Shown here: in pieces, positions 1-64,000 of the stretch
Numbering within the stretch: the stretch's first letter is position 1
Layout of the letters: every line of letters starts with the position of its first letter
Assembly (NCBI RefSeq): GCF_000735605.1
Contig: NZ_JPKG01000019.1
Location: 62,001-126,000, forward strand
DNA: 64,000 nucleotides
Direction: 5' to 3'
DNA from: Allobosea sp. LC85
GTDB lineage: Bacteria > Pseudomonadota > Alphaproteobacteria > Rhizobiales > Beijerinckiaceae
Notes under the pieces: model-generated
The model's input: the letters and a program-made list of their open reading frames with translations, nothing else
The model's database searches: none
What the model was told of the DNA's origin: nothing
Translations under genes and position numbers: made by a program

Positions 1-106
1 CCGCGACCGCGCTGGTCGAGGACAGCAGGTGGGTCTGCGTCGCCAGACTGGTAAGGCCCGCGCCAACGATCGCGCCGGCGAGAACGAGGGAGACCTTGCG
101 CATCAT
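1..106 (-). CDS. ctpA: S41 C-terminal processing peptidase, N-terminal fragment
   Basis: Only the first 35 or so codons lie in the window; the gene runs off the left edge. The visible protein starts MMRKVSLVLAGAIVGAGL and is a hydrophobic signal sequence, as expected for the periplasmic serine protease CtpA of rhizobia, which trims cell-wall enzymes. Its ATG overlaps the TGA of the upstream EnvC-like gene in an ATGA arrangement, so the two are translationally coupled. The identification rests on the signal sequence and the known gene order envC-ctpA, not on the catalytic domain. Confidence 0.7.
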   Translation of the reverse strand, partial: MMRKVSLVLAGAIVGAGLTSLATQTHLLSSTSAVA

Positions 107-1473
107 CCGCGAACCTTTTCGCTTTGCGATTTCGTCCACCACGGTGCCGGGTCGATCGAAACGCCGTCTTTTCTGAACTCTATATAGAGAACCGGTTCCC
201 CGGTCCCCGAACCTACGATCGTCGCCGCAGCTTCCGACGTTTGACCCATTATCGCAACCGGCTCCCCCGCAAGGACGAACTGGTTCAGCGACACGTCGAT
301 CCGCTGCATGCCGGCCAAGAGCAAATAGTACCCCCCACCCGCATTCAGGATCAAGAGTTGCCCGAAGGAGCGGAACGGCCCGGCATAAACAACCCAAGCG
401 TCGGAAGGCGCCGAAACTAGGGCATTAGGGCGGGTTGTTAGCGAAATACCGCGCGTTGTGCCGCCAACCCCGTCATTGTCACCAAAACCACGCAATTGTG
501 ATCCGGCAGCAGGCAGCGGCAGCATGCCGCGAGCTTCCGAGAAAGCAATCTTTGGCGCGAGCCGGGCCGGGTCCTTGAAGGCGAGCGCCGCCATGCGCTG
601 CCGCTGCTCGCGGGTCTCGGCTTCCAGAGCCTGGCGCGCAGCTTCGGCGGCGCGATTCGCGACTGAGATTTCCTTCTCGATGCGCTCGACGAAATCCCGC
701 AGGCCCTTCGCCTGCAGCGCAAGCTCCCCGCTCATCCCGCGCTGCGCCTCGATATCCTTGGCGGCGCTGGCCTCGCGCTCGCGCCTGGCTTCGATCAGCG
801 AGGCAAGGCGCTGACGCTCGCCCGCGAGCGCTTCCAGCTCGCCGGTCATCGCCTTGCGCTCCTCCGCAATCCCACCGCGCAGCCGCACCAGCTCACCGAG
901 ATCGGTGCTGAGGATTTCGATCTCCTGGCGCAGATCGGGCACCACCGCGCCCAGCAGCATCGAGGCGCGCACGGCCTCCAGGATATCCTCCGGCCGCACC
1001 AGGACGGCTGGCGGCGGCCGGCGGCCGATCCGCTGCAGCGCGGCCAGGACTTCGGCGATCAGGCCGCGGCGGCCCTCGAGGGAGCGCCGGATCGCGGTTT
1101 CACTGGTTTGCAGCAGCACCAGCCGCTCCTCGATCGCGCCGATACGACGTTCGACGCCTTGGGTACGGGCCGCCGCCTCGAGCAGCGCCTTGTTGAGCCC
1201 GGCCCGATCGGCCCGGATCGTGGCGATCTCCGCCTCCAGTTTCGTTCGCGCCTCGGCATTGCCCGCCAGCCGCTCCTCGATCGCCTTCAGCTCGGCTTCA
1301 CGGGCCTGCTTCTCAGCCAGCTTCTGCGCGATCTCGGGCGCCACGCGATCCGGGTCGGACGCCAGCTCCTGGGCGTTGGCCGGCAGAAGGCTGAGACCGA
1401 GCGCGAGCCATAGCAAAGCGGCGCTGCCGAGGCGGCGCGAGCTGGCTCGAATCACTGATGCGACGGACGTCAT
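103..1473 (-). CDS. EnvC-like murein hydrolase activator (degenerate M23/LytM)
   Basis: Protein of 456 aa with a signal peptide (about residues 1-34, ending near ANAQE), a long charged coiled coil (about 40-290) and a C-terminal LytM fold (about 320-450). The zinc ligands of active M23 peptidases are absent: the HxGxD region reads GTTRGISLTT and the HLHFE region reads VLYIEF. This is the hallmark of EnvC-type proteins that activate amidases at the septum instead of cutting peptidoglycan. The start overlaps the end of rlmH by four bases (ATGA), and the end overlaps ctpA. Role by family: periplasmic daughter-cell separation, linked to FtsEX, which is also encoded in this window (36008-37613). 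Confidence 0.85.
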   Translation of the reverse strand: MTSVASVIRASSRRLGSAALLWLALGLSLLPANAQELASDPDRVAPEIAQKLAEKQAREAELKAIEERLAGNAEARTKLEAEIATIRADRAGLNKALLEAAARTQGVERRIGAIEERLVLLQTSETAIRRSLEGRRGLIAEVLAALQRIGRRPPPAVLVRPEDILEAVRASMLLGAVVPDLRQEIEILSTDLGELVRLRGGIAEERKAMTGELEALAGERQRLASLIEARREREASAAKDIEAQRGMSGELALQAKGLRDFVERIEKEISVANRAAEAARQALEAETREQRQRMAALAFKDPARLAPKIAFSEARGMLPLPAAGSQLRGFGDNDGVGGTTRGISLTTRPNALVSAPSDAWVVYAGPFRSFGQLLILNAGGGYYLLLAGMQRIDVSLNQFVLAGEPVAIMGQTSEAAATIVGSGTGEPVLYIEFRKDGVSIDPAPWWTKSQSEKVRG

Positions 1474-1949
1474 GCGCGATGATAGGGATGTCCGGCAATA
1501 ATCGTCATGGCCCTGTAGAGCTGCTCCAGCGCAAGCACGCGCACGAGTTGATGCGGCAGCGTCAGGGCCCCGAAGGCAAGCGTCAGGTCGGCGCGATCCC
1601 GAATGGTCTCGTCCAGCCCGTCCGCGCCGCCAATCACGAGGCTCGCGGTGCCCGCACCGGCGTCTCGCGAGGCCGCGATCCTGCCGGCGAAGGCATCGCT
1701 CGTCAGGCTCCTCCCGCGCTCGTCAAGTGCGATCAGCAGCCCCGGCGAGAGCTTTGAAAGGATAGCGGCAGCTTCATCGCGCTTGCGCTCCTCAGCCCGC
1801 CGCGCCCGGCTTTCAGGCAGTTCCGTGACATCGGGCCCGCTCAGGCCAAGGCTGCGCCCGAGAGCATTGCTCCGTTCGCGGTAGCGCTCGCACAGGTCCC
1901 GCTCCGGCCCGTCCTTGAGCCGGCCGACGGTGATGATGGCGAGCCGCAC
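1470..1949 (-). CDS. rlmH: 23S rRNA (pseudouridine1915-N3)-methyltransferase
   Basis: SPOUT-class methyltransferase of 159 aa, the usual RlmH length. The C-terminal knot carries FVIGGADG-like (SLVIGGADGLDE) and LTLPHQLVRVLALEQLYRA, the SAM-binding and RNA-contact motifs of the family. It methylates the pseudouridine in helix 69 of the large subunit. Lies 12 bases after rsfS and overlaps the EnvC-like gene by 4 bases, in the conserved rsfS-rlmH order. Confidence 0.95.
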   Translation of the reverse strand: MRLAIITVGRLKDGPERDLCERYRERSNALGRSLGLSGPDVTELPESRARRAEERKRDEAAAILSKLSPGLLIALDERGRSLTSDAFAGRIAASRDAGAGTASLVIGGADGLDETIRDRADLTLAFGALTLPHQLVRVLALEQLYRAMTIIAGHPYHRA

Positions 1950-1961
1950 CGGAGATCAGGA

Positions 1962-2291
1962 TCAGCCGACGAGCCGCTCATTCGGGCGGTCGGCGCCCCA
2001 CATCTTTTCCAGATTGTAGAATTGGCGCACTTCCGGCCGGAAGACATGGACGATGAGATCGCCCGTATCGATCAGCACCCAGTCGCACGCAGGCATGCCC
2101 TCGACTTTCGGCGTCGGCAGCCCCGCCTTCTTGATGGCCTCGACGAGGCTGTCGGCGATCGAGGCGACATGACGATTCACGCGTCCCGACGCGATGATCA
2201 TCGCATCAGCCAGCGAGGTCTTGCCAACCAGGTCGATGACGGTGATGTCCTCGGCCTTCATATCTTCGAGAACATGGATTGCGAGGGCCAC
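1962..2291 (-). CDS. rsfS: Ribosome silencing factor RsfS
   Basis: 109 aa from a GTG start, with the RsfS/Iojap core (LEDMKAEDITVIDL, ACDWVLIDTGDLIVHVF, FYNLEKMWGAD). It binds L14 on the 50S subunit and blocks subunit joining when nutrients are low. The GTG at 2291 has no good Shine-Dalgarno. The frame stays open upstream to a CTG at 2372 that is preceded at 7 bases by GAGGA (2380-2384), so the protein may really be 27 residues longer with a non-standard start. Downstream of nadD in the operon. Confidence 0.92.
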   Translation of the reverse strand: MALAIHVLEDMKAEDITVIDLVGKTSLADAMIIASGRVNRHVASIADSLVEAIKKAGLPTPKVEGMPACDWVLIDTGDLIVHVFRPEVRQFYNLEKMWGADRPNERLVG

Positions 2292-2441
2292 GCTGTCGGC
2301 GGACGGGTTTCCGGGGACAGCAGCCTGGGGAAGCGGCTTCGGCTCGGCTTCACCAAGGGTTTGACGGTTCAGTTCCGTATCCTCACATGACGACGCGCTC
2401 TCAGCGCGACGATCCCAAATTAAGCGATATGAGGTCGAAAT

Positions 2442-3053
2442 TCAATCGCGACCAGCCAACTCGCGCAAATAGGTCGAGGACAGCTCCGAGCGCCGGCCAT
2501 GCAGGAACACCCAGGCGGGGGGCTCCAGCAGCGGCAGGGCGGCGGCCGCATTCTCGGAAACCCGCCAGCGCGACAACCAGTTGGCAGCCGGCGAAGCCAC
2601 CGCGCGATGCGTCGATCCCGGGCGGTCGATCACGGCGATCGGCATCATCCGGGCAATGGCTCGCCACTCGTTCCAGCGGTGAAAACCCGCAAGATTGTCG
2701 GAACCCATGATCCAGACGAAGCGGACGCCGGGACAGCGCAGCTTGAGCGCGCGCAGGGTATCGGCGGTATAGCGGGTGCGCAGGCTCGCCTCGATTCCGG
2801 TGACATGGATGCGGGCGTGATCGGCAAGCTCTTGCGCCGTCGCGATGCGTTCGCCGAGCGATGGCAGCGCCGCGTTGTCCTTGAGCGGATTGCCCGGGCT
2901 GACAAGCCACCAGACGCGGTCGAGCTGCAGCCGGCGCAGCGCCGTCAGGCTCGCCATGCGGTGACCGTCATGCGCCGGGTTGAAGCTCCCGCCGAACAGC
3001 CCGATCCGAAGGCCCGGCGCGTGGGGCGGCAGGCGCAGATCCTCTGCCCTCAC
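2442..3053 (-). CDS. nadD: Nicotinate-nucleotide adenylyltransferase
   Basis: 203 aa. N-terminal nucleotidyltransferase motif [14 protein letters not shown] with the HxGH signature, and the C-terminal SSTYLRE element equivalent to the ISSTxIR motif. It joins ATP and nicotinate mononucleotide to deamido-NAD in NAD synthesis. Its start overlaps the end of proA by four bases (ATGA), so it is coupled to proline synthesis genes, the standard order in Hyphomicrobiales. Confidence 0.95.
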
Positions 3054-4363
3054 GGCCGGATCTGGCCGCTGCCATGAACCCGGTATTTGAAGGAGCAGAG
3101 CTGCTCGACACCGACCGGCCCGCGCGCATGCATGCGCCCCGTCGCGATGCCGATCTCGGCGCCGAAGCCGAACTCGCCGCCATCGGCGAACTGGGTGGAG
3201 GCATTATGGACGACGATGGCCGAGTCGACTTCGGCCAGGAAGCGCTGCGCCGCCGTGTCGTCAGCGGTCACGATTGCATCCGTATGGTGCGAGCCGTAGC
3301 GTTCGATATGCGCGATCGCCGCATCGAGCCCGTCGACCACCTTCACCGCGATGATACGGTCCAGATATTCGGTCGCCCAGTCCGCCTCTGTTGCGGGCGT
3401 CACCTGCGGATTGGCGGCCTGTGCAGCGACATCGCCGCGAACCGCGCAGCCGGCCTCGACCAGCATCCTGAGGAGCGGCTGCAAATGGGTCGCTGCGCAA
3501 GCGGCGTCGACCAGCAGGCTCTCGGCCGCACCGCAGACGCCGGTGCGGCGCAATTTCGCGTTCAGCACGAGCGCCTTGGCCATGTCGAGATCGGCGGCAG
3601 CATGGATATAGACGTGGCAGTTGCCGTCGAGATGCGCGAAGACCGGCACGCGCGCATCGCTCTGGACACGGGCGACCAGGCTCTTGCCGCCGCGCGGCAC
3701 GACGACGTCGACGGTGCCGCCGAGCCCCGCCAGAATCTCGCCGACGGCTGCGCGATCGCGCGTCGGCACCAGCTGGATCGCATCGCCCGGCAATCCGGCA
3801 GCCTCCAGTCCCTGGCGGAGCGCAACAGCGATCTCGGTCGAGGTGCGAAAGCTATCCGAGCCCGCGCGCAGGATCGCGGCATTGCCGCTCTTCAGGCAGA
3901 GTGCGCCGGCATCGGCGGTGACATTCGGGCGGCTCTCGAAGATCACCGCGATGACGCCAAGCGGCGTCGCCACGCGCTCGAAGGCAAGGCCATTGGGTTG
4001 AGTCCAGCTGGCGAGCACCCGACCGACGGGGTCGGGTAGCAAGGCGATATTCGCAACCGCTTCGGCAACCGCCGCGAGCCGGGCCTCGTCCAGCATGAGA
4101 CGGTCGATGAAGGCGGCGTTCTGGCCCGCGCCTCGCGCCTCGTCGAGGTCGCGCGCATTGGCGGCAAGGATCGCCGGCGCGCGCTCGCGCAGGGCCCCAG
4201 CCATCGCCATCAGCGCTGCATTGCGCTGCTCGGCCGACGCAAGCGCGACGAGCCGTGCGGCGGCACGGGCCCGCCGGCCGAGCGCATGCATGACCGTGCC
4301 GAGATCCTCTTGGCCGTCACTTGCAGAGACCACGCGCAGCGCGCCTTCGCCAGTCATTGTCAA
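3050..4363 (-). CDS. proA: Gamma-glutamyl phosphate reductase
   Basis: 437 aa aldehyde-dehydrogenase-fold enzyme, about 20 residues longer than E. coli ProA. The catalytic cysteine lies in [15 protein letters not shown] and the NADPH-binding region includes VVPRGGKSL. It reduces gamma-glutamyl phosphate to glutamate semialdehyde, the second step of proline synthesis. It follows proB by 27 bases and overlaps nadD by 4. Confidence 0.95.
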
Positions 4364-4390
4364 CTCACCCGTTTCCTTAGCCCGGCGACC

Positions 4391-5515
4391 TTAGCCGACG
4401 CCGAGCGCCATGTCGTCACGGTGGATCATCTCGGCGCGCCCGGGATAGCCGAGGATGGCCTCGATATCGCGCGAGGCCTTGCCGAGCACGAGCCCCGCCT
4501 CCGCCGCATCATAAGCCACCAGCCCGCGACCGAGCACGCGCCCATCCGGATCGCGAATGAGCACGGCATCGCCACGCGCGAACTCGCCCTCGATCCGGCT
4601 GACCCCGACAGGCAGCAGGCTCGCTCCGCCGCGCAAGGCACGAGCAGCACCTGCGTCGACATGCAGCGTGCCGCGCGGCTCGAGCGAGCCGGCAATCCAG
4701 GTCTTGCGCGCCGTTGCGGGATTCGAAGCCGAAAGAAACCAGCTGCAGCGCCCGCCAGCCACGATCGCGCTGAGCGGATTCTTCGTCCGCCCATCCGCGA
4801 TCAGCATATGGGTGCCGCCAGCCGCGGCGATCTTGCCCGCCTCGATCTTGGTGCGCATGCCACCGCGGGAGAGCTCGGACGCCGCTCCGCCGGCCATGGC
4901 CTCGATCTCCGGCGTGATCCGCTCGACCAGCGGGATATGGCGCGCAGCCGGATCCCGCGCCGGGGGCGCCGTGTAGAGCCCATCGATATCCGAGAACAGT
5001 ACCAGCAGGTCGGCGCCCGCCATCGTCGCGACGCGGGCGGCGAGGCGGTCATTGTCGCCATAGCGGATTTCGGTCGTCGCGACGGTATCATTCTCGTTGA
5101 TCACCGGAATCGCGCGCAGATCGAGCAGGCGCCCAAGCGTGGCGCGCGCATTGAGATAGCGGCGGCGCTCCTCGGTATCGGCCAGGGTCAGCAGGATCTG
5201 CCCGGCCGTCAGCCCGTGATGCCCCAGGGCCTCGGACCAAGTCCGCGCCAGCGCGATCTGCCCGACGGCCGCGGCCGCCTGGCTTTCCTCCAGGCGCAGC
5301 GGGCCGCTCGGAAGTCCCAGCACGGTACGGCCGAGCGCGATCGCTCCCGACGAGACGACAAGCACATCGGCGCCGCGCAAGTGCAGTTCGGCGAGGTCCT
5401 CGGCGAGCGCGGCGAGCCAGGCCTGGCGCAACCGGCCACGCTCACGGTCGACCAGAAGGGCCGAGCCGACCTTCACCACGATACGGCGGAATTGACTCAG
5501 CGACGGCGTGTTCAC
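4391..5515 (-). CDS. proB: Glutamate 5-kinase
   Basis: 374 aa from a GTG at 5515 ([20 protein letters not shown]), chosen because the kinase fold starts here; the frame is open further up but that part has no family match. Amino-acid kinase domain about 10-260 ([32 protein letters not shown]) followed by a PUA domain (about 280-370). It phosphorylates glutamate in the first, feedback-regulated step of proline synthesis. In many relatives obgE sits directly upstream; here the upstream neighbour is instead the divergent rpsU, a local synteny break. Confidence 0.93.
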
Positions 5516-5868
5516 GGAGAAGACCCGGATCGAGTAACGGAAGCGAGAATTGCCTGTTGGCGAAAACCTGACACTTGTAAAGCGCACCACCGCCCGTTCG
5601 GCTATGCATGCCCATGCAAAAGCCTGCGTGAAGCCTGGCAATTGCATTGACATTCACCGTTCGAGAGGCCATATGGCGGCCGTCGATATTCGGCCGAACG
5701 CCGCGGTCCCGCGCATGTCAATGTGCCCGCCGACGACCTTCCCCGCTCAGATCGAACAACCGGCGCGCGGCCTTCTGGTGCGCTTCAACATGATGCTACG
5801 AAGATTTCGCTGGATCTCGGGCCCGGGTTCAGCGGGGTGTTTTCGTATTTCGAATGAAGGAAACCAGG
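5516..5868. other. Intergenic region between proB and rpsU
   Basis: About 350 bases without a convincing gene. It must hold promoters for the divergent proB operon and rpsU. A TTGACA hexamer at 5647-5652 reads toward rpsU, but no well-spaced -10 box goes with it. No riboswitch or small RNA fold was recognised. Confidence 0.5.
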
Positions 5869-6132
5869 ATGCAGGTTCTCGTCCGCGACAATAACGTCGA
5901 TCAGGCGCTGCGAGTGCTTAAGAAGAAATTGCAGCGCGAAGGCGTTTTTCGTGAGATGAAGCGCCGCTCAGCTTATGAGAAGCCATCCGAGCAGCGCGCT
6001 CGCGAAAAGGCCGATGCCGTTCGCCGCGCCCGCAAGGCCGCTCGCAAGCTGGCTCAGCGCGAAGGCCTCATCGCCGCGCCGAAGCCCAAGGCGAAGCCGA
6101 CCCGCGCCGCAGGCGCAGCGCCTGCGCGCTGA
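5869..6132 (+). CDS. rpsU: 30S ribosomal protein S21
   Basis: 87 aa. N-terminal S21 core [20 protein letters not shown] followed by the arginine-rich helix ([21 protein letters not shown]). The C-terminus is extended with a Lys/Ala/Pro-rich tail (about residues 65-87), common in alphaproteobacteria. The start is placed at the ATG after the AAGGA/CAGG Shine-Dalgarno, not at an in-frame ATG five codons earlier. It helps initiation on the small subunit. Confidence 0.95.
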
Positions 6133-6214
6133 TTACAATACACATCCGGCGAGTTCTGGATTATTGCCTCCGCGGGCTCGCGAGTAGAGCCCGCTCAACC
6201 CAAGAAGGTAGACC

Positions 6215-6592
6215 TTGAAGAACCCGAACGACCGCAGCTTCACTGATCGTCAGGCCAACTCCGCCAATGCCAAGAAGGCGCTGCTAGAGCGTTTCCAGGC
6301 ACGGCCGAAGGCCGATGACCCGATCATGCAGCAGCGCCGCGCGGAGCGCCAGGCCATTGCCGATGCGCGCGCTGTCCGCGACGCCGAGAAGGCCGCTGCC
6401 CGCGTCGAGGCCGAGCGTCTCGCGGCGATCGAGCGCGCCGCCCAGGAGGAAGCCGAGCGTCAGGCCGAACTGGTGCGTGAGGCCGCCCGCAAGGCCGAAC
6501 AGGCCAAGCGCGACGCCGAGCGCCCCCGCAAGGTTCTGCTCGAGGCCGTCCAGTACATGCAGATGCGCGCCGCCGGCAAAGGCCGCCGCTGA
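6215..6592 (+). CDS. DUF6481-type coiled-coil basic protein
   Basis: 125 aa from a TTG start with a strong Shine-Dalgarno (AAGAAGG, 6 bases before). The protein is almost entirely one charged helix (Ala, Glu, Arg rich, residues about 15-110) and ends in a short basic tail. It resembles the DUF6481 proteins of alphaproteobacteria, whose function is unknown. It lies 82 bases after rpsU and is followed by a strong intrinsic terminator, so the two probably form one transcript. Family call is from memory of sequence features. Confidence 0.75.
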   Translation: MKNPNDRSFTDRQANSANAKKALLERFQARPKADDPIMQQRRAERQAIADARAVRDAEKAAARVEAERLAAIERAAQEEAERQAELVREAARKAEQAKRDAERPRKVLLEAVQYMQMRAAGKGRR

Positions 6593-6650
6593 AACGTGCC
6601 TTCGCCCGCCTCGGGCTGAATGGTTTCGACCCCCAGTCGTGATTCAGGAA

Positions 6651-6680
6651 TGAGGCGCGTTATGACGCGCCTCATTTTTT
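6651..6680 (+). terminator. Rho-independent terminator after rpsU-DUF6481
   Basis: Perfect 10-bp stem TGAGGCGCGT / ACGCGCCTCA (6651-6660 and 6665-6674) with a TATG loop, followed directly by a run of six T. It ends the plus-strand rpsU transcript. Confidence 0.9.
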
Positions 6681-6681
6681 C

Positions 6682-7083
6682 CGATTCTGCAATGCTCCTC
6701 CTTCAGTGCGAAGGGCAATCGCAAGCCGTCATTGCATCGCAATAGGCGGAGCTGCCCTGCGGCGCCATGACTCTGGCCCGGCGCACCGACGCAGGGTAAC
6801 ATTCGGGAAACTGGCGTTTATCGCCATTTCGAGCGCACAGACGCTCGATGCCGCGCCCTGCCCTGCCACTGCAGCTGGGCGCCGCCTTTTGCCGTCGATG
6901 CGGCACTGTCTCATCTTGAGCTTGTGCATTCGCGAAGGATGAGCCGAGCGATATTATACGACTTTAGTATTAATCTTGTCGCTTGCAACGGCAATTGAAT
7001 ACAGCAAGTCTGCTATATCGCGGCCAGAAGGCCGAAATAACGACACGCCAGATACATGGCGGAGCACCCAAGGGAGACAAACC
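6682..7083. other. Regulatory region upstream of the TRAP operon
   Basis: About 400 bases without a credible gene. GC falls near 6950-7020. There is an imperfect inverted repeat (ATTATAC at 6953-6959 facing GTATTAAT at 6967-6974) that could be a regulator site for the TRAP genes. A good Shine-Dalgarno (GGAGA) precedes the dctP-like ATG. No clear -35/-10 pair could be assigned. Confidence 0.4.
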
Positions 7084-8199
7084 ATGACTTCCGAGTCCAG
7101 CAAACCAAGCTCCAGCCGTCGTAATTTCCTCAAGGTCGCCGCGCTCGGCAGCGTAGGCGCCATCGCCATGCCCCAGGTCAGCCGCGCACAGACGGTGACC
7201 TGGAAGTTCCAGTCGACCTGGCCAACCAAGGACATCTTCCATGAATTCGCCGGCGATTTTGCCAAGCGCGTCAATGAGATGTCCGGCGGCCGACTGAAAC
7301 TGGACGTGCTCGCGGCCGGCGCAGTCGTCCCCGCCTTCCAGATGCAGGACGCGGTCGCGGCCGGCATTCTCGATGGCGGACATGGCGTCTGCGCCTATTG
7401 GTACGGCAAGAACAAGGCCTTCTCGCTCTTCGGCACACCTCCGTCACTCGGCTGGGACGCAACCAGCTTCCTGGGATGGATGAACCATGGCGGCGGCTAT
7501 GAGCTCTATAACGAGCTGGTCGGCCAGACGTTGAAGCTCAATCTGGTAGGGTTCCTCAGCGGGCCGATGCCCTGCCAGCCGCTCGGCTGGTTCAAGAAGG
7601 AGCTCAAGAGCCCGGACGATTTCAAGGGCCTGAAATATCGCACAGTCGGCCTCGCCGCCGATCTGATGAAGGAGATGGGCGCCGCGGTGACCATCCTGGC
7701 TGGCGGCGAGATCGTGCCGGCGCTTGAGCGTGGCGTCATCGACGGAGCGGAGTTCAACAACCCCTCCTCCGACTCGATCCTCGGCTTCCAGGACGTCGCC
7801 AAGGTTTACATGCTGCAGAGCTATCATCAAGCAGCCGAATGCTTCGAAATCATTTTCAACAAGACGAAGTTCGATGCTCTCGCCCCCGAGCAGAAGGCGA
7901 TCATCAAATATGCGGCGGAGGCAGCTTCGTCCGACATGATCTGGAAGGCGCTCGACCGCTACTCCAAGGACCTCGACATGTTGCGCTCGAAGGGCGTCAA
8001 CATCGTGCCGACCCCGGAGGTGATCCTCAAGGCCCAGCTCGATGCCTGGGACAAGGTGCTCGACAGGCTCTCGGCCGAGAACGCCTTCTTCAAGAAGGTG
8101 GTCGAGTCGCAAAAGGCCTGGGTCAAGCGCAGTGTCGCCTATGAGCGCGTCAACACGCCCTCGCGTGAACTGGCCTATACGCATTTCTTCAGGGGCTGA
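7084..8199 (+). CDS. TRAP transporter solute-binding protein (TakP-like), Tat-exported
   Basis: 371 aa. The N-terminus has a twin-arginine signal (SRRNFLKVAALG) ending near SRAQ. The mature protein has the DctP fold; GGEIVPALERGVIDGAEF matches the ligand-binding segment of the TakP/2-oxo-acid group, and YWYGKNKAF and LGWDATSF also fit that group. It captures a carboxylate in the periplasm for the DctQ/DctM permeases encoded just downstream. The substrate cannot be fixed from sequence; the neighbouring CoA-transferase and crotonase suggest an organic acid that is activated to a CoA ester. The start is the ATG after GGAGA; an earlier in-frame ATG at 6976 lacks support. Confidence 0.9.
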   Translation: MTSESSKPSSSRRNFLKVAALGSVGAIAMPQVSRAQTVTWKFQSTWPTKDIFHEFAGDFAKRVNEMSGGRLKLDVLAAGAVVPAFQMQDAVAAGILDGGHGVCAYWYGKNKAFSLFGTPPSLGWDATSFLGWMNHGGGYELYNELVGQTLKLNLVGFLSGPMPCQPLGWFKKELKSPDDFKGLKYRTVGLAADLMKEMGAAVTILAGGEIVPALERGVIDGAEFNNPSSDSILGFQDVAKVYMLQSYHQAAECFEIIFNKTKFDALAPEQKAIIKYAAEAASSDMIWKALDRYSKDLDMLRSKGVNIVPTPEVILKAQLDAWDKVLDRLSAENAFFKKVVESQKAWVKRSVAYERVNTPSRELAYTHFFRG

Positions 8200-8216
8200 A
8201 TTTCTGTCATCATCGT

Positions 8217-8253
8217 AGCGCCCGCCATTCGCCACCGGATGGCGGGCGCTTTT
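8217..8253 (+). terminator. Hairpin between TRAP binding-protein and permease genes
   Basis: A 12-bp perfect stem AGCGCCCGCCAT / ATGGCGGGCGCT (8217-8228, 8239-8250) with a 10-base loop and a short T4 tail. It lies inside the TRAP operon just after the binding-protein gene. Such hairpins usually stabilise or partly end the message so that the binding protein is made in excess over the permease. Confidence 0.7.
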
Positions 8254-8288
8254 CGCGCCTGCAAGACTCACAGAGAGCCGCGGATACC

Positions 8289-8867
8289 GTGATGGGACTC
8301 ATCCTCGCGATCGACAGGTTCAACACCGCCATCGGAAAACTTGCTGGCTGGACGATCCTGATCCTGACCCTGGCGATCAGTTACGAGGTCTTCTCGCGCT
8401 ACGTCCTGCGCGCGCCCACCGAATGGGCTTTCGACGTCAGCTATATCCTTTATGGCACTCTGTTCATGCTGGCCGGGCCCTACGCGCTCGCACGCAACGC
8501 CCATGTGCGTGGCGATTTCCTCTATCGCCAATGGTCCCCGCGAACCCAGGCCGGGCTCGACCTGGCTCTCTATTTTCTGTTTTTCTTCCCCGGCGTCATT
8601 GCGCTGGCCTGGGCCGGATACAAGTTCGCAGCCTTCTCCTGGTTGATCGGTGAACATTCCTCGAATTCGCCGAACGGCCCGCCGCTCTACCACTTCAAGT
8701 CGCTGATCCCGATCGTCGGGGTCCTGATGTGCGTCCAGGGGCTCGCCGAGGTCGCGCGCTGCATCATCTGCCTGCGCACCGGCGAATGGCCTCCGCGCCT
8801 GCATGATGTCGAGGAGACCGAGAAGCTCATCCTCGAGGAAGCCGCAACCCGCGAGGAATCGATTTGA
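8289..8867 (+). CDS. TRAP transporter small permease (DctQ family)
   Basis: 192 aa with four membrane segments (about 13-35, 50-70, 90-115, 130-155) and the DctQ pattern EVFSRYVLRAPTEWAFDVS in the first third. It is the small subunit of the TRAP permease. Start is GTG at 8289 or the ATG one codon later. Its stop overlaps the start of the large permease gene by one base (TGATG). Confidence 0.9.
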   Translation: MMGLILAIDRFNTAIGKLAGWTILILTLAISYEVFSRYVLRAPTEWAFDVSYILYGTLFMLAGPYALARNAHVRGDFLYRQWSPRTQAGLDLALYFLFFFPGVIALAWAGYKFAAFSWLIGEHSSNSPNGPPLYHFKSLIPIVGVLMCVQGLAEVARCIICLRTGEWPPRLHDVEETEKLILEEAATREESI

Positions 8868-10195
8868 TGTTCGGACTGGGCAATCCCGAACTGGGCGTGG
8901 TCATGCTCGTCCTGTTCATCGTCTTTATCATGCTCGGCTTCCCCATCGCCTTCACGCTGATGGCTCTCGGCGTCGGCTTCGGCTACTGGGCGATGGGCGA
9001 CAATGTCTTCGCGCTGGTCGTGCAGCGGGCCTATTCGGTCATGGCCAGCGACGTGCTGGTCTCGATCCCGCTCTTCATCTTCATGGGCTACATCATCGAA
9101 CGCGCGAACATCCTCGACAGGCTGTTTCACTCGATCCAGATCGCGCTCGGCAACGTCCCCGGCTCACTCGCCATCGCAACGCTCGCGACCTGCGCGATCT
9201 TCGCGACCGCAACCGGCATCGTCGGGGCGGTGGTAACGCTGATGGGACTGCTCGCCTTCCCCGCCATGCTGCGCGCCGGCTACGATGTGAAGCTCTCGGC
9301 CGGCGTCGTCTGCGCCGGCGGCTGCCTCGGCATCCTGATTCCGCCGAGCGTCATGCTGATCCTTTATGGCGCGACCGCGGGCGTCTCGGTCCCGAAACTC
9401 TATGCGGGCGCGCTCTTCCCGGGGCTGCTGCTGGCTGGCCTCTACATGGTCTATGTCATCGTCCGCTGCACCCTCAATCCGACGCTGGCGCCGAAGCTGC
9501 CGAAGGAACAGACGGACGTTCCCTGGAGCACGGTCATCTGGGCGCTGATGACCAGCTTCTTCCCCCTGACCATCCTGATCATGTCCGTGCTCGGTGCGAT
9601 CTTCTTCGGGCTCGCGACGCCGACCGAAGCGGCCGCAGTCGGCTCGCTCGGCAGCCTGATCCTGGCCGCGGCCTATCGCTCGCTTTCCTTTGGCAAGGTC
9701 AGGGAATCGGTCATTCTGACAGCACGTACCTCGGCGATGGTCTGCTGGCTCTTCGTCGGCTCCTATATCTTCTCGTCGATCTTCGCGATTCTCGGCGGGC
9801 ACGAACCGATCAAGGATCTGGTCACGGCGTTGAACCTGTCGCCGACGATGTTCCTGATCGTCGCGCAGCTGATCATCTTCGTGCTCGGCTGGCCGCTGGA
9901 ATGGACCGAGATCATCGTGATCTTCGTCCCGATCTTCCTGCCGCTGCTACACTTCTTCGATATCGATCCGCTGTTCTTCGGCATCCTGATCGCGCTGAAT
10001 ATCCAGACCTCGTTCCTCTCTCCGCCGGTGGCGATGGCGCCCTTCTATCTGAAGGGCATCGCTCCACCGCACGTGACCATCAACGAGATCTTCTCCGGCG
10101 TGATGCCCTATTTGCTGATCGTGCTGTTCGCGATGGTGCTGGTCTATGTCTTTCCCGGTATCGCGCTCTGGCTGCCGAAATTTCTCTACGGCTGA
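8867..10195 (+). CDS. TRAP transporter large permease (DctM family)
   Basis: 442 aa, 11-12 hydrophobic segments, the normal DctM length. Family motifs include GFPIAFTLMALG, SIPLFIFMGYIIERAN, GGCLGILIPPSVMLILYG and TPTEAAAVGSLG. It is the main sodium-coupled transport subunit. Translation is coupled to the small permease by a one-base overlap. With the 8289 and 7084 genes it forms a complete TRAP system. Confidence 0.93.
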   Translation: MFGLGNPELGVVMLVLFIVFIMLGFPIAFTLMALGVGFGYWAMGDNVFALVVQRAYSVMASDVLVSIPLFIFMGYIIERANILDRLFHSIQIALGNVPGSLAIATLATCAIFATATGIVGAVVTLMGLLAFPAMLRAGYDVKLSAGVVCAGGCLGILIPPSVMLILYGATAGVSVPKLYAGALFPGLLLAGLYMVYVIVRCTLNPTLAPKLPKEQTDVPWSTVIWALMTSFFPLTILIMSVLGAIFFGLATPTEAAAVGSLGSLILAAAYRSLSFGKVRESVILTARTSAMVCWLFVGSYIFSSIFAILGGHEPIKDLVTALNLSPTMFLIVAQLIIFVLGWPLEWTEIIVIFVPIFLPLLHFFDIDPLFFGILIALNIQTSFLSPPVAMAPFYLKGIAPPHVTINEIFSGVMPYLLIVLFAMVLVYVFPGIALWLPKFLYG

Positions 10196-10329
10196 ACACT
10201 TCCCGCGCGCCCCTTTGAGCAGGCGAGGACCCCGCCCGCCAGTGCGGCCCCGCTTGTTCGGGCTCGCTGCCTTGCCTACAGATCAGGGGCCCTGCGAGAC
10301 GTGCTGGGACGGAGGGCGAGGTTCCGCCC

Positions 10330-11094
10330 GTGACCCGAGGCCTCATGACCACGACGCCGACGCCGGCTCCGGAGACCGGCAGCCCTCAGCCTGGTCGCAA
10401 GGGGCGACTGCATGGCGCGACGGTCGCGACGCTGCGCCGGATGATCATCACCGGCGAATTGCCGGCCGGACAGAAGCTGCGGGAGCAGGAGATCTGCGAA
10501 CAGCTCGGCGTCTCGCGCACGCCTTTACGGGAAGCGTTGCGCACATTGGCTGCGCAGGGATTGGTGAGGCTGACGCAGAATCGCGGCGCCGAAGTCGCCT
10601 CCCTGACCCTGGATGATATCCTGGGGCTCTACGAGGTCGTCAGCACCTTGGAAGCCCTGGCAGCGCGGCTCGCCTGCAAGACCATTTCGGACGAGGCCAT
10701 CGCCGAGATCGGCATGCTGCATTACCGGATGATGCGGCACCAGGCTCGCGCCGAGCAGCTCGAGTATTTCGCGCTTAACCAGCAGATTCATCGGGCGCTA
10801 GTCGAGGCCGCACGCAACGCGGCCCTGCTCGAAGCCTGGGAAGGATTGTCCGCACGCATCGAGCGCGCGAAATACCTTCCAAACCTCCAGCCCACGCGCT
10901 GGAAGGCTGCGATGCAGGAGCATGATGCCATGCTCGCCGCCCTCGTCTCCCGCGACGGCGAGGGCCTGGCGCGGCTCATCGAGATCCATTTTGCCAATAG
11001 CCTCGCCGCCATCCTCGCCACCGCAAACCCGGGAGCCGGGCATGCCGCCGAGACGACACCGCGGCAGGGCGATGAGGGGCACGAGACGCCCTGA
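10330..11094 (+). CDS. GntR-family regulator, FadR subfamily
   Basis: About 254 aa from GTG at 10330; an in-frame ATG at 10345 with GAGG before it is equally possible. Winged-helix DNA-binding domain about 30-95 (KLREQEICEQLGVSRTPLREALRTLAAQGLV) and an all-helical FCD ligand domain (about 105-235). It lies between the TRAP permease and the convergent crotonase/CoA-transferase genes, so it most likely controls this catabolic island in response to the imported acid or its CoA ester. Confidence 0.88.
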   Translation: MTRGLMTTTPTPAPETGSPQPGRKGRLHGATVATLRRMIITGELPAGQKLREQEICEQLGVSRTPLREALRTLAAQGLVRLTQNRGAEVASLTLDDILGLYEVVSTLEALAARLACKTISDEAIAEIGMLHYRMMRHQARAEQLEYFALNQQIHRALVEAARNAALLEAWEGLSARIERAKYLPNLQPTRWKAAMQEHDAMLAALVSRDGEGLARLIEIHFANSLAAILATANPGAGHAAETTPRQGDEGHETP

Positions 11095-11105
11095 CGGGCA
11101 GCCCC

Positions 11106-11888
11106 CTATTGCCCCTGCCAGTTGGGCGCGCGCTTGGCCAGGAAGGCTTCCATGCCCTCACGGAAGTCGGCGCTCATGTAGCACATCAGGACGAGGTCCT
11201 TGTCATCGGCATGGCCGCGTGCTGCGGCAATCCGGCGCAAGCCCTCCTTGGTGGCGCGCATCGTCAGCGGCGCATGGCCCGCGATGGTCTGCGCCAGCTC
11301 TTCGACCCGCGTGAGCAGAGCCGCATGATCGGCCACCAGTTCGCCATAGAGGCCGACGCGGTGGCCTTCTTCCGCCTCGATCAACCGAGCCGTGAAGACC
11401 ATGTCCTTGACCCGTGCGGGTCCGAGCAGCGAGGCGAGCCGGGCGAGGTTGTTCATCGACAGGCAGTTGCCGAGCGTGCGCGCGATCGGGAAGCCGAAGC
11501 GAGCCGACTGCGTCGCGACCCGGAGATCGCAGGCGCAGGCGATGGCAGCTCCGCCACCGGTCACGGCGCCGGAGATCGCCGCGATCGTCGGAATCGGGCA
11601 GCTCTCGATCGTGGTGATGATCTCCTCGATCCGCGTCTCGTAGTTGAGAGCGTCTTCTGGCTTGTTGAAGGCGCGAAACTGCGAGATGTCGGTGCCTGCG
11701 GCAAAGGCCTTGTCGCCGGCCCCGGTCAGGACCAGTACCTTGGGCGAACCATGGCCCTCGGTGTCACCGCAGATCGCGGCGATGCGGTCATACATCCCGA
11801 AGGTCAGCGCGTTGCGGGCCTGCGGACGGTTGAGGGTGATGGTACCGACCCCGTCCTTCAGATCGTAGAGAATCTCGTCGTTCATCAA
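11106..11888 (-). CDS. Crotonase-fold protein lacking both catalytic glutamates
   Basis: 260 aa enoyl-CoA hydratase/isomerase superfamily protein. The oxyanion-hole regions are present (AFAAGTDISQF; ISGAVTGGGAAIACACDLR). The two glutamates that activate water in true hydratases (GGGCE and GQPE in rat crotonase) are replaced: GGGAA and GFPIA. It is therefore unlikely to be a plain enoyl-CoA hydratase and may be an isomerase, lyase or thioesterase-like member. It follows the CoA-transferase gene by 12 bases on the same strand; both probably act on one CoA ester. Confidence 0.85.
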   Translation of the reverse strand: MMNDEILYDLKDGVGTITLNRPQARNALTFGMYDRIAAICGDTEGHGSPKVLVLTGAGDKAFAAGTDISQFRAFNKPEDALNYETRIEEIITTIESCPIPTIAAISGAVTGGGAAIACACDLRVATQSARFGFPIARTLGNCLSMNNLARLASLLGPARVKDMVFTARLIEAEEGHRVGLYGELVADHAALLTRVEELAQTIAGHAPLTMRATKEGLRRIAAARGHADDKDLVLMCYMSADFREGMEAFLAKRAPNWQGQ

Positions 11889-11900
11889 CCCGCTGCTCCT

Positions 11901-13094
11901 TCAGATCGCCCCGGCCTCGCGCAAGCGCGCGACGGCGCCTGAGCCGTAGCCGAGCTCGGCCAGGATCTCGGCATTGTGCTCCCCTGCCTCCGGCGTCGGC
12001 GACACCACTCCGGCGGGCGTCCGCGACAATCCGACCGGCTCGCCCACCACCCTGAAATCCCCGAGGATCGGATGACTGACCGGCTGCGCGATGCCGAGAT
12101 GCTGCACCTGAGGGTCGTCGAACATCTCATCGACGGCATAGATCGGTCCGGCCGGAACGGCATGCTCCTCGAAGGCGGCAAGCCAATGCGCCGAATCCTT
12201 CTGGGTCAGGATGCTCTCGATGATGACCCGCAATTCCGGGCGCTTGTCGTAGCGCTTTTCCATGCTGTCATAGACCGGGTTGTCGCCGAGTTGGGGATGA
12301 CCGATCGCCTTGCAGAAGGAGCGCCAGTGTCCCTCGGCGCCGACGCCGATATTGATATGGCCGTTCCTCGTCGCATAGACCCCCATCGGCGTCGAATAGG
12401 GGTGATCGTTCCCGGCCTGCGGCGGCACCGTACCCTCGACCAGGAAGCGCGCAGCCTGGAAATCCATCATCGCGATCTGGGCTTCGAGCAGGGAGGTCTG
12501 GACCCATTGGCCGAGCCCCGATGTCTCGCGCTCGGTGATCGCAACCAGCGCGCCAAGGGCGCCATAAAGGCCCGCAGCCGAGTCTGCGACCGCGATTCCG
12601 GCGCGCACCGGCCCCTGCCCCGGCAGGCCGGTGACCGACATCATCCCACCCATGCCCTGGGCGATCTGGTCGAAGCCGGCGCGGGCCCGGTAGGGACCGC
12701 TTTGGCCGAATCCGGAGACCGAGACCAGGATCAGGCGCGGATTGAGCCTGTGCAGCGTGTCGAAATCGAGCCCGAGCCTGCCCTTCACGTCCGGGCGGAA
12801 ATTCTCGATCAGCAGATCGGCGCTCTCGATCAGCTTGAGCAGGATCGCTTTGCCCTCGACGGTCTTCAGGTTCAGCGTCAGCGAGCGCTTGTTGCGGTGC
12901 AGGTTCTGCATGTCATAGCCATGCCGCGCCCCGCTCATGTTCTCGTTCGGATCGAGCCCCGGCGGGCTTTCGACCTTGATCACATCCGCGCCGAAATCCG
13001 CAAAGACGCGTGCGCAGGTCGGCCCGGCCCGAACACGCGACAGATCGAGGACACGCAGTTTCGCAAGGGCGGTGGAAGGCGTCGGGCGGGGCAT
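11901..13094 (-). CDS. CaiB/BaiF-type CoA-transferase (family III)
   Basis: 397 aa, normal family length. N-terminal ALAKLRVLDLSRVRAGPTCA, VIKVESPPGLD and RNKRSLTLNLK are family III landmarks, and the acyl-accepting aspartate is in RAGIAVADSAAGLYGALG. It moves CoA between an acyl-CoA and a free acid in the cytoplasm. It heads a two-gene operon with the crotonase-like gene, and two TGTATGCAA elements lie upstream. Context suggests activation of the acid imported by the TRAP system. Confidence 0.9.
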   Translation of the reverse strand: MPRPTPSTALAKLRVLDLSRVRAGPTCARVFADFGADVIKVESPPGLDPNENMSGARHGYDMQNLHRNKRSLTLNLKTVEGKAILLKLIESADLLIENFRPDVKGRLGLDFDTLHRLNPRLILVSVSGFGQSGPYRARAGFDQIAQGMGGMMSVTGLPGQGPVRAGIAVADSAAGLYGALGALVAITERETSGLGQWVQTSLLEAQIAMMDFQAARFLVEGTVPPQAGNDHPYSTPMGVYATRNGHINIGVGAEGHWRSFCKAIGHPQLGDNPVYDSMEKRYDKRPELRVIIESILTQKDSAHWLAAFEEHAVPAGPIYAVDEMFDDPQVQHLGIAQPVSHPILGDFRVVGEPVGLSRTPAGVVSPTPEAGEHNAEILAELGYGSGAVARLREAGAI

Positions 13095-13169
13095 GGCTCG
13101 GCTGTCGTTGAAGGCAAAGGCCGCCGACTATGGGATGCGCTCCCGCAAGCCGTCAACACTTGTCAAATC

Positions 13170-13179
13170 TTGTATGCAA
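13170..13179. promoter_or_regulatory. Candidate GntR operator 1
   Basis: TTGTATGCAA, one mismatch from a perfect palindrome, 75 bases upstream of the CoA-transferase start. A second copy of its core TGTATGCAA is at 13256-13264. Many FadR-subfamily regulators bind TTGTATACAA-like sites. Assignment to the 10330 regulator is inference. Confidence 0.35.
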
Positions 13180-13255
13180 TTTTCTCCTGCAGCGAGAGAG
13201 CCGCGACGAAGCCTTCTGACGCCTTCTAAAGATAGGCTTGGCTTCCAGGCAGAAA

Positions 13256-13264
13256 TGTATGCAA
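13256..13264. promoter_or_regulatory. Candidate GntR operator 2
   Basis: Second TGTATGCAA, same orientation as the one at 13170, about 86 bases away. It lies between the small ETFPASDP gene and the CoA-transferase operon. Function is inferred only from repetition and shape. Confidence 0.3.
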
Positions 13265-13270
13265 GCCCGG

Positions 13271-13462
13271 TCAGGTTCGCGTTGCTGGCCCGGTTTTGGT
13301 CGGGCTCTCCAGCGCGACCGGATCGCTAGCCGGAAACGTCTCATCCAATGCTTCGTTCAGATCGGCATCCTTGCCCTTCCTGCGCTTCGCTCGTCTTTGC
13401 TCGGCCTGCTCCTTGCGCAGGCTCTGCGCCGCCGGGCTGATCTTGGTCGCAGCCTTCGCCAT
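13271..13462 (-). CDS. Small conserved protein with ETFPASDP motif
   Basis: 63 aa, very basic first half (KEQAEQRRAKRRKGKD) and the segment LNEALDETFPASDPVALESP. Short proteins with the (L)DEALEETFPASDP motif are common in rhizobia and have no known role. No membrane segment or signal peptide. It stands alone on the minus strand between the CoA-transferase and TetR genes. Confidence 0.7.
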   Translation of the reverse strand: MAKAATKISPAAQSLRKEQAEQRRAKRRKGKDADLNEALDETFPASDPVALESPTKTGPATRT

Positions 13463-13555
13463 GATATCCCCCGTTTCGCATCTCTGATCGTCACGGCGCC
13501 GAACGTGACATGAGACCGAAACGCAAAAGCCGCCGCTAGCGTTCCATATCCGTGC

Positions 13556-14155
13556 TCACGCCCGCTTCATCCCGTAGGCATGATGGACGATCCGGCTGAA
13601 CGAGCGATAGAGCTGCTCCAGCCGGTCGAAATTTCCGCCATCCTGCGTGATCGGCCCGGCGCTGTTGGCGATGGCGACCAGTTGCAGTGCGATGTCACCG
13701 CGTGGAATGTCATTGGAAAGCTCGCCCCGTGCCACGGCCTGATCAATTCCGGCGACCACGAGATTCTCGAGCGTCACGCCGAACTGGGCCAGCGCCTCGC
13801 GCGCCTTCGGGGCGATCACGTCCTGCTCCAGCCGCATCCGGCCGATCAGGCTCCAGGGATTGGCAGTCGTGGCCGTCGGATTGTAGCGGAGATAGCGCTG
13901 ACGGTTCGACTCCGTCATCCCATGGATCTTGTCTTCAAAGCTCTTGTCGCTGCGCCAGTTCGCCTCCCAGTTCGCCAGCGTCTGCTCGACGTAATCAACA
14001 ATCACCTCCTCCGCGAGGTTGAGCTTGTTGCCATAGTAGTAGTGGATGTTCGCGCGCGTCGTGTTGAGGACGTCCGCAACGTCACGGAAGCGGAAGCCCT
14101 GATAGCCATTGCGGATCAGGAGCTCTGCCGAGATTTGCTTGATCTCCTGCTTCAT
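13556..14155 (-). CDS. TetR/AcrR-family regulator
   Basis: 199 aa. The N-terminal helix-turn-helix (about residues 1-50) reads [24 protein letters not shown] then [20 protein letters not shown]. The C-terminal ligand domain is not diagnostic. It is divergent from the flavin-dependent oxidoreductase at 14362, separated by about 200 bases, so it probably controls that gene and itself. Confidence 0.88.
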
Positions 14156-14361
14156 ATCTCACTCCGCCGCATCGATTGCGCCCTTCTGGAGCCGTTCCGG
14201 GCCGTCGTCCAGTGTGCCGCGTCGCGGATGGCTCTTCTCGCCAGAACGCTTCTGCATTGGCGCCATGCCAGATCGCGAAAAGGCTGGACGCAAGCCGGCA
14301 GCACTCCCATCTGCCACGGGCGCGGCATGATGAGCCGGGCGACGATACGCAGGAGCGCTGC

Positions 14362-15372
14362 ATGGTTGATTTCTCTGTCCTCGACCTCTCACCGGTGATC
14401 GAGGGGCAGGAGCCCGGCGACGCTCTGCGCAATTCTCTCGACCTTGCCCGCCACGCCGAGGCACTCGGTTATCGCCGCTATTGGGTCGCCGAGCATCACA
14501 ACATGGTCGGCATCGCCAGCGCCGCAACCGCGGTGGTGATCGGTTATCTCGCGGCTGGAACCAAGACCATCCGCCTCGGCGCCGGCGGCATCATGCTGCC
14601 CAACCACGCGCCTCTCGTCATTGCCGAGCAGTTCGGAACGCTGGAATCGCTCTATCCCGGCCGGATCGATCTCGGCCTCGGTCGTGCTCCGGGTACCGAC
14701 CAGCGCACGGTCCGGGCCCTGCGACGCGACCCGATGGCCTCGGACAGCTTTCCGCAGGATGTGCTCGAAGTGCAGGCCTTCCTCGCCCCGGTGCAGCCCG
14801 GGCAGGTGGTGCAGGCCGTGCCGGGCGGCGGGACGGAGGTGCCGCTCTGGATCCTAGGCTCCAGCCTGTTTGGCGCCCAGCTCGCTGCAGAACTCGGCCT
14901 GCCCTACGCCTTCGCCTCGCATTTCGCACCGGATGCACTGATTCAGGCGCTTGCGATCTACCGCGAGCGCTTCAAGCCGTCGGAGCAGTTGGATCGGCCC
15001 TATGCGATGCCGGGCATCAACGTCATTGCCGCCGATACGGATGAGGAGGCTCGCTATCTCTTCACCTCTGTCCAGCAGCGCTTCATCGGCATGATCCGCG
15101 GCACGCGCGGCAAGTTGCAGCCACCGATCGACGATATCGAAAGCGACTGGTCCCCTGCCGAGAAGGCACATGTCTCGCAGATGCTGCGCTATGCTCTCGT
15201 CGGCTCGCGCGAAAGCCTGAAGCGCCAGCTCGATGCGTTCCTCGACGCGACGGCGGCCGACGAGGTCATGGTCACCGCGCCGATCCACGATCACATCGCA
15301 CGCAAGCGATCCTACGAGATCCTCGCCGACATCATACCTAACCTGGCAAGAAACCAGATCAGGGCGGCGTAA
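14362..15372 (+). CDS. LLM-class flavin-dependent oxidoreductase
   Basis: 336 aa luciferase-like monooxygenase of the single-subunit type (MsnO8 group features: FSVLDLSPV at the start, [34 protein letters not shown]). It should use reduced FMN or F420 and oxygen or a similar substrate. The start is the ATG with AGGAG 6 bases before it; the open frame upstream lacks family sequence. The divergent TetR gene is the likely regulator. It ends 3 bases from the convergent sitD. Confidence 0.88.
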
Positions 15373-15375
15373 GCG

Positions 15376-16239
15376 TCATTGCACCCGTGAAACGCTCACG
15401 CTGAGGCTGGCGCGTCGCGAGGCGCGCCAGAGATTGAGGGTGAGCGCAGCAAGGAAGAAGCCGGCCTGGATCACGACGATGCATGGACCGGTTGCGGCAT
15501 CGAGATGGAAGCTCAGGATAGTGCCGAGGACGCTCGATACGGTTGCAACTCCGACCGCCGTCATGAGCATCCGGTCGAACTGGCGCGTCATCAGGTAGCC
15601 GATCGCGCCTGGCGCGATCAGCATCGCGACGACCAGGATGATGCCGACCGCCGTGAGTGCCGCGACGATCGTCAGCGCCAACAGAATCAGCAAGCCGAAA
15701 TGCAGCGCTGCGACCGGCAGGCCGATCGCACGCGCATGCGCAGGGTCGAAGGAGACCAGCAGAAAATCGCGCCGCTTCGCCAGCATGATCGCGATGGTCG
15801 GCACCGCGATCAGCGCCGTCTCCGCGATATCGGCCCAGCGCACACCGAGCATGTTGCCGAACAGGATGTGCATCAGGTGCTGGTCGCTATCGACTTTGAC
15901 GAAGAGCACCAGCCCCAGCGCAAACATGCCGGAGAAGACGATGCCCATCACAGTGTCCTCCTTCACCCGGCTGTTCTGCTTGAGATAGCCGATGCCGAGT
16001 GCGCAGCCGAGGCCAGCAGCGAAGGCGCCGATCGCCAGCGGCAGGCTCAGGATATGGGCGAGTACGATGCCGGGCAGCACCGCATGCGAGACCGCGTCAC
16101 CCATCAGCGACCAGCCCTTGAGCACGAGGAAGCAGGACAGGACGGCGCAGACGAGGCCGACCAGCACCGCGACAATCAGCCCCCGTTGCATGAACTCATG
16201 CGCGAAGGGCGAAAGGAACCAGGTTTCGATCAGGCTCAT
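15376..16239 (-). CDS. sitD: Mn/Fe ABC importer permease (second)
   Basis: 287 aa ABC-3 family permease with about 8 membrane segments ([29 protein letters not shown] is the family signature near residues 30-57). Its start overlaps the end of sitC by 4 bases (ATGA). It pairs with sitC to form the membrane channel of the metal importer. A larger open frame over the same bases in another phase is only a shadow. Confidence 0.92.
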   Translation of the reverse strand: MSLIETWFLSPFAHEFMQRGLIVAVLVGLVCAVLSCFLVLKGWSLMGDAVSHAVLPGIVLAHILSLPLAIGAFAAGLGCALGIGYLKQNSRVKEDTVMGIVFSGMFALGLVLFVKVDSDQHLMHILFGNMLGVRWADIAETALIAVPTIAIMLAKRRDFLLVSFDPAHARAIGLPVAALHFGLLILLALTIVAALTAVGIILVVAMLIAPGAIGYLMTRQFDRMLMTAVGVATVSSVLGTILSFHLDAATGPCIVVIQAGFFLAALTLNLWRASRRASLSVSVSRVQ

Positions 16240-17096
16240 GCGGCTTGCTCCGGAAGGGCCCGGGCCGCGCGGCGCGCCGCGAGCCGACCGTGCTTCGGCG
16301 CGAAGACAAAGGCGAGCAGAAACAGCACGGTCTGGAAGACGACGATCAACCCCCCGGTCGAGCCATCGAGAAAGTAGCTGGCATAGGCGCCGATCGCGCT
16401 GGTCGCGACACCCATCGCGACCGCGATGATGATCAGGCGGCCAAAGCGGTCGGTCAGCAGGTAGGCCGTGGCGCCCGGCGTCACCACCATGGCGATCACG
16501 AGGCACGCGCCGACCGTCTGCAGGGCTGCGACCGTGCAGGCGCTGAGCAGCACGAAGAAGAGGATCTTCAGGCGCGTCGGCGAGAGGCCGACGCTGCGTG
16601 CCTGGTTCTCGTCGAAGAAGACCAGCATCAGGTCCTTCCAGCGTGCGACCAGGATCACCAGAGAGACGAAGGCGATGATCGCAACCTGGACGACGTCCTC
16701 GTCGGAGATGCCCAGAATGTTGCCGAGCACGATCGATTGGACATTCACCGAAGTCGGGTTGATCGAGACGATCAGCAGCCCGACAGCGAAGAAGGTGGTG
16801 AAGACGATGCCGATCACCGCATCTTCCCGCAATTGCGTGCGGACCCGGACCAGGGACATGGCGAGCGCAGCCAGCAGACCGGAGAGGAAGGCGCCGGCGG
16901 CATAGGGCAGTTTCAGCAGATAGGCGAGCGCAACGCCCGGCACGATCGCATGCGCCAGTGCGTCGCCCATCAGCGACCAGCCCTTGAGCATCAGATAGCA
17001 GGACAGGAAGGCACAGACGCCACCGACCAGCGCCGAGACCCATATGGCCTTGACCATGTACTGGTAGGCGAAGGGTTCGAGCAGGAGGTCGATCAC
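16236..17096 (-). CDS. sitC: Mn/Fe ABC importer permease (first)
   Basis: 286 aa ABC-3 family permease. Membrane signature [20 protein letters not shown] near residues 35-54, paralogous to the next gene. Overlaps sitB upstream and sitD downstream by 4 bases each, giving a fully coupled sitABCD operon. Confidence 0.92.
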
Positions 17097-18001
17097 CGGG
17101 CCATATCCCTACCGGCGCCGACGACCGTCTCGTGATCGCGCTCGCCGTAGAGCACGAGCGGACGCTCGTCGTCGGTCAGGACGGTGACGCGCCGGTCGTC
17201 GGCATCGTCGTGGAGCTGTGCGCCCCCTAGCCGGAAATGTCGGAGCACGCCGCCGAAGGCGCGCTGCAGATTGGCTTCCGTGAAGGTGGTTGCGGTCGGT
17301 CCGGCCGCCAGCACGGTCTTGTTGAAGATCACGACCTGGTCGCAAAAATCCGGGATCGAGCCAAGATTATGAGTCGAAACCAGCATCAACCGCCCTTCGG
17401 ACCGCAATTCCCGCATCAGCCCGACGATCGCATCCTCGGTTTTGACGTCGACGCCGGTGAAGGGCTCGTCGAGCAGGATGACCTGCCCGCCCTGCGCCAA
17501 CGCCCGCGCCAGGAAGACGCGCTTGCGCTGTCCGCCGCTGAGTTCTCCGATCTGGCGGCGGCGGAAATCCAGCATGTTGACGCGCGCGAGCGCCTCCTCG
17601 ACCGCCTCCTTGTCGGCGCGCCGAGCGATGCGCATCAGGCCCATATGACCGTAACGCCCCATCATCACGACATCGTCGACGAGAACCGGAAAGCTCCAGT
17701 CGACCTCCTCGGACTGCGGCACATAGGCGACCAGCCCGCGCTTCAACGCCTGCCGCACCTCGAGCCCCGCAATGGCAACGCGACCATGGGCCGGCTTCAG
17801 AAAGCCCATGAGCGTCTTGAACAGGGTCGACTTGCCCGAGCCGTTGATGCCGACCAGCGCGCAGATCGTGCCCGCGCCGAGGGCAAAGGAGGCATCGTTC
17901 ACCGCTGTCACGCCGTTGCTGTAGCGCACCGTCACACCCTCGACCGTGATCGAGGGTTGCGGTCCAGGCTCGCCCGGCCGGGCGGTCACATGAATGTTCA
18001 C
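17093..18001 (-). CDS. sitB: Mn/Fe ABC importer ATPase
   Basis: 302 aa. Walker [11 protein letters not shown]-loop [12 protein letters not shown] typical of Mn/Zn importers, signature [15 protein letters not shown], Walker [13 protein letters not shown] and switch histidine STHNLG. Compared with minimal ATPases it carries a C-terminal extension (about 235-302). Overlaps sitA and sitC by 4 bases each. Confidence 0.93.
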
Positions 18002-18918
18002 TGCCCGAAACCCTTCGCGATGGTGTCGACGGTGACGTCCAGCAGCTTCAGATAGGTCGGCACCGGTCCGTTCTCGGCGGAGAGCGAGTCGACATAGAGG
18101 ACGCCGCCATAGGCCGCGCCGGTTTCGCGTCCGACCTGCCTGGCTGCCTTGTCGGAGATCGTGCTCTCGCTGAAGACAGCGGGAATCTTGTTCTTGCGCA
18201 CGAGGTCGATCAGCCGCCGCACCTGCTGCGGCGTGCCCTGTTCATCGGCATTGATCGGCCAGAGATAGGCCTCCCTCCAGCCAAAATCGCGTGTCAGGTA
18301 GCTGAAGGCACCTTCGCTGGAGACGAGCCAGCGCCTGCCCTCCGGCACCTTGTCGAGCCGGGCCCGCAACGGCGCGTCGATCGCCCTGATCTGCTCGGAA
18401 TAGGCCTTCGCGTTCCTGGAATAGGTCTCGGCATTCGCAGGATCAGCAGCCGCGAGCGCCTTTCGAATGTTCTCGACATAGATCAGCGCGCTCGCCGTCG
18501 ACATCCAGGCATGCGGATTGGGCTTGCCCTCATAGGGCCCTTCCTTGATGCCCATCGGCACGATGCCCTCGGTCACGACCGCGCTCTTCACATCCCTGAC
18601 GTTCTCGAAGAAACGCTCGAACCAGCGCTCGAGATTCATGCCGTTCCAGAGCACGAGATCGGCCGATTGCGCCTTCACCACATCGAGCGGGGTCGGCTGA
18701 TAGTCATGGATCTCGGCACCGGGCTTGGTGATCGATTCCACGATCGCCGCGGTGCCGGCGACGTTCTGCGCAATGTCCTGGATCACCGTGAAGGTCGTGA
18801 CAACGCGCAGCGGCCTGGACGCGCCGGCCTGAGCCAGCACCCCCTGACCCGTTGCTGCAAAACCGGCCGCGAAGGCGATGGCGGCGGCCAGATTCGTGAA
18901 GCGGCGACGCGAAGGCAT
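17998..18918 (-). CDS. sitA: Mn/Fe ABC importer periplasmic binding protein
   Basis: 306 aa cluster A-I metal-binding protein. The signal sequence has an arginine pair ([15 protein letters not shown]) and may use Tat or Sec. Predicted ligands: His in EIHDYQPTP, His in PHAWMSTA, Glu in SSEGAFSY, and an Asp near [10 protein letters not shown]. It binds Mn(II) or Fe(II) and passes it to SitBCD. First gene of the operon; two 15-bp Mur boxes lie upstream. Confidence 0.92.
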
Positions 18919-18955
18919 GATCTCTCCTGCTGCAGGCTCGATCCTCTCACGCTAA

Positions 18956-18970
18956 TGCAAATCACTTGCA
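18956..18970. promoter_or_regulatory. Mur box 1, sitA-mur intergenic
   Basis: TGCAAATCACTTGCA, a near-perfect 15-bp palindrome fitting the alphaproteobacterial Mur/Fur operator (arms TGCAA and TTGCA around 5 bases). It is 38 bases upstream of sitA. Mn-loaded Mur would repress the importer here. Confidence 0.8.
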
Positions 18971-18984
18971 TCTGTCAACGCAGT

Positions 18985-18999
18985 TGCAAGCGATTTGCG
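18985..18999. promoter_or_regulatory. Mur box 2, sitA-mur intergenic
   Basis: TGCAAGCGATTTGCG, an imperfect copy of the same 15-bp element, 29 bases from box 1 and 49 bases upstream of mur. A further half-site TGCAAATG starts at 19015. It may serve both divergent promoters. Confidence 0.6.
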
Positions 19000-19047
19000 A
19001 TAAGCTCGAACTTTTGCAAATGCGTCTCAACATGCTATCCCGTTGGC

Positions 19048-19509
19048 ATGAAGGGAATCGATAAACGGGTAGCCCTCTTCGAGGAGGAGCTCAGGCGGGC
19101 GGGACTGCGGATGACGCAGCAGCGCCGGCTGATTCTGCGCGTGCTGGCCGAGGCCGACGACCACCCCGACGCCAAGGGCATCTTCACGCGCGCCTTTGCG
19201 CATGACCCGACCCTGTCACTGTCGACGGTCTATCGGACGATGAAGCTGCTGGAGACGCAAGGAGCGATCGAACGCCACGCCTTCGAGGACGGCGTTTCGC
19301 GCTATGAGCACGCAGACCAGCATCACCATGATCATCTGATCGATGTCGAGACCGGTCAGGTCGTCGAATTTTCGTCGCCCGAGATCGAGGTGCTGCAAGC
19401 CAAGATCGCGGCCGAACTCGGCTATGAGATCGTCCGCCACAGGCTCGAACTGTACGGACGGAAGATGCCGGGCGCCAACAAGCGCAAGAGCGCCGGGAAG
19501 GCTGACTGA
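19048..19509 (+). CDS. mur: Fur-family regulator, Mur type
   Basis: 153 aa Fur-fold protein: winged helix about 10-85 ([33 protein letters not shown]) and a dimer/metal domain with the histidine cluster [20 protein letters not shown]. It has no CxxC structural-zinc motif. That composition and the divergent sitABCD operon with TGCAA-type boxes point to a manganese-responsive Mur rather than an iron Fur. The start is the ATG beginning [15 protein letters not shown]; the frame is open upstream without family sequence. Confidence 0.88.
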
Positions 19510-19566
19510 GCCGCCATGGTCGGTCTCGTCCCGACCATCAACGTTTCCCGCTGAAGCATCCCGCTG

Positions 19567-19597
19567 CGCCATGCCCGGCACAAGGCCGGGCATGGCG
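19567..19597. repeat. GC-rich palindrome between convergent mur and acs
   Basis: 13-bp perfect stem CGCCATGCCCGGC / GCCGGGCATGGCG (19567-19579, 19585-19597) with loop ACAAG. There is no T run. Palindromes of this kind recur between genes in many rhizobial genomes; here it may act as a two-way message end. Confidence 0.6.
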
Positions 19598-19616
19598 TCG
19601 GAGCGCGTCACTGCTC

Positions 19617-21563
<1,947 letters not shown>

Positions 21564-21797
21564 AGAAGACTTCTCCCCGGACTTGGACCGCAATCAGCCC
21601 ATCTTCGTCGCGGCTCATGGCATGAGTGCCGGATTCCTCGGCAAATAACGACCGCTTCTTTCGAATTGCGCGCATCATAAAGCGCGAAAGAGCGGCGGCA
21701 AGCCACGCGCCCTCGCACTTTGGTTTCAAAGACTTTTGGCGAGGGTCGGTTAGGTCGACCAGGCGCCGGATTGCCCGCTATCGTGCGATATTGGCCG

Positions 21798-22085
21798 TCA
21801 TTGCCGCAACCGACGCGGCCCTGCCATGCGCTCGACGAAACACTCGAACGGCCCCTTGCTGAAGGTCCGCGACCAGAGCGACGCCAGCGCCAGCAGGGAC
21901 GCAGAGGTTACGGCCGCCACAAGCACGCAGGCCGCGGGCCCGAAGCGCCCGTAAAGGCCAAGGCCATAGCCGAGGAGGATCAGCGCGCAGACGATCATGA
22001 CAAGGCTCATCAGCGGCGGGAAGACCCCACGCACAATCAGTCCGGCGGCAGCAAACGCAGGTTTCGCCTTACCAGGAGGCGCCAT
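21798..22085 (-). pseudogene. C-terminal fragment of a DUF418 (YeiB-like) membrane protein
   Basis: 95 codons with two membrane segments. The end (GLGLYGRFGPA ... LWSRTFSKGPFECFVERMAG) matches the last part of DUF418 proteins, which usually continue GPLEWLWR. The normal family length is near 380-400 aa and only 57 bases separate this ORF from the EVE gene, so the N-terminal 300 residues are missing. It is most likely a relic; expression as a short membrane protein cannot be excluded. Confidence 0.5.
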
Positions 22086-22142
22086 CGTGACCGCTGAGTA
22101 AGTGAAACTGCCGACGAAGGCAGACAGCCAAAATCAGCGCGC

Positions 22143-22550
22143 TCAGAGCCCGCCCATCTTGCACACCAACGCCCATTCATCGTCGGTCACCGGCTGCACC
22201 GACAGGCGGAAGGACGTGACCAGCGCCATCTTGGCGAGTGCCGGCGTGGCCTTCACCTGAGCAAGGGTCACCGGCTTCGGCAGCGGCTTCACCGCCTTGA
22301 AGTCGACATAGACCCAAGGCTCGCCCGGGTTCGCGAGATAGTGCTCCTTGATGACCTCGACGATGCCGACGACCTCGAGCCCCTCGTTCGAGTGGTAGAA
22401 GAAGACCTGATCGCCCGTCTTCATCGCCATCAGGTTGAGCTTGGCCGTGTGATTCTTCACGCCATCCCAATGCGTGCCCTTGGCTCCGGCCCTGACCTGG
22501 TCGTCCCAGGACCAGGCGGACGGTTCGGATTTGACCAGCCAGTGAGCCAT
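22143..22550 (-). CDS. EVE-domain protein
   Basis: 135 aa, one EVE domain across the whole length (AHWLVKSEPSAWSWDDQ, GVKNHTAKLNLMAMKTGDQVFFYHS). The fold is related to PUA and YTH domains and is thought to recognise modified bases. It starts one base inside the stop of the upstream small gene (TGATG) and belongs to the tsaD-gpsA minus-strand operon. Confidence 0.92.
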   Translation of the reverse strand: MAHWLVKSEPSAWSWDDQVRAGAKGTHWDGVKNHTAKLNLMAMKTGDQVFFYHSNEGLEVVGIVEVIKEHYLANPGEPWVYVDFKAVKPLPKPVTLAQVKATPALAKMALVTSFRLSVQPVTDDEWALVCKMGGL

Positions 22551-22879
22551 CAGACGTCATCCTCTTTCGTCGGGGCAGGCGGACGCATCGCGGCCTCGCC
22601 CTGTTCGTTCCAGAATCGCACCATCTCGCGCGTCAGCGCGGCATAATCCTGCGGGCCGAGTTCGACCCTTACTTCGCCTTCGCCGAAGGGCAGAATCAGC
22701 ACGAAGCGGTGGGTGTCGTCGCCACGCCGCCGGCGATGCTGGATCACCGGTCCGGCGGGCACCCGCCCGGCCAGCGCCACCGGCATGCTCTCGGCAACCA
22801 GCTCCGAGCCGGTGGCCTTCCGTACCTCGGCGACACCGCGTGCCACGCGCTTGCTCAGATCCGACCAGTCGCCTGCCAT
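22550..22879 (-). CDS. Conserved hypothetical protein in the gpsA operon
   Basis: 109 aa soluble protein of unknown function. N-terminal helix SDLSKRVARGVAEVRK, then beta-rich segments (THRFVLILPFGEGEVRVELGPQDY) and a polar tail. Lies 11 bases after gpsA and overlaps the EVE gene by one base, so it is co-translated with both. No family could be named. Confidence 0.75.
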   Translation of the reverse strand: MAGDWSDLSKRVARGVAEVRKATGSELVAESMPVALAGRVPAGPVIQHRRRRGDDTHRFVLILPFGEGEVRVELGPQDYAALTREMVRFWNEQGEAAMRPPAPTKEDDV

Positions 22880-22890
22880 GGTCTTGCTCC

Positions 22891-23883
22891 CTAATTCTCC
22901 GCCCGGACCGGCCGCGCCAGCAACCCCGTGACCGCTTCGCGGACGCCGATGCGCTCGGCGATAATCGCCGCGACGGCCTCGGCAATGGGAGTCTCGATGC
23001 CGCGTGCCTGCGCCATCTCCGCCAGGATGGACGTCGTGAAGGCGCCCTCAGCCAGCTTGCCCACGGCGGCCTCGGCCGGCGTCTTGCCCTGGCCGAGCGC
23101 CAATCCATAGGCGAAATTGCGTGACTGCGCCGAAGCGCAGGAGAGCACGACATCGCCCAGCCCCGAAAGCCCCATCAACGTTTCGGATTGCGCGCCATAA
23201 GCCTCGCCGAAGCGCCTGAGCTCGGCAAAGCCGCGCGCCACCAGCGCGGCACGGGCGCTCTCGCCATAGCCAAGCCCGATCGCGATCCCCGCTGCGATGG
23301 CCAGCACGTTCTTCGCGGCTCCGCCGATCTCGACGCCACGGATGTCGACGCCATGATAGATGCGAAAGGATGCAGAACTCAGAGCCTCGGCCAGATCCTG
23401 CGCCAGATCCGCCTCGCGCGCTGCCAGTGTCAGAGCGGTGGGCAACCCGCGTGCGATGTCGGCGGCAAAGCTCGGACCGGACAGGATGGCCGGGACCGCG
23501 CCGGGCCAAAGCTCGGCGATGATTTGCGTCGTGAACAACCCGCTCTTCTGCTCGATGCCCTTGGCCGCGGAGATCGTCGGCACGCCATCGGGCAAAGCTT
23601 GCGCGAGCGCGGTGCAGACCTGTCGCAGCGCCTGGGTCGGAACGGCGAGGATCAGCGCCTGTGCCTCGGCAAGCGCGGCAAGGTCGGTCACGGGCGATAC
23701 GGCGGCGGGCAGCGTCGCGCCCGGCAGGCGCGGCACCTCGCGACGCTCGCGCATGGCTGCAATGGCCTCGGGATCGCGCGCCCAGAGCAGCACGCTTCGC
23801 CCGGCCCGCGCCGCGGCCAGAGCCAGTGCGGCACCGAAGGAGCCGCCGCCTACGACGCCGATCGTCTCGATGGCCTTGCTCAT
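22891..23883 (-). CDS. gpsA: Glycerol-3-phosphate dehydrogenase (NAD(P)+)
   Basis: 330 aa. Rossmann motif GVVGGGSFGAALA at the N-terminus, SAAKGIEQKSG, LSGPSFAADIARGLPTA and the catalytic lysine region GGAAKNVLAIAAGIAIGLG. It reduces dihydroxyacetone phosphate to glycerol 3-phosphate for phospholipids; PlsC in this window (34339) acts later in that pathway. 26 bases after tsaD. Confidence 0.95.
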   Translation of the reverse strand: MSKAIETIGVVGGGSFGAALALAAARAGRSVLLWARDPEAIAAMRERREVPRLPGATLPAAVSPVTDLAALAEAQALILAVPTQALRQVCTALAQALPDGVPTISAAKGIEQKSGLFTTQIIAELWPGAVPAILSGPSFAADIARGLPTALTLAAREADLAQDLAEALSSASFRIYHGVDIRGVEIGGAAKNVLAIAAGIAIGLGYGESARAALVARGFAELRRFGEAYGAQSETLMGLSGLGDVVLSCASAQSRNFAYGLALGQGKTPAEAAVGKLAEGAFTTSILAEMAQARGIETPIAEAVAAIIAERIGVREAVTGLLARPVRAEN

Positions 23884-23909
23884 GTCGGCCCGCTCGCGTC
23901 GCTCACGGA

Positions 23910-24953
23910 TCACGCCTGGACCTTGATTTCGTCCAGCGGCCAGCGTGGCCGGGCAACAGCGCTCATGTCGTCGACAAGCCCGAGCCTCAGCCTCTCGAGC
24001 CCGGCCCAAGCGATCATCGCGCCATTGTCCCCGCAAAGCGCAACCGGTGGTGCAACCATCGGCAGGCCGGCCTCGGTCGCAAAGCGGGTCAGCCCGCGGC
24101 GGATGGGCTGGTTGGCGGCAACGCCACCGGCGACCACCAAGGTCGTGGGCATGATCCCGGCGCCACGGCAGGCGCGCAGGCCCGCCCGCGTGCGGTCGAC
24201 GAGCACGTCGACGACCGCTGCCTGGAAGGAGGCACAGAGGTCAGCGACGTCGCGGTCCGAAAGCGGCGCAATGCGTTCCGCCACCAGCCTGACCGCGGTC
24301 TTGAGGCCGGAAAGCGAAAAATCGGGCTTGGGCCGCCCAGCCATGGGCCGTGGAAATTCGAAGCGTTCGGGATCGCCCTTTTCGGCCTCTCGCTCGACGG
24401 AGGGGCCGCCCGGATAGGCCAAGCCGAGCATCTTCGCAATCTTGTCGAAAGCCTCGCCGACCGCGTCGTCGATGGTGCCTCCGAGGCGCAGATAATCGCC
24501 GACACCGCGCACTGCCAGGAGCTGCGTGTGTCCGCCCGAGACCAGAAGCAGCAGATAGGGAAAGGCGACGCCGTCGGTTAGCCGCGCCGTCAGCGCATGA
24601 GCTTCGAGATGGTTCACCGCAATGAAGGGGCGGCCGGTCACCAGCGCGATCGCCTTCGCCGTGGTCAGCCCGACCATGACACCGCCGACCAGACCCGGCC
24701 CGGCAGCCGCGGCGACAGCGTCGATCTCGGAGGGCTTGAGTCCGGCATTCGCGAAGGCGCGAGCGACGATCCGATCGATGGCCTCGACATGCGCACGCGC
24801 CGCGATCTCCGGCACCACGCCGCCATAGGCCGCATGTGCGGCGATCTGACTCAGGATCTCGTTGGACAGGATTTTGGCTTCGCCGGCGCGATCAACGCCC
24901 ACGATTGCAGCCGCGGTCTCGTCACAAGTCGTCTCTATCCCCAGAACGCGCAT
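23910..24953 (-). CDS. tsaD: tRNA N6-adenosine threonylcarbamoyltransferase
   Basis: 347 aa Kae1/TsaD protein. [18 protein letters not shown] at the start, metal ligands in [14 protein letters not shown], nucleotide site [12 protein letters not shown], and [10 protein letters not shown] and [12 protein letters not shown] near the end. It transfers threonylcarbamoyl to A37 of ANN-decoding tRNAs. Divergent from hemC, as usual in Hyphomicrobiales. The start is placed at the first family residue; the open frame above it is not conserved in type. Confidence 0.95.
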
Positions 24954-25128
24954 GATCGATCGACAAATCTCGGACAGGTTTCGGCCCGAACGGGCCACAA
25001 GGGGAAGGCGGGCGGAGCTCCGACGGTTTCGCGCCGGGGATTCCCTCGTATAGTGCGCCATGGAGCATAAGGCCAAGAGGCCGTGGAGTTCGCCGGCCAG
25101 CCGCCGGCATCAGGAAGACGCAAACAGA

Positions 25129-26079
25129 ATGAACGAGATCGTAGCTTCGGTTCGCGGACGCCAGGTCGGCCGCTTTGTCATTGGCACGCGCGGCAGCCCC
25201 CTGGCATTGGCGCAGGCCAATGAGTTCGCGGGCCGCCTCGCCGAGGCTCATGGCTGGGCACGAGAAGAGCTGCCGCTCGAAATCATCGTCACGACGGGCG
25301 ACTCCATTCGCGACCGTCCCCTCTCGGAGGCCGGTGGAAAGGGTCTGTTCACCAAGGAGATCGACCAGGCTCAGATCGAGGGCCGGATCGACTACGCTGT
25401 CCACTCCGCCAAGGATCTTCCTACAAAATTGCCCGACGGCCTCACCATCGCTGGCTATCTCCCCCGCGAGGATGTGCGCGACGCGTTGATCGCGCGCGGC
25501 ATTTCCCGCGTTGCCGACCTGCCGCAAGGCGCTGTCGTCGGTTCGGCCTCGCTGCGCCGCCAGGCCATCTTGAGGCGCATCCGGCCCGATCTCGAGATCG
25601 TCCTGCTGCGCGGCAATGTCGCAAGGCGGCTGGAGAAGGTGGCGAAGGGCGAGATCGACGCCACCCTGCTCGCCATCGCCGGGCTGAAGCGGCTCGGGCT
25701 CGCCGACAAGGCGAGCGGCATCCTTTCCATCGAGGAATCGCTTCCGGCCGTCGGCCAGGGTGCGATCGCAGTTGCGGTTCGCACCGGGGACACGGCAAGC
25801 TTGGAGGCTGTCCAGCCGATCCTCTGCCGTGACACCGGCATCGCACTCGCCGCCGAACGCGCCTTCCTGACCGAGCTCGATGGTTCCTGCCGGACACCGA
25901 TCGCCGGCCATGCCACGGTCGAGGGCGACAGCTTCCATTTGCGCGGGCTGCTGCTTTCTCCCGACGGCACGGCGGTGGCCGAGGATAGCTGCAGCGGTCC
26001 CGTCAGCGAGGCCGCGGAACGTGGTGCCGAACTCGGACGCGCCCTGCGCGCCAGGGCTCCGGCGGGAATCTACTCATGA
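25129..26079 (+). CDS. hemC: Hydroxymethylbilane synthase
   Basis: 316 aa. IGTRGSPLALAQANEF at the N-terminus, VHSAKDLPTKLPDGL, RRQAILRRIRPDLEI, and the dipyrromethane-cofactor cysteine in LDGSCRTPIAGHA. It builds hydroxymethylbilane from four porphobilinogens. First gene of a run hemC - hemD/Mic60 - hemY. The start at 25129 has AGGAAG upstream. Confidence 0.95.
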   Translation: MNEIVASVRGRQVGRFVIGTRGSPLALAQANEFAGRLAEAHGWAREELPLEIIVTTGDSIRDRPLSEAGGKGLFTKEIDQAQIEGRIDYAVHSAKDLPTKLPDGLTIAGYLPREDVRDALIARGISRVADLPQGAVVGSASLRRQAILRRIRPDLEIVLLRGNVARRLEKVAKGEIDATLLAIAGLKRLGLADKASGILSIEESLPAVGQGAIAVAVRTGDTASLEAVQPILCRDTGIALAAERAFLTELDGSCRTPIAGHATVEGDSFHLRGLLLSPDGTAVAEDSCSGPVSEAAERGAELGRALRARAPAGIYS

Positions 26080-26122
26080 GGCCGGGCGCTCCATGAACGC
26101 CAACGACGCGACAGGAGGGCGC

Positions 26123-28075
26123 ATGCGCGTATTCGTGTTCAGACCGCAGGCGGATGCCGAACGCAGCGCCCGCGCGCTCACCGCCCATGGCCATGAGCCG
26201 ATCGTGGCGCCGCTCTTCGACGTGGTCCGCCTCTCCGAGCCCGTACCCAAGGGTACATTCGCCGCGCTGATCCTGACCAGCGGCAATGCTGTGCCGGCAC
26301 TCGCCGATGCGCCGGCCGCCTGGCGGGACCTGCCGGTTTTCACCGTCGGAGCGCGGACGGCCGCGAAGATGCGCGACGCGGGTTTTGAGGATGCGCGCAG
26401 TGCCGATGGCGACCGCAACGACCTGATCGCTCTGATCCAGCGCAACATCGCCATGCCAGCACGGCTGCTTCTGGTCGCTGGCCGGGACCGTCATGACGAC
26501 GTCGCGGAGCGCCTGGGCAAGGCCGGCTACGAGATCGCGAGCTGGACGGCCTATGCGGCCGAGGCCAAGCCCAGCCTGCCTGAAGCGGCAGCAGCCAGCC
26601 TGCGCGATGGGCGCGCCGAAGCCGCGCTTCACTATTCACCACGGGGCGCCCAGACCTTCCTCGCCCTGACACGCGCCTCCGCTCTCAGTGAACAGGCGCT
26701 CGAACTGACACATGTCACGCTTTCGGCGGAGGTTGCGGCTCCCTTGATCGCAGCAGGCGCCAGCACGGTCCTGGTTGCGGAATACCCCGAGGAAGCGGCC
26801 CTGCTGGCCGCCCTCGATCAAGTGACCGCTCGCAATCGTCGCGCCGAGGATGTTAGACAGGCCGTGACCGCGCCGGCCGGCGTCGAGACGGACAAGGACG
26901 CGATGAGCGAGCCGCAGACATCCACGCCGCGCGGACGCCACCGGCGAACTCCCCCGACCATCGACGGCAAGGCCGAGGAGGCCGCGACGGCCGCACCCGA
27001 AGTCGCCTCATCGGAGACTGACCAGGTGCCCCCCGCAGCCACGCAGTCGGGTGAGTTCACGCACGAGAGCGCGCCACCGGCGCCTGAGCCGATTGGCTTG
27101 CCTCCATCCGATTCTGCGCCGCCCGTTGTGGGCCAGCCGTCTCCCCCTTCCCGGCTGCCATGGGCTGCATTGGCCGCGACCGGCCTGATCGGCGGCGTCC
27201 TTGGGGCGGGTCTCATGATGCTGGTCGATTCCCGCTCGACGCCCGATACCAGCGAACAGCAGATCGCCGAGTTGAAGGGGCGCATCGAGACCCTGCAGCG
27301 CACGACGACCAGTCTGCAAGGCGCGGTCACAAGCCTGCCTCAGCGCGCGGCGCTGGAGGCGCTCGATCGGCGGGTCAGCGCAACATCGGAGGCCGCCACC
27401 AATGCCGTCGCGGAAGCAAAGACCGCCACAGCACGGCTGGCAGAACTCGCAAACGCGCCCGTCCCGGCCACGGTCGAGAACAGTTCGGCCATCGCCGGGC
27501 TGACGCAACGCCTCGGCACTGTCGAAACGCTGGCCAAGTCCGCCGCCTCACCGAGCCCCCAGGCATTCGCCGCGGCGCGCATCGTGCTGGCTGAACGCAT
27601 CCAGGGCGCGCTTTCTGCCGGCAGGCCTTTCACAGCCGATATCGCAGCGCTCGGCAAGGGCGGCGGTTCGGCCGAACAGCTGGCCGCCCTCTCCGCCGTA
27701 GCCACCACCGGCGCCCCGACGCAGGATGCGCTGCTGGCGCAGTTCCGGCTACATCGCGCCATGTTCGACCGAGAAATGACGCCTGCCGCCAAGGACTGGC
27801 AGGACCGCCTTCTCGGGCTCGCCAGCAAGGTCGTCACCATCCGCCCGGTCGGAGATAGCGGCGCGAACGATCCTGCGACGCTGGTGATCCGCCTCGAGAA
27901 CGCGCTTGCGCATAGCGAGTTCGGCAAGGCCGCCGGCCTCTGGGCTCAACTGCCCGAGCCGGCGCGGCGGGACAGTGCCGAGTTCGGTGCCGGCTTGCAG
28001 AAGCGCGCTGCCGCGGAAGCCGCGATCGGCAGGATTGCACAGGATGCGGTTGCCGCGCTCGGCGCGGGTGGCTGA
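26123..28075 (+). CDS. hemD: Uroporphyrinogen-III synthase fused to Mic60 (mitofilin-like) protein
   Basis: One open frame of 650 codons behind a strong Shine-Dalgarno (AGGAGGG). Residues about 1-240 are a HemD fold (MRVFVFRPQADAERSARALT, ILTSGNAVPALA, LHYSPRGAQTFLAL). Residues about 261-340 are a Pro/Ala/Thr-rich linker, 345-365 one membrane helix, 370-430 coiled coil, and the C-terminal region (VVTIRPVGDSG, ENALAHSEFGKAAGLWAQLP) is the mitofilin signature domain of alphaproteobacterial Mic60. In many relatives these are two adjacent genes. An internal ATG at 26903 (residue 261), with AAGGA four bases before it, could start a separate Mic60. So the locus may make the fusion, free Mic60, or both. 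HemD makes uroporphyrinogen III; Mic60 shapes the inner membrane. Confidence 0.85.
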   Translation: MRVFVFRPQADAERSARALTAHGHEPIVAPLFDVVRLSEPVPKGTFAALILTSGNAVPALADAPAAWRDLPVFTVGARTAAKMRDAGFEDARSADGDRNDLIALIQRNIAMPARLLLVAGRDRHDDVAERLGKAGYEIASWTAYAAEAKPSLPEAAAASLRDGRAEAALHYSPRGAQTFLALTRASALSEQALELTHVTLSAEVAAPLIAAGASTVLVAEYPEEAALLAALDQVTARNRRAEDVRQAVTAPAGVETDKDAMSEPQTSTPRGRHRRTPPTIDGKAEEAATAAPEVASSETDQVPPAATQSGEFTHESAPPAPEPIGLPPSDSAPPVVGQPSPPSRLPWAALAATGLIGGVLGAGLMMLVDSRSTPDTSEQQIAELKGRIETLQRTTTSLQGAVTSLPQRAALEALDRRVSATSEAATNAVAEAKTATARLAELANAPVPATVENSSAIAGLTQRLGTVETLAKSAASPSPQAFAAARIVLAERIQGALSAGRPFTADIAALGKGGGSAEQLAALSAVATTGAPTQDALLAQFRLHRAMFDREMTPAAKDWQDRLLGLASKVVTIRPVGDSGANDPATLVIRLENALAHSEFGKAAGLWAQLPEPARRDSAEFGAGLQKRAAAEAAIGRIAQDAVAALGAGG

Positions 28076-28091
28076 CGGAGGATAGCGTTCA

Positions 28092-29795
28092 ATGGTTCGC
28101 GTGCTGCTCTATCTCTTCGTCATCGCCTGTCTCGCGGCTGGTGCCGTCTGGCTGGCCGACCGCCCCGGCGAGGTCTCGGTCCTCTGGCAGGGCTACCGCA
28201 TCGAGACGAGCGTCGCGATCGCGGCGATCGGCGTCATTATCCTGGCATTCCTCGCCATGCTCGCGTGGGCCGCAGTGCGCTTCGTTCTCGGCCTGCCCTC
28301 CGCCTTCAGCTTCGCCTCGCGCGCGCGACGTCGGGCACGCGGCTTCGAGGCCGTCTCCCGGGGCATGGTCGCGATCGGTGCGGGTGATCCGGTGGCCGCC
28401 GGCCGCTATGCCGTCGACGCCCGCAAGCTTTCCGGCAACGAACCGCTGACCCTGCTGCTGGAAGCACAGACAGCCCAGCTCTCGGGCGACCGGGGCCGGG
28501 CGGAAGCCGCCTTCAAGGCCATGCTCGACAAGCCGGAAACACGGGTGCTCGGCTTGCGCGGCCTCTTCGTCGAGGCCCGCCGCCGTGGCGACATGGCGGC
28601 TGCACGCGCCTTTGCCGACGACGCCGTGCGGCGTTCCCCCTCGCTCGCCTGGGCCAATGACGCGCTGCTCGATTTCCACACCAGCGCCGGAGATTGGCAG
28701 GCAGCGCGCACGGCCGTCGAACGCCGCGCCGCCCTGCGCCTGGCCGAGAAGGCGGACGCCAGGCGCCAACGCGCCGTGTTGCTGGCGGCGGAAGCCCTCG
28801 ACGCGAAAGGCAGCGAACCGGAAAAGGCTTTGGCCACCGCCCTGGAAGCGACAAAACTCGCTCCAGGCCTCACGCCTGCAGCCGCCCTTGCAGGGCGCAT
28901 GCTCGCCGAGCGCGGCGATATCCGCAAGGCCGCCAAGCTGCTGGAGGCTGCCTGGCGCGAGGTCTCGCATCCCGACATCGCCGCCGCTTATCTCGATGTG
29001 CGCCCCGGCGACAGTGCGCGGGATCGCCTCGCGCGGGCCGAAACACTCGTGAAGCTGCGCCCGGCCGACCCGGAGGGCGTGCTGGCTCTCGCCGGCGCGG
29101 CGATCCATGCCCGTGATTTCGCCAAGGCCCGCCAGACGCTGAAGCCATTGCTGGCCGGCGGCGCTTCCGTCCGCGTCTGCCTGCTGATGGCCGAACTCGA
29201 AGAGGCCGAGCATGGTTCGGCCGGTCGGGTTCGCGAATGGCTCTCGCGCGCCACGCGTGCGCCGCGTGACGCGGCCTGGGTCGCGGACGGGCTGGTCTCT
29301 GACCAGTGGCTGCCCGTCTCACCGATCTCGGGGCGGCTTGACGCCTTCGTCTGGACCGTTCCTCCGGCAACACTCGGCAGCCAGGCGTCCGCGATCGACG
29401 ACGTGCTGGCCGATCTCGATGATTCCGCACCGCTGCTGGAAGGGCGTGCCGAGATGGTAGCACCTGTCGAGGCCGCCAGGCCGGTGGTCGAGCAGGCAAC
29501 GCTCGTCGAAACCGAGCCTGCGAAGGCCGAGCCCGCCAAGCCTGCGATGGACGAAAAGCCTGCAGTGGACGAGAAGCCGGCAACGGAGCCTGTCGCGAAA
29601 GTTGAACCGGCCCCCGCCGCCAAGCTCCCAACTCCGGTGATCGAGGCGACAGCGGCTCCCGCCGCGGCAGCCTCGATCCGCGATCATCGTCCGTCCCCGG
29701 TGATCTTCCCGGTATCGCACGCACCGGACGACCCCGGCCCAGAGGACGCTCAACCAGCCGCGGCCGCCAAGGCAAAATTTCGCCTCTTCGGCTGA
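28092..29795 (+). CDS. HemY-like inner-membrane TPR protein
   Basis: 567 aa. Two N-terminal membrane helices (about 4-22 and 42-65), then the HemY_N region (GLPSAFSFASRARRRARGFEAVSRGM) and TPR-like helical repeats to about residue 430. The last 100 residues are low complexity with repeated EPAKAEPAKPAMDEKPAVDE-type units. It starts 16 bases after the HemD-Mic60 gene. HemY of this type is not a protoporphyrinogen oxidase; in alphaproteobacteria it neighbours Mic60 and may work with it at the membrane. Confidence 0.88.
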   Translation: MVRVLLYLFVIACLAAGAVWLADRPGEVSVLWQGYRIETSVAIAAIGVIILAFLAMLAWAAVRFVLGLPSAFSFASRARRRARGFEAVSRGMVAIGAGDPVAAGRYAVDARKLSGNEPLTLLLEAQTAQLSGDRGRAEAAFKAMLDKPETRVLGLRGLFVEARRRGDMAAARAFADDAVRRSPSLAWANDALLDFHTSAGDWQAARTAVERRAALRLAEKADARRQRAVLLAAEALDAKGSEPEKALATALEATKLAPGLTPAAALAGRMLAERGDIRKAAKLLEAAWREVSHPDIAAAYLDVRPGDSARDRLARAETLVKLRPADPEGVLALAGAAIHARDFAKARQTLKPLLAGGASVRVCLLMAELEEAEHGSAGRVREWLSRATRAPRDAAWVADGLVSDQWLPVSPISGRLDAFVWTVPPATLGSQASAIDDVLADLDDSAPLLEGRAEMVAPVEAARPVVEQATLVETEPAKAEPAKPAMDEKPAVDEKPATEPVAKVEPAPAAKLPTPVIEATAAPAAAASIRDHRPSPVIFPVSHAPDDPGPEDAQPAAAAKAKFRLFG

Positions 29796-29890
29796 TCGAC
29801 GCGCGAGCCGGCCGAGGGACGCGCCGCTTCCGCATGGGTGATCGCGCGAAAAGGGGTGCGGGCCTCCCTCCCGCCCCTTATAGCGGTCTC

Positions 29891-30943
29891 ATGAACACCG
29901 AACCGACTGCCCCAATCTCGGCCTCCCCGGACAACGCTGAGGGCGTCAGCCTGCATGTCGCCCCGGAACAGGCAGGAACGCGCCTCGACAAGGCGCTCGC
30001 CATGCTTGCCGGCGAAATCTCGCGCGCCCGCCTGCAGCAGGTCATCCGAGAGGGCGGCGTGAGCCTCAACGGCACCGTTGCAGGCGATCCGAGCCGGAAG
30101 GTGGCCGCCGGAGACGTCCTGACGCTGGTCATGCCCGCAGCCAAGCCTGCGGCGCCCGTGGGTCAGTCAATTCCGCTCGAGGTGGTCTACGAGGATGATG
30201 CCCTGATCGTGATCAACAAGCCCGCCGGGCTTGTCGTCCATCCCGCGGGAGGACATGCGGACGGCACGCTGGTCAATGCGCTGATCGCCCATTGCGGTGA
30301 CAGCCTCTCCGGCATTGGCGGTGTCAGGCGGCCCGGCATCGTGCATCGGCTCGACAAGGACACCAGTGGACTTCTCGTGGTGGCCAAGACCGACAAGGCG
30401 CATCAGGGGCTTGCCAAGCAGTTTGCCGACCACGGCCGCACAGGACCGCTGGAGCGCGCCTACCTCGCGCTGGTCTGGGGCACGCCGCGCCGGCCGCATG
30501 GCACGATCGAGGCCGCACTCGAACGTTCGAACCGCAACCGCGAGAAGATGGCGGTCGTTGCCGAAGGCCGCGGCCGCGAGGCAATCACCCACTTCACGGT
30601 TCTGGAGCGCTATCCGCCGCTGCTTCGCGGGCATGAGGAAACCGAAGCGCTGGCCAGCCTGATCGAGTGCAGGCTGGAAACCGGGCGCACGCATCAAATT
30701 CGCGTCCATATGAGCCATCTCGGCCACCCCTTGCTGGGCGACCAGCTCTACGGCTCCGGCTACATGACCAAGGCAAGTCGCCTTCCCGACGGCGCGCGCA
30801 ATGCGCTGGCGGCCCTCGGCCGGCAGGCGTTGCATGCGACGGTGCTCGGCTTTGCCCATCCCGTGACGGACGAGGAAATGTATTTCGAGGCTCCTCCGCC
30901 GGTCGATTTTGCAAATCTGCAAGCGGAACTCGCGGCCCTGTGA
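29891..30943 (+). CDS. RluA-family 23S rRNA pseudouridine synthase (RluD-like)
   Basis: 350 aa. N-terminal S4 domain (about 20-85, GTRLDKALAMLAGEISRARLQQVIREGGVS), then the catalytic domain with the aspartate in VHRLDKDTSGLLVVAK and the RTHQIRVHMSHLGHPLLGD motif. The S4 domain favours an RluD-like role on helix 69, the same helix modified by RlmH (1470). The start is the ATG at 29891, chosen because upstream codons precede the S4 domain without homology. Confidence 0.92.
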   Translation: MNTEPTAPISASPDNAEGVSLHVAPEQAGTRLDKALAMLAGEISRARLQQVIREGGVSLNGTVAGDPSRKVAAGDVLTLVMPAAKPAAPVGQSIPLEVVYEDDALIVINKPAGLVVHPAGGHADGTLVNALIAHCGDSLSGIGGVRRPGIVHRLDKDTSGLLVVAKTDKAHQGLAKQFADHGRTGPLERAYLALVWGTPRRPHGTIEAALERSNRNREKMAVVAEGRGREAITHFTVLERYPPLLRGHEETEALASLIECRLETGRTHQIRVHMSHLGHPLLGDQLYGSGYMTKASRLPDGARNALAALGRQALHATVLGFAHPVTDEEMYFEAPPPVDFANLQAELAAL

Positions 30944-30988
30944 GCTAATCTGGCCACTTCGCCTACTTTCCGCCAAGCTCCATTGGCA

Positions 30989-30994
30989 TATAAT
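30989..30994 (+). promoter_or_regulatory. Candidate -10 box for rpoH
   Basis: A perfect TATAAT, 163 bases upstream of the rpoH ATG, in an otherwise GC-rich gap. The -35 region at the expected distance (CTTTCC) is weak, so this may be one of several rpoH promoters. Confidence 0.4.
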
Positions 30995-31156
30995 GGGAGT
31001 TGGATGCGGATGGCTTAAGGGGCGCCGCATGGGGCCGGGTCCGGCGAACCGTCACATGGTTCGCGCGTTGGTTCAGGCACATCATCCAAAACCTGCGCGA
31101 GGGTCGTTCGCGCGGTTGGCTTGCCGCGAAGCGGGAGCCAGGAAAGGAGAACGAGC

Positions 31157-32053
31157 ATGGCGATTGCATCGCTGCCCGTCATGTCCGCGGAGGGCGGACT
31201 TTCACGTTATCTCGAAGAAATTCGCAAGTTCCCGATGCTGGAGCCGAGCGAGGAATACATGCTCGCCAAGAGCTGGCGCGAGCATGGCGACCGCGATGCG
31301 GCGCATAAGCTCGTCACCTCGCATCTGCGGCTGGTGGCCAAGATCGCCATGGGCTATCGCGGCTACGGCCTGCCGATCGGCGAAGTCGTGTCTGAAGGCA
31401 ATGTCGGCCTGATGCAGGCGGTCAAGCGCTTCGAGCCCGACAAGGGCTTCCGTCTTGCCACCTACGCCATGTGGTGGATCAAGGCCTCGATCCAGGAATA
31501 CATCCTGCGCTCCTGGTCGCTGGTGAAGATGGGGACCACCGCCAATCAGAAGAAGCTGTTCTTCAACCTGCGCAAGGCGAAGAGCAAGATCTCGGCGCTT
31601 GGCGAGGGCGACCTCAAGCCGGATCAGGTCAAGACCATCGCGACCAAGCTCGGCGTCAACGAGCAGGACGTCATCGACATGAACCGCCGTCTCGGCGGCG
31701 ATGCGTCGCTGAACACGCCGTTGCGCGAGGATGGCGAGGGCGAATGGCAGGACTGGCTCGTCGACGACAGCGAGAGCCAGGAACGCCGCTTGGCCGACTC
31801 CGAGGAAAGCGATAACCGCCACCAGGCGCTTCGCGAAGCGCTGACCGTGCTCAATCCGCGCGAACGCCGGATCTTCGAGGCGCGCCGGCTGGCCGATGAC
31901 CCGATCACGCTCGAACAACTCTCCGAAGAGTTCGGGGTCTCGCGCGAACGCGTCCGGCAGATCGAGGTCCGCGCCTTTGAAAAGGTGCAGGAGGCCGTCA
32001 AGAAGGCCTTGACCAGGATCGAAGCGCCGCGGGCTGCCTTGCCCGCGAACTGA
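31157..32053 (+). CDS. rpoH: RNA polymerase sigma-32 factor
   Basis: 298 aa. Region 2 (LVTSHLRLVAKIAMGYRGYGLPIGEVVSEGNVGLMQAVKRFEP, described by 31310-31440), the RpoH box NQKKLFFNLRKAKSK that binds chaperones and core polymerase, and region 4 with the helix-turn-helix LEQLSEEFGVSRERVRQIEV. It directs heat-shock transcription. The start has AAGGAG 8 bases before it. A 213-base leader could carry temperature-sensitive structure, but I could not show a fold. A terminator follows. Confidence 0.95.
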   Translation: MAIASLPVMSAEGGLSRYLEEIRKFPMLEPSEEYMLAKSWREHGDRDAAHKLVTSHLRLVAKIAMGYRGYGLPIGEVVSEGNVGLMQAVKRFEPDKGFRLATYAMWWIKASIQEYILRSWSLVKMGTTANQKKLFFNLRKAKSKISALGEGDLKPDQVKTIATKLGVNEQDVIDMNRRLGGDASLNTPLREDGEGEWQDWLVDDSESQERRLADSEESDNRHQALREALTVLNPRERRIFEARRLADDPITLEQLSEEFGVSRERVRQIEVRAFEKVQEAVKKALTRIEAPRAALPAN

Positions 32054-32084
32054 ACCCTGAAACCTTAGGCAGCACAATACGAAG

Positions 32085-32107
32085 AGGGGGCGGTGACGCC
32101 CCCTTTT
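32085..32107 (+). terminator. Rho-independent terminator after rpoH
   Basis: Stem AGGGGGCG / CGCCCCCT (32085-32092, 32097-32104), loop GTGA, then TTTT. Lies 31 bases after the rpoH stop, and reaches nearly to the convergent DUF2125 gene. Confidence 0.88.
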
Positions 32108-32111
32108 CTGT

Positions 32112-33152
32112 TCAGTAGAGCGGGGCCAAAGGCTGCAGGGGCAGCCGGAACGGCCCGAGATAGACCCGCCCCTCGCGCAGGACGACCGGCGGCAGAGGCG
32201 TCAACCCGGGTGCGCCGCCGCTCGGCTTGCCACCAAGCAGCCCGCCAAGCCCGGCGGCGAGACCACCGACCTTCATGCCGCCAATCCGATCGATGCCCGC
32301 GACCGCGGCATCGATCTGACCGGACATGCGATGCGTCTGGTCAAGCAGCAGACGCCCGCTGGCCTCGAGCCGAGCGGGCCCCTTTGTCGTCAGCAGCCGG
32401 GTCAGTTCGAGCTGCCCGCCGGTATGGCGCCAGGCTTCGAGCGCATCGGGATTGAACCCGGCCTTGAACGCCAGCGATTGCGTCAGGCTCGCCTGCATCT
32501 CGATATCACCAGGTTCGGTGGTTCCGAGCAGAGCATCGAGCGCGGGCAGCACCGAACCCTTCGCAGTCAGCGCAAGATCTGCCACCTGCTCGGCCGCAAA
32601 ACGCGTCGGATTACGGCGCAGATGCACTTCCAGCTGATTGGCGCGCCAGGTTTCATTGCCCGCGCCGGGCGCGGTCAATGTCGCATTCGGCTCGACCAGC
32701 ACCATGGAGAAACGCTCGGGCTCGCGCTCCTTCAGCGCCAGGCTGGCCTCGAGCTGGCTCCAGCCGAGATCAAGCTTGCGGCCTTCGGGCAGGACTGCTT
32801 GCAGCGGCCCCTTCACCTCAAGGATGACGAGGCCGGGCGAATAGATCTGCCCGACCGCCACGCCCGGGCCAGTCTCGACCTTGACCGTATCGCCCCAGCG
32901 CGACGAGGTCAGCGTCAGCCCGGCGCAGCGGACCTCGATCCGAAAGGGAAAGCCTTCGACGGAACGATCGCTGCATGTCCATGTCCGACCCATCTGGACC
33001 TCGCGGGCGACAGCGCGATCAAGCCCCTCGACCACCCGCCCCTTGATGAAGAACCAGAAGCCCGACCAGGCCACGGCCAGCAGCACGAGCAGGGCGAAGG
33101 GCGCATAGAGCCAGAAGCGGCCTCGGCGGCGCGCGGAAGGGAGGTCGGTCAT
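32112..33152 (-). CDS. DUF2125 protein, membrane-anchored periplasmic
   Basis: 346 aa. One N-terminal membrane helix (about 16-36, WLYAPFALLVLLAVAWSGFW in frame) and a long beta-rich outer part (MGRTWTCSDRSVEGFPFRIEV contains a cysteine pair with RCAGL). This is the layout of DUF2125 proteins of Hyphomicrobiales, related in style to AsmA-like envelope proteins. Function unknown. Start taken at the second Met (MTDLPSARRRG). Convergent with rpoH. Confidence 0.82.
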   Translation of the reverse strand: MTDLPSARRRGRFWLYAPFALLVLLAVAWSGFWFFIKGRVVEGLDRAVAREVQMGRTWTCSDRSVEGFPFRIEVRCAGLTLTSSRWGDTVKVETGPGVAVGQIYSPGLVILEVKGPLQAVLPEGRKLDLGWSQLEASLALKEREPERFSMVLVEPNATLTAPGAGNETWRANQLEVHLRRNPTRFAAEQVADLALTAKGSVLPALDALLGTTEPGDIEMQASLTQSLAFKAGFNPDALEAWRHTGGQLELTRLLTTKGPARLEASGRLLLDQTHRMSGQIDAAVAGIDRIGGMKVGGLAAGLGGLLGGKPSGGAPGLTPLPPVVLREGRVYLGPFRLPLQPLAPLY

Positions 33153-33289
33153 GCAGCAGCGATCCATTGCGCGAAAGCGGCCGGATTGTTAGCTCCCGGT
33201 CGCAGGAAGCGCCAGACCCGCCAATCTCTCGGCGGATTCGGGCGCTTCCTTCGTCAAGCAGTTCCTGACGGCGAAACTGTGGGATAACG

Positions 33290-33853
33290 ATGACAGCGGA
33301 TGCAACTTCTGACGATCTCTGGGTCTTCGGCTACGGTTCGTTGATCTGGCGCCCCGGCTTCGCCTTCGAGGAAAGCGTGGCGGCCCGGCTCAACGGTTAT
33401 CATCGCTCGCTCTGCGTCTTCTCGCATGTCCATCGCGGCACCCCGGAACGGCCAGGCCTGGTGCTTGGGCTCGATCGGGGCGGTATTTGCCGAGGGCTCG
33501 CCTTCAAGGTGGCGCCCGCCCATGCCGCCGGGACCATCGCCTATCTGCGCGAGCGCGAGCAGGCGACCTCCGTCTATCTCGAACGCCATCTGCCCGTCAG
33601 CCTCGAGGATGGCCGCCGTGTCCGGGCGCTGGTCTATGTCGCCGACCGCAAACACCTGCAATATGCTGGCCGCCTGCCGGCGGAGGAGTTGCTCAAACTG
33701 GTGCGCCAGGGCCGCGGAAGTTCCGGCGAGAATCCCGACTACGTCCTGCGCACGCATGATCATCTGCGCAAGATGGGCATCTTCGACCCGGTCCTGAGTC
33801 ATCTTGCTCATGTGCTGGCGCCCGGTCTTCCGGAGTCGCGCCCGCCGCTCTGA
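33290..33853 (+). CDS. ChaC-like gamma-glutamylcyclotransferase
   Basis: 187 aa. The family motif YGSLIWRPGFAFEE is at residues about 15-28 and the catalytic glutamate lies in LREREQATSVYLER. ChaC enzymes split glutathione to 5-oxoproline and Cys-Gly in the cytoplasm. Divergent from the DUF2125 gene and convergent with the next gene with a 3-base gap. Confidence 0.9.
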   Translation: MTADATSDDLWVFGYGSLIWRPGFAFEESVAARLNGYHRSLCVFSHVHRGTPERPGLVLGLDRGGICRGLAFKVAPAHAAGTIAYLREREQATSVYLERHLPVSLEDGRRVRALVYVADRKHLQYAGRLPAEELLKLVRQGRGSSGENPDYVLRTHDHLRKMGIFDPVLSHLAHVLAPGLPESRPPL

Positions 33854-33856
33854 GCC

Positions 33857-34243
33857 TCACACCTGCGGCATCAGGTCGAGCAGGGCGGCCCGGCGGCTCA
33901 AGCCGTCTTCGGCGAGCAGATGGATATGGATCTCGCTCGCCCCTGCAAGCACGACCGAACGGCGCCAGCGCGTCAGCGCGGCTTCGATCCCGAAAGGACC
34001 ACTCTCGCGCGCCGCGATGATCTGCCGGTCTTCCGATACCGCGAGCAGCACGGCATCGCTGAAGCCGAGCGCATGATCGTCCGTGACCGAAAAGACTGAG
34101 GCGACATAGCGCTGCCCTGATCGACCACGCCAGGCCGTGAAGCGACGTTCGCCCAATCCCGCGGCGCTGCGCAGCGGCATTTCGCGCGCGTCGGTGCCAG
34201 GCTCGGCGCCCCATTCGTCCAGCTTAAGGGCGAGAACAGGCAT
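33857..34243 (-). CDS. Unknown protein behind a LexA-like box
   Basis: 128 aa, soluble, not recognised. It starts MPVLALKLDEWGAEPGTD and is rich in short beta-strand-like segments (RYVASVFSVTDDHALGFSDAVLLAV, SEIHIHLLAEDGL). The start at 34243 is supported by an excellent Shine-Dalgarno (AGGAGG, 7 bases). A LexA-like element lies 19 bases upstream of the ATG, so the gene may belong to the SOS regulon. It is too short for ImuA. Confidence 0.7.
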   Translation of the reverse strand: MPVLALKLDEWGAEPGTDAREMPLRSAAGLGERRFTAWRGRSGQRYVASVFSVTDDHALGFSDAVLLAVSEDRQIIAARESGPFGIEAALTRWRRSVVLAGASEIHIHLLAEDGLSRRAALLDLMPQV

Positions 34244-34261
34244 TTGTTCCTCCTTTGTTCC

Positions 34262-34276
34262 AAACAAAAAGAGAAC
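34262..34276. promoter_or_regulatory. LexA-like box
   Basis: On the gene strand it reads GTTC-N7-GTTT (plus strand AAAC-AAAAAGA-GAAC), one base off the rhizobial LexA direct repeat GTTC-N7-GTTC. It sits between the expected promoter and the Shine-Dalgarno of the unknown gene at 34243, where a repressor would block transcription. Confidence 0.5.
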
Positions 34277-34338
34277 AGATTTCGCTGCCTGTCAAGCACC
34301 GCGAACCTTGCGCGAGCAGAGTGCGCTGCCGGTTTCGT

Positions 34339-35094
34339 CTAAGCGAGGGGATCGTGCCCGATCTTGGCGAGTTCGCCGCGTCCCGTAGTGAGCAGCCTGT
34401 CGCTCGCAGTCTCGATGCGATCCTGCAGCAAGGCCTGGAAAGCTTCCTTCGACATGCCGGGCAGGATCGGCGGCAGGATTTCGACACGAATCGTCCCGGG
34501 CCGGCGCAGGAACTTACGGCGCGGCCAGTAGAGCCCCGAATTGAGCGCGACCGGCACACAGGGCACGCCGAGTTCGGCATAGAGATGCGCGACGCCGAAC
34601 TTGTAGGCAGGCGGCGCCCCGGCCGGACGGCGCGTTCCTTCCGGGAAGATCAGGAGCTGACGGCCGTTCTGGCCGAGCTCGACCTTCGCACTGCGGGTCA
34701 CATGCGAGAGCGCCCGTGCCCGCGCGCCGCGATCGACCGGGATCATGCGCATCTTCCACAGGCACCAGCCAAAGAACGGGATCCAGGTCAGTTCGCGCTT
34801 CAGGATGAACACAGGGTCCTGGAAGATGGTGACGAGTGCGAAAGTTTCCCAGAACGACTGGTGTTTCGCGGCCACCATCATGCCGCCCTGCGGAATATTC
34901 TCGAGACCGGTGATCTCGTAGCGGGTTCCAGCCGTAACCCGCATGAGCCACAACGCGCTGCGCGCCCAGCCCAGGGCGACCGCCAGCATATAGCGTCGCG
35001 GCAGGACAAGCGCGGGCAATGCCGCAAAGACCAGCCACAGGATCAGGTTCAGATAGAACAGGACATTGAAAAGGAGCGAGCGCAGCACGAGCAT
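34339..35094 (-). CDS. plsC: 1-acyl-sn-glycerol-3-phosphate acyltransferase
   Basis: 251 aa with one N-terminal membrane region (about 5-30). The acceptor motif FPEGTRRPAG is intact. The catalytic HX4D motif reads KHQSFWETF, that is HX4E, with Glu in place of the usual Asp. It acylates lysophosphatidate to phosphatidate at the inner membrane. The start at 35094 is chosen to avoid overlapping ydcF; the frame is open to 35169. Last gene of the ftsE-ftsX-ydcF-plsC run. Confidence 0.9.
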   Translation of the reverse strand: MLVLRSLLFNVLFYLNLILWLVFAALPALVLPRRYMLAVALGWARSALWLMRVTAGTRYEITGLENIPQGGMMVAAKHQSFWETFALVTIFQDPVFILKRELTWIPFFGWCLWKMRMIPVDRGARARALSHVTRSAKVELGQNGRQLLIFPEGTRRPAGAPPAYKFGVAHLYAELGVPCVPVALNSGLYWPRRKFLRRPGTIRVEILPPILPGMSKEAFQALLQDRIETASDRLLTTGRGELAKIGHDPLA

Positions 35095-35125
35095 GGCGCG
35101 CAAAGAGCGCGCCGGCTCGCCGACG

Positions 35126-35872
35126 TCAAGCGCCGCGCTCCTCCGCCCCCAGCCGCGTGCGCTTTTCATTCTCGGGGCCGAGCACGCTGGCAGGCTTGGA
35201 GGAGACCGGCTTTCTCCCGCCGATGATCACCGACAGGCGCGATGTTTCAGGGTCGTCCTCCAGCATGCTGCGCAGCCGCGCCACCAGATATTTCACATAT
35301 TCCGGGACGAGCACCTTTGCGACGCGCCATTCGTGCCACCAGCTCGCTGCATCGATATGGTCGGTCACCACCGGATGCGGCACGACACGAACGCCCGGCA
35401 TCGCGTGGCTGAACTCGGCCAGCGCCCGCGGCATATGATAATTGGAGGTCACCAGCAGCAGCGACTTGAAATCGTGCCGGCGGACCCAGCGCCGTGCCTC
35501 GATGGCATTGCCGATGGTGTTGCGGGCCCGATAGTCGAGATCGACGCAACAGCCGAGCAGTTCGCGCGCCGAGGGGTTGAGCTTCGCGAGCTCCTCGCGG
35601 CCGGTGCGCTCGTTGACACCGCTGATCAGCAAGCGAGACCCGCGCTCGGCCCCGAGCAGGCCGATGGCATCGCCAACACGCTGGGCCCCGCCGGTCACGA
35701 CGACAATCGCATCCGTACGCGGCGCGACCGCCGGCTCGCGCTGTTCGATCCTGGCAATGAACCCGGCAAAACCGCAGGCGAGCGCGATCGTCAGCAGGGC
35801 AGCAACGGCAATGGCCAGGCGCCGCGCCCAGACTCCTGCGGTGCTCCTCCTGCTCGCCGCGGTCAGCGACAT
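35126..35872 (-). CDS. YdcF-family DUF218 protein
   Basis: 248 aa. One N-terminal membrane helix (about 15-38), then the DUF218 domain with TDAIVVVTGGAQRVGDAIGLL, ARNTIGNAIEARRWV and LLVTSNYHMPRALAEF. DUF218/SanA proteins act on envelope barrier function by unknown chemistry. Lies between ftsX and plsC, the usual Hyphomicrobiales order. Start set at the Met 20 codons into the open frame (MSLTAASRRS), as earlier codons look unlike the family. Confidence 0.88.
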   Translation of the reverse strand: MSLTAASRRSTAGVWARRLAIAVAALLTIALACGFAGFIARIEQREPAVAPRTDAIVVVTGGAQRVGDAIGLLGAERGSRLLISGVNERTGREELAKLNPSARELLGCCVDLDYRARNTIGNAIEARRWVRRHDFKSLLLVTSNYHMPRALAEFSHAMPGVRVVPHPVVTDHIDAASWWHEWRVAKVLVPEYVKYLVARLRSMLEDDPETSRLSVIIGGRKPVSSKPASVLGPENEKRTRLGAEERGA

Positions 35873-36007
35873 CGCATCGTCACCCCCCTTCACCGGCAGC
35901 TGTCCGTGTCTGATTCCCATCATCACCATGTCTTGCCAGGCTAAACCGGCAATCGGGCATAAGGGCGGCGCGAAAAGCCGTCCTCCGCCCCAGAGATTAA
36001 GACTTCA

Positions 36008-36967
36008 CTACGCCAGCACCCGCAAATAATGGCGCACGGTAAACCGTGAAACGAGACCGGATATCGCCGCCACCACCATCGCCACCAGAAGCACAGCGGC
36101 GTAACCTGACCAGCCGATCTCGAAAGCACCGAACATGGCCTGAATCTGCTCTGACCCTGGCGACGAACTCCAGCTGGAAGCGAGCCAGCCGAGAATGGCG
36201 ATGGCCACGATCGCAGCAAGCCCCCCAGCCGCCCCTCCCCTGAGCCCGAGCCTGACGAAACGCGCCTGGAATTCCCGCGCGATGAAGTCATCGTCAGCTC
36301 CGACAAGATGCAAGACCTCGACGCTGTCGCGGCTGCCGGCCATCGCTCCGCGCGTCGCAAAGGCTACGGCCAGCGCCGCGGCCGTCAGGACCAGCAGCAC
36401 GACGACGACACCGGCAAGGATGATGGTGTTGGCCATGGTCGAGAGACGGCGCATCCAGAGGCGGTGATCGTCCAGGCTCGCGGTCGGGACGTCGCGCCGT
36501 AGCGTTTCCTTGAACGCTGCGATTTCCGCCGAATTGCCGCTGCGCAGCTTCAACACGATCAGCCGCGGCACCGGCAGTTCGACAAGATCGAGTCCCGCGC
36601 CCAACCAGGGCTCGAGCAGCTTGTCCGATTCGGCCTTTGGCACGGCGCGAACCTCGTCGACGCCGGCAACGGCCCGTGCCATCTCGACAGCGCGCGCGAC
36701 GTCGCTCTCGATGTTGCGGCGTGTGTCCGGCCTGATCTGGATCGTCATCTCATTGGCGACAGCACCGCGCCACTGCTCCGAGGCATGCGCGGCGAGCAGC
36801 GCCGCGCCGGCGCTGAGGGCCGCGAGAAAGGTCAGGATCGCGATCACGGCGACCAGGGCCCGTCCGGCAGCCGAATCGACCGGGACCAGCGGCTGGTCCC
36901 GTCGGAGATTGAGCGGTAGCGCGCGTTCACGCGGCTCCCCATCCTGCTCGAAGTCAGCTGTCGACAT
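36008..36967 (-). CDS. ftsX: Cell division ABC permease FtsX
   Basis: 319 aa. FtsX layout: cytoplasmic N-terminus, first membrane helix (about 38-60), an extracellular domain (65-165), then three membrane helices (about 175-200, 235-260, 285-305). The stop of ftsE lies 14 bases inside this gene, so the two are coupled. With FtsE it gates amidase activators of the EnvC type such as the one at 103-1473. Confidence 0.88.
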   Translation of the reverse strand: MSTADFEQDGEPRERALPLNLRRDQPLVPVDSAAGRALVAVIAILTFLAALSAGAALLAAHASEQWRGAVANEMTIQIRPDTRRNIESDVARAVEMARAVAGVDEVRAVPKAESDKLLEPWLGAGLDLVELPVPRLIVLKLRSGNSAEIAAFKETLRRDVPTASLDDHRLWMRRLSTMANTIILAGVVVVLLVLTAAALAVAFATRGAMAGSRDSVEVLHLVGADDDFIAREFQARFVRLGLRGGAAGGLAAIVAIAILGWLASSWSSSPGSEQIQAMFGAFEIGWSGYAAVLLVAMVVAAISGLVSRFTVRHYLRVLA

Positions 36968-37613
36968 GAAGATGGCCGTCGGCAATGACAAGACGTGGAG
37001 CATCATAGAGCTCCATCAGCGCGAGATCATGCGTTGCGATGACGACTGCGGTCCCGAGTGACTGCAATTCCATGAACAGGCGCAGCAGTCGCCGGCCGAG
37101 CGCCGGGTCGACATTCCCGGTGGGTTCGTCCGCCAGCAACAGCTCCGGCCGCCCGATCAAGGCGCGCGCGATCGCGGCGCGTTGCTTCTCGCCGCCTGAG
37201 AGAATGGTGGGTACCGCATGCATGCGTTCGCCGAGACCGACCCAGCGCAGCAGCTCGACGACCTCGGCCCGGTAGCTCGTCTCCTCCTTGCCGAGCACGC
37301 GCAGCGGCAGCGCGACGTTCTCGTAGACGGTGAGGTGATCGAGCAGGCGAAAATCCTGGAACACCACCCCCATGCGGCGGCGAAAGGCCGTGAGTGTCGT
37401 CGCATCCAGCCGTGACACATCCTGGCCGAACAGGTTCACCAACCCGCGCGTCGGCTTCAGCGCCATCAGAACGAGCCGGATAAGAGTCGTCTTGCCGGCG
37501 CCAGACGGGCCGGTCAGATACTGGAACGAGCGCGGCGCGATACTGAAGTTGATGTCCTTCAACACCTCGGGGCCCATGCCGTAACGCAGACCGACATTCT
37601 CGAACCGAACCAA
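36954..37613 (-). CDS. ftsE: Cell division ATPase FtsE
   Basis: 219 aa from a TTG start (37613), chosen because it gives the normal FtsE beginning VRFENVGLRYG and is preceded by AAGGGA at 7 bases. Walker A GPSGAGKTT, Q-loop VFQDFRLLDHLTVYENVALPL, signature LSGGEKQRAAIARAL, Walker B LLLADEPTGNVD. ATPase of the FtsEX septal complex. The open frame extends far upstream without homology. Confidence 0.93.
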   Translation of the reverse strand: MVRFENVGLRYGMGPEVLKDINFSIAPRSFQYLTGPSGAGKTTLIRLVLMALKPTRGLVNLFGQDVSRLDATTLTAFRRRMGVVFQDFRLLDHLTVYENVALPLRVLGKEETSYRAEVVELLRWVGLGERMHAVPTILSGGEKQRAAIARALIGRPELLLADEPTGNVDPALGRRLLRLFMELQSLGTAVVIATHDLALMELYDAPRLVIADGHLHVDS

Positions 37614-37750
37614 GCCCTCGTCCCTTCGGAGCAAGCCCGGCAGTCGCGGGCATCCCTTGCGAATCTCACCTGCGATCCTACACCGCAAGCTGGCGGCGGC
37701 GGAAAGCCGGCCCACCGTCAATCCATGCAGTACAGGTTCTTCACGGGGCG

Positions 37751-37758
37751 TTAACCAT
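37751..37758. promoter_or_regulatory. CtrA half-site
   Basis: TTAACCAT between the divergent ftsE and zinc-ribbon genes. This 8-mer is the known CtrA half-site in alphaproteobacteria. A second copy lies upstream of the chemoreceptor at 46701. Single occurrences can be chance. Confidence 0.35.
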
Positions 37759-37892
37759 AAATCCCCCCAATGGGGCGAGACCTCCACGAGCCGCACGCGA
37801 AAGCTTGAATCGCACTGCGCCCGGGAAGAAATCTGGAGCGGCGCTTGAGCCGCCCGTACCGGTGCCATTGCGAAAGAGTCATTCGCCAAACC

Positions 37893-38690
37893 ATGCTGAT
37901 CGTCTGCCCGTCCTGCTCCAGCCAATATGAACTCGATGCGGCCAAACTTGGCCCGTCCGGACGCAAGGTGCGTTGCGCCAAATGCGAGACGCGCTGGCAT
38001 GTCGAGGCCGAGCCCGAGCCCGTCGCATTTCCCGATGCGCCGAGCAGTGAGGAAACGACTGCCCTGCTCGACGAAGAATTGCGCCGCGCAGCCGAGATCG
38101 AGGAACAGGTGTCCGCACTCACAGCCGAGCGCGCAGCCCTGGCCGACAGCGATGAGCAGGCTGCCTCTGCCGCCAGGCCGCGCGGTCTCCGTTCTGCACG
38201 CAAGGGCCGAAAGGCCGTTCCGCAGCCGCTGGGCCTCCGCCTGCGAGCCATGGCAGCCCCCGCGCTCGCAATCGGTGGCCTTGCTGTGCTCGGCCTGCTT
38301 GTCTGGAAACGCGACATGGCGGTGCGCGGGGCTCCCCAGCTCGCTGTCGTCTTCGAGAAGATCGGTCTGCCGGTGAACGTGCGCGGCCTTAGCCTGACCG
38401 GCATCGAGAGCGGGGTCGTGCAGGACGCGCAAGGCCGCTTCCTGGTGGTCGAGGGCGATGTCACCAACATCACCAAGTCCGTCGCCAAAGTGCCGCAGAT
38501 CGAGGTCGCAGTGCGCGATTCGGCCGGCCAGACACTCTATACCTGGGCAACGGAGCCGCCCCGCCCGAGCCTGGAACCGTCTGAACTCGTTCGCTTCCGG
38601 GCCCGGCTCGCAGCCCCCCCGGAAGCCGGGCAATCCGTGTTGGTGCGCTTCACGGCCGCCAAATCGGCCGGGATCGCCAGCGCACGCTGA
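37893..38690 (+). CDS. MJ0042-type zinc-ribbon, single-pass membrane protein
   Basis: 265 aa. N-terminal zinc ribbon MLIVCPSCSSQYELD with CAKCETRW (CxxC..CxxC), an acidic/coiled part (50-110), one membrane helix (about 125-145) and a DUF3426-like beta domain (150-255, LVVEGDVTNITKSVAKVPQIEV). Found next to ftsE in many Hyphomicrobiales, role unknown. Divergent from ftsE over a 279-base gap. Confidence 0.88.
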   Translation: MLIVCPSCSSQYELDAAKLGPSGRKVRCAKCETRWHVEAEPEPVAFPDAPSSEETTALLDEELRRAAEIEEQVSALTAERAALADSDEQAASAARPRGLRSARKGRKAVPQPLGLRLRAMAAPALAIGGLAVLGLLVWKRDMAVRGAPQLAVVFEKIGLPVNVRGLSLTGIESGVVQDAQGRFLVVEGDVTNITKSVAKVPQIEVAVRDSAGQTLYTWATEPPRPSLEPSELVRFRARLAAPPEAGQSVLVRFTAAKSAGIASAR

Positions 38691-38843
38691 TCAGACAACG
38701 GTCGAGGTTGCCCGCGCCTTCACCTCGCCGCACTATCCCGCTGCAAGCGATCGTATAAACCTGCGATTGGAACCAGACTGCGCAGCACGCTGCGCCAAGC
38801 GGGCGGCCGGCAGCCGGCGAGACCCGAAAGGACACTGACGACG

Positions 38844-39404
38844 ATGACTCAGCCCCAACGCATCCGGGTGCTCTACGAAGAGGCCGCGATCGCCAAGCGG
38901 AATGAGGAAATGGCGCGCGAAATCGCTGCTGCCTACCCGCCCGACCTGCTGGTTGTCGCAGTGCTCAAGGGCAGTTTCATGTTCGTGGCCGATCTCATCC
39001 GGGCGATGCATCGCGCCGGCATGACGCCGCAGGTCGAATTTGTCCATCTGTCGAGCTATCGCACTGCGACCATCTCCTCCGGGCAGGTTGAAATCCTGCG
39101 CGACGTGCAGAGCGATGTTCGTGGCCGCCAGGTGCTGCTGGTCGACGACATCCTCGAATCCGGCCGAACCCTCGCCTTCGCCAAGGACCTGCTGGCGGCC
39201 CGCGGTGCATCGCGGGTTTCGACGGTGGTGCTCCTGGAAAAGCCGGCCAAGCGTGCCGTCAACATTCAGGCCGATTATGTCGGCTTCGACTGTCCCGATT
39301 ACTTCGTTGTCGGTTACGGCATGGATGTCGCACACTCCTATCGGCAGTTGCCCTATGTCGGCGTCATCGAGACTGCCGATCAGGCTGGCCTTCCGGGTAT
39401 CTGA
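38844..39404 (+). CDS. hpt: Hypoxanthine phosphoribosyltransferase
   Basis: 186 aa. PRPP-binding loop VLLVDDILESGRTL, and VAVLKGSFMFVADLIRAM near the N-terminus. It salvages hypoxanthine (and often guanine) to nucleotides. Four bases before the response-regulator gene, so probably one message. Confidence 0.93.
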   Translation: MTQPQRIRVLYEEAAIAKRNEEMAREIAAAYPPDLLVVAVLKGSFMFVADLIRAMHRAGMTPQVEFVHLSSYRTATISSGQVEILRDVQSDVRGRQVLLVDDILESGRTLAFAKDLLAARGASRVSTVVLLEKPAKRAVNIQADYVGFDCPDYFVVGYGMDVAHSYRQLPYVGVIETADQAGLPGI

Positions 39405-39407
39405 GCG

Positions 39408-39779
39408 ATGTCGCGTATTCTGGTCGTCGACGATGAGGAAAGCCTGCGCGCCCTGGTGGCGCGCGGTCTCACGCTTGACGGACATGTCTGCATGATGGCG
39501 GGCGACGGCGCCGAGGCGCTGGAGATCCTCATGGCCGAGAAGGGGCGTTTCGACCTGCTGCTCACCGATATCCGCATGCCGCTGATGGACGGGATCGCGC
39601 TCGCGCTTGCCGCCAAGCAGGAGTTTCCGGACCTGCCCATCATGCTGATGACGGGCTATGCCGAGCAGCGTGAGCGCGCCAAGAGTCTGGAGGCGATCGT
39701 CTCGGAAGTGATGACGAAGCCCTTCACCATCGCCGAACTGCGCGCCACCGTCATGCGCGTGATCGAACGCTCGATCTGA
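39408..39779 (+). CDS. Single-domain response regulator (CpdR-like)
   Basis: 123 aa, one receiver domain and nothing else. Acid pocket VVDDEE, phospho-acceptor Asp in LLLTDIRMPLMDG, signalling Thr in MLMTGYAE and the conserved Lys in MTKPF. Single-domain proteins of this type next to hpt in rhizobia resemble CpdR, which controls ClpXP proteolysis through the CckA-ChpT relay. That assignment is from architecture and context. Confidence 0.82.
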   Translation: MSRILVVDDEESLRALVARGLTLDGHVCMMAGDGAEALEILMAEKGRFDLLLTDIRMPLMDGIALALAAKQEFPDLPIMLMTGYAEQRERAKSLEAIVSEVMTKPFTIAELRATVMRVIERSI

Positions 39780-39846
39780 ACATCGCGATTACACCGACAT
39801 CACACGCCCCGGCCAGTTCGGCAGCCCGGAGTGTGCCGACTTTTGG

Positions 39847-39953
39847 CTAAAGCATCGGCCCGAAAAGTGGATTGCGGTTTTTGGGGCAAAGCCGATGCAA
39901 ACACAAAAGGTTAGATCATCGGGCCGGGTACGATATCCGGTCCGATGATCTAA
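39847..39953 (+). repeat. 105-bp interspersed repeat, copy A
   Basis: About 107 bases starting CTAAAGCATCGGCCCGAAAA and ending in a hairpin (GATCATCGGGCCGG / CCGGTCCGATGATC). Copy B at 43063-43167 is about 90 percent identical and inverted. Copy A lies just after the response-regulator gene and before the mntH regulatory region. Confidence 0.85.
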
Positions 39954-39980
39954 GTCGCGGACTTCCGTCGTTGCATTTAT

Positions 39981-39995
39981 TGCAACCGAGTTGCA
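39981..39995. promoter_or_regulatory. Mur box 1 upstream of mntH
   Basis: TGCAACCGAGTTGCA, a perfect-armed 15-bp palindrome with the same TGCAA/TTGCA arms as the sitA-mur boxes, 70 bases before the mntH start. Confidence 0.65.
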
Positions 39996-40035
39996 GCTGC
40001 ATTGACGGGTCTATCTCGACCTGACATCCTGCTCT

Positions 40036-40050
40036 TGCAAATGATTTGCA
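40036..40050. promoter_or_regulatory. Mur box 2 upstream of mntH
   Basis: TGCAAATGATTTGCA, an exact palindrome and the best match to the Mur consensus in the window, 14 bases before the mntH ATG and 55 bases (about five helical turns) from the other box. Confidence 0.85.
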
Positions 40051-40064
40051 GGTCGGGGTCGAGA

Positions 40065-41432
40065 ATGACGATCGATGTCGTGAGCACGTCGAAGGATGTC
40101 GCAGGCGCCTCGCACCCTGCCGGCTGGCAACGGCCGCGCGGTGATCCGTCGCTGATGGACGTCTTTCGATCGATCCCGGTTTCGGCCAAGGCCACTCCCT
40201 GGCGCAAGTTCCTCACATTTCTCGGCCCAGGCTATCTGGTTGCCGTCGGCTACATGGATCCCGGCAACTGGGCGACTTCGCTCGCCGGCGGCGCGCAGTT
40301 CGGCTACACGCTGCTGGTTGTCGCGCTTGTCTCCAATATCATGGCGATCATCCTGCAGTCGCTTTGCGCGCGGCTTGCGATCGCGACGGGCAGGGACCTC
40401 GCCCAGGCCTGCCGCGACGCCTATCCGCGCTGGGCCTCCTGGCCGCTCTGGATCTTTGCGGAACTGGCGATCTGCGCGACCGACCTCGCCGAGGTCATCG
40501 GCACGGCGATCGGCCTCAATCTGCTCTTCGGTATCCCGCTCGAAATCGGTGTACTGATCACCGCGCTCGATGTCTTCGTCATCCTCTGGCTGCAGACCAG
40601 GGGTTTTCGCTGGATCGAAGCCTTCATCATCACGCTGCTCGGCGTCATCGTAGTCTGTTTCGCGATCCAGATCGCGCTTGCAGACCCGGATTGGGGACAG
40701 GTCATTCGCGGCTTTGCCCCGACGACCGACATCATCACCAATCCGACCATGCTCTACCTGGCGCTCGGCATCATCGGCGCGACCGTGATGCCGCATAACC
40801 TCTATCTGCATTCCGGCATCGTGCAGACGCGCGCCTATGGCGGCAGCCTGCCCGAGAAGCGCGATGCGCTGAAATACGCGACACTGGATTCGACCGTCGC
40901 CCTGATGTTCGCGCTGACCATCAATGCAGCGATCCTGATCCTCGCCGCCGCGACCTTCTACAAAACGGGTCAGAACACCGTCTCCGAACTCGGGCGCGCG
41001 CATGAATTGCTCGCTCCGCTGCTCGGCGCCTCGATCGCCCCATCGCTCTTCGCCATTGCGCTGCTCTGCTGCGGCCTGAACTCGACGGTGACCGCCACCA
41101 TGGCCGGACAAATCGTCATGGAAGGCTTCATCGACCTCAAGCTGCCGGCCTGGCTGCGTCGCCTGGTGACGCGACTGGTCGCCATCATCCCCGCCATCGT
41201 CGTGACGATCGTCTATGGCGAAGCCCAGACCGGCAAGCTGCTCATCCTTTCGCAGGTGATCCTCAGTTTCCAATTGCCCTTCGCCATCGTGCCGCTCGTC
41301 ATGTTCACGGCATCGCGCAAGAAGATGGGCGAACTGGTCGCACCGCGTTGGCTGACGGCGAGCGCGTTCGTCATCGCAGCGATCATCATCGCCCTGAACA
41401 TCAAGCTGCTCTTCGACGTCGCCTTTGGCTGA
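40065..41432 (+). CDS. mntH: NRAMP-family divalent metal transporter
   Basis: 455 aa with 11 membrane segments. Both metal-site motifs are present: DPGNW in TM1 ([16 protein letters not shown]) and MPHNLYLHS in TM6. It imports Mn(II) with protons. The start is the ATG right after the second Mur box, since an earlier in-frame ATG would place the box inside the gene. Regulation by Mur with sitABCD is strongly suggested. Its end overlaps the convergent tspO remnant by 32 bases. Confidence 0.95.
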
Positions 41433-41919
41433 ACCGAGCGAAAATCGACCGGTTCAGCAACCAGATCGAGATCGTCAGCAGGGTCGCGAAGGACACCCAG
41501 GCGGCATAAGGCCGGAGCAGGTTCGCCGCGTGCCGATCGAGTGGTCTGAACCGGGTGATCGTGACCAGGATCATCGCCAGTAGCGGCAGGATCACCAGGA
41601 TCCCGGCGAGTGGGCTCTGCATTCCGAAGAACGCGAATGACCACGGCTTGGCGAGCGCCGCATGCCAGCCTGGAATCTGCGGGACAGTTGCCGCGCTGCC
41701 CAGCAAGGATGCAGCGACCACAGGGACGACCGCGATAGACAGATCGCCCCAAATCGGCCGCGGCGAATTTCGGGCCTTGCTCGACAATGTGCTTATGCCC
41801 TCAGCATGGGGTGCGTCTGCGGTGTCGGCAAGCCGAGCCCCTTGCGCCACCCCCCTTGCCTGCGCCAGATGGACATTCCCGTTCCTCATGGAACCTTTCC
41901 GGAATCGCTCCATGGCCAA
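41401..41919 (-). pseudogene. tspO: TspO/MBR protein with internal deletion
   Basis: The frame holds the first TspO helix (DLSIAVVPVVAASLLGSAATVP) and IPGWHAALAKP, then jumps straight to WSFAFFGMQSP and the last two helices (VILPLLAMILVTITRF, AAWVSFATLLTISIWLLN). The block between, about 60 residues covering TM2 and most of TM3 including the WTxLY region, is missing without a frameshift. The result would have three helices instead of five and probably no ligand pocket. The true start is unclear; a TTG at 41787 fits the family better than the far upstream Met codons, which overlap the divergent gene. Confidence 0.6.
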
Positions 41920-43066
41920 GCGCCCGCTTCATCCCCGTTCGCTGGCCGCCCAGGCCATGGGCAAGATCGATCCGCTCACCAAGGGCGTCGTAACGCCGAT
42001 CCATATCGCCACGACCTATATCCGCGACGAGGACAACGCCTATTCCTCCGGCTTCGTCTATGGCCGCCCGGACAACGAGACGGTGCGCGAGGCGGAAAGC
42101 GTGCTCGCCATGCTGGAAGAGGCGAAGGCAGGTGCTCTGCTCTTCGGCTCGGGCATGGCGGCAGCCACCGCTGTCTTCCAGGCGCTCTCGCCCGGCGATC
42201 ATGTCGTCGCCTCGAAGGTGATGTACTGGGCGCTGCGCTCCTGGCTGCTGACGGAAGCCACGCGCTGGGGCCTGAAGATCGAATTCGTCGAGACCGACGA
42301 TCTCGCCGCGCTGAAAGCCGCCGTGAAGCCGGGCGTCACCAAGCTGGTCTGGGCCGAAACGCCCTCAAATCCGCTCTGGACCATCACCGATATTGCCGCC
42401 GCAGCCGAAATCGCCCATGCGGCCGGTGCGAAGCTCGCGGTCGATTCGACCTGCGCTTCCCCGGTCCATACCCGCCCGCTTACGCTCGGCGCCGACATTG
42501 TCATGCACGCTGCGACCAAGGTGCTGAACGGCCATTCCGACGTCGTCGCCGGCGCCCTCTGCGCCCGCGAGGACGACGCGTTCTGGAACCGCGTGAAAAC
42601 CGTCCGCAAGATGCAGGGCGGCATTCTGGGCCCCTTCGAGGCCTATCTGCTGATGCGCGGCATGCGCACCTTGCACGTCCGCCAGGAACGCCAGACGGCC
42701 TCTGCCATGGCGCTGGCCCAGAAGCTTTCCGCCCACCCGCTCGTGGCACGCGTACTCTATCCTGGCCTGCCGCAGCATCCGGGCCATGATATCGCGGCGC
42801 GCCAGATGCAGCACGGCTTTGGCTACATGCTCTCGATCCAGGTCACCGGCGGTGAGAGGGCGGCGGTCAAGGCGGCGGCCCATGTCGAACTCTACAAGCG
42901 CGCCACCTCGCTTGGCGGCGTCGAGAGCCTGATCGAGCATCGCGCCTCAATCGAGGGCCCAGGCTCGCCCTGCCCGGTCGATCTGCTGCGCCTCTCGACC
43001 GGCATCGAGGATGTCGAAGACCTCTACAACGACCTCGACCAGGCGCTGAAGGCCGGACACGCCTAG
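41912..43066 (+). CDS. Cystathionine gamma-synthase/beta-lyase family PLP enzyme
   Basis: 384 aa. HIATTYIRDEDNAYSSGFVYGRPDNETV near the start, PLP lysine in HAATKVLNGHSDVVAG, and SLGGVESLIEHRAS near the end define the trans-sulfuration family. It acts on cystathionine, O-acyl-homoserine or methionine; the exact member is undecided. The stop codon TAG (43064-43066) is contributed by repeat copy B, so the insertion abuts or slightly trims the C-terminus. Confidence 0.9.
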   Translation: MAKRPLHPRSLAAQAMGKIDPLTKGVVTPIHIATTYIRDEDNAYSSGFVYGRPDNETVREAESVLAMLEEAKAGALLFGSGMAAATAVFQALSPGDHVVASKVMYWALRSWLLTEATRWGLKIEFVETDDLAALKAAVKPGVTKLVWAETPSNPLWTITDIAAAAEIAHAAGAKLAVDSTCASPVHTRPLTLGADIVMHAATKVLNGHSDVVAGALCAREDDAFWNRVKTVRKMQGGILGPFEAYLLMRGMRTLHVRQERQTASAMALAQKLSAHPLVARVLYPGLPQHPGHDIAARQMQHGFGYMLSIQVTGGERAAVKAAAHVELYKRATSLGGVESLIEHRASIEGPGSPCPVDLLRLSTGIEDVEDLYNDLDQALKAGHA

Positions 43067-43167
43067 ATCATCGGACCGGATATCCTATCCGGCCCGATGA
43101 TCTAACCGTCTGCGTTTGCATCGTCTTTCCCGAAAACCGCAATCCACTTTTCGGGCCGATGCTTTAG
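43063..43167 (-). repeat. 105-bp interspersed repeat, copy B (inverted)
   Basis: Reverse-complement counterpart of copy A (39847-39953), about 90 percent identical, with the same hairpin end (GATCATCGGACCGGATATCC) lying over the stop codon of the upstream gene. The two copies flank mntH, the tspO relic and the trans-sulfuration gene. Confidence 0.85.
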
Positions 43168-43433
43168 CTCCGGGTAGTCTGGGCCACAGCCAGCAGACGC
43201 GCGCGGCCGCCTCTCCGGTGATCAGCATGCCGACGACGTCGTCGGCGTCAAATGGGTCCCGAAACGCCGGCTTCCAGCAGCCTGTGAGCTGGAACACGTC
43301 GCGTCCGTGGAAGCGCATGGTCCATGGAAGCGCTTGGCGTCGCTGCCCCAAATGGTGCCGCGCCTTTCGAGCGTGCCGGGGAACAAGTCCCACGATTGAC
43401 CCGGTGGACCGTCACAGGCCTGCAACAGCCCAT
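43168..43433 (-). pseudogene. Frameshifted gene relic of unknown family
   Basis: On the minus strand two frames join into one plausible protein: DGPPGQSWDLFPGTLERRG and IWGSDAKRFHG in one frame, then RDVFQLTGCWKPAFRDP and DADDVVGMLITGEAAARVCW in another. The switch falls on a 17-base imperfect tandem duplication (43303-43319 and 43320-43336, 15 of 17 identical). Removing one unit restores the frame. The 3' end is cut by repeat copy B and the 5' end by the neighbouring gene. No family recognised. Confidence 0.45.
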
Positions 43434-43471
43434 CGTTAGCTCTGCGCGGCATCAGCGAGGAGATGACGCTC

Positions 43472-44776
43472 ATGACCGGCCAGGCCCTTGAAACGAACCG
43501 CCGCACGCTTCTGCTCGGCCTTGGCGCTGCAGCGTTGATACCGCAGGCGATGCCTGCCGCCGCGCGCAGCCTGCCGGCTCTTCCGACCGCCAATCCCGGC
43601 ACCGATGCGAGCTACTGGAGCACCGTGCGCGGCCTCTACAGCGTCACGCCCGACATGGTGAATCTCGAGAACGGCTACTGGGGCATCATGGCCGAACCGG
43701 TGAAGGCCGAGTACAAGCGCCTGACCGACTTCGTGAACTTCGAGAATACGGTCTATGCCCGCAGCAGGATCGGCACCGATCTCGACAATGTCCGCACCCC
43801 GCTTGCCGCATTCCTCGGTGTGGCGCGCGAGGAGATCGCGCTGACGCGGGGGGCGACCGAGGCGCTGCAGGCGCTGATCTCCGGCTACAACAGGCTCAAG
43901 CCCGGCGACACCGTGCTCTATGCCGATCTCGACTACGATTCGATGCAGTACGCGATGAACTGGCTGAAAACTCGGCGTGGCGTCGATGTCGTCAGGTTCG
44001 ACATTCCGGAGCCCGCCACGCGTCAGGCGGTGCTCGATGCCTATGATGCGGCGCTCAATGCCAATCCCAGGACGAAGCTTCTTCTGCTGACCCATATCAG
44101 CCACCGCACCGGGCTGATGATGCCGGTCAAGGAACTTGCCGCGATGGCCAAGGCGCGTGGCGCCGATGTCATCCTCGACGCCGCCCATAGCTGGGGCCAG
44201 GTCACGTTCCAGGCCCGGGATCTTGGCGTCGATTTCATCGGCTTCAACCTGCACAAATGGATCGGCGCACCGCTCGGTGTCGGCCTGCTCTACATTGCAA
44301 AGGACCGGCTCGGCGATATCGACCCCTACATGGCCGACGAGGATTTCAAGGCCGACGATGTCCGCTCGCGGATTCATACCGGCACGCCGAACTTCGCCGC
44401 GCAGCTCGCAGTTCCCGCTGCACTCGCCCTGCATCAGGAGATCGGGCCAGAGGCCAAGGAGGCACGCTACCGTCACCTGCGCAATCACTGGGTCGCCAAG
44501 GCTCGCGAGCTCAAGGGCGTCGAGATCCAGACCCCGGACGACCCCGGCATGGTGGCCGGCATCACCTCGTTCGCCCTGACCGGCAAGCGCAGCCCTGCGG
44601 AGACCAATGCGATCGTTGCGGAGCTGCGCGACAAGCACAAGGTCATGACCGTTCGCCGCGGCGGCGTCGCCAAGGGCAACACGATCCGGATCTCGCCGGC
44701 GCCCTACATCATGGAAGCGGATCTCGATCGCTTCGTCGAGGCACTGGCGATCGTTTCGGGCAATCGCGCGGGGTAA
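43472..44776 (+). CDS. Class V aminotransferase-fold PLP enzyme with Tat signal
   Basis: 434 aa. The N-terminus has a twin-arginine signal (NRRTLLLGLGAAALIPQAMP, cleavage near AAARS), then a full class V fold with the PLP lysine in FIGFNLHKWIGAPLG and VILDAAHSWGQV for the cofactor aspartate. It resembles isopenicillin-N-epimerase-like and cysteine-desulfurase-like proteins. A folded PLP enzyme sent to the periplasm by Tat is unusual, but known in this subgroup. The ATG at 43472 has GAGGAG 9 bases before it; an ATG three codons earlier is too close to that site. Confidence 0.88.
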   Translation: MTGQALETNRRTLLLGLGAAALIPQAMPAAARSLPALPTANPGTDASYWSTVRGLYSVTPDMVNLENGYWGIMAEPVKAEYKRLTDFVNFENTVYARSRIGTDLDNVRTPLAAFLGVAREEIALTRGATEALQALISGYNRLKPGDTVLYADLDYDSMQYAMNWLKTRRGVDVVRFDIPEPATRQAVLDAYDAALNANPRTKLLLLTHISHRTGLMMPVKELAAMAKARGADVILDAAHSWGQVTFQARDLGVDFIGFNLHKWIGAPLGVGLLYIAKDRLGDIDPYMADEDFKADDVRSRIHTGTPNFAAQLAVPAALALHQEIGPEAKEARYRHLRNHWVAKARELKGVEIQTPDDPGMVAGITSFALTGKRSPAETNAIVAELRDKHKVMTVRRGGVAKGNTIRISPAPYIMEADLDRFVEALAIVSGNRAG

Positions 44777-44981
44777 GCCCGTTCGTCAGCCCGCGGGAGC
44801 GGAGAACTCGGCAGCGCCGCATCCTGAAGAGGCGACGCGCCCCGGCCGGAAACGGGCGCGCAGTCGACGGTAACGCACGCCCTGGTGTCGAGATCGAATG
44901 GCGGATAGGCCTGAGTACGGGGACTGGGCGCGTCGCCGATCCCCGTTCTGGCCTCTCCATCTCCTCGGAGGGGGAGAAATC

Positions 44982-46604
44982 TCAGGCCTTCGCGACCTTC
45001 TGATAGTCCTTGACGTCGGAGAAGGTGATCTCCGGCACGCGCTCCGCATCGTATTTCAGCGTGAACTGCGACGAGGCCATGAAGACCGGGTCGCCATCGA
45101 GGTCGTCTGCCATCGAGGACGGCTTCAGCGCGACGAATTTTGCGAGCGCCGCCTGATCGTCCGAGGAGACCCAGCGCGCAATCGCAAACTGGCACGGTTC
45201 GAAATCGACGGGCAGCGAATACTCTACATCCATGCGCTCCTTCAGCACGTCGAGCTGCAGCGCACCGACCACGCCGACGATCGCCGGGGCACCGTCATGC
45301 GGCAGGAAGAGCTGGACCACCCCCTCCTCCGCCATCTGCTGCAGGGCCTCGCGCAGCTTCTTCGCCTTCATCGCGTCCTTGAGCTTGACGCGGCGCAGGA
45401 TTTCCGGCGCGAAGCTCGGCACGCCCTTGAAGACGATGTCCTCGCCCTCGGTGAGCGTATCGCCAATGCGCAAGGTGCCGTGGTTCGGCAAACCGACGAT
45501 ATCGCCGGCAAAAGCCTCTTCGGCAATCGAGCGGTCGCGCGCGAAGAAGAACTGCGGCGCGTTCAGCGGCATCGGCTTGCCCGTGCGAACCAGCTTCGCC
45601 TTCATGCCGCGCGAGAGCTTGCCCGAGCAGACCCGCATGAAGGCGATGCGGTCGCGATGGTTCGGATCCATGTTCGCCTGGATCTTGAAGACGAAGCCGG
45701 TCATTTTCGGCTCTTCCGCCTCGACCGCGCGCTTGTCCGCGACCTGGGCGCGTGGGCTCGGAGCATGACGGCCGAGCGCGTCGATCAGGTCGCGCACGCC
45801 ATAGTCGCGCAGCGCCGCCCCAAAATAGACCGGCGTCAGATGGCCCTCGCGGAAGGACTCCAGGTCGAACGGCTTCAGGCCCTCGCGCGCCAGGAAAACC
45901 TCCTCCCGCCAGGTCTCGGCAAGACCGTTCGGCAGAAGCCCGTCGAAGAGCGGATCGTCTTCGCCCGCAACGGGCGTTCCCGCGTCGCTCTCATCGCCCT
46001 TCTGGTTGCGGCGGAAGGTATTCGAGGCGAAATCGAGCGTCCCGACGAAGTCGCGCCCGCGCCCGACCGGCCAGGTCATCGGCGCAACGTCGAGCGCCAG
46101 CGTCGTCTCGATCTCGTTGATCAGGTCGAAGGGATCACGCGTCTCGCGATCGACCTTGTTGATGAAGGTCACGATCGGGATGTCTCGCAGCCGGCAGACC
46201 TCGAACAGCTTCTTGGTCCGCGCTTCGATGCCCTTGGCGGCGTCGATCACCATCACCGCGGAATCGACCGCCGTCAGAGTGCGATAGGTGTCTTCCGAGA
46301 AGTCCTCGTGGCCCGGCGTGTCGAGCAGGTTGAAGACGTGCCCGCCATACTCGAAGGTCATCACCGACGTGACGACCGAGATGCCGCGCTGACGCTCGAT
46401 CTTCATCCAGTCGGATGATGTCTGGCGGCGGCCCGCCTTGGCGCGTACCTCGCCGGCAAGCTGAATGGCGCCGCCGAAGTACAACAGCTTTTCGGTCAGC
46501 GTCGTCTTGCCGGCGTCCGGGTGCGAGATGATGGCGAAGGTGCGCCGGCGGGCATGCGGCGCGACGGCGGTCGCCGGGGCATCAAGGGTGGAGATATCGG
46601 TCAT
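44982..46604 (-). CDS. prfC: Peptide chain release factor 3
   Basis: 540 aa translational GTPase. G1 [19 protein letters not shown]3 [19 protein letters not shown]4 INKVDRE, and the RF3 C-terminal domain ([21 protein letters not shown]). It removes RF1/RF2 from the ribosome after termination. The start is placed at [10 protein letters not shown]; the upstream open codons have no homology. Confidence 0.95.
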
Positions 46605-46700
46605 GCCGGTGTGAAGACAGGAAGGGCGTCCGCTGTCAATCATCCGTAGCGCGTCCTGACGCGAGCCACGCCACTTCGCGAGCCCGCAGATCACCATGGA

Positions 46701-46708
46701 TTAACCAT
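46701..46708. promoter_or_regulatory. CtrA half-site upstream of chemoreceptor
   Basis: TTAACCAT (followed by T) 70 bases before the chemoreceptor start, in the gap divergent from prfC. Motility genes of alphaproteobacteria are often under CtrA. Single site, weak evidence. Confidence 0.35.
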
Positions 46709-46777
46709 TCGCAGCCATCATCCGGCGCCGCGATCACATCTGCGCCAGTTGCGGCCGGCGCTTCAACCCACGAGCGG

Positions 46778-48460
46778 ATGGCGTCCCTGCGCAAGATTTC
46801 GAGCCAGATCTTCGGAGCCGTCCTCCTTCTTGCTGTCACTGCCGCCCTGGCAACCATCCTCGGCGTCCAGGCACTCGGCCGCTACGCGGCGATGACGGAC
46901 GAGATGCAGCTCGCATCACGCCGCGTGCTGATGGCGGAACGTATCAACGGATTGGTCAATGCCGTCGTGATGGAAACGCGCGGGCTCTATATGAGCCGCG
47001 ACTCTGCCGACGCCGAGCGTTTCGCCCTGCCCCTGCTGGATGAACTCGCGCAGATCCGCGAGGTGATGGACGATTGGCGCCCCCTCGTACAGGCCGAGGA
47101 CGGCGCCGCCTTCGCCGTTGTTTCCGATCAGATCGAACAGTTCATACGGTTCCGGCGCGAGACGGTCCGGCTCGCACGCATGGAGGGCCCGTCCGCAGCC
47201 GACCGGCATGGCAACAATGAGGTCAACCGGGCGAACCGCAAGGCACTGAACGAGGCGCTGAAACACATTGCGGTCCTCAACGACGTCAACAGCCGCATCA
47301 TCGGTTCCCGCCTCGACGCGCTCCAGGAAAGCAGCGCAAGGCGGCAGACGCTGATCGGCGCCTTGATGATCGCGGCCGGTCTCGCTCTCGCGCTCTGGAT
47401 CGTGCACCGGCGCGTTTCACAGCCGCTCAGGCGCCTGGCGGCAACGATGCGCCGGTTGGCCCAATCAGAACCGGTCGCCGAAATTCCTCTGGCCGCACGC
47501 CCTGACGAGATCGGGGACATGGCCCGCTCGGTCGTCGTCTTTCGCGACAACGCCATGGCGCGCGCCGAACTCGAAGATGCCGCTCGGGTGACCGAGACCG
47601 CCCGTGCCGATCGTCAGATCAGGATCGACGACCTCATCCGCAGCTTCGATGCCAGGATCGACGCCGTGCTGAAGACGGTGAGAACCGGCTCGAGCCAGAT
47701 GGAGAGCACGGCCCGGACGTTAAATGACGCAGCGACTGCCGCAACCTCACAGGCCGAGGACGCGCGCGCTGCCTGCCTCGATGCCGCCGACAGCGTCCGC
47801 AATGTTGCGGCAGCCTCGGAACAGCTCTCCGGCTCGATTGCCGAGATCACGGGGCGCGTCGCCAAGGCCAATGGCGTCGTTGGCGATGCCGCGCGTGATG
47901 CCATCAGCGCAAGCGCGAATGTCGCCAATCTGACCTATGCCGCCGAGGAGATCGGCAAGATCGTCTCGATGATCCGCGACATTGCCGCCCAGACCAATCT
48001 CCTCGCCCTCAACGCCTCGATCGAGGCGGCGCGTGCCGGCGAGGCCGGGCGCGGCTTCAGCATCGTCGCTGGCGAGGTGAAGACCCTGGCGAGCCGGACG
48101 TCCCAGGCGACGGACGAGATCGCCGCCCAGATCGCGGCCTTCGAAACCGAGACACGAGGCGCGGTCGCCGCAATCGAAGCGATTGCGGCGGTGATGGCCG
48201 AAGTGGCCCAGCACACCGTGGCGATTGCAGGGGCGACTGAGCAACAGATGCAGGCAACGGCGCAGATCGCCCGCAATGCGCAGGCGACGTCGGATGGCAC
48301 CATCCGCGTCTCGCGCAAGATGGAAGGGGTCACCGCTGCATCCGAGGAAACCATGCTCTCGGCAAGCCAGGTTCTGAAGACGGCAGAAAGCCTGAGCCGT
48401 GAAGCGGAGACGCTGCGGGGTGCCGTCGAGACCTTCTTCACGGACGTGAAGGCCGCCTGA
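46778..48460 (+). CDS. Methyl-accepting chemotaxis protein
   Basis: 560 aa. TM1 about 12-32, a four-helix-type periplasmic sensor 35-190, TM2 about 190-210, HAMP 211-265 ([20 protein letters not shown]), and the signalling domain 300-555 with the hairpin tip [29 protein letters not shown]. It lacks a C-terminal CheR/CheB pentapeptide. No other chemotaxis genes are nearby, so it is an orphan receptor. Confidence 0.93.
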
Positions 48461-48467
48461 GGCCGGC

Positions 48468-49235
48468 TCAGGTCTTCAGACGATATCCGGTCCGGAAGAT
48501 CCAGCCGACCGCCGCGATGCAGGCTGCAAGGAAGACCAGCGTCATTCCCAGGCTGACGACGATGCCGACCTCCGAGACGCCGAAGAAGCTCCAGCGGAAA
48601 CCGCTGATCAGGTAGACGACCGGGTTGAACAGCGCCACCGTCCGCCAGAATCCCGGCAGCATGTCGATCGAGTAGAACGACCCGCCGAGAAAGGTCAGCG
48701 GTGTCACCACCAGCAGCGGGATCACCTGCAGCTTCTCGAAACCGTCGGCCCAGATGCCGATGATGAAGCCGAACAGGCTGAAGGTCATCGCGGTCAGGAA
48801 CAGGAAAAGCAGCATCCAGAGCGGATGCTCGACCCTGAGCGGCACGAAGGCCGTGGCCGTCAGCAGGATGATCAGGCCAAGAAGGATCGATTTCGTGGCC
48901 GCCGCGCCGACATAGGCGATGACCGCCTCCCACCACGCCACGGGCGCCGAGAGCAGTTCATAGATGGTACCGGTGAATTTCGGGAAATAGATCGCAAAGG
49001 AGGCGTTGGCGATGCTCTGCGTCAGCAGCGAGAGCATGATCAGGCCGGGCACGATGAACGAGCCATAGGCAACGCCGTCGATCGCCTGCATGCGCGAGCC
49101 AATCGCGGCACCGAAGACGATGAAATAGAGCGAGGTCGAGATCACCGGCGAGACGATGCTCTGCAGCGGTGTGCGCCAGGTGCGCGCCATCTCGAAGCGA
49201 TAGATCGCACGCATCGCGTGGAGATTGATAGCCAT
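48468..49235 (-). CDS. ABC-2 type exporter permease
   Basis: 255 aa with six membrane segments typical of ABC-2 ([29 protein letters not shown] region at the start, [34 protein letters not shown]). It forms the exporter with the ATPase 2 bases upstream. Substrate unknown. Confidence 0.9.
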
Positions 49236-49237
49236 GA

Positions 49238-50161
<924 letters not shown>

Positions 50162-50244
50162 GGCCACGATATAGGGGAAGCGACGGAAGGATGCGACCGC
50201 GCCGCCATGCGCCGCGAGCACGTCACCAGATCATATGACGACTG

Positions 50245-50259
50245 ACTGATTTCGTCAGT
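50245..50259. promoter_or_regulatory. Inverted repeat upstream of the ABC exporter operon
   Basis: ACTGATTTCGTCAGT, arms ACTGA/TCAGT around five bases, 84 bases before the exporter ATPase start. Size and shape suit a TetR-type operator. No local regulator is encoded with it. Confidence 0.35.
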
Positions 50260-50319
50260 AGTAAGATGAGAATGGCCGGGGCAAGCGTGGCCCTGACCTA
50301 TCCTCGCTTGCAAATCGCC

Positions 50320-50394
50320 TTAGCGCATGAAGAACCAGAGCAGGATAATGACGGGAATCGGCACGCCAAGCAGCCAAAGAGCAATCGAACGCAT
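50320..50394 (-). CDS. 24-aa single-helix membrane microprotein
   Basis: A 25-codon ORF, ATG at 50394 and TAA at 50320-50322, with GAGGGG 9 bases before the start. The product is almost all one membrane helix (SIALWLLGVPIPVIILLWFF between short charged ends). Very similar tiny proteins with the LWLLGIPIP core are, as far as I recall, common in Hyphomicrobiales and mostly unannotated. Function unknown. Confidence 0.7.
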   Translation of the reverse strand: MRSIALWLLGVPIPVIILLWFFMR

Positions 50395-50487
50395 CTGAAA
50401 CAGCCCCTCATGGACGATCGTGCTGGGGCAACGTTCTCGGGCTGCCGAAGGTTCCGCCTGCTCCCTCCCCCCGGCCTCGGCCCAGCG

Positions 50488-51114
50488 TCATGAAAACGGC
50501 GTCGCGCTTCCATGCCAGAACGGCCGATAGCCATTCGCGAGGGCCGCGATCGTCGCAGGCGGCGTCAGCACCAGGACGGTCCCGGGCGCCCGCCGCCGTC
50601 GCTCGATATATCCGTTGGGTGACCAGAGCAGTGCGGCCTCACCGCGCAAGGCCAGCCACTCGCCGGCACCCGCTTCGATCATGGTTCCGTCCGGCAATCC
50701 ATCGGCTTGAAACTGGTACTTCCGCTTGGTTCGCCCGATCCGGCGCTCGCCATCGAGAATCCGATCGATCTCGGGGAAGAGAGGCACGGACGTGAGGCCG
50801 AGGCCTCGGACCAGCGCCTCACGGTAGCCCAGCGCATCCGCCCTCCGGCATTCCATGCAGGGCCGGTGTCCGGCCGCAAGCGCCGTCACCTCGTCGCAAA
50901 AGAACAGCTCGGTGTAACCCTTGCCCCAGACCTGTCGCCGCCGCCCCTTGAAAGAGAGCACGCAGCAGATCCACTGCCGTGTGGCATGCGACCGTATCGG
51001 CATGGCCTGCGTCCGTGGATCGTGGAAGCGGCCGCCGCGGTTTCCGAACAACAGGCCACGCGCAGGGTCGCGGGCGAGCGAGCCATCGGGCCTGACACGG
51101 TTGGGCAAGGGCAT
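50488..51114 (-). CDS. Conserved hypothetical protein with CxxC motif
   Basis: 208 aa from MPLPNRVRPDGSLARDPARG. Notable segments are GNRGGRFHDP, RQWICCVLSFKGRRR, GYTELFFCDEVTALAAGHRPCMECRRADALGYREAL and a tail with strand-rich sequence (GTVLVLTPPATIAALANGYRP). The CMEC pair plus other cysteines could bind metal. I recognise it as a conserved rhizobial protein but know of no function. An ATG at 51186 is an alternative start. Divergent from DUF3422. Confidence 0.75.
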   Translation of the reverse strand: MPLPNRVRPDGSLARDPARGLLFGNRGGRFHDPRTQAMPIRSHATRQWICCVLSFKGRRRQVWGKGYTELFFCDEVTALAAGHRPCMECRRADALGYREALVRGLGLTSVPLFPEIDRILDGERRIGRTKRKYQFQADGLPDGTMIEAGAGEWLALRGEAALLWSPNGYIERRRRAPGTVLVLTPPATIAALANGYRPFWHGSATPFS

Positions 51115-51287
51115 GGCGGGCTCCGGCTGGGTTCTCTCGTCAGAGCTTGGCACAACCTGCTGCCGGATCCTGTCGGCAGCTCTCATCCGCCCCTCCCCGC
51201 TTGCGGCACCATGCCCATCTGGCCCGGCTCGGGACTTTGCGGCAGTGTTACCGACATCGGCAGCGGCCGAATGGGCGTCGGGGCGAC

Positions 51288-52577
51288 ATGATCCAGGACC
51301 AGAAGGCCGGCCTCGTGCCGCATCCGGACCGCGAGACCATTCTCGCCGAAGTCCACGCCCGTCCCTTCGCGCCGATCGAGACGCCGCGCCGCCTGCTGCA
51401 TTTCGCTTTCCTGACCGATGCCTCCCAGGCGGTTGCTGACCGCGATGCGTTGATAGGGCTCTGTACCGAGCGCGATGTGACGCCCCCGGCAGAGGGAGCC
51501 AAGCATCACCGCGCCCGCTTCGCGGACGCAAGCCTGCGGTGGGAGCAGCATAGCGAGTTCACCACCTATAGCTGGGAATTTCCCTCACCCGATCGCACCC
51601 CTTTCCTGCCGGCAACGGCCGATCTGCAGCATCTCATGCATGGGCTGCCCCAGCCCGGCCCGCACCTCGTCTCGATCGACCTCCATCTCCTGCCCGCGTT
51701 CGGGGCCGGGGAGCTGGATGCGATCTTCGATCCCGCGAGCCTCGCCGCATCCCTGGTCGATAATGCAAGCGCCATTGCGGCAACCGATTTCCGGGTCGGT
51801 GCCGGCGGTTTCGTCCGCATCCTCCTCCTCGATCGGGAACTGACATCGTCCCGTTCGGGGGCATTGACCCAGAGGCTGCTGGAGATCGAAACCTATCGGA
51901 CGCTGGCGCTGCTCGGCCTGCCGGAAGCGCAGCGCATCGGCCCATCGGTGCGCGCCACGGAGGAGACGCTGGTGCGCATTGCCTCGACGATGACGGCGAC
52001 GGAGGGTCTTGTCTCCGACAATGCCCTGCTCGACGAGATGACCGCTCTCGCGGCGCGTCTCGAATCCGAGGCTGCTTCCACGAACTATCGCTTCGGCGCA
52101 AGCCGCGCCTATGACAACATCGTCCAGCAGCGCCTGATCGCGATCGGCGAGACTCCGCATGCCGGCTGGCCGACCCTGGCGGCCTTCCTGTCGCGGCGGA
52201 TGGCGCCGGCGATGCGCACCTGCCAGATGCTGCAGGAGCGCCAGACCGACCTGTCGCGCAAGCTGGCGCGCGCCGCCAACCTGCTGCGCACCCGCGTCGA
52301 TGTCGCGCTCGAGCAGCAGAACCGCGACCTGCTGGCCGCCATGAACGAGCGCACCCGCCTCCAGCTCCGGCTCCAGCAGACGGTCGAGGGCCTCTCGGTC
52401 GCGGCGATCGGCTATTATGTCGTCAGCCTCTTCGGCTATCTCGCCAAGGGCGCGAAGGATGCCGGCTTCCTGCCCATCGACGTCGGCATGGCGACAGCGC
52501 TCTTCGTGCCTGTCGCGCTCATCGGTGTCTGGGCAGCAGTCCGCCGCATCCGGCGCGGGCACAGCGAAGCGAGCTGA
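51288..52577 (+). CDS. DUF3422 inner-membrane protein
   Basis: 429 aa. The N-terminal domain (HPDRETILAEVHARPFAPIETPRR) and C-terminal pair of membrane helices (about 370-390 and 400-420, AIGYYVVSLFGYLAKGAKDAG between) match DUF3422, a family with a layout like YjcZ/CorA-type coiled-coil membrane proteins. A coiled coil (about 300-365) precedes the membrane part. Function unknown. Confidence 0.88.
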   Translation: MIQDQKAGLVPHPDRETILAEVHARPFAPIETPRRLLHFAFLTDASQAVADRDALIGLCTERDVTPPAEGAKHHRARFADASLRWEQHSEFTTYSWEFPSPDRTPFLPATADLQHLMHGLPQPGPHLVSIDLHLLPAFGAGELDAIFDPASLAASLVDNASAIAATDFRVGAGGFVRILLLDRELTSSRSGALTQRLLEIETYRTLALLGLPEAQRIGPSVRATEETLVRIASTMTATEGLVSDNALLDEMTALAARLESEAASTNYRFGASRAYDNIVQQRLIAIGETPHAGWPTLAAFLSRRMAPAMRTCQMLQERQTDLSRKLARAANLLRTRVDVALEQQNRDLLAAMNERTRLQLRLQQTVEGLSVAAIGYYVVSLFGYLAKGAKDAGFLPIDVGMATALFVPVALIGVWAAVRRIRRGHSEAS

Positions 52578-52689
52578 CCGCCGACCACGTCACTCCTGAC
52601 ATCTCCTGACAACAAGTGCCGTCAGAACTGCTGCCATCGCCCGGACGACGCGTCGCGTTGGGCGCGCTGTCCTCATGATGGAGAGAGCC

Positions 52690-53307
52690 ATGCTGACCTT
52701 CTATCACGCTCCGCAATCACGTTCCTTCGGCGTGCTTTGGCTCCTGGAGGAACTCGGGCAGCCCTACCGGATGGAGATGATCGATATCCGCGGCAAGAGC
52801 GGCGCCCCCGAAGACTACCGCGCGATCCAGCCGCACAAGAAGGTGCCGGCCGTCATCCATGACGGCATCATCGTCACCGAGCGCGCCGCGATCTGCATCT
52901 ACCTCGCGGACGCCTTCCCGCAGGCCGGTCTCGCGCCTGCGCTGAGCGATCCCGCGCGAGCCGCCTATCTGACGGCGCTCGTCTACACCGACGCCGTGCT
53001 CGATCCGATCATCGCGACCAAGGCGACCGGCATCGCCTACGTCCCGCAACATTTCTCCTTCGGCTCGCACGAGGACACCGTCGCCTATCTGGAGAAGCGC
53101 CTCGCCAATCATGACTTCGCGGCCGGCGACCGCTTCAGCGCCGCCGACACCCAGCTCGGCAGCGGCATCCATTTCGGCATGAACATCATCGGGGCGCTGC
53201 CGCGCCTGCCTGTCTTCGAGGCCTATCTCGCTCGCGTATTCTCGCGGCCGGCGCTGCAGCGCACCCTCGAGAAGGACGGCGTCCTTGAAGAGGGGCAGGT
53301 CGCCTGA
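52690..53307 (+). CDS. Glutathione S-transferase family protein
   Basis: 205 aa. Thioredoxin-like N-domain (LTFYHAPQSRSFGVLWLLEELGQPY, KKVPAVIHDGIIVTERAAICIYLAD) and an all-helical C-domain (AAGDRFSAADTQLGS). Start at 52690 because GGAGAGA directly precedes it. Substrate cannot be told. Confidence 0.92.
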   Translation: MLTFYHAPQSRSFGVLWLLEELGQPYRMEMIDIRGKSGAPEDYRAIQPHKKVPAVIHDGIIVTERAAICIYLADAFPQAGLAPALSDPARAAYLTALVYTDAVLDPIIATKATGIAYVPQHFSFGSHEDTVAYLEKRLANHDFAAGDRFSAADTQLGSGIHFGMNIIGALPRLPVFEAYLARVFSRPALQRTLEKDGVLEEGQVA

Positions 53308-53513
53308 GCGCAGATCTCCGGGGCTGCCCGATCTTGCATGCCCCGGCCGCCGCGGTGCCTTCCAGGGCTGGGCATGCGCGGTCCGCGAGAATTGTCCGCA
53401 AGGCCGCAGCATCCTCTTAAGGTTACGGTGAGGTAAGATCGGTGACGTAAGGCATTTGAAGTATTTTCCGCGGCATTCAGGGCCCGTCAAGAACGCGGAT
53501 AAATGCTGCCCCG

Positions 53514-53882
53514 ATGAATGCCTACATCCCCCTGATTCTGTTTACCGTGCTGACCAATGCAGCCGCGCAACTGATGCTGAAACGGGGCATGACCGGCATC
53601 GGCAATCTCGATATTGCAAGCGACGGACTGGTCTGGACCGTATTTCGGGTGGTCCTCAATCCCTTCGTCTTCGCCGGCCTCTGTACCTTCGTGGTCAGCA
53701 TGGCCTCGCATCTGATCGTCTTGTCCAAGGTACAGATCAGCTACGCCTATCCGTTCCTGAGCCTCGCCTATGTCGTGGTCGCGGTCTACGCCTACTTCGT
53801 CTTCCAGGAAGACCTGAGCCCTGCCCGCATCGCCGGCATTGGCTTCATCGTCCTTGGCACCATCTTCATCGCACAGAGCTGA
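53514..53882 (+). CDS. Small four-helix transporter, SMR/ArnE-F-like
   Basis: 122 aa with four membrane segments (about 2-22, 40-62, 70-90, 98-118). FTVLTNAAAQLMLKRGM near the start and YAYPFLSLAYVVVAVYAYFVFQEDLSPARIAGIGFIVLG near the end fit half-size EamA/ArnE-ArnF proteins that flip polyprenyl-phosphate sugars. It heads the plus-strand side of a cluster with an epimerase, an aminotransferase and the facing UbiA/DprE1-like pair, so flipping of a lipid-linked sugar is plausible. Confidence 0.85.
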   Translation: MNAYIPLILFTVLTNAAAQLMLKRGMTGIGNLDIASDGLVWTVFRVVLNPFVFAGLCTFVVSMASHLIVLSKVQISYAYPFLSLAYVVVAVYAYFVFQEDLSPARIAGIGFIVLGTIFIAQS

Positions 53883-53885
53883 GCC

Positions 53886-54020
53886 ATGATGGACCGGATC
53901 GCACGTTTCATTCTCCGCCTCGGCCTCCTGTTCGAGCCGCCCGAGAACAGGCCGGTCTTGCGTCCGGTGTCAGTACCGGTCCGTGACCGGCGCCCTCGCC
54001 TTCCCGACACGTCGCGCTGA
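53886..54020 (+). CDS. Possible 44-aa ORF between flippase and epimerase
   Basis: ATG three bases after the flippase stop and TGA at 54018-54020. Product MMDRIARFILRLGLLFEPPE followed by a Pro/Arg-rich tail; the first 17 residues could form an amphipathic helix. It fills a 170-base gap in an otherwise tight operon. No homology known and no clear Shine-Dalgarno, so it may be noise. Confidence 0.3.
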   Translation: MMDRIARFILRLGLLFEPPENRPVLRPVSVPVRDRRPRLPDTSR

Positions 54021-54054
54021 CGCAGCCCACCATCGAACCAGCGGCAAACTGAGC

Positions 54055-55047
54055 ATGAAACACATCATCATCGGCGGAGACGGCTTCGTCGGCTCGCATC
54101 TGGCGGCGGATCTTGCCGCCATGGGCGAGGAGGTGCTGGTCGCGGATATCCAGAAGAGTAGTCACGTCCATTACGCAACGGTGCCCTTCCAGAAGATCGA
54201 CGTGACCAGGGCCGAGAGCGTGGAGAGCATCAAGCTCGGCCAGGACGATCTCGTCTACAATCTCTCGGCCAAGATGCTCTCGCCCATCGTGACCCGCAGG
54301 GAACGCCACGATTTCTTCTGGCCGGTGAACTATCACGGCACCGCCAACATCCTGGACTGGATGGAGAAGCGCGGCGCCAACAAGCTCGTCCACTTCACCA
54401 CGGACATGATCTACGGCCATTCCATCACCGTGCCGCAGGACGAGACCCATCCGGCGAAACCGCTCGGCGAATATGGCGAGAGCAAGCTCGCCACCGAGAC
54501 CCTGGCGCAGACCTATCGCGACAAGGGCTTTCAGATCCCGATCTTCCGGCCCCGCCTGATCATCGGCCCGGGCCGCCTCGGCATCCTCGTCAAGCTCTTC
54601 CGCCTGATCGACATGAACCTGCCGGTGCCGATGATCGGCGGCGGCGGCAACCCCTACCAGTTCATCTCGGTGTTCGACTGCGCCAGCGCCTGCACGGCAG
54701 CCTGGAAGGCCGACTTCCCCAACAGCGCCTACAATCTCGGCTCGGACGATCCGCCGCCGGTCAGGAAGCTGCTGGGGGACCTGATCAGGCATGCCGGCTC
54801 GAAATCGATCCTGCTGCCGACGCCTGCACCCTTGGTCAAGTTCGCCCTGAACACGCTTGACGCGATCAACCTGCCGATCATGGACCCGGAGCAGTACATG
54901 ATCGCCGACGAGATCTGCATTCTCGACACCAGCAAGGCCAAGCGCGAGCTCGGCTGGACTCCGAAATACCGCGACGAGGACATGCTGCTCGCCGCCTATA
55001 CCGAGTATCGCAAGAGCAAGGGCGAGCAGAGGAGCAAGGCCGCATGA
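54055..55047 (+). CDS. NAD-dependent epimerase/dehydratase (extended SDR)
   Basis: 330 aa. Nucleotide motif MKHIIIGGDGFVGSHLA (GxxGxxG), TTDMIYG in place of the usual catalytic Ser/Thr segment and YGESK for the Tyr-x3-Lys pair; C-terminal KRELGWTPKYRDEDML is typical of sugar epimerases and also hopanoid-type SDRs. It is coupled to the next gene by ATGA. In this cluster it could act as the reductase partner of the DprE1-like oxidase or modify a nucleotide sugar. Confidence 0.88.
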   Translation: MKHIIIGGDGFVGSHLAADLAAMGEEVLVADIQKSSHVHYATVPFQKIDVTRAESVESIKLGQDDLVYNLSAKMLSPIVTRRERHDFFWPVNYHGTANILDWMEKRGANKLVHFTTDMIYGHSITVPQDETHPAKPLGEYGESKLATETLAQTYRDKGFQIPIFRPRLIIGPGRLGILVKLFRLIDMNLPVPMIGGGGNPYQFISVFDCASACTAAWKADFPNSAYNLGSDDPPPVRKLLGDLIRHAGSKSILLPTPAPLVKFALNTLDAINLPIMDPEQYMIADEICILDTSKAKRELGWTPKYRDEDMLLAAYTEYRKSKGEQRSKAA

Positions 55048-56483
55048 GCATGCCAGCTTTCAGGAACGAAGACTCCCCCGCCCGCCCGAAGCTGATCAGC
55101 GTCGAGGAAGCCAAGCAGCTCGACGCCGCACAGGTGAAGGAGCTCTTTGCCAACCACATCAACCCCGGCCAGTTGCATTTCCTCAAGCTGCTCGGCTTCG
55201 ACAAGATCCTCGTCGATCGTGCCGAGGGCATGCACTACATCACCAGGGACGGTCGCAGGATCCTCGATTTCTTCGGCGGGTTCTGCTCGGTCGCCTTCGG
55301 TCATAACCACCCGCGCATCATCGCCGCCCGGCAAAAATTCCAGGACGAGAACCGCCACGAGATCTGCATGGCGTTCATGTCGCAATATGCGGCAGCCTTG
55401 GCCAGGAATCTTGCCACGATCTCGCCCGGCGACCTCGACATGGTTTTTCTGGGCTCGACCGGCTCGGAGGCCATGGAAGCCGCGCTGAAGGTCGCCGAGC
55501 AGGTTCAGGGCCCCGGCAAGTCGAAGATCCTGCATGCCGCGAACTCGTTCCACGGCAAGACCAAGGGCGTGCTCTCGGTCACGGATTCGACGCTCTACCA
55601 GTCCCAGTTCAAGCTGGTCGAGAACCGGGTCAAGGTGCCGTTCGGCAATATCGAGGCCGTGCGCCTGGCGCTCGAATCCGACCCAGCGATCGGCATCGTC
55701 GTGATGGAGACGATCCAGGGCGGGGGCGGCATCGTCGAGGCCCCTGAAGGCTTCTGGCGCGACTTGCGCGCGCTCTGCGACAAGCACGGCGTGCTCTGGA
55801 TCGCCGATGAAGTGCAATGCGGGCTCGGCCGCACCGGCCAGTTCTTCGCCTTCGAGCGCGACGGCGTCGTGCCCGACGTCACCGCACTCGCCAAGGCTCT
55901 TGGCGGCTCCAAGGCCGCGATGGGCGCCATGATCGCCCGGCGCGAGCTCTACATGAAGGCCTATGGCAAGCCGAAGACTGCGTTGATCCATGCGCAAGCC
56001 ACCTTCGGCGGCATGGGCGAGGCCTGCATCAGCGCGATCGAGGCACTCAACGTGCTCTATGAGGAAGATCTCATGGGCAACGCCAAGCGCCAGGGCGACT
56101 ACCTGATCGAGAGGCTGAACGCCCTTCGCGCCAAGCATCCGACGCTGCTCAAGGAGATCCGCGGCCGCGGCCTGATGATTGGTGTCGAGTTCCAGGACAT
56201 CAGCGAAGCCATGCCTTTCGGCGTCAGGCACATGGTCGCGCTGCTCGACGACAAGCTGAAGGGCTCGCTCTGCGGCTTCGTCGGCGCACTGCTCCTGAAG
56301 GACTACGACGTGCTCGTCGCCTTCACCGAGTACAACCGCAATGTCATTCGCCTCGAACCGCCGCTGATCGTGACGCGCGAGCAATGCGACCAGTTCATCG
56401 AGGCGCTCGACGACCTGCTCTCGCGCGGCATCACGCGGATCGTCACCGACTATCTGCGCAAGGTTGCAACCGCGAAGAGCTGA
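55044..56483 (+). CDS. Class III aminotransferase
   Basis: 479 aa fold-type I PLP enzyme. GGFCSVAFGHNHPRI, LGSTGSEAMEAALKVAEQ, HGKTKGVLSVTD, LWIADEVQCGLGRTG and the PLP lysine in VTALAKALGGSKAAMG define class III (ornithine/aspartate aminotransferase-like). Overlaps the epimerase gene by 4 bases. Class III enzymes in lipid and envelope pathways include HpnO of aminohopanoid synthesis, which is one alternative role; amination of a keto-sugar is another. An intrinsic terminator follows. Confidence 0.9.
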   Translation: MSMPAFRNEDSPARPKLISVEEAKQLDAAQVKELFANHINPGQLHFLKLLGFDKILVDRAEGMHYITRDGRRILDFFGGFCSVAFGHNHPRIIAARQKFQDENRHEICMAFMSQYAAALARNLATISPGDLDMVFLGSTGSEAMEAALKVAEQVQGPGKSKILHAANSFHGKTKGVLSVTDSTLYQSQFKLVENRVKVPFGNIEAVRLALESDPAIGIVVMETIQGGGGIVEAPEGFWRDLRALCDKHGVLWIADEVQCGLGRTGQFFAFERDGVVPDVTALAKALGGSKAAMGAMIARRELYMKAYGKPKTALIHAQATFGGMGEACISAIEALNVLYEEDLMGNAKRQGDYLIERLNALRAKHPTLLKEIRGRGLMIGVEFQDISEAMPFGVRHMVALLDDKLKGSLCGFVGALLLKDYDVLVAFTEYNRNVIRLEPPLIVTREQCDQFIEALDDLLSRGITRIVTDYLRKVATAKS

Positions 56484-56503
56484 GCGTCCTGCCCAGGCGG
56501 TTT

Positions 56504-56530
56504 AAAGGGCCGGCATGCTCCGGCCCTTTT
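56504..56530 (+). terminator. Rho-independent terminator after aminotransferase
   Basis: Stem AAAGGGCCGG / CCGGCCCTTT (56504-56513, 56520-56529) with a six-base loop and T4 tail, 20 bases after the aminotransferase stop. Ends the plus-strand flippase-epimerase-aminotransferase message. Confidence 0.85.
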
Positions 56531-56606
56531 GCGTCGCAGAGCCTGCTGACGGAACTCCGTGGACGCTCGTGCAAAAAGCTGTCCCGCAACATCAGTCCGG
56601 TGAGCC

Positions 56607-56924
56607 ATGCTGAGCCATCTCTCCTTCGGTGTGTCCGATCTCCCACGCGATGGTGCAGGCTACGGCCCGCCGAACGGCGGCGACCTCCTGGCGTTGAAGC
56701 TGCAGGCTGGCCCGGTCACCCCGCCGGGGCCGGGCTTCCACCTCGCCTTCGCGGCAGGGTCGCGTCGGGCTGCCGACGACTTCCATCGGGCCGCGCTTGC
56801 CGCAGGCGGAAAGGACAATGGCGCACCCGGATTACGGCCGCGCTACGCACCTGACTATTACGCTGCCTTCGTCATCGATCCGGAGGGCTATCGGCTCGAA
56901 GCTGTCACCCGTGCGACGGACTGA
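56607..56924 (+). CDS. VOC-family protein, shortened
   Basis: 105 aa. Start MLSHLSFGVSDLPRD and the rest (GYGPPNGGDLLALK, GPGFHLAFAAGSR, GAPGLRPRYAPDYYAAFVIDPEGYRLEAV) match glyoxalase-like VOC proteins of about 122-125 aa. About 20 residues that normally follow DLxRA (FYDxVLxxLG and the next strand) are missing in frame. The lost part contains a strand of the first beta-alpha-beta unit, so activity is doubtful. Convergent with the oxidase gene, gap 6 bases. Confidence 0.75.
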   Translation: MLSHLSFGVSDLPRDGAGYGPPNGGDLLALKLQAGPVTPPGPGFHLAFAAGSRRAADDFHRAALAAGGKDNGAPGLRPRYAPDYYAAFVIDPEGYRLEAVTRATD

Positions 56925-56930
56925 GCGGAC

Positions 56931-58244
56931 TCAGCCTGCGGTCACGCGTCGCCAGAAGCCGGATGAGAAGCCTGGATCGACATGGCGGGCGAAGTCCCGC
57001 CATTGCGGGAAGGACGCCTCGAAGGTCGCAGGCGACATGCGGGCATCCTTGTAAGGGTTCACCCGCCCACCAGCCGCGATTGCGACGCGATCGAGTTCGT
57101 CCAGCAGCTTGAGGGTGCGCTCGCCGCGATGCGGGAAGTCGAGCGTCAGGGTCGCGCCCGCAACCGGAAACGACATCATGCCCGGCGAGGGCACGTCCCC
57201 AAACAGCTTCAGCACCGTCAGGAAGGATGCCTCGCCGGCCGCGAGCGTCCGCCTCAGCATCTCCTCGACCGCGATATGCGCCTGCGCCATCGGCACCGCA
57301 CATTGGAACTGGCGCAGGCCCCGCGGCCCATAGGCGCGGTTCCAGTTGCTCACCCGGTCGAGCGGGTAGAAGAACGGCCGATAGGGAATGCGCCTCGGCT
57401 CCGGCGAGCGCGGCTGCGCGGCCCGGTAGAGCATGTTGAAGGCGCGTAGCGTCAGGCGATTGATCAGCGGAAACGGAGGATTGATCGGGAATGGCAGCGG
57501 GCGGGCGGCGCGCGGTTGCGGCCGTTCCGACGCCGGTGCGTGATTGGCACGGAAGAAGACGCCGCGTCCGAACCCGGCCCCGCCGGCAAGCGAGTCGATC
57601 CAGGCCACGGTGTATTCATGCGTTGCATCGGATTCCGCTGCGACCTCGAAGAAGCGGTCGAGGCTCAGGAAATGGATCGCCTCCTGGCGCATCTCGGCGG
57701 ACTGGATCGGCATCAGCTGCAACGTTACCTGGGTGATCAGCCCGGTCAGCCCATAGCCGCCGATCGTAGCGGCGAACAACTCCTTGTTCATGTCGGGGGC
57801 GCAGGTGAGCCGGCCTCCGTCCGAACGGGCCAGTTCGAAGGCACGCACATGCCGCCCGAACGTGCCGGCGCGATGGTGGTTCTTGCCATGCACATCGTTG
57901 GCGAGTGCCCCCCCGATGGTGACGAAGGCGGTGCCCGGAGTCACCGGCAGGAACCAGCCCAGCGGCACCACCTGCTCCAGGATGGTGTCCAGCAACACTC
58001 CGGCTTCGCAGGTGATCAACCCGCTTTCGCGATCGAAGGCCAGGATCTGATCGAGGCGGCGCGCCGCGATTAGCCCGCCGCCATCATTGAGGCAGGAATC
58101 GCCATAAGAACGGCCATTGCCGTAAGCGAGCACTGCCGAAGGGTAGCGCCCGGGCTCGGCACTCCAGGCGTCCGGCATGATGATCTGCGAATCCCGGGCA
58201 ATGAGGCCGCCCCAGGACCTGTACTCGGGCCTTCGCCCGTTCAC
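56931..58244 (-). CDS. DprE1-like FAD-dependent oxidase
   Basis: 437 aa. FAD-binding landmarks of decaprenylphosphoryl-ribose oxidase: LAYGNGRSYGDSCLNDGGG, TPGTAFVTIGGALANDVHGK then NHHRAGTFGRHVR, and GGYGLTGLITQVTLQLMP. The active-site lysine region aligns as NPYKDAR. The cysteine that benzothiazinones attack in the mycobacterial enzyme is a threonine here (GATLTLDF for GWNFCVDF). By family it oxidises C2 of a polyprenyl-phospho-pentose. Coupled to the UbiA-type gene by ATGA. Confidence 0.88.
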   Translation of the reverse strand: MNGRRPEYRSWGGLIARDSQIIMPDAWSAEPGRYPSAVLAYGNGRSYGDSCLNDGGGLIAARRLDQILAFDRESGLITCEAGVLLDTILEQVVPLGWFLPVTPGTAFVTIGGALANDVHGKNHHRAGTFGRHVRAFELARSDGGRLTCAPDMNKELFAATIGGYGLTGLITQVTLQLMPIQSAEMRQEAIHFLSLDRFFEVAAESDATHEYTVAWIDSLAGGAGFGRGVFFRANHAPASERPQPRAARPLPFPINPPFPLINRLTLRAFNMLYRAAQPRSPEPRRIPYRPFFYPLDRVSNWNRAYGPRGLRQFQCAVPMAQAHIAVEEMLRRTLAAGEASFLTVLKLFGDVPSPGMMSFPVAGATLTLDFPHRGERTLKLLDELDRVAIAAGGRVNPYKDARMSPATFEASFPQWRDFARHVDPGFSSGFWRRVTAG

Positions 58245-59131
58245 GGCAAGACCGTCGCGGCGACCATGACCAGCAGCACCAGCCCGCCCGTCACCTGGCT
58301 GCGCCAGTCGCGGATCATGAAGATCAGCGGATCATCCGGCATCTGGCCACGGCGGGCGAGAAACCAGATCCGCGCCATCTGATAGAGGATGATCGGGCAG
58401 ACCAGCCAGATGATCTCGGGATGACGATAAAGCTGCTTCACAGCCGCGCTGTCGACATAGAGCGCCATGATCAGCGCGCAGGTGCAGCCCGAGGCCATGC
58501 CGAGCTGCGAGAGGGCCTCGACATCCTCGGCCTGATAGCCGCGGCCAGCCTTCTTCAGCCCGGACTGGTCCTGCGTGATCCGCAGCTCCGCATAGCGCTT
58601 CACCAGCGCGAGGCTGAAGAACAGGAACATCGAGAAGGCGAGCAGCCAGGACGAGACGGGAATCGCCGCCGCTGCGTTGCCGGCCAGGATGCGCAGGGTA
58701 TGCAGAGCCGCGAGCCCGAGCACATCGACCAACAGCTTGCGCTTGAGAACGAACAGATAGAGCAGGGCCAGGATCAGATAGGCGGTCAGCGCCAGCAGGA
58801 ACGCGCGCGGCTCAGGCACGAACACCGACGAGGCGAAGGCCGCGATCACCAGCAGAGGCACCGCAGCATAGGCCTGCCTCTCGGTGATCTCGCCGGCAGC
58901 CAGCGGACGCCTGCACTTGGTCGGATGGCGGCGATCGGCCTCGACATCGACGATATCGTTGAGGAGATAGATGGCCGAGGCGAGCAGGCTGAACGCGACG
59001 AAGGCAATCGCCCCGTGACCGATCGCAGCGAGATCGAACACGTCATGGTTCAGCAGGATCGGGACGAAGACGAGCCCGTTCTTGAGCCAGTGATGCGGCC
59101 GCATCGCTCGGATCATCGCGCGAACAGACAT
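58241..59131 (-). CDS. UbiA-family polyprenyl-phosphate phosphoribosyltransferase-like protein
   Basis: 296 aa with about nine membrane helices. RPHHWLKNGLVFVPILL at the start and NDIVDVEADRRHPTKCRRPLAAG (58890-58960) fit the DppR-synthase branch of UbiA, which attaches phosphoribose from PRPP to polyprenyl phosphate, rather than quinone prenylation. Pairing with the DprE1-like gene supports that. NoeC, which takes part in Nod-factor arabinosylation in Azorhizobium, belongs to the same group. Start at MSVRAMIRAMRP. Confidence 0.87.
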   Translation of the reverse strand: MSVRAMIRAMRPHHWLKNGLVFVPILLNHDVFDLAAIGHGAIAFVAFSLLASAIYLLNDIVDVEADRRHPTKCRRPLAAGEITERQAYAAVPLLVIAAFASSVFVPEPRAFLLALTAYLILALLYLFVLKRKLLVDVLGLAALHTLRILAGNAAAAIPVSSWLLAFSMFLFFSLALVKRYAELRITQDQSGLKKAGRGYQAEDVEALSQLGMASGCTCALIMALYVDSAAVKQLYRHPEIIWLVCPIILYQMARIWFLARRGQMPDDPLIFMIRDWRSQVTGGLVLLVMVAATVLP

Positions 59132-59306
59132 GTCAAAGCCCTTGCCCACCTTCAGGGGCGCCCGTCGATCGAATGATGATCGTCATGGCTTCCCGTGCGA
59201 GGCGAACAGAACGGCCTCGGCGCGTCCTGCTATGGCGGTCAAATCCCTAAACCGCGGTGGAAATCCCGTTCGCCTCGCCGAGATTCAGGCACCATGCTTA
59301 ATGACT

Positions 59307-59323
59307 GACTGACGATAGGTCAG
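59307..59323. repeat. Short inverted repeat downstream of the RidA gene
   Basis: CTGAC-GATAG-GTCAG at 59309-59323 between the UbiA-type gene and the RidA stop. It may be a weak hairpin; no T run. Recorded because a similar ACTGA/TCAGT element lies at 50245. Confidence 0.25.
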
Positions 59324-59352
59324 ACCGGCAATGTGATGCATCGCCTCCGCAT

Positions 59353-59712
59353 TCAGAGCGCTTTTTTTGCGGCCACAGCGGTGATCTCGATCGCATATCC
59401 CGGCGAAGCGAGCTTCGCCTCCACCGTTGCGCGCGCCGGCGCGCTGCCCCGGGCGACCCATTTGTCCCAGACGGCGTTCATCTCGGCGATGCGCGCAATA
59501 TCGGTCAGGAAGATCTGCACGCTCAGAATCCGGTCCTTCGCGCTGCCGGCCGCTTCGAGCGTTTCCGCGAGCAGAGCCAACACCTCTTCGGTCTGTCGTG
59601 TCAGCGTCTCCCCTTCGGTCTTCTCCGCGACATGGCCGGCGAGAAAGACGATGCCGTTGAAAATGGCGGCGTCGCACCACCGTTCCGTCAGGCCTATACG
59701 TTCGATCGACAT
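59353..59712 (-). CDS. RidA/YjgF-family protein (first)
   Basis: 119 aa, one RidA domain. The substrate-binding arginine is present (SAPARATVEAKL) along with YAIEITAVAA. RidA proteins hydrolyse reactive enamines/imines. Start at MSIERIGLTERW; the frame upstream to 59817 is not family-like. Part of the allantoin-linked region with a second RidA at 59999. Confidence 0.9.
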   Translation of the reverse strand: MSIERIGLTERWCDAAIFNGIVFLAGHVAEKTEGETLTRQTEEVLALLAETLEAAGSAKDRILSVQIFLTDIARIAEMNAVWDKWVARGSAPARATVEAKLASPGYAIEITAVAAKKAL

Positions 59713-59998
59713 GGCTCGGTATCTTCCTGGTTGCTTGAGTCGTGACGGCATTGCGCGTCGCGAATGCCCAAGCCGGCCGCGGAATGCAACTCCACGACAG
59801 GCTGGCCCGCTCCGCACTCATGCGCGAACTGGCGCAAGCCTGGTCATTGACTGCAAAGGGTTAAGCAACGTCCAGGGCACCATCGATGCGCGGCAGGAGA
59901 CGGCGCGACGGTACGATCAGGCCGAGCGGTCAGGGCACCGGTCCAGCGTCGGGCCTCAGGATGCAAGCGCGGTTGAGCGCGTCGCGCGATCGCGAGAG

Positions 59999-60388
59999 TT
60001 ACTTCGCTTCACCGAGGTAAGCGGTCGCGTCGATTTCGACGAGACAGTCGGGCGAACCGAGGCCATTGACGATGCAGGATACGCGATGCGGCGGGTCCTC
60101 AGCGAAATTGGCGAAATAGACGTCGTTCATCGGCTCCCAATAGCAGCGGTCGGTGACATAGACGGTGCACTTCACAACATCCTTCAGGCTGCCGCCTGCC
60201 TCCTCGAGGAGGGCACGGATGTTGTCGATGCATTGCTGCGTCTGACGCCGCGCATCGCCGACAGCATATTTTCCCTCCCTGTCCACCCCGACACAGCAGA
60301 CGAACATGAAGTCCCCAGCGACCGTTGCCTGGGCGAAGGGGAGCCTTCCCTTGAAGACACGGTCGGAAGAGATGGTGCGTTTGGGCAT
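59999..60388 (-). CDS. RidA/YjgF-family protein (second)
   Basis: 129 aa. RidA domain with the binding arginine in PPHRVSCIVNGL and LEEAGGSLKDVVKCTVYVTD. It differs clearly from the first copy, so this is not a recent duplication. RidA members also occur in pyrimidine and purine nitrogen pathways (RutC type), which fits the divergent allA/puuE operon. Confidence 0.9.
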   Translation of the reverse strand: MPKRTISSDRVFKGRLPFAQATVAGDFMFVCCVGVDREGKYAVGDARRQTQQCIDNIRALLEEAGGSLKDVVKCTVYVTDRCYWEPMNDVYFANFAEDPPHRVSCIVNGLGSPDCLVEIDATAYLGEAK

Positions 60389-60980
60389 CGTGGACCTATG
60401 GAGTGAGGGAGTTGCGCGGCAACCCGCCGCCATCGGGCATCGTCGCGACAGCTGCTGTCGTGAGACTTGCATAAACCAGCAGCGGCGTCGGAACGCAGAC
60501 TAACCGAGGGTCAGAATCCCAGCCAGACGGGTCATCGCGTCCAGCCTCAGATAGTTGTGGGAGAGCTGGCGTGCCAATCAGGATAAAACTGCGAACGCAT
60601 ATGTATTTGAAATACCAATATAATTCCAGCATTCTGACCGAGGTCAAGCCGCGCTTGCACTTTTTTGCTAGCAGCCGGACCTGGCCCCATTCCCGACATT
60701 TGGAGAGTCTGCTTTCGGCAGGTGTGTCTTGCTACCGACCAATGGCGCACAACTGGCGATGGATCCAACGAGCACATTTGACACGTGGTCTCTTCGGCAG
60801 GACGCGGATCGTCGACGGGGAAAGTTCGGATGTAGAGCGGACGGTCGCGCCCATAATGGGATACCGCTTTTATATCACTGCGCGCTATTTGTGCACGACT
60901 GGCGCATTTTCCTGCCGCTACTTCCTTCGTTGCGAGGTTTCTTTGATCTAGCTTGGGATACCAAGCTGAAGAGCATCGCC
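60389..60980. other. Regulatory region between RidA and GntR genes
   Basis: About 590 bases with no credible gene and locally lower GC (60560-60680). It contains an exact 13-bp palindrome GTATTTGAAATAC (60603-60615), a good candidate operator for the GntR regulator that follows. Open frames here (for example 60571-60951) have no domain and unusual composition. Confidence 0.5.
60603..60615. promoter_or_regulatory. Palindromic candidate operator for the allantoin cluster
   Basis: GTATTTGAAATAC is a perfect palindrome around a central G, between the divergent RidA and GntR/allA/puuE genes. Shape and place suit a GntR site. Confidence 0.35.
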
Positions 60981-61658
60981 GTGATTGACACCGACAAGCC
61001 GCTCGCGAACAACATTGTTCTCCTCCCGAATCCCGAACGGGGGATTACGGAACAGGTTTACGCTCAGCTTCTCCTGGGCATTGAGCGCCGTGACTACCGA
61101 CCGGGCCGGCAACTGGACGAGCGCGGTCTGGCGGAGGCGATGTCGGTATCCCGCACGCCGCTCCGCAACGCCTTAAGCCGCCTCTTGGGAGAAGGTTATC
61201 TTGAACGCTTGCCGAACGGTTCGCTCGCCGTCCGTGAGGTTGGTGCCGGTGAGGTACTGGAACTGCTCTCCGTGCGCCGCTTGCTTGAGCCGGAGGCGTC
61301 AGCGCAAGCCGCGGGCCGGGTCGCCATCGAACGTGTGCTTGATCTGCGCGGGCAGCTCCTGGGCCTCGATCCCGAGGATACCAGCGCGATGGCTTGGCAG
61401 CAGGGCGACATGATCCATGATCTTGTCGTCGAGCATTGCGGCAATCAATCCCTCGCCCGGATCATCATCGATGCTCGGCGGCGGATCCACATGTCGACGC
61501 TGGAAGAAGTGCCGGGCCGCCGCGAAGCGGCTCGCGCGGAGCATGTCGCGATCCTCGATGCCCTCGTGCGCGGCGACCCGAGTGAGGCACGCGCCGCCAT
61601 GGCGCGACACCTGGACAACAGCCGCGATGGCTTTCTCACCGCTTTCGGGATCGGATGA
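60981..61658 (+). CDS. GntR-family regulator of the allantoin cluster
   Basis: 225 aa from a GTG at 60981, chosen because the wHTH begins soon after (ITEQVYAQLLLGIERRDYRPG, LAEAMSVSRTPLRNALSRLLGEGYLERL). The FCD ligand domain follows (about 95-220) with metal-type histidines (DMIHDLVVEHCGN). The frame is open to 60729 but that part has no homology. It overlaps allA by 4 bases, so it is co-expressed with the genes it probably controls. Confidence 0.88.
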   Translation: MIDTDKPLANNIVLLPNPERGITEQVYAQLLLGIERRDYRPGRQLDERGLAEAMSVSRTPLRNALSRLLGEGYLERLPNGSLAVREVGAGEVLELLSVRRLLEPEASAQAAGRVAIERVLDLRGQLLGLDPEDTSAMAWQQGDMIHDLVVEHCGNQSLARIIIDARRRIHMSTLEEVPGRREAARAEHVAILDALVRGDPSEARAAMARHLDNSRDGFLTAFGIG

Positions 61659-62185
61659 CCGTGAGCAAGGCTGAAACTCTCCCGAACCAGGTCGTTACGA
61701 TCGAGCCGCTGACGGCTGCGGCCTTCGCGTCCTTCGGCATGGTGGTGGCGCATGCAAGCGCCGCGCGTCGGCATTATTTCCCTGAGGCGCTGGAGCATTC
61801 GCCCGAGGCAGCTCAGGCGAGCTTCTGGGTCTCGCGGGTCGATGCGGTAACGCAGTTACCACTCGCGGTGACAATGATGGAGCGGCATCCCTACACCACC
61901 CAGACCTTCCTGCCGCTACGCGGCGGGCGCTATCTCGCCGTGGTGGCCTCCTCAGACCAACAGGGGTTGCCGGACCTAGCCACGGCGCGCGCCTTCCTCG
62001 TCGCCGGGCACCAGGGCCTCACGTATCATCGCGACGTCTGGCATTGCGGCATGACGGTTCTGGACGCGCCCTCAGAGTTCGCGGTGCTGATGCACAAGAC
62101 CGGCCGCGACGACGACGACGTCTTCCTGGAACTGCCCCGCCCGTTCTCTATCGAGCCCCCAGTCGTTCCTGATCCCGGAGCATGA
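61655..62185 (+). CDS. allA: Ureidoglycolate lyase
   Basis: 176 aa AllA cupin-like enzyme. Diagnostic MMERHPYTTQTFLPLRGGRYLAVV and TYHRDVWHCGMTVLDAPSEFAVLM. It splits ureidoglycolate to glyoxylate and urea, a late step of allantoin breakdown. Coupled to the GntR gene and four bases before the allantoinase gene. Confidence 0.92.
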   Translation: MTVSKAETLPNQVVTIEPLTAAAFASFGMVVAHASAARRHYFPEALEHSPEAAQASFWVSRVDAVTQLPLAVTMMERHPYTTQTFLPLRGGRYLAVVASSDQQGLPDLATARAFLVAGHQGLTYHRDVWHCGMTVLDAPSEFAVLMHKTGRDDDDVFLELPRPFSIEPPVVPDPGA

Positions 62186-62189
62186 TGTC

Positions 62190-63101
62190 ATGAGCCTCGA
62201 CGCCCATCTCGCCCGCGATTTCGTCGGCTATGGCGGCCAGCCGCCACAGCCGCGCTGGCCGGGAGAGGCCCGGCTCGCGCTCAACCTGGTCGTCAATTTC
62301 GAGGAAGGATCGGAGGCCTCGTTCCCGGATGGTGACGGAGTCAGCGAGACGCGGCTCTCGGAGGGCGGCGGCGGCTTCGAAGGCCGCGACCTCGCCGCCG
62401 AGTCCATGTTCGAATACGGCAGTCGCGTCGGGTTCTGGCGTATCAACCGGCTGCTGGCGGAACGCCGCTTGCCAGCGACGATATTCGCCTGCGCGCTGGC
62501 GATGGAGCGCAATCCTGCGGCCTGCGCCGAGATCGTGGCGCGCGACTACGATGTCTGTGCCCATGGCTGGCGCTGGGAGCGGCACCAGAACCTATCCGAA
62601 GAGGAAGAGCGGCGGCGCATCGCCCGCACCGTTGAAAGCTTGACGCAGACGCTCGGCCAGGCGCCGGCCGGTTGGTATTGTCGGTATGGGCCGGGGCTCA
62701 ACACGCGTCGGCTCGTGGTCGAGAACGGTTCGTTTCTCTACGATTCCGACGCCTACAACGACGAGATTCCGTATTGGACGCGCGTGCTAGGGCGCGATCA
62801 CCTCGTCGTGCCCTACAGCCTGACCACCAACGATGCCAAGTTCTTTAGTGGCAATGTCGCGACCGCCGGCGATTTCTTCGAGACGCTCCGCGACAGCTTC
62901 GACATGCTCTACCGCGAAGGCGCCGCGCACCCGCGGATGATGTCCGTCGGATTGCACCTGCGCGTCGTCGGGCATCCGGCGCGGGCCGCCGGGCTTGAGC
63001 GCTTCCTCGACCATGTCGGCAAGCATGACGACGTCTGGATCTGCCGGCGCGCCGACATCGCTCGCCATTGGGCGGCAACACATCCGCCGGTGGCGCAGTG
63101 A
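62190..63101 (+). CDS. puuE: PuuE-type allantoinase (polysaccharide deacetylase fold)
   Basis: 303 aa. CE4 fold with LALNLVVNFEEGSE (usual NYEEGSE), TIFACALAMERNP, DYDVCAHGWRWERHQNL and SFLYDSDAYNDEIPYW, all typical of PuuE allantoinases, which open the allantoin ring. Four bases after allA. Together with AllA it gives steps from allantoin toward glyoxylate; an allantoicase is not in the window. Confidence 0.9.
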   Translation: MSLDAHLARDFVGYGGQPPQPRWPGEARLALNLVVNFEEGSEASFPDGDGVSETRLSEGGGGFEGRDLAAESMFEYGSRVGFWRINRLLAERRLPATIFACALAMERNPAACAEIVARDYDVCAHGWRWERHQNLSEEEERRRIARTVESLTQTLGQAPAGWYCRYGPGLNTRRLVVENGSFLYDSDAYNDEIPYWTRVLGRDHLVVPYSLTTNDAKFFSGNVATAGDFFETLRDSFDMLYREGAAHPRMMSVGLHLRVVGHPARAAGLERFLDHVGKHDDVWICRRADIARHWAATHPPVAQ

Positions 63102-63144
63102 CCTGTCCGTTCCAACACAAAATCACAAAAGAGGGGATATGCAG

Positions 63145-64000
63145 ATGATGAGGATGTTTTCACGCACGGTCGTTAAGGCGGCCATCGCTGGCGGCCTAGT
63201 TCTGACCGCTTTGCCCGCTCTGACCCAGGAAGCCGACCATCCGAGCGACAAGACGCTCGTGGTCGGCACGGATTTCGGCGTCGCGCCTTGGATGATGCGC
63301 GGCGCGAACGGGCCGGAGGGCTTCGGCAACGACCTGGTCGTCGAGATCGCCAAGCGCCTCGGCCGCCCCGGCGTCGAGATCGTCGACGTTCCGTTCTCGG
63401 GCCTGTTCGCTGCGCTCTTCGCCAAGCGAATCGAGTTCACGGTTAATCCGCTGAACATCACGGCCGAGCGGGCCGAGCGCATGCTCTTCACCGAGCCGTT
63501 CTTTGCGACCGGCAACGGCTTCCTTGTCCGCGCCGGCGAGAAGATGAGCGGCTTCGAAGATCTCAAGGGCAAATCGGTCTCGGTGAACCGCGGTACGATC
63601 TCGGACACCTGGGCGTCAGCGAATGCAGAGAAATACGGTTTCGAGGTCCAGCGCTATGACAGCTTTCCCGACACGGTCCAGTCCGTCATCACGCGGCGCT
63701 CCTTCTCGGCGCTGAACGAGATTCCGACTGCAGTCTATGCGGCAAGCCGCAACAAGGCGATGACCGTGGGGTACAAGGACTTCAACGGCCGCAATTTCGG
63801 GTACGCTTTCCGCCTCGAGAGCAAGGAGTATCGGGACAAGGTCGAGGCGGTGATCGAGTGCCTGAAGAAGGACGGTACCCTGAGCAAGCTGCACGAGAAA
63901 TGGTACGGCGCCCCGCCGGAGAAGGGGACCTCGATCGAGGTCGTCTACGATGGCTATGGAGCGCCTGGGTTCAAGAATTACGATTCCACGCCGCACGCCA
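63145..64000 (+). CDS. Family 3 periplasmic amino-acid-type binding protein, partial
   Basis: At least 285 aa, open to the right edge, so the gene end lies outside. Signal peptide about 1-25 (FSRTVVKAAIAGGLVLTALP), then the SBP_bac_3 fold (LVVGTDFGVAPWMMRG, FGNDLVVEIAKRLGR, VNPLNITAERAERMLFTEPFF, LKKDGTLSKLHEKWYG). Preferred start is the ATG at 63145, 8 bases after GAGGGG; an ATG at 63139 is too close to it. Likely the binding protein of an ABC importer for allantoin or a related nitrogen compound, from its place after puuE. Confidence 0.85.
   Translation, partial: MMRMFSRTVVKAAIAGGLVLTALPALTQEADHPSDKTLVVGTDFGVAPWMMRGANGPEGFGNDLVVEIAKRLGRPGVEIVDVPFSGLFAALFAKRIEFTVNPLNITAERAERMLFTEPFFATGNGFLVRAGEKMSGFEDLKGKSVSVNRGTISDTWASANAEKYGFEVQRYDSFPDTVQSVITRRSFSALNEIPTAVYAASRNKAMTVGYKDFNGRNFGYAFRLESKEYRDKVEAVIECLKKDGTLSKLHEKWYGAPPEKGTSIEVVYDGYGAPGFKNYDSTPHA

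Follow-up and report, generated by a model that had tools for sequence, protein, structure and literature searches.

A candidate pathway to a lipid-linked aminopentofuranose, with a class III aminotransferase in the place of DprE2 beside DprE1

The window, by which we mean the whole stretch of 64,000 nucleotides analysed here, comes from a Bosea genome (G000). Within it lie genes for a small flippase-like protein, an extended SDR and a class III aminotransferase (hereafter AT, a term that also covers its homologues) on the forward strand and, facing them on the reverse strand, genes for a DprE1-type oxidase and a UbiA-type transferase (Table 1). All five ORFs had been claimed by the original prediction and all are present, as are the two couplings it proposed, which take the form of 4-base overlaps between the SDR stop and AT start (55044-55047) and between the UbiA stop and DprE1 start (58241-58244). 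The end given for the UbiA gene needs correcting: the reverse-strand ATG at position 59131 lies inside the ORF, six codons from its start, and the ORF extends to 59149. The first gene list also lacked a small ORF between flippase and SDR. This ORF, 33-45 aa long in relatives, occurs in every one of the 32 Bosea-type loci with a flippase gene (L042, where the locus is cut, stands outside this count). It has a hydrophobic or amphipathic start and a Pro/Arg-rich tail, and over its first 16 codons the differences at codon positions 1, 2 and 3 are 0.216, 0.125 and 0.373, respectively.

Table 1. Genes and features of the locus, in window coordinates.
Feature	Coordinates	Strand	Remarks
Small EamA/ArnE-F-like protein, likely flippase of a lipid-linked sugar	53514..53882	+	122 aa
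Conserved small ORF between flippase and SDR	53886..54020	+	44 aa
Extended GalE-type SDR, optional tailoring enzyme, candidate epimerase	54055..55047	+	330 aa; alternative GTG start 53983
Class III PLP aminotransferase (AT), proposed aminator of the DprE1-made 2-keto group	55044..56483	+	479 aa
Terminator-like hairpin 3' of the AT gene, GGGCCGG-CATGCT-CCGGCCC-TTTT	56505..56530	+	read directly from the sequence
DprE1-type FAD oxidase, polyprenyl-phospho-ribofuranose 2-oxidase by family	56931..58244	-	437 aa
UbiA-family polyprenyl-phosphate phosphoribosyltransferase	58241..59149	-	302 aa

The window oxidase matches FAD_binding_4 and the DprE1 model NF053785 (E 2e-103); as its 347 bits fall short of that model's cut-off of 500, it is not a mycobacterial equivalog by this measure. 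It nevertheless matches DprE1 in the PDB by sequence (E 3.3e-71) and has the flavin-site His and Lys, and the residues aligned with Mtb Tyr60, His132, Lys134, Gln334, Gln336, Lys367 and Lys418 are invariant across 39 AT-type and 22 DprE2-type sequences. The UbiA-type protein passes model NF006088 (383.3 against a cut-off of 351) and matches DPPR synthase (8j8j, E 1.6e-32), and the NDxxDxxxD motif is found in all 55 UbiA proteins checked. By family and motif it qualifies as a PRPP-type polyprenyl phosphoribose synthase, an activity that we infer. UbiA homologues outside Bosea carry an N-terminal HAD phosphatase domain that Bosea UbiA lacks; with the domain of L066 as query, no match at E 1e-6 was found in any of the 37 genus genomes, and the 5-phosphatase of the Bosea pathway is unidentified.

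On the other strand, the small flippase-like protein scores 27.7 bits against EamA, just below the Pfam threshold of 28.2, and matches the ArnF and ArnE models at E 7.6e-16 and 9.6e-10. Since both scores (58.6 and 38.7 bits) are below the respective cut-offs of 99 and 92, we regard it as a relative of ArnE/ArnF and not an equivalog; it is likely the flippase of a lipid-linked sugar, flipping itself being inferred. The SDR belongs to the NAD-epimerase family, is GalE-type and has its YxxxK motif at residue 140.

The AT matches Aminotran_3 at E 5.9e-86. By sequence it comes closest to PigE and putrescine aminotransferase; among solved structures PigE, PatA and ArgD are nearest, none of them a sugar enzyme. 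Residues 87-471 of a structure model (mean pLDDT 75.9) match PatA/PigE (Z 33.5-35), and the model does not allow the substrate to be distinguished. Lys284 and Asp255 are invariant across 26 aligned members; from alignment with PigE, we take Lys284 to be the PLP-lysine position.

HpnO, the hopanoid C35 aminotransferase, had been named as an alternative identity for the AT, which would then make aminobacteriohopanetriol. Both are class III enzymes of similar length, and hpnO is reported in Hyphomicrobiales (PMC12583986). The alternative fails, however: HpnH exceeds the TIGR03470 cut-off in none of the 37 genus genomes (3 of 61 overall), and, according to a passage of the same source, the genera without shc include Bosea, Hoeflea, Mesorhizobium, Aurantimonas, Brucella, Phyllobacterium and Pararhizobium (PMC12583986). 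Moreover, in G058 (L120) an AT lies about 3 kb from HpnH; used as an HpnO-type control on the strength of this position alone, it shares 32 % identity with the window AT. We accord this identity next to no credence, and for the window genome consider it refuted, barring a hopanoid pathway unrelated to HpnH.

Do the facing strands belong together? The survey of gene neighbourhoods that the original prediction had called for has been run, and the genes of both strands are co-conserved in relatives. AT, DprE1, UbiA and flippase (EmrE) are jointly present in 29 of 37 congeneric genomes and jointly absent from the same eight, and this holds even where they are separated by about 18 kb (G009 and G028). 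For a wider view we used the best 80 of 91 confirmed AT loci (99 pattern matches); as these stem from a single genome scan built on the window AT, its distant relatives are unsampled. Alpha- and Gammaproteobacteria and one Thermodesulfobacteriota contig are represented, and AT genes are also present in Chitinophaga and in MAGs of Chloroflexi and Actinomycetota. DprE1 lies within 4.7 kb of the AT in 59 of these 80 loci, and 20 of the remaining 21 AT genomes have DprE1 elsewhere; no DprE1 was detected in one MAG (G081), and three AT genomes (G069, G072 and G073) have no DprE1 detected other than a DprE2-paired one. That two neighbouring units, a flippase-SDR-AT aminosugar cassette and a separate UbiA-DprE1 cassette, face each other by chance would suit the opposite orientation of AT and DprE1, seen in the window and in the 27 loci of Bosea type where both genes are within reach, as well as several Hoeflea genomes with no DprE1 within 10 kb of the AT. 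We think this very improbable, given the all-or-none distribution in the genus, the 23 of 59 loci where AT and DprE1 share a strand, and their proximity in all 12 AT genomes of an order-wide survey (below). All five genes are on one strand in 13 of the 80 loci, and on the Neorhizobium plasmid NZ_CP025513.1 (tblastn) HAD-UbiA, DprE1, flippase, SDR and AT follow one another in that order on one strand. In the thermodesulfobacterial contig L099 (8310-11183), a single 957-aa ORF holds DprE1 and then AT in frame, though this may stem from one sequencing error, being a single case in a metagenome assembly. The arrangement is not a matter of chance, because the unit is conserved whereas the flanking genes vary: the five genes form a unit. 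A polyamine aminotransferase placed there by chance is likewise ruled out by the co-occurrence of AT with DprE1.

The order-wide survey covered 249 genomes, with thresholds of E<=1e-130 for AT, E<=1e-50 for DprE1 and E<=1e-28 for DprE2 (model NF053786). Only a limited number of first-look candidates was scored per genome (at most six for AT and DprE1, up to 54 in the DprE2 searches), so misses are possible in these counts. AT was found in 12 genomes, from eight families, and DprE1 in 36. All 12 AT genomes have DprE1, no more than 3.3 kb away (hypergeometric p 1.4e-11, kinship ignored), and DprE2 was detected in none of them, as against 23 of the 24 DprE1 genomes without AT (Fisher p 1e-8, kinship ignored). 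In 22 of those 23, DprE2 adjoins DprE1. None of the DprE2 matches of this survey reaches the curated cut-off of the model, and they are identified by score rank and adjacency to DprE1; the DprE2-like protein of L118 matches Mtb DprE2 in the PDB at 3.8e-33, the next match being at 1.1e-19. In the window genome no DprE2-like gene was found at E 1e-28 (NF053786; 54 of 73 first-look candidates scored), so that the earlier remark that no DprE2 homologue was visible in the window now extends, within that search, to the whole genome. Among a further 36 AT genomes, hand-picked from the 80 for diversity and possibly overlapping the order sample, 31 have no detected DprE2, and in the other five the best DprE2 match adjoins a DprE1. 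As AT genomes of the order show no DprE2 in 12 cases out of 12, and 22 genomes without AT have DprE2 beside DprE1, we conclude that AT occupies the place of DprE2.

A DprE1 phylogeny (75 labelled rows) indicates that the partner changed between AT and DprE2 at least three times. L101 (365 aa, at a contig end) was left out of this tree, the fused ORF of L099 was trimmed to its DprE1 part, G100 and G263 were unlabelled, and L146-L148, being DprE2-paired, were not counted as AT rows. No AT was found in G100, which keeps UbiA, DprE1, EmrE and SDR and whose DprE2-like gene lies on a separate contig; in G263, DprE1 is present but neither AT nor DprE2 was detected. The DprE1 of each falls among AT-type DprE1, as it would after loss of AT.

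The kinship of the AT to PigE and putrescine aminotransferases, in sequence and in structure, would fit an enzyme that supplies an amine unrelated to the pentose, such as an amino acid or polyamine substituent, in a cluster that makes arabinofuranose and adds a separate modification. The three AT genomes whose only DprE1 is DprE2-paired would fit as well. Such a role leaves unexplained both why DprE2 is absent exactly where AT is present and why DprE1 and AT share a reading frame in L099, and we judge it improbable.

A different possibility, unlikely in our estimate if slightly less so, is that the SDR is a non-orthologous DprE2 which reduces the 2-keto sugar to arabinofuranose, while the AT acts on some other sugar or residue in the same glycan. 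The absence of detectable DprE2 from 12 of 12 and 31 of 36 AT genomes would then be accounted for, and the SDR is indeed a close companion of the AT: their genes overlap in the window, and SDR and flippase each accompany AT in 69 of the 80 loci and in 10 and 11, respectively, of the 12 order-survey genomes with AT. Yet in 11 of the 80 AT loci no SDR was found, which leaves nothing local to reduce the ketone; one of these (L100) breaks off 117 bases ahead of the AT, and the other ten extend further. They include DprE1-AT neighbours in gammaproteobacterial contigs and the DprE1-AT ORF of L099, and in Hoeflea marina (L068) the flippase is followed after 247 bases by the AT with no SDR between. 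G100, conversely, retains SDR and flippase without AT and yet has a DprE2-like gene. It is thus AT, rather than SDR, that tracks DprE2 loss. The original prediction had left reduction by the SDR and amination by the AT side by side; the former is disfavoured on these grounds, and the latter is supported by co-occurrence, all-or-none inheritance in the genus, the DprE1-AT ORF and the mutual exclusion of AT and DprE2 next to DprE1, without biochemical proof. Neither of the two outcomes that the original prediction had named as refuting it was observed, since the genes of both strands are co-conserved and a separate DprE2 was not detected in the window genome.

The reading that we prefer, amination of a DprE1-made 2-keto pentose by the AT, can be set against known systems. 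Three-component pentofuranose systems are described from Citrobacter youngae O1/O2 (Kelly et al. 2024, PMC11127046); there the same scaffold is shown experimentally for ribo- and xylofuranose, ribose, xylose and arabinose are the sugars described so far for the polyprenyl-phosphate pentofuranose route, and an SDR, ORF13, converts ribo- to xylofuranose. The window shares with Citrobacter a UbiA-type phosphoribose synthase, an EmrE/ArnE-like small flippase and a GalE-type auxiliary SDR; in relatives, a GT-C-type gene lies near the cluster. It differs in adding DprE1 and a class III aminotransferase, in the missing HAD phosphatase domain of Bosea and in having no GT-C gene seen in the unit (PMC11127046). 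The word aminotransferase does not occur in the main text of PMC11127046. The window SDR, with its YxxxK motif, sits in the same kind of cluster as ORF13, with no comparison to the ORF13 sequence. With the mycobacterial DprE1/DprE2 arabinofuranose pathway the unit shares UbiA (Rv3806c-like) and DprE1 with conserved catalytic residues, and departs from it in having AT where DprE2 would be. The Arn pathway to undecaprenyl-phospho-L-Ara4N starts from UDP-glucuronate, uses a different aminotransferase family and places nitrogen at C4 before lipid transfer. Common to both are a lipid-phosphate aminopentose (predicted here), an ArnE/F-like flippase and, in relatives, an ArnT-like GT-C; the window route, unlike Arn, is predicted to take its pentose from PRPP and to add nitrogen at C2 on the lipid carrier by a class III aminotransferase.

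We therefore consider it probable that the unit encodes a modified form of the polyprenyl-phosphate pentofuranose donor pathway. What has been observed is the gene content, the protein families, their catalytic motifs, the co-inheritance and the replacement of DprE2; every chemical step, the stereochemistry, flipping and the acceptor are inferred, no substrate or product having been seen. The UbiA protein would transfer phosphoribose from PRPP to polyprenyl phosphate, an unidentified phosphatase would remove the 5-phosphate, and oxidation by DprE1 would leave a ketone at C2 of the lipid-linked ribofuranose. Where DprE2 would restore a hydroxyl, giving arabinofuranose, AT would place an amino group on C2, yielding polyprenyl-phospho-2-amino-2-deoxypentofuranose of arabino or ribo configuration. 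By analogy with ORF13, the SDR may further invert a hydroxyl. The small ArnE/F-like protein would flip the lipid, and a GT-C transferase would hand the aminosugar on to a glycan or lipid of the envelope. Against this reading stand the broad substrate range of class III aminotransferases and the exceptional genomes G069, G072, G073, G081, G100 and G263. The role of the SDR, the 5-phosphatase and the transferase in Bosea remain open.

In the window unit itself no gene for a GT-C transferase was seen. Of 52 loci (L059-L110), 18 have GT-C-like genes near the cluster, 16 of them with family c16 or c62 and two (L090 and L092) with PMT_2. For c16 (13 members in alignment A1), the structure model is similar to ArnT and to the arabinosyltransferase AftA; c62 has no model. 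The c16 homologue of the window genome is on another contig, and c16 occurs in 28 of 29 carriers of the cluster in the genus (one a partial match) and also in 5 of 8 non-carriers. We rejected c16 as the Bosea partner: its predicted fold is GT-C-like, but across the genus it does not track the cluster.

In the open-access literature (subscription papers and preprints being outside our scope, and sources seen only in part) we found no DprE1-aminotransferase pathway and no 2-amino-2-deoxypentofuranose donor. If the proposal is correct, nitrogen chemistry joins the polyprenyl-phosphate pentofuranose route, and many bacteria from soil, plants and the sea are predicted to have an aminopentofuranose in their envelopes. 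Besides L-Ara4N there would be a second, chemically different carrier route that brings a charged aminopentose into the periplasm. Since AT and DprE2 stand in for one another next to DprE1, the genes present would predict whether arabinose or aminopentose is made, and lipid mass spectrometry together with an assay of the two enzymes could test this directly. On balance we lean towards an undescribed activated sugar, transaminated on its lipid carrier in several phyla, which would decorate envelope glycans with a furanose bearing a positive charge; gain or loss of a single gene, AT as against DprE2, would then switch between aminopentose and arabinose.

The five genes named in the original prediction are all present in the window, part of a Bosea genome, with both couplings realised as 4-base overlaps, and a terminator-like hairpin lies 3' of the aminotransferase (AT) gene. 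Between the flippase and SDR genes there is an unannotated small ORF, which recurs in all 32 Bosea-type loci having the flippase gene (length 33-45 aa). Codon differences among these loci fall mostly at third positions, a protein-like pattern, and the product has a hydrophobic/amphipathic N-terminus and a Pro/Arg-rich tail; no counterpart was seen in nine non-Bosea loci checked. The Bosea UbiA protein is missing the N-terminal HAD phosphatase domain that homologues outside the genus carry, and a search for this domain at E 1e-6 gave no match anywhere in the 37 genus genomes.

Coordinates of the window genes and of features in related loci (L numbers)
Feature	Position	Strand	Description
Flippase candidate		+	122 residues; EamA/ArnE-F relative
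Small ORF	53886-54020	+	44 codons
SDR		+	extended GalE type
AT	55044-56483	+	class III aminotransferase
ORF between AT and DprE1	56607-56924	+	105 aa
Oxidase		-	DprE1-like
UbiA protein	58241-59149	-	membrane enzyme, decaprenyl-phosphate phosphoribosyltransferase kind
Rid-family (YjgF) genes	59353-60472	-	two in tandem, adjoining UbiA
DprE1-AT single frame	L099:8310-11183		957 aa
FAD amino-oxidase-type protein	L105:11416-12753, L109:11444-12772		directly after AT
Extended SDR + FAD protein (PRK07233)	L117:9926-12904, L118:4926-7952		after DprE2
One-strand loci	L079-L081, L085-L088, L091, L094-L097, L110		order UbiA, DprE1, flippase, SDR, AT

The five-gene set forms one unit. AT, DprE1, UbiA and flippase (the SDR was not included in this count) are all found in the same 29 of 37 genus genomes and are all missing from the same eight, and the pattern holds even in two genomes (G009 and G028) in which some 18 kb separate AT from DprE1. 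Beyond the genus, one genome per species was scanned for AT across 84,980 species, and the best 80 of 91 confirmed loci were retained. Within the stretches fetched, flippase and SDR are each present in 69/80 loci, DprE1 in 59 and UbiA in 54. DprE1 is at most 4.7 kb from AT in all 59, on the same strand in 23 of them. Where DprE1 is out of reach (21 loci), 20 of the genomes carry one elsewhere. The window's flanking genes are not conserved (GST in 11/80 loci, DUF3422 in 13/80). In 13 of the 80 loci, from Rhizobiaceae, Phyllobacteriaceae, Brucellaceae, Aurantimonadaceae and one unnamed alphaproteobacterium, the genes follow a single order on one strand, with an opposite-strand ORF separating DprE1 from the flippase in L080 and L085. 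On a Thermodesulfobacteriota MAG contig, a single open frame holds both DprE1 and AT; the ORF preceding it reads, by eye, like a glycosyltransferase.

Two further features of the window may be mentioned here. The ORF between AT and DprE1 matched nothing in Pfam or NCBIfam at E 0.001; judging by its motif, it may be a VOC/glyoxalase protein that has lost an internal segment, and similar stretches occur in 5/80 loci. Just one of the 80 loci has the tandem Rid-family genes, which are therefore not part of the unit; the genes to their right look, by reading alone, like purine catabolism.

AT stands where DprE2, the reductase that would turn the 2-keto sugar of DprE1 into arabinofuranose, stands in other genomes, that is, beside DprE1. 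In an order survey of 249 genomes, DprE1 was detected in 36 and AT in 12, all 12 being among the 36; these 12 span eight families, with AT and DprE1 no more than 3.3 kb apart. With model NF053786, DprE2 was detected in 0 of these 12, against 23 of the 24 DprE1 genomes without AT, and in 22 of these 23 it is the gene adjoining DprE1. Among a further 36 AT genomes, hand-picked for diversity, 31 had no DprE2; each of the remaining five has its best DprE2 match adjoining a DprE1. On the DprE1 tree the partner, AT or DprE2, has changed at least three times. The two DprE2-type clusters that were fully read contain, in this order, HAD-UbiA, DprE1, DprE2, a distinct extended SDR and a FAD protein; the last two, in some DprE2-type clusters, are perhaps another tailoring set. 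This SDR again follows DprE2 in six further genomes from the order (L172, L175, L181, L183, L186 and L187).

UbiA and DprE1 retain the residues expected for activity. The NDxxDxxxD motif is present in 55/55 UbiA proteins. In DprE1, the residues aligned with Mtb Tyr60, His132, Lys134, Gln334, Gln336, Lys367 and Lys418 (numbered via alignment to the Mtb protein) are invariant across 39 AT-type and 22 DprE2-type proteins. The AT family is unusually uniform: identity to the AT of the window lies between 58 and 78 % for 25 aligned members, which come from several phyla. Lys284 and Asp255 are invariant among the aligned members, Lys284 occupying the PLP-lysine position in an alignment with PigE. The simplest reading is oxidation followed by amination: DprE1 would give a 2-keto lipid, which AT would then aminate. 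The original prediction had allowed that AT might instead be an HpnO-like enzyme of hopanoid amination. That identity fails, as HpnH is over the cut-off in 0/37 genus genomes, and PMC12583986 places Bosea among genera without a squalene-hopene cyclase.

Several genomes limit confidence in amination by AT. In G100, HAD-UbiA, DprE1, flippase, SDR and the GT-C gene c16 are kept together (locus L150, contig C1) and a DprE2-like gene lies on contig C5, yet AT was not found in this genome; in G263, DprE1 is present and neither AT nor DprE2 was detected. The DprE1 genes of both sit among AT-type ones on the DprE1 tree, as expected if AT was lost or missed there. G069 (Chitinophaga), G072 and G073 carry AT without a DprE1 of its own, the sole DprE1 detected being paired with DprE2, and in a metagenome bin (G081) AT is present and DprE1 was not detected. 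Directly after AT in a Chitinophaga and a Roseobacter, there is a FAD amino-oxidase-type protein, assigned to Amino_oxidase (PRK07208-like) by a family search on the L109 copy, to which the L105 copy is 47 % identical; this perhaps reflects further aminosugar modification, or a different use of AT.

The SDR was not found in 11/80 AT loci (one of which, L100, is cut just before AT) nor in 2/12 AT genomes of the order survey, and therefore looks like an optional tailoring enzyme. L150 offers a natural test case for SDR function in the absence of AT. In Citrobacter, a GalE-type SDR of the same cluster kind converts lipid-linked ribofuranose to xylofuranose (PMC11127046), and by analogy our best guess is that the window-type SDR may perform the same chemistry.

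Five loci in which neither flippase nor SDR was found (L089, L090, L092, L093 and L103) have, upstream of DprE1 or UbiA, a gene similar to that for the TIGR00374 flippase-like protein of L089; four of the five are titled gammaproteobacterial MAGs, including a Methyloprofundus MAG. The assignment comes from a family search on L089 only, the others being identified by tblastn, as was a membrane protein similar to the L089 one (TIGR00374 flippase-like/LPG synthase TM) near DprE1-AT in L154 (genome G218), a locus that likewise yielded neither small flippase nor SDR. Membrane proteins of GT-C character also lie near the cluster in relatives, namely PMT_2 proteins (L090 and L092) and family c16. The single c16 member tested (L069) had no Pfam match. 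For the c16 AlphaFold model (mean pLDDT 85.2), Foldseek ranks ArnT and the arabinosyltransferase AftA first (E 1.6e-4 to 9.7e-4), and VIA-align gives Z 10.6 to ArnT (367 residues, rmsd 5.4) and 10.2 to AftA (425 residues, rmsd 5.9). These scores are level with those to protein O-mannosyltransferases and only moderate for a helical protein. The Bosea c16 homologue is on another contig and does not follow the cluster (28/29 carriers, one by a partial match, and 5/8 non-carriers), so the acceptor glycan there is not assigned.

Among the open-access papers searched we found neither an aminotransferase version of the pathway nor a 2-amino-2-deoxypentofuranose donor. Kelly et al. 2024 (PMC11127046) describe a three-component system of phosphoribose synthase, ArnE-like flippase and GT-C, in which an SDR or DprE1/E2 serve as auxiliary epimerases. 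The main text of that paper mentions no aminotransferase; the Bosea set includes one, within what appears to be the same frame.
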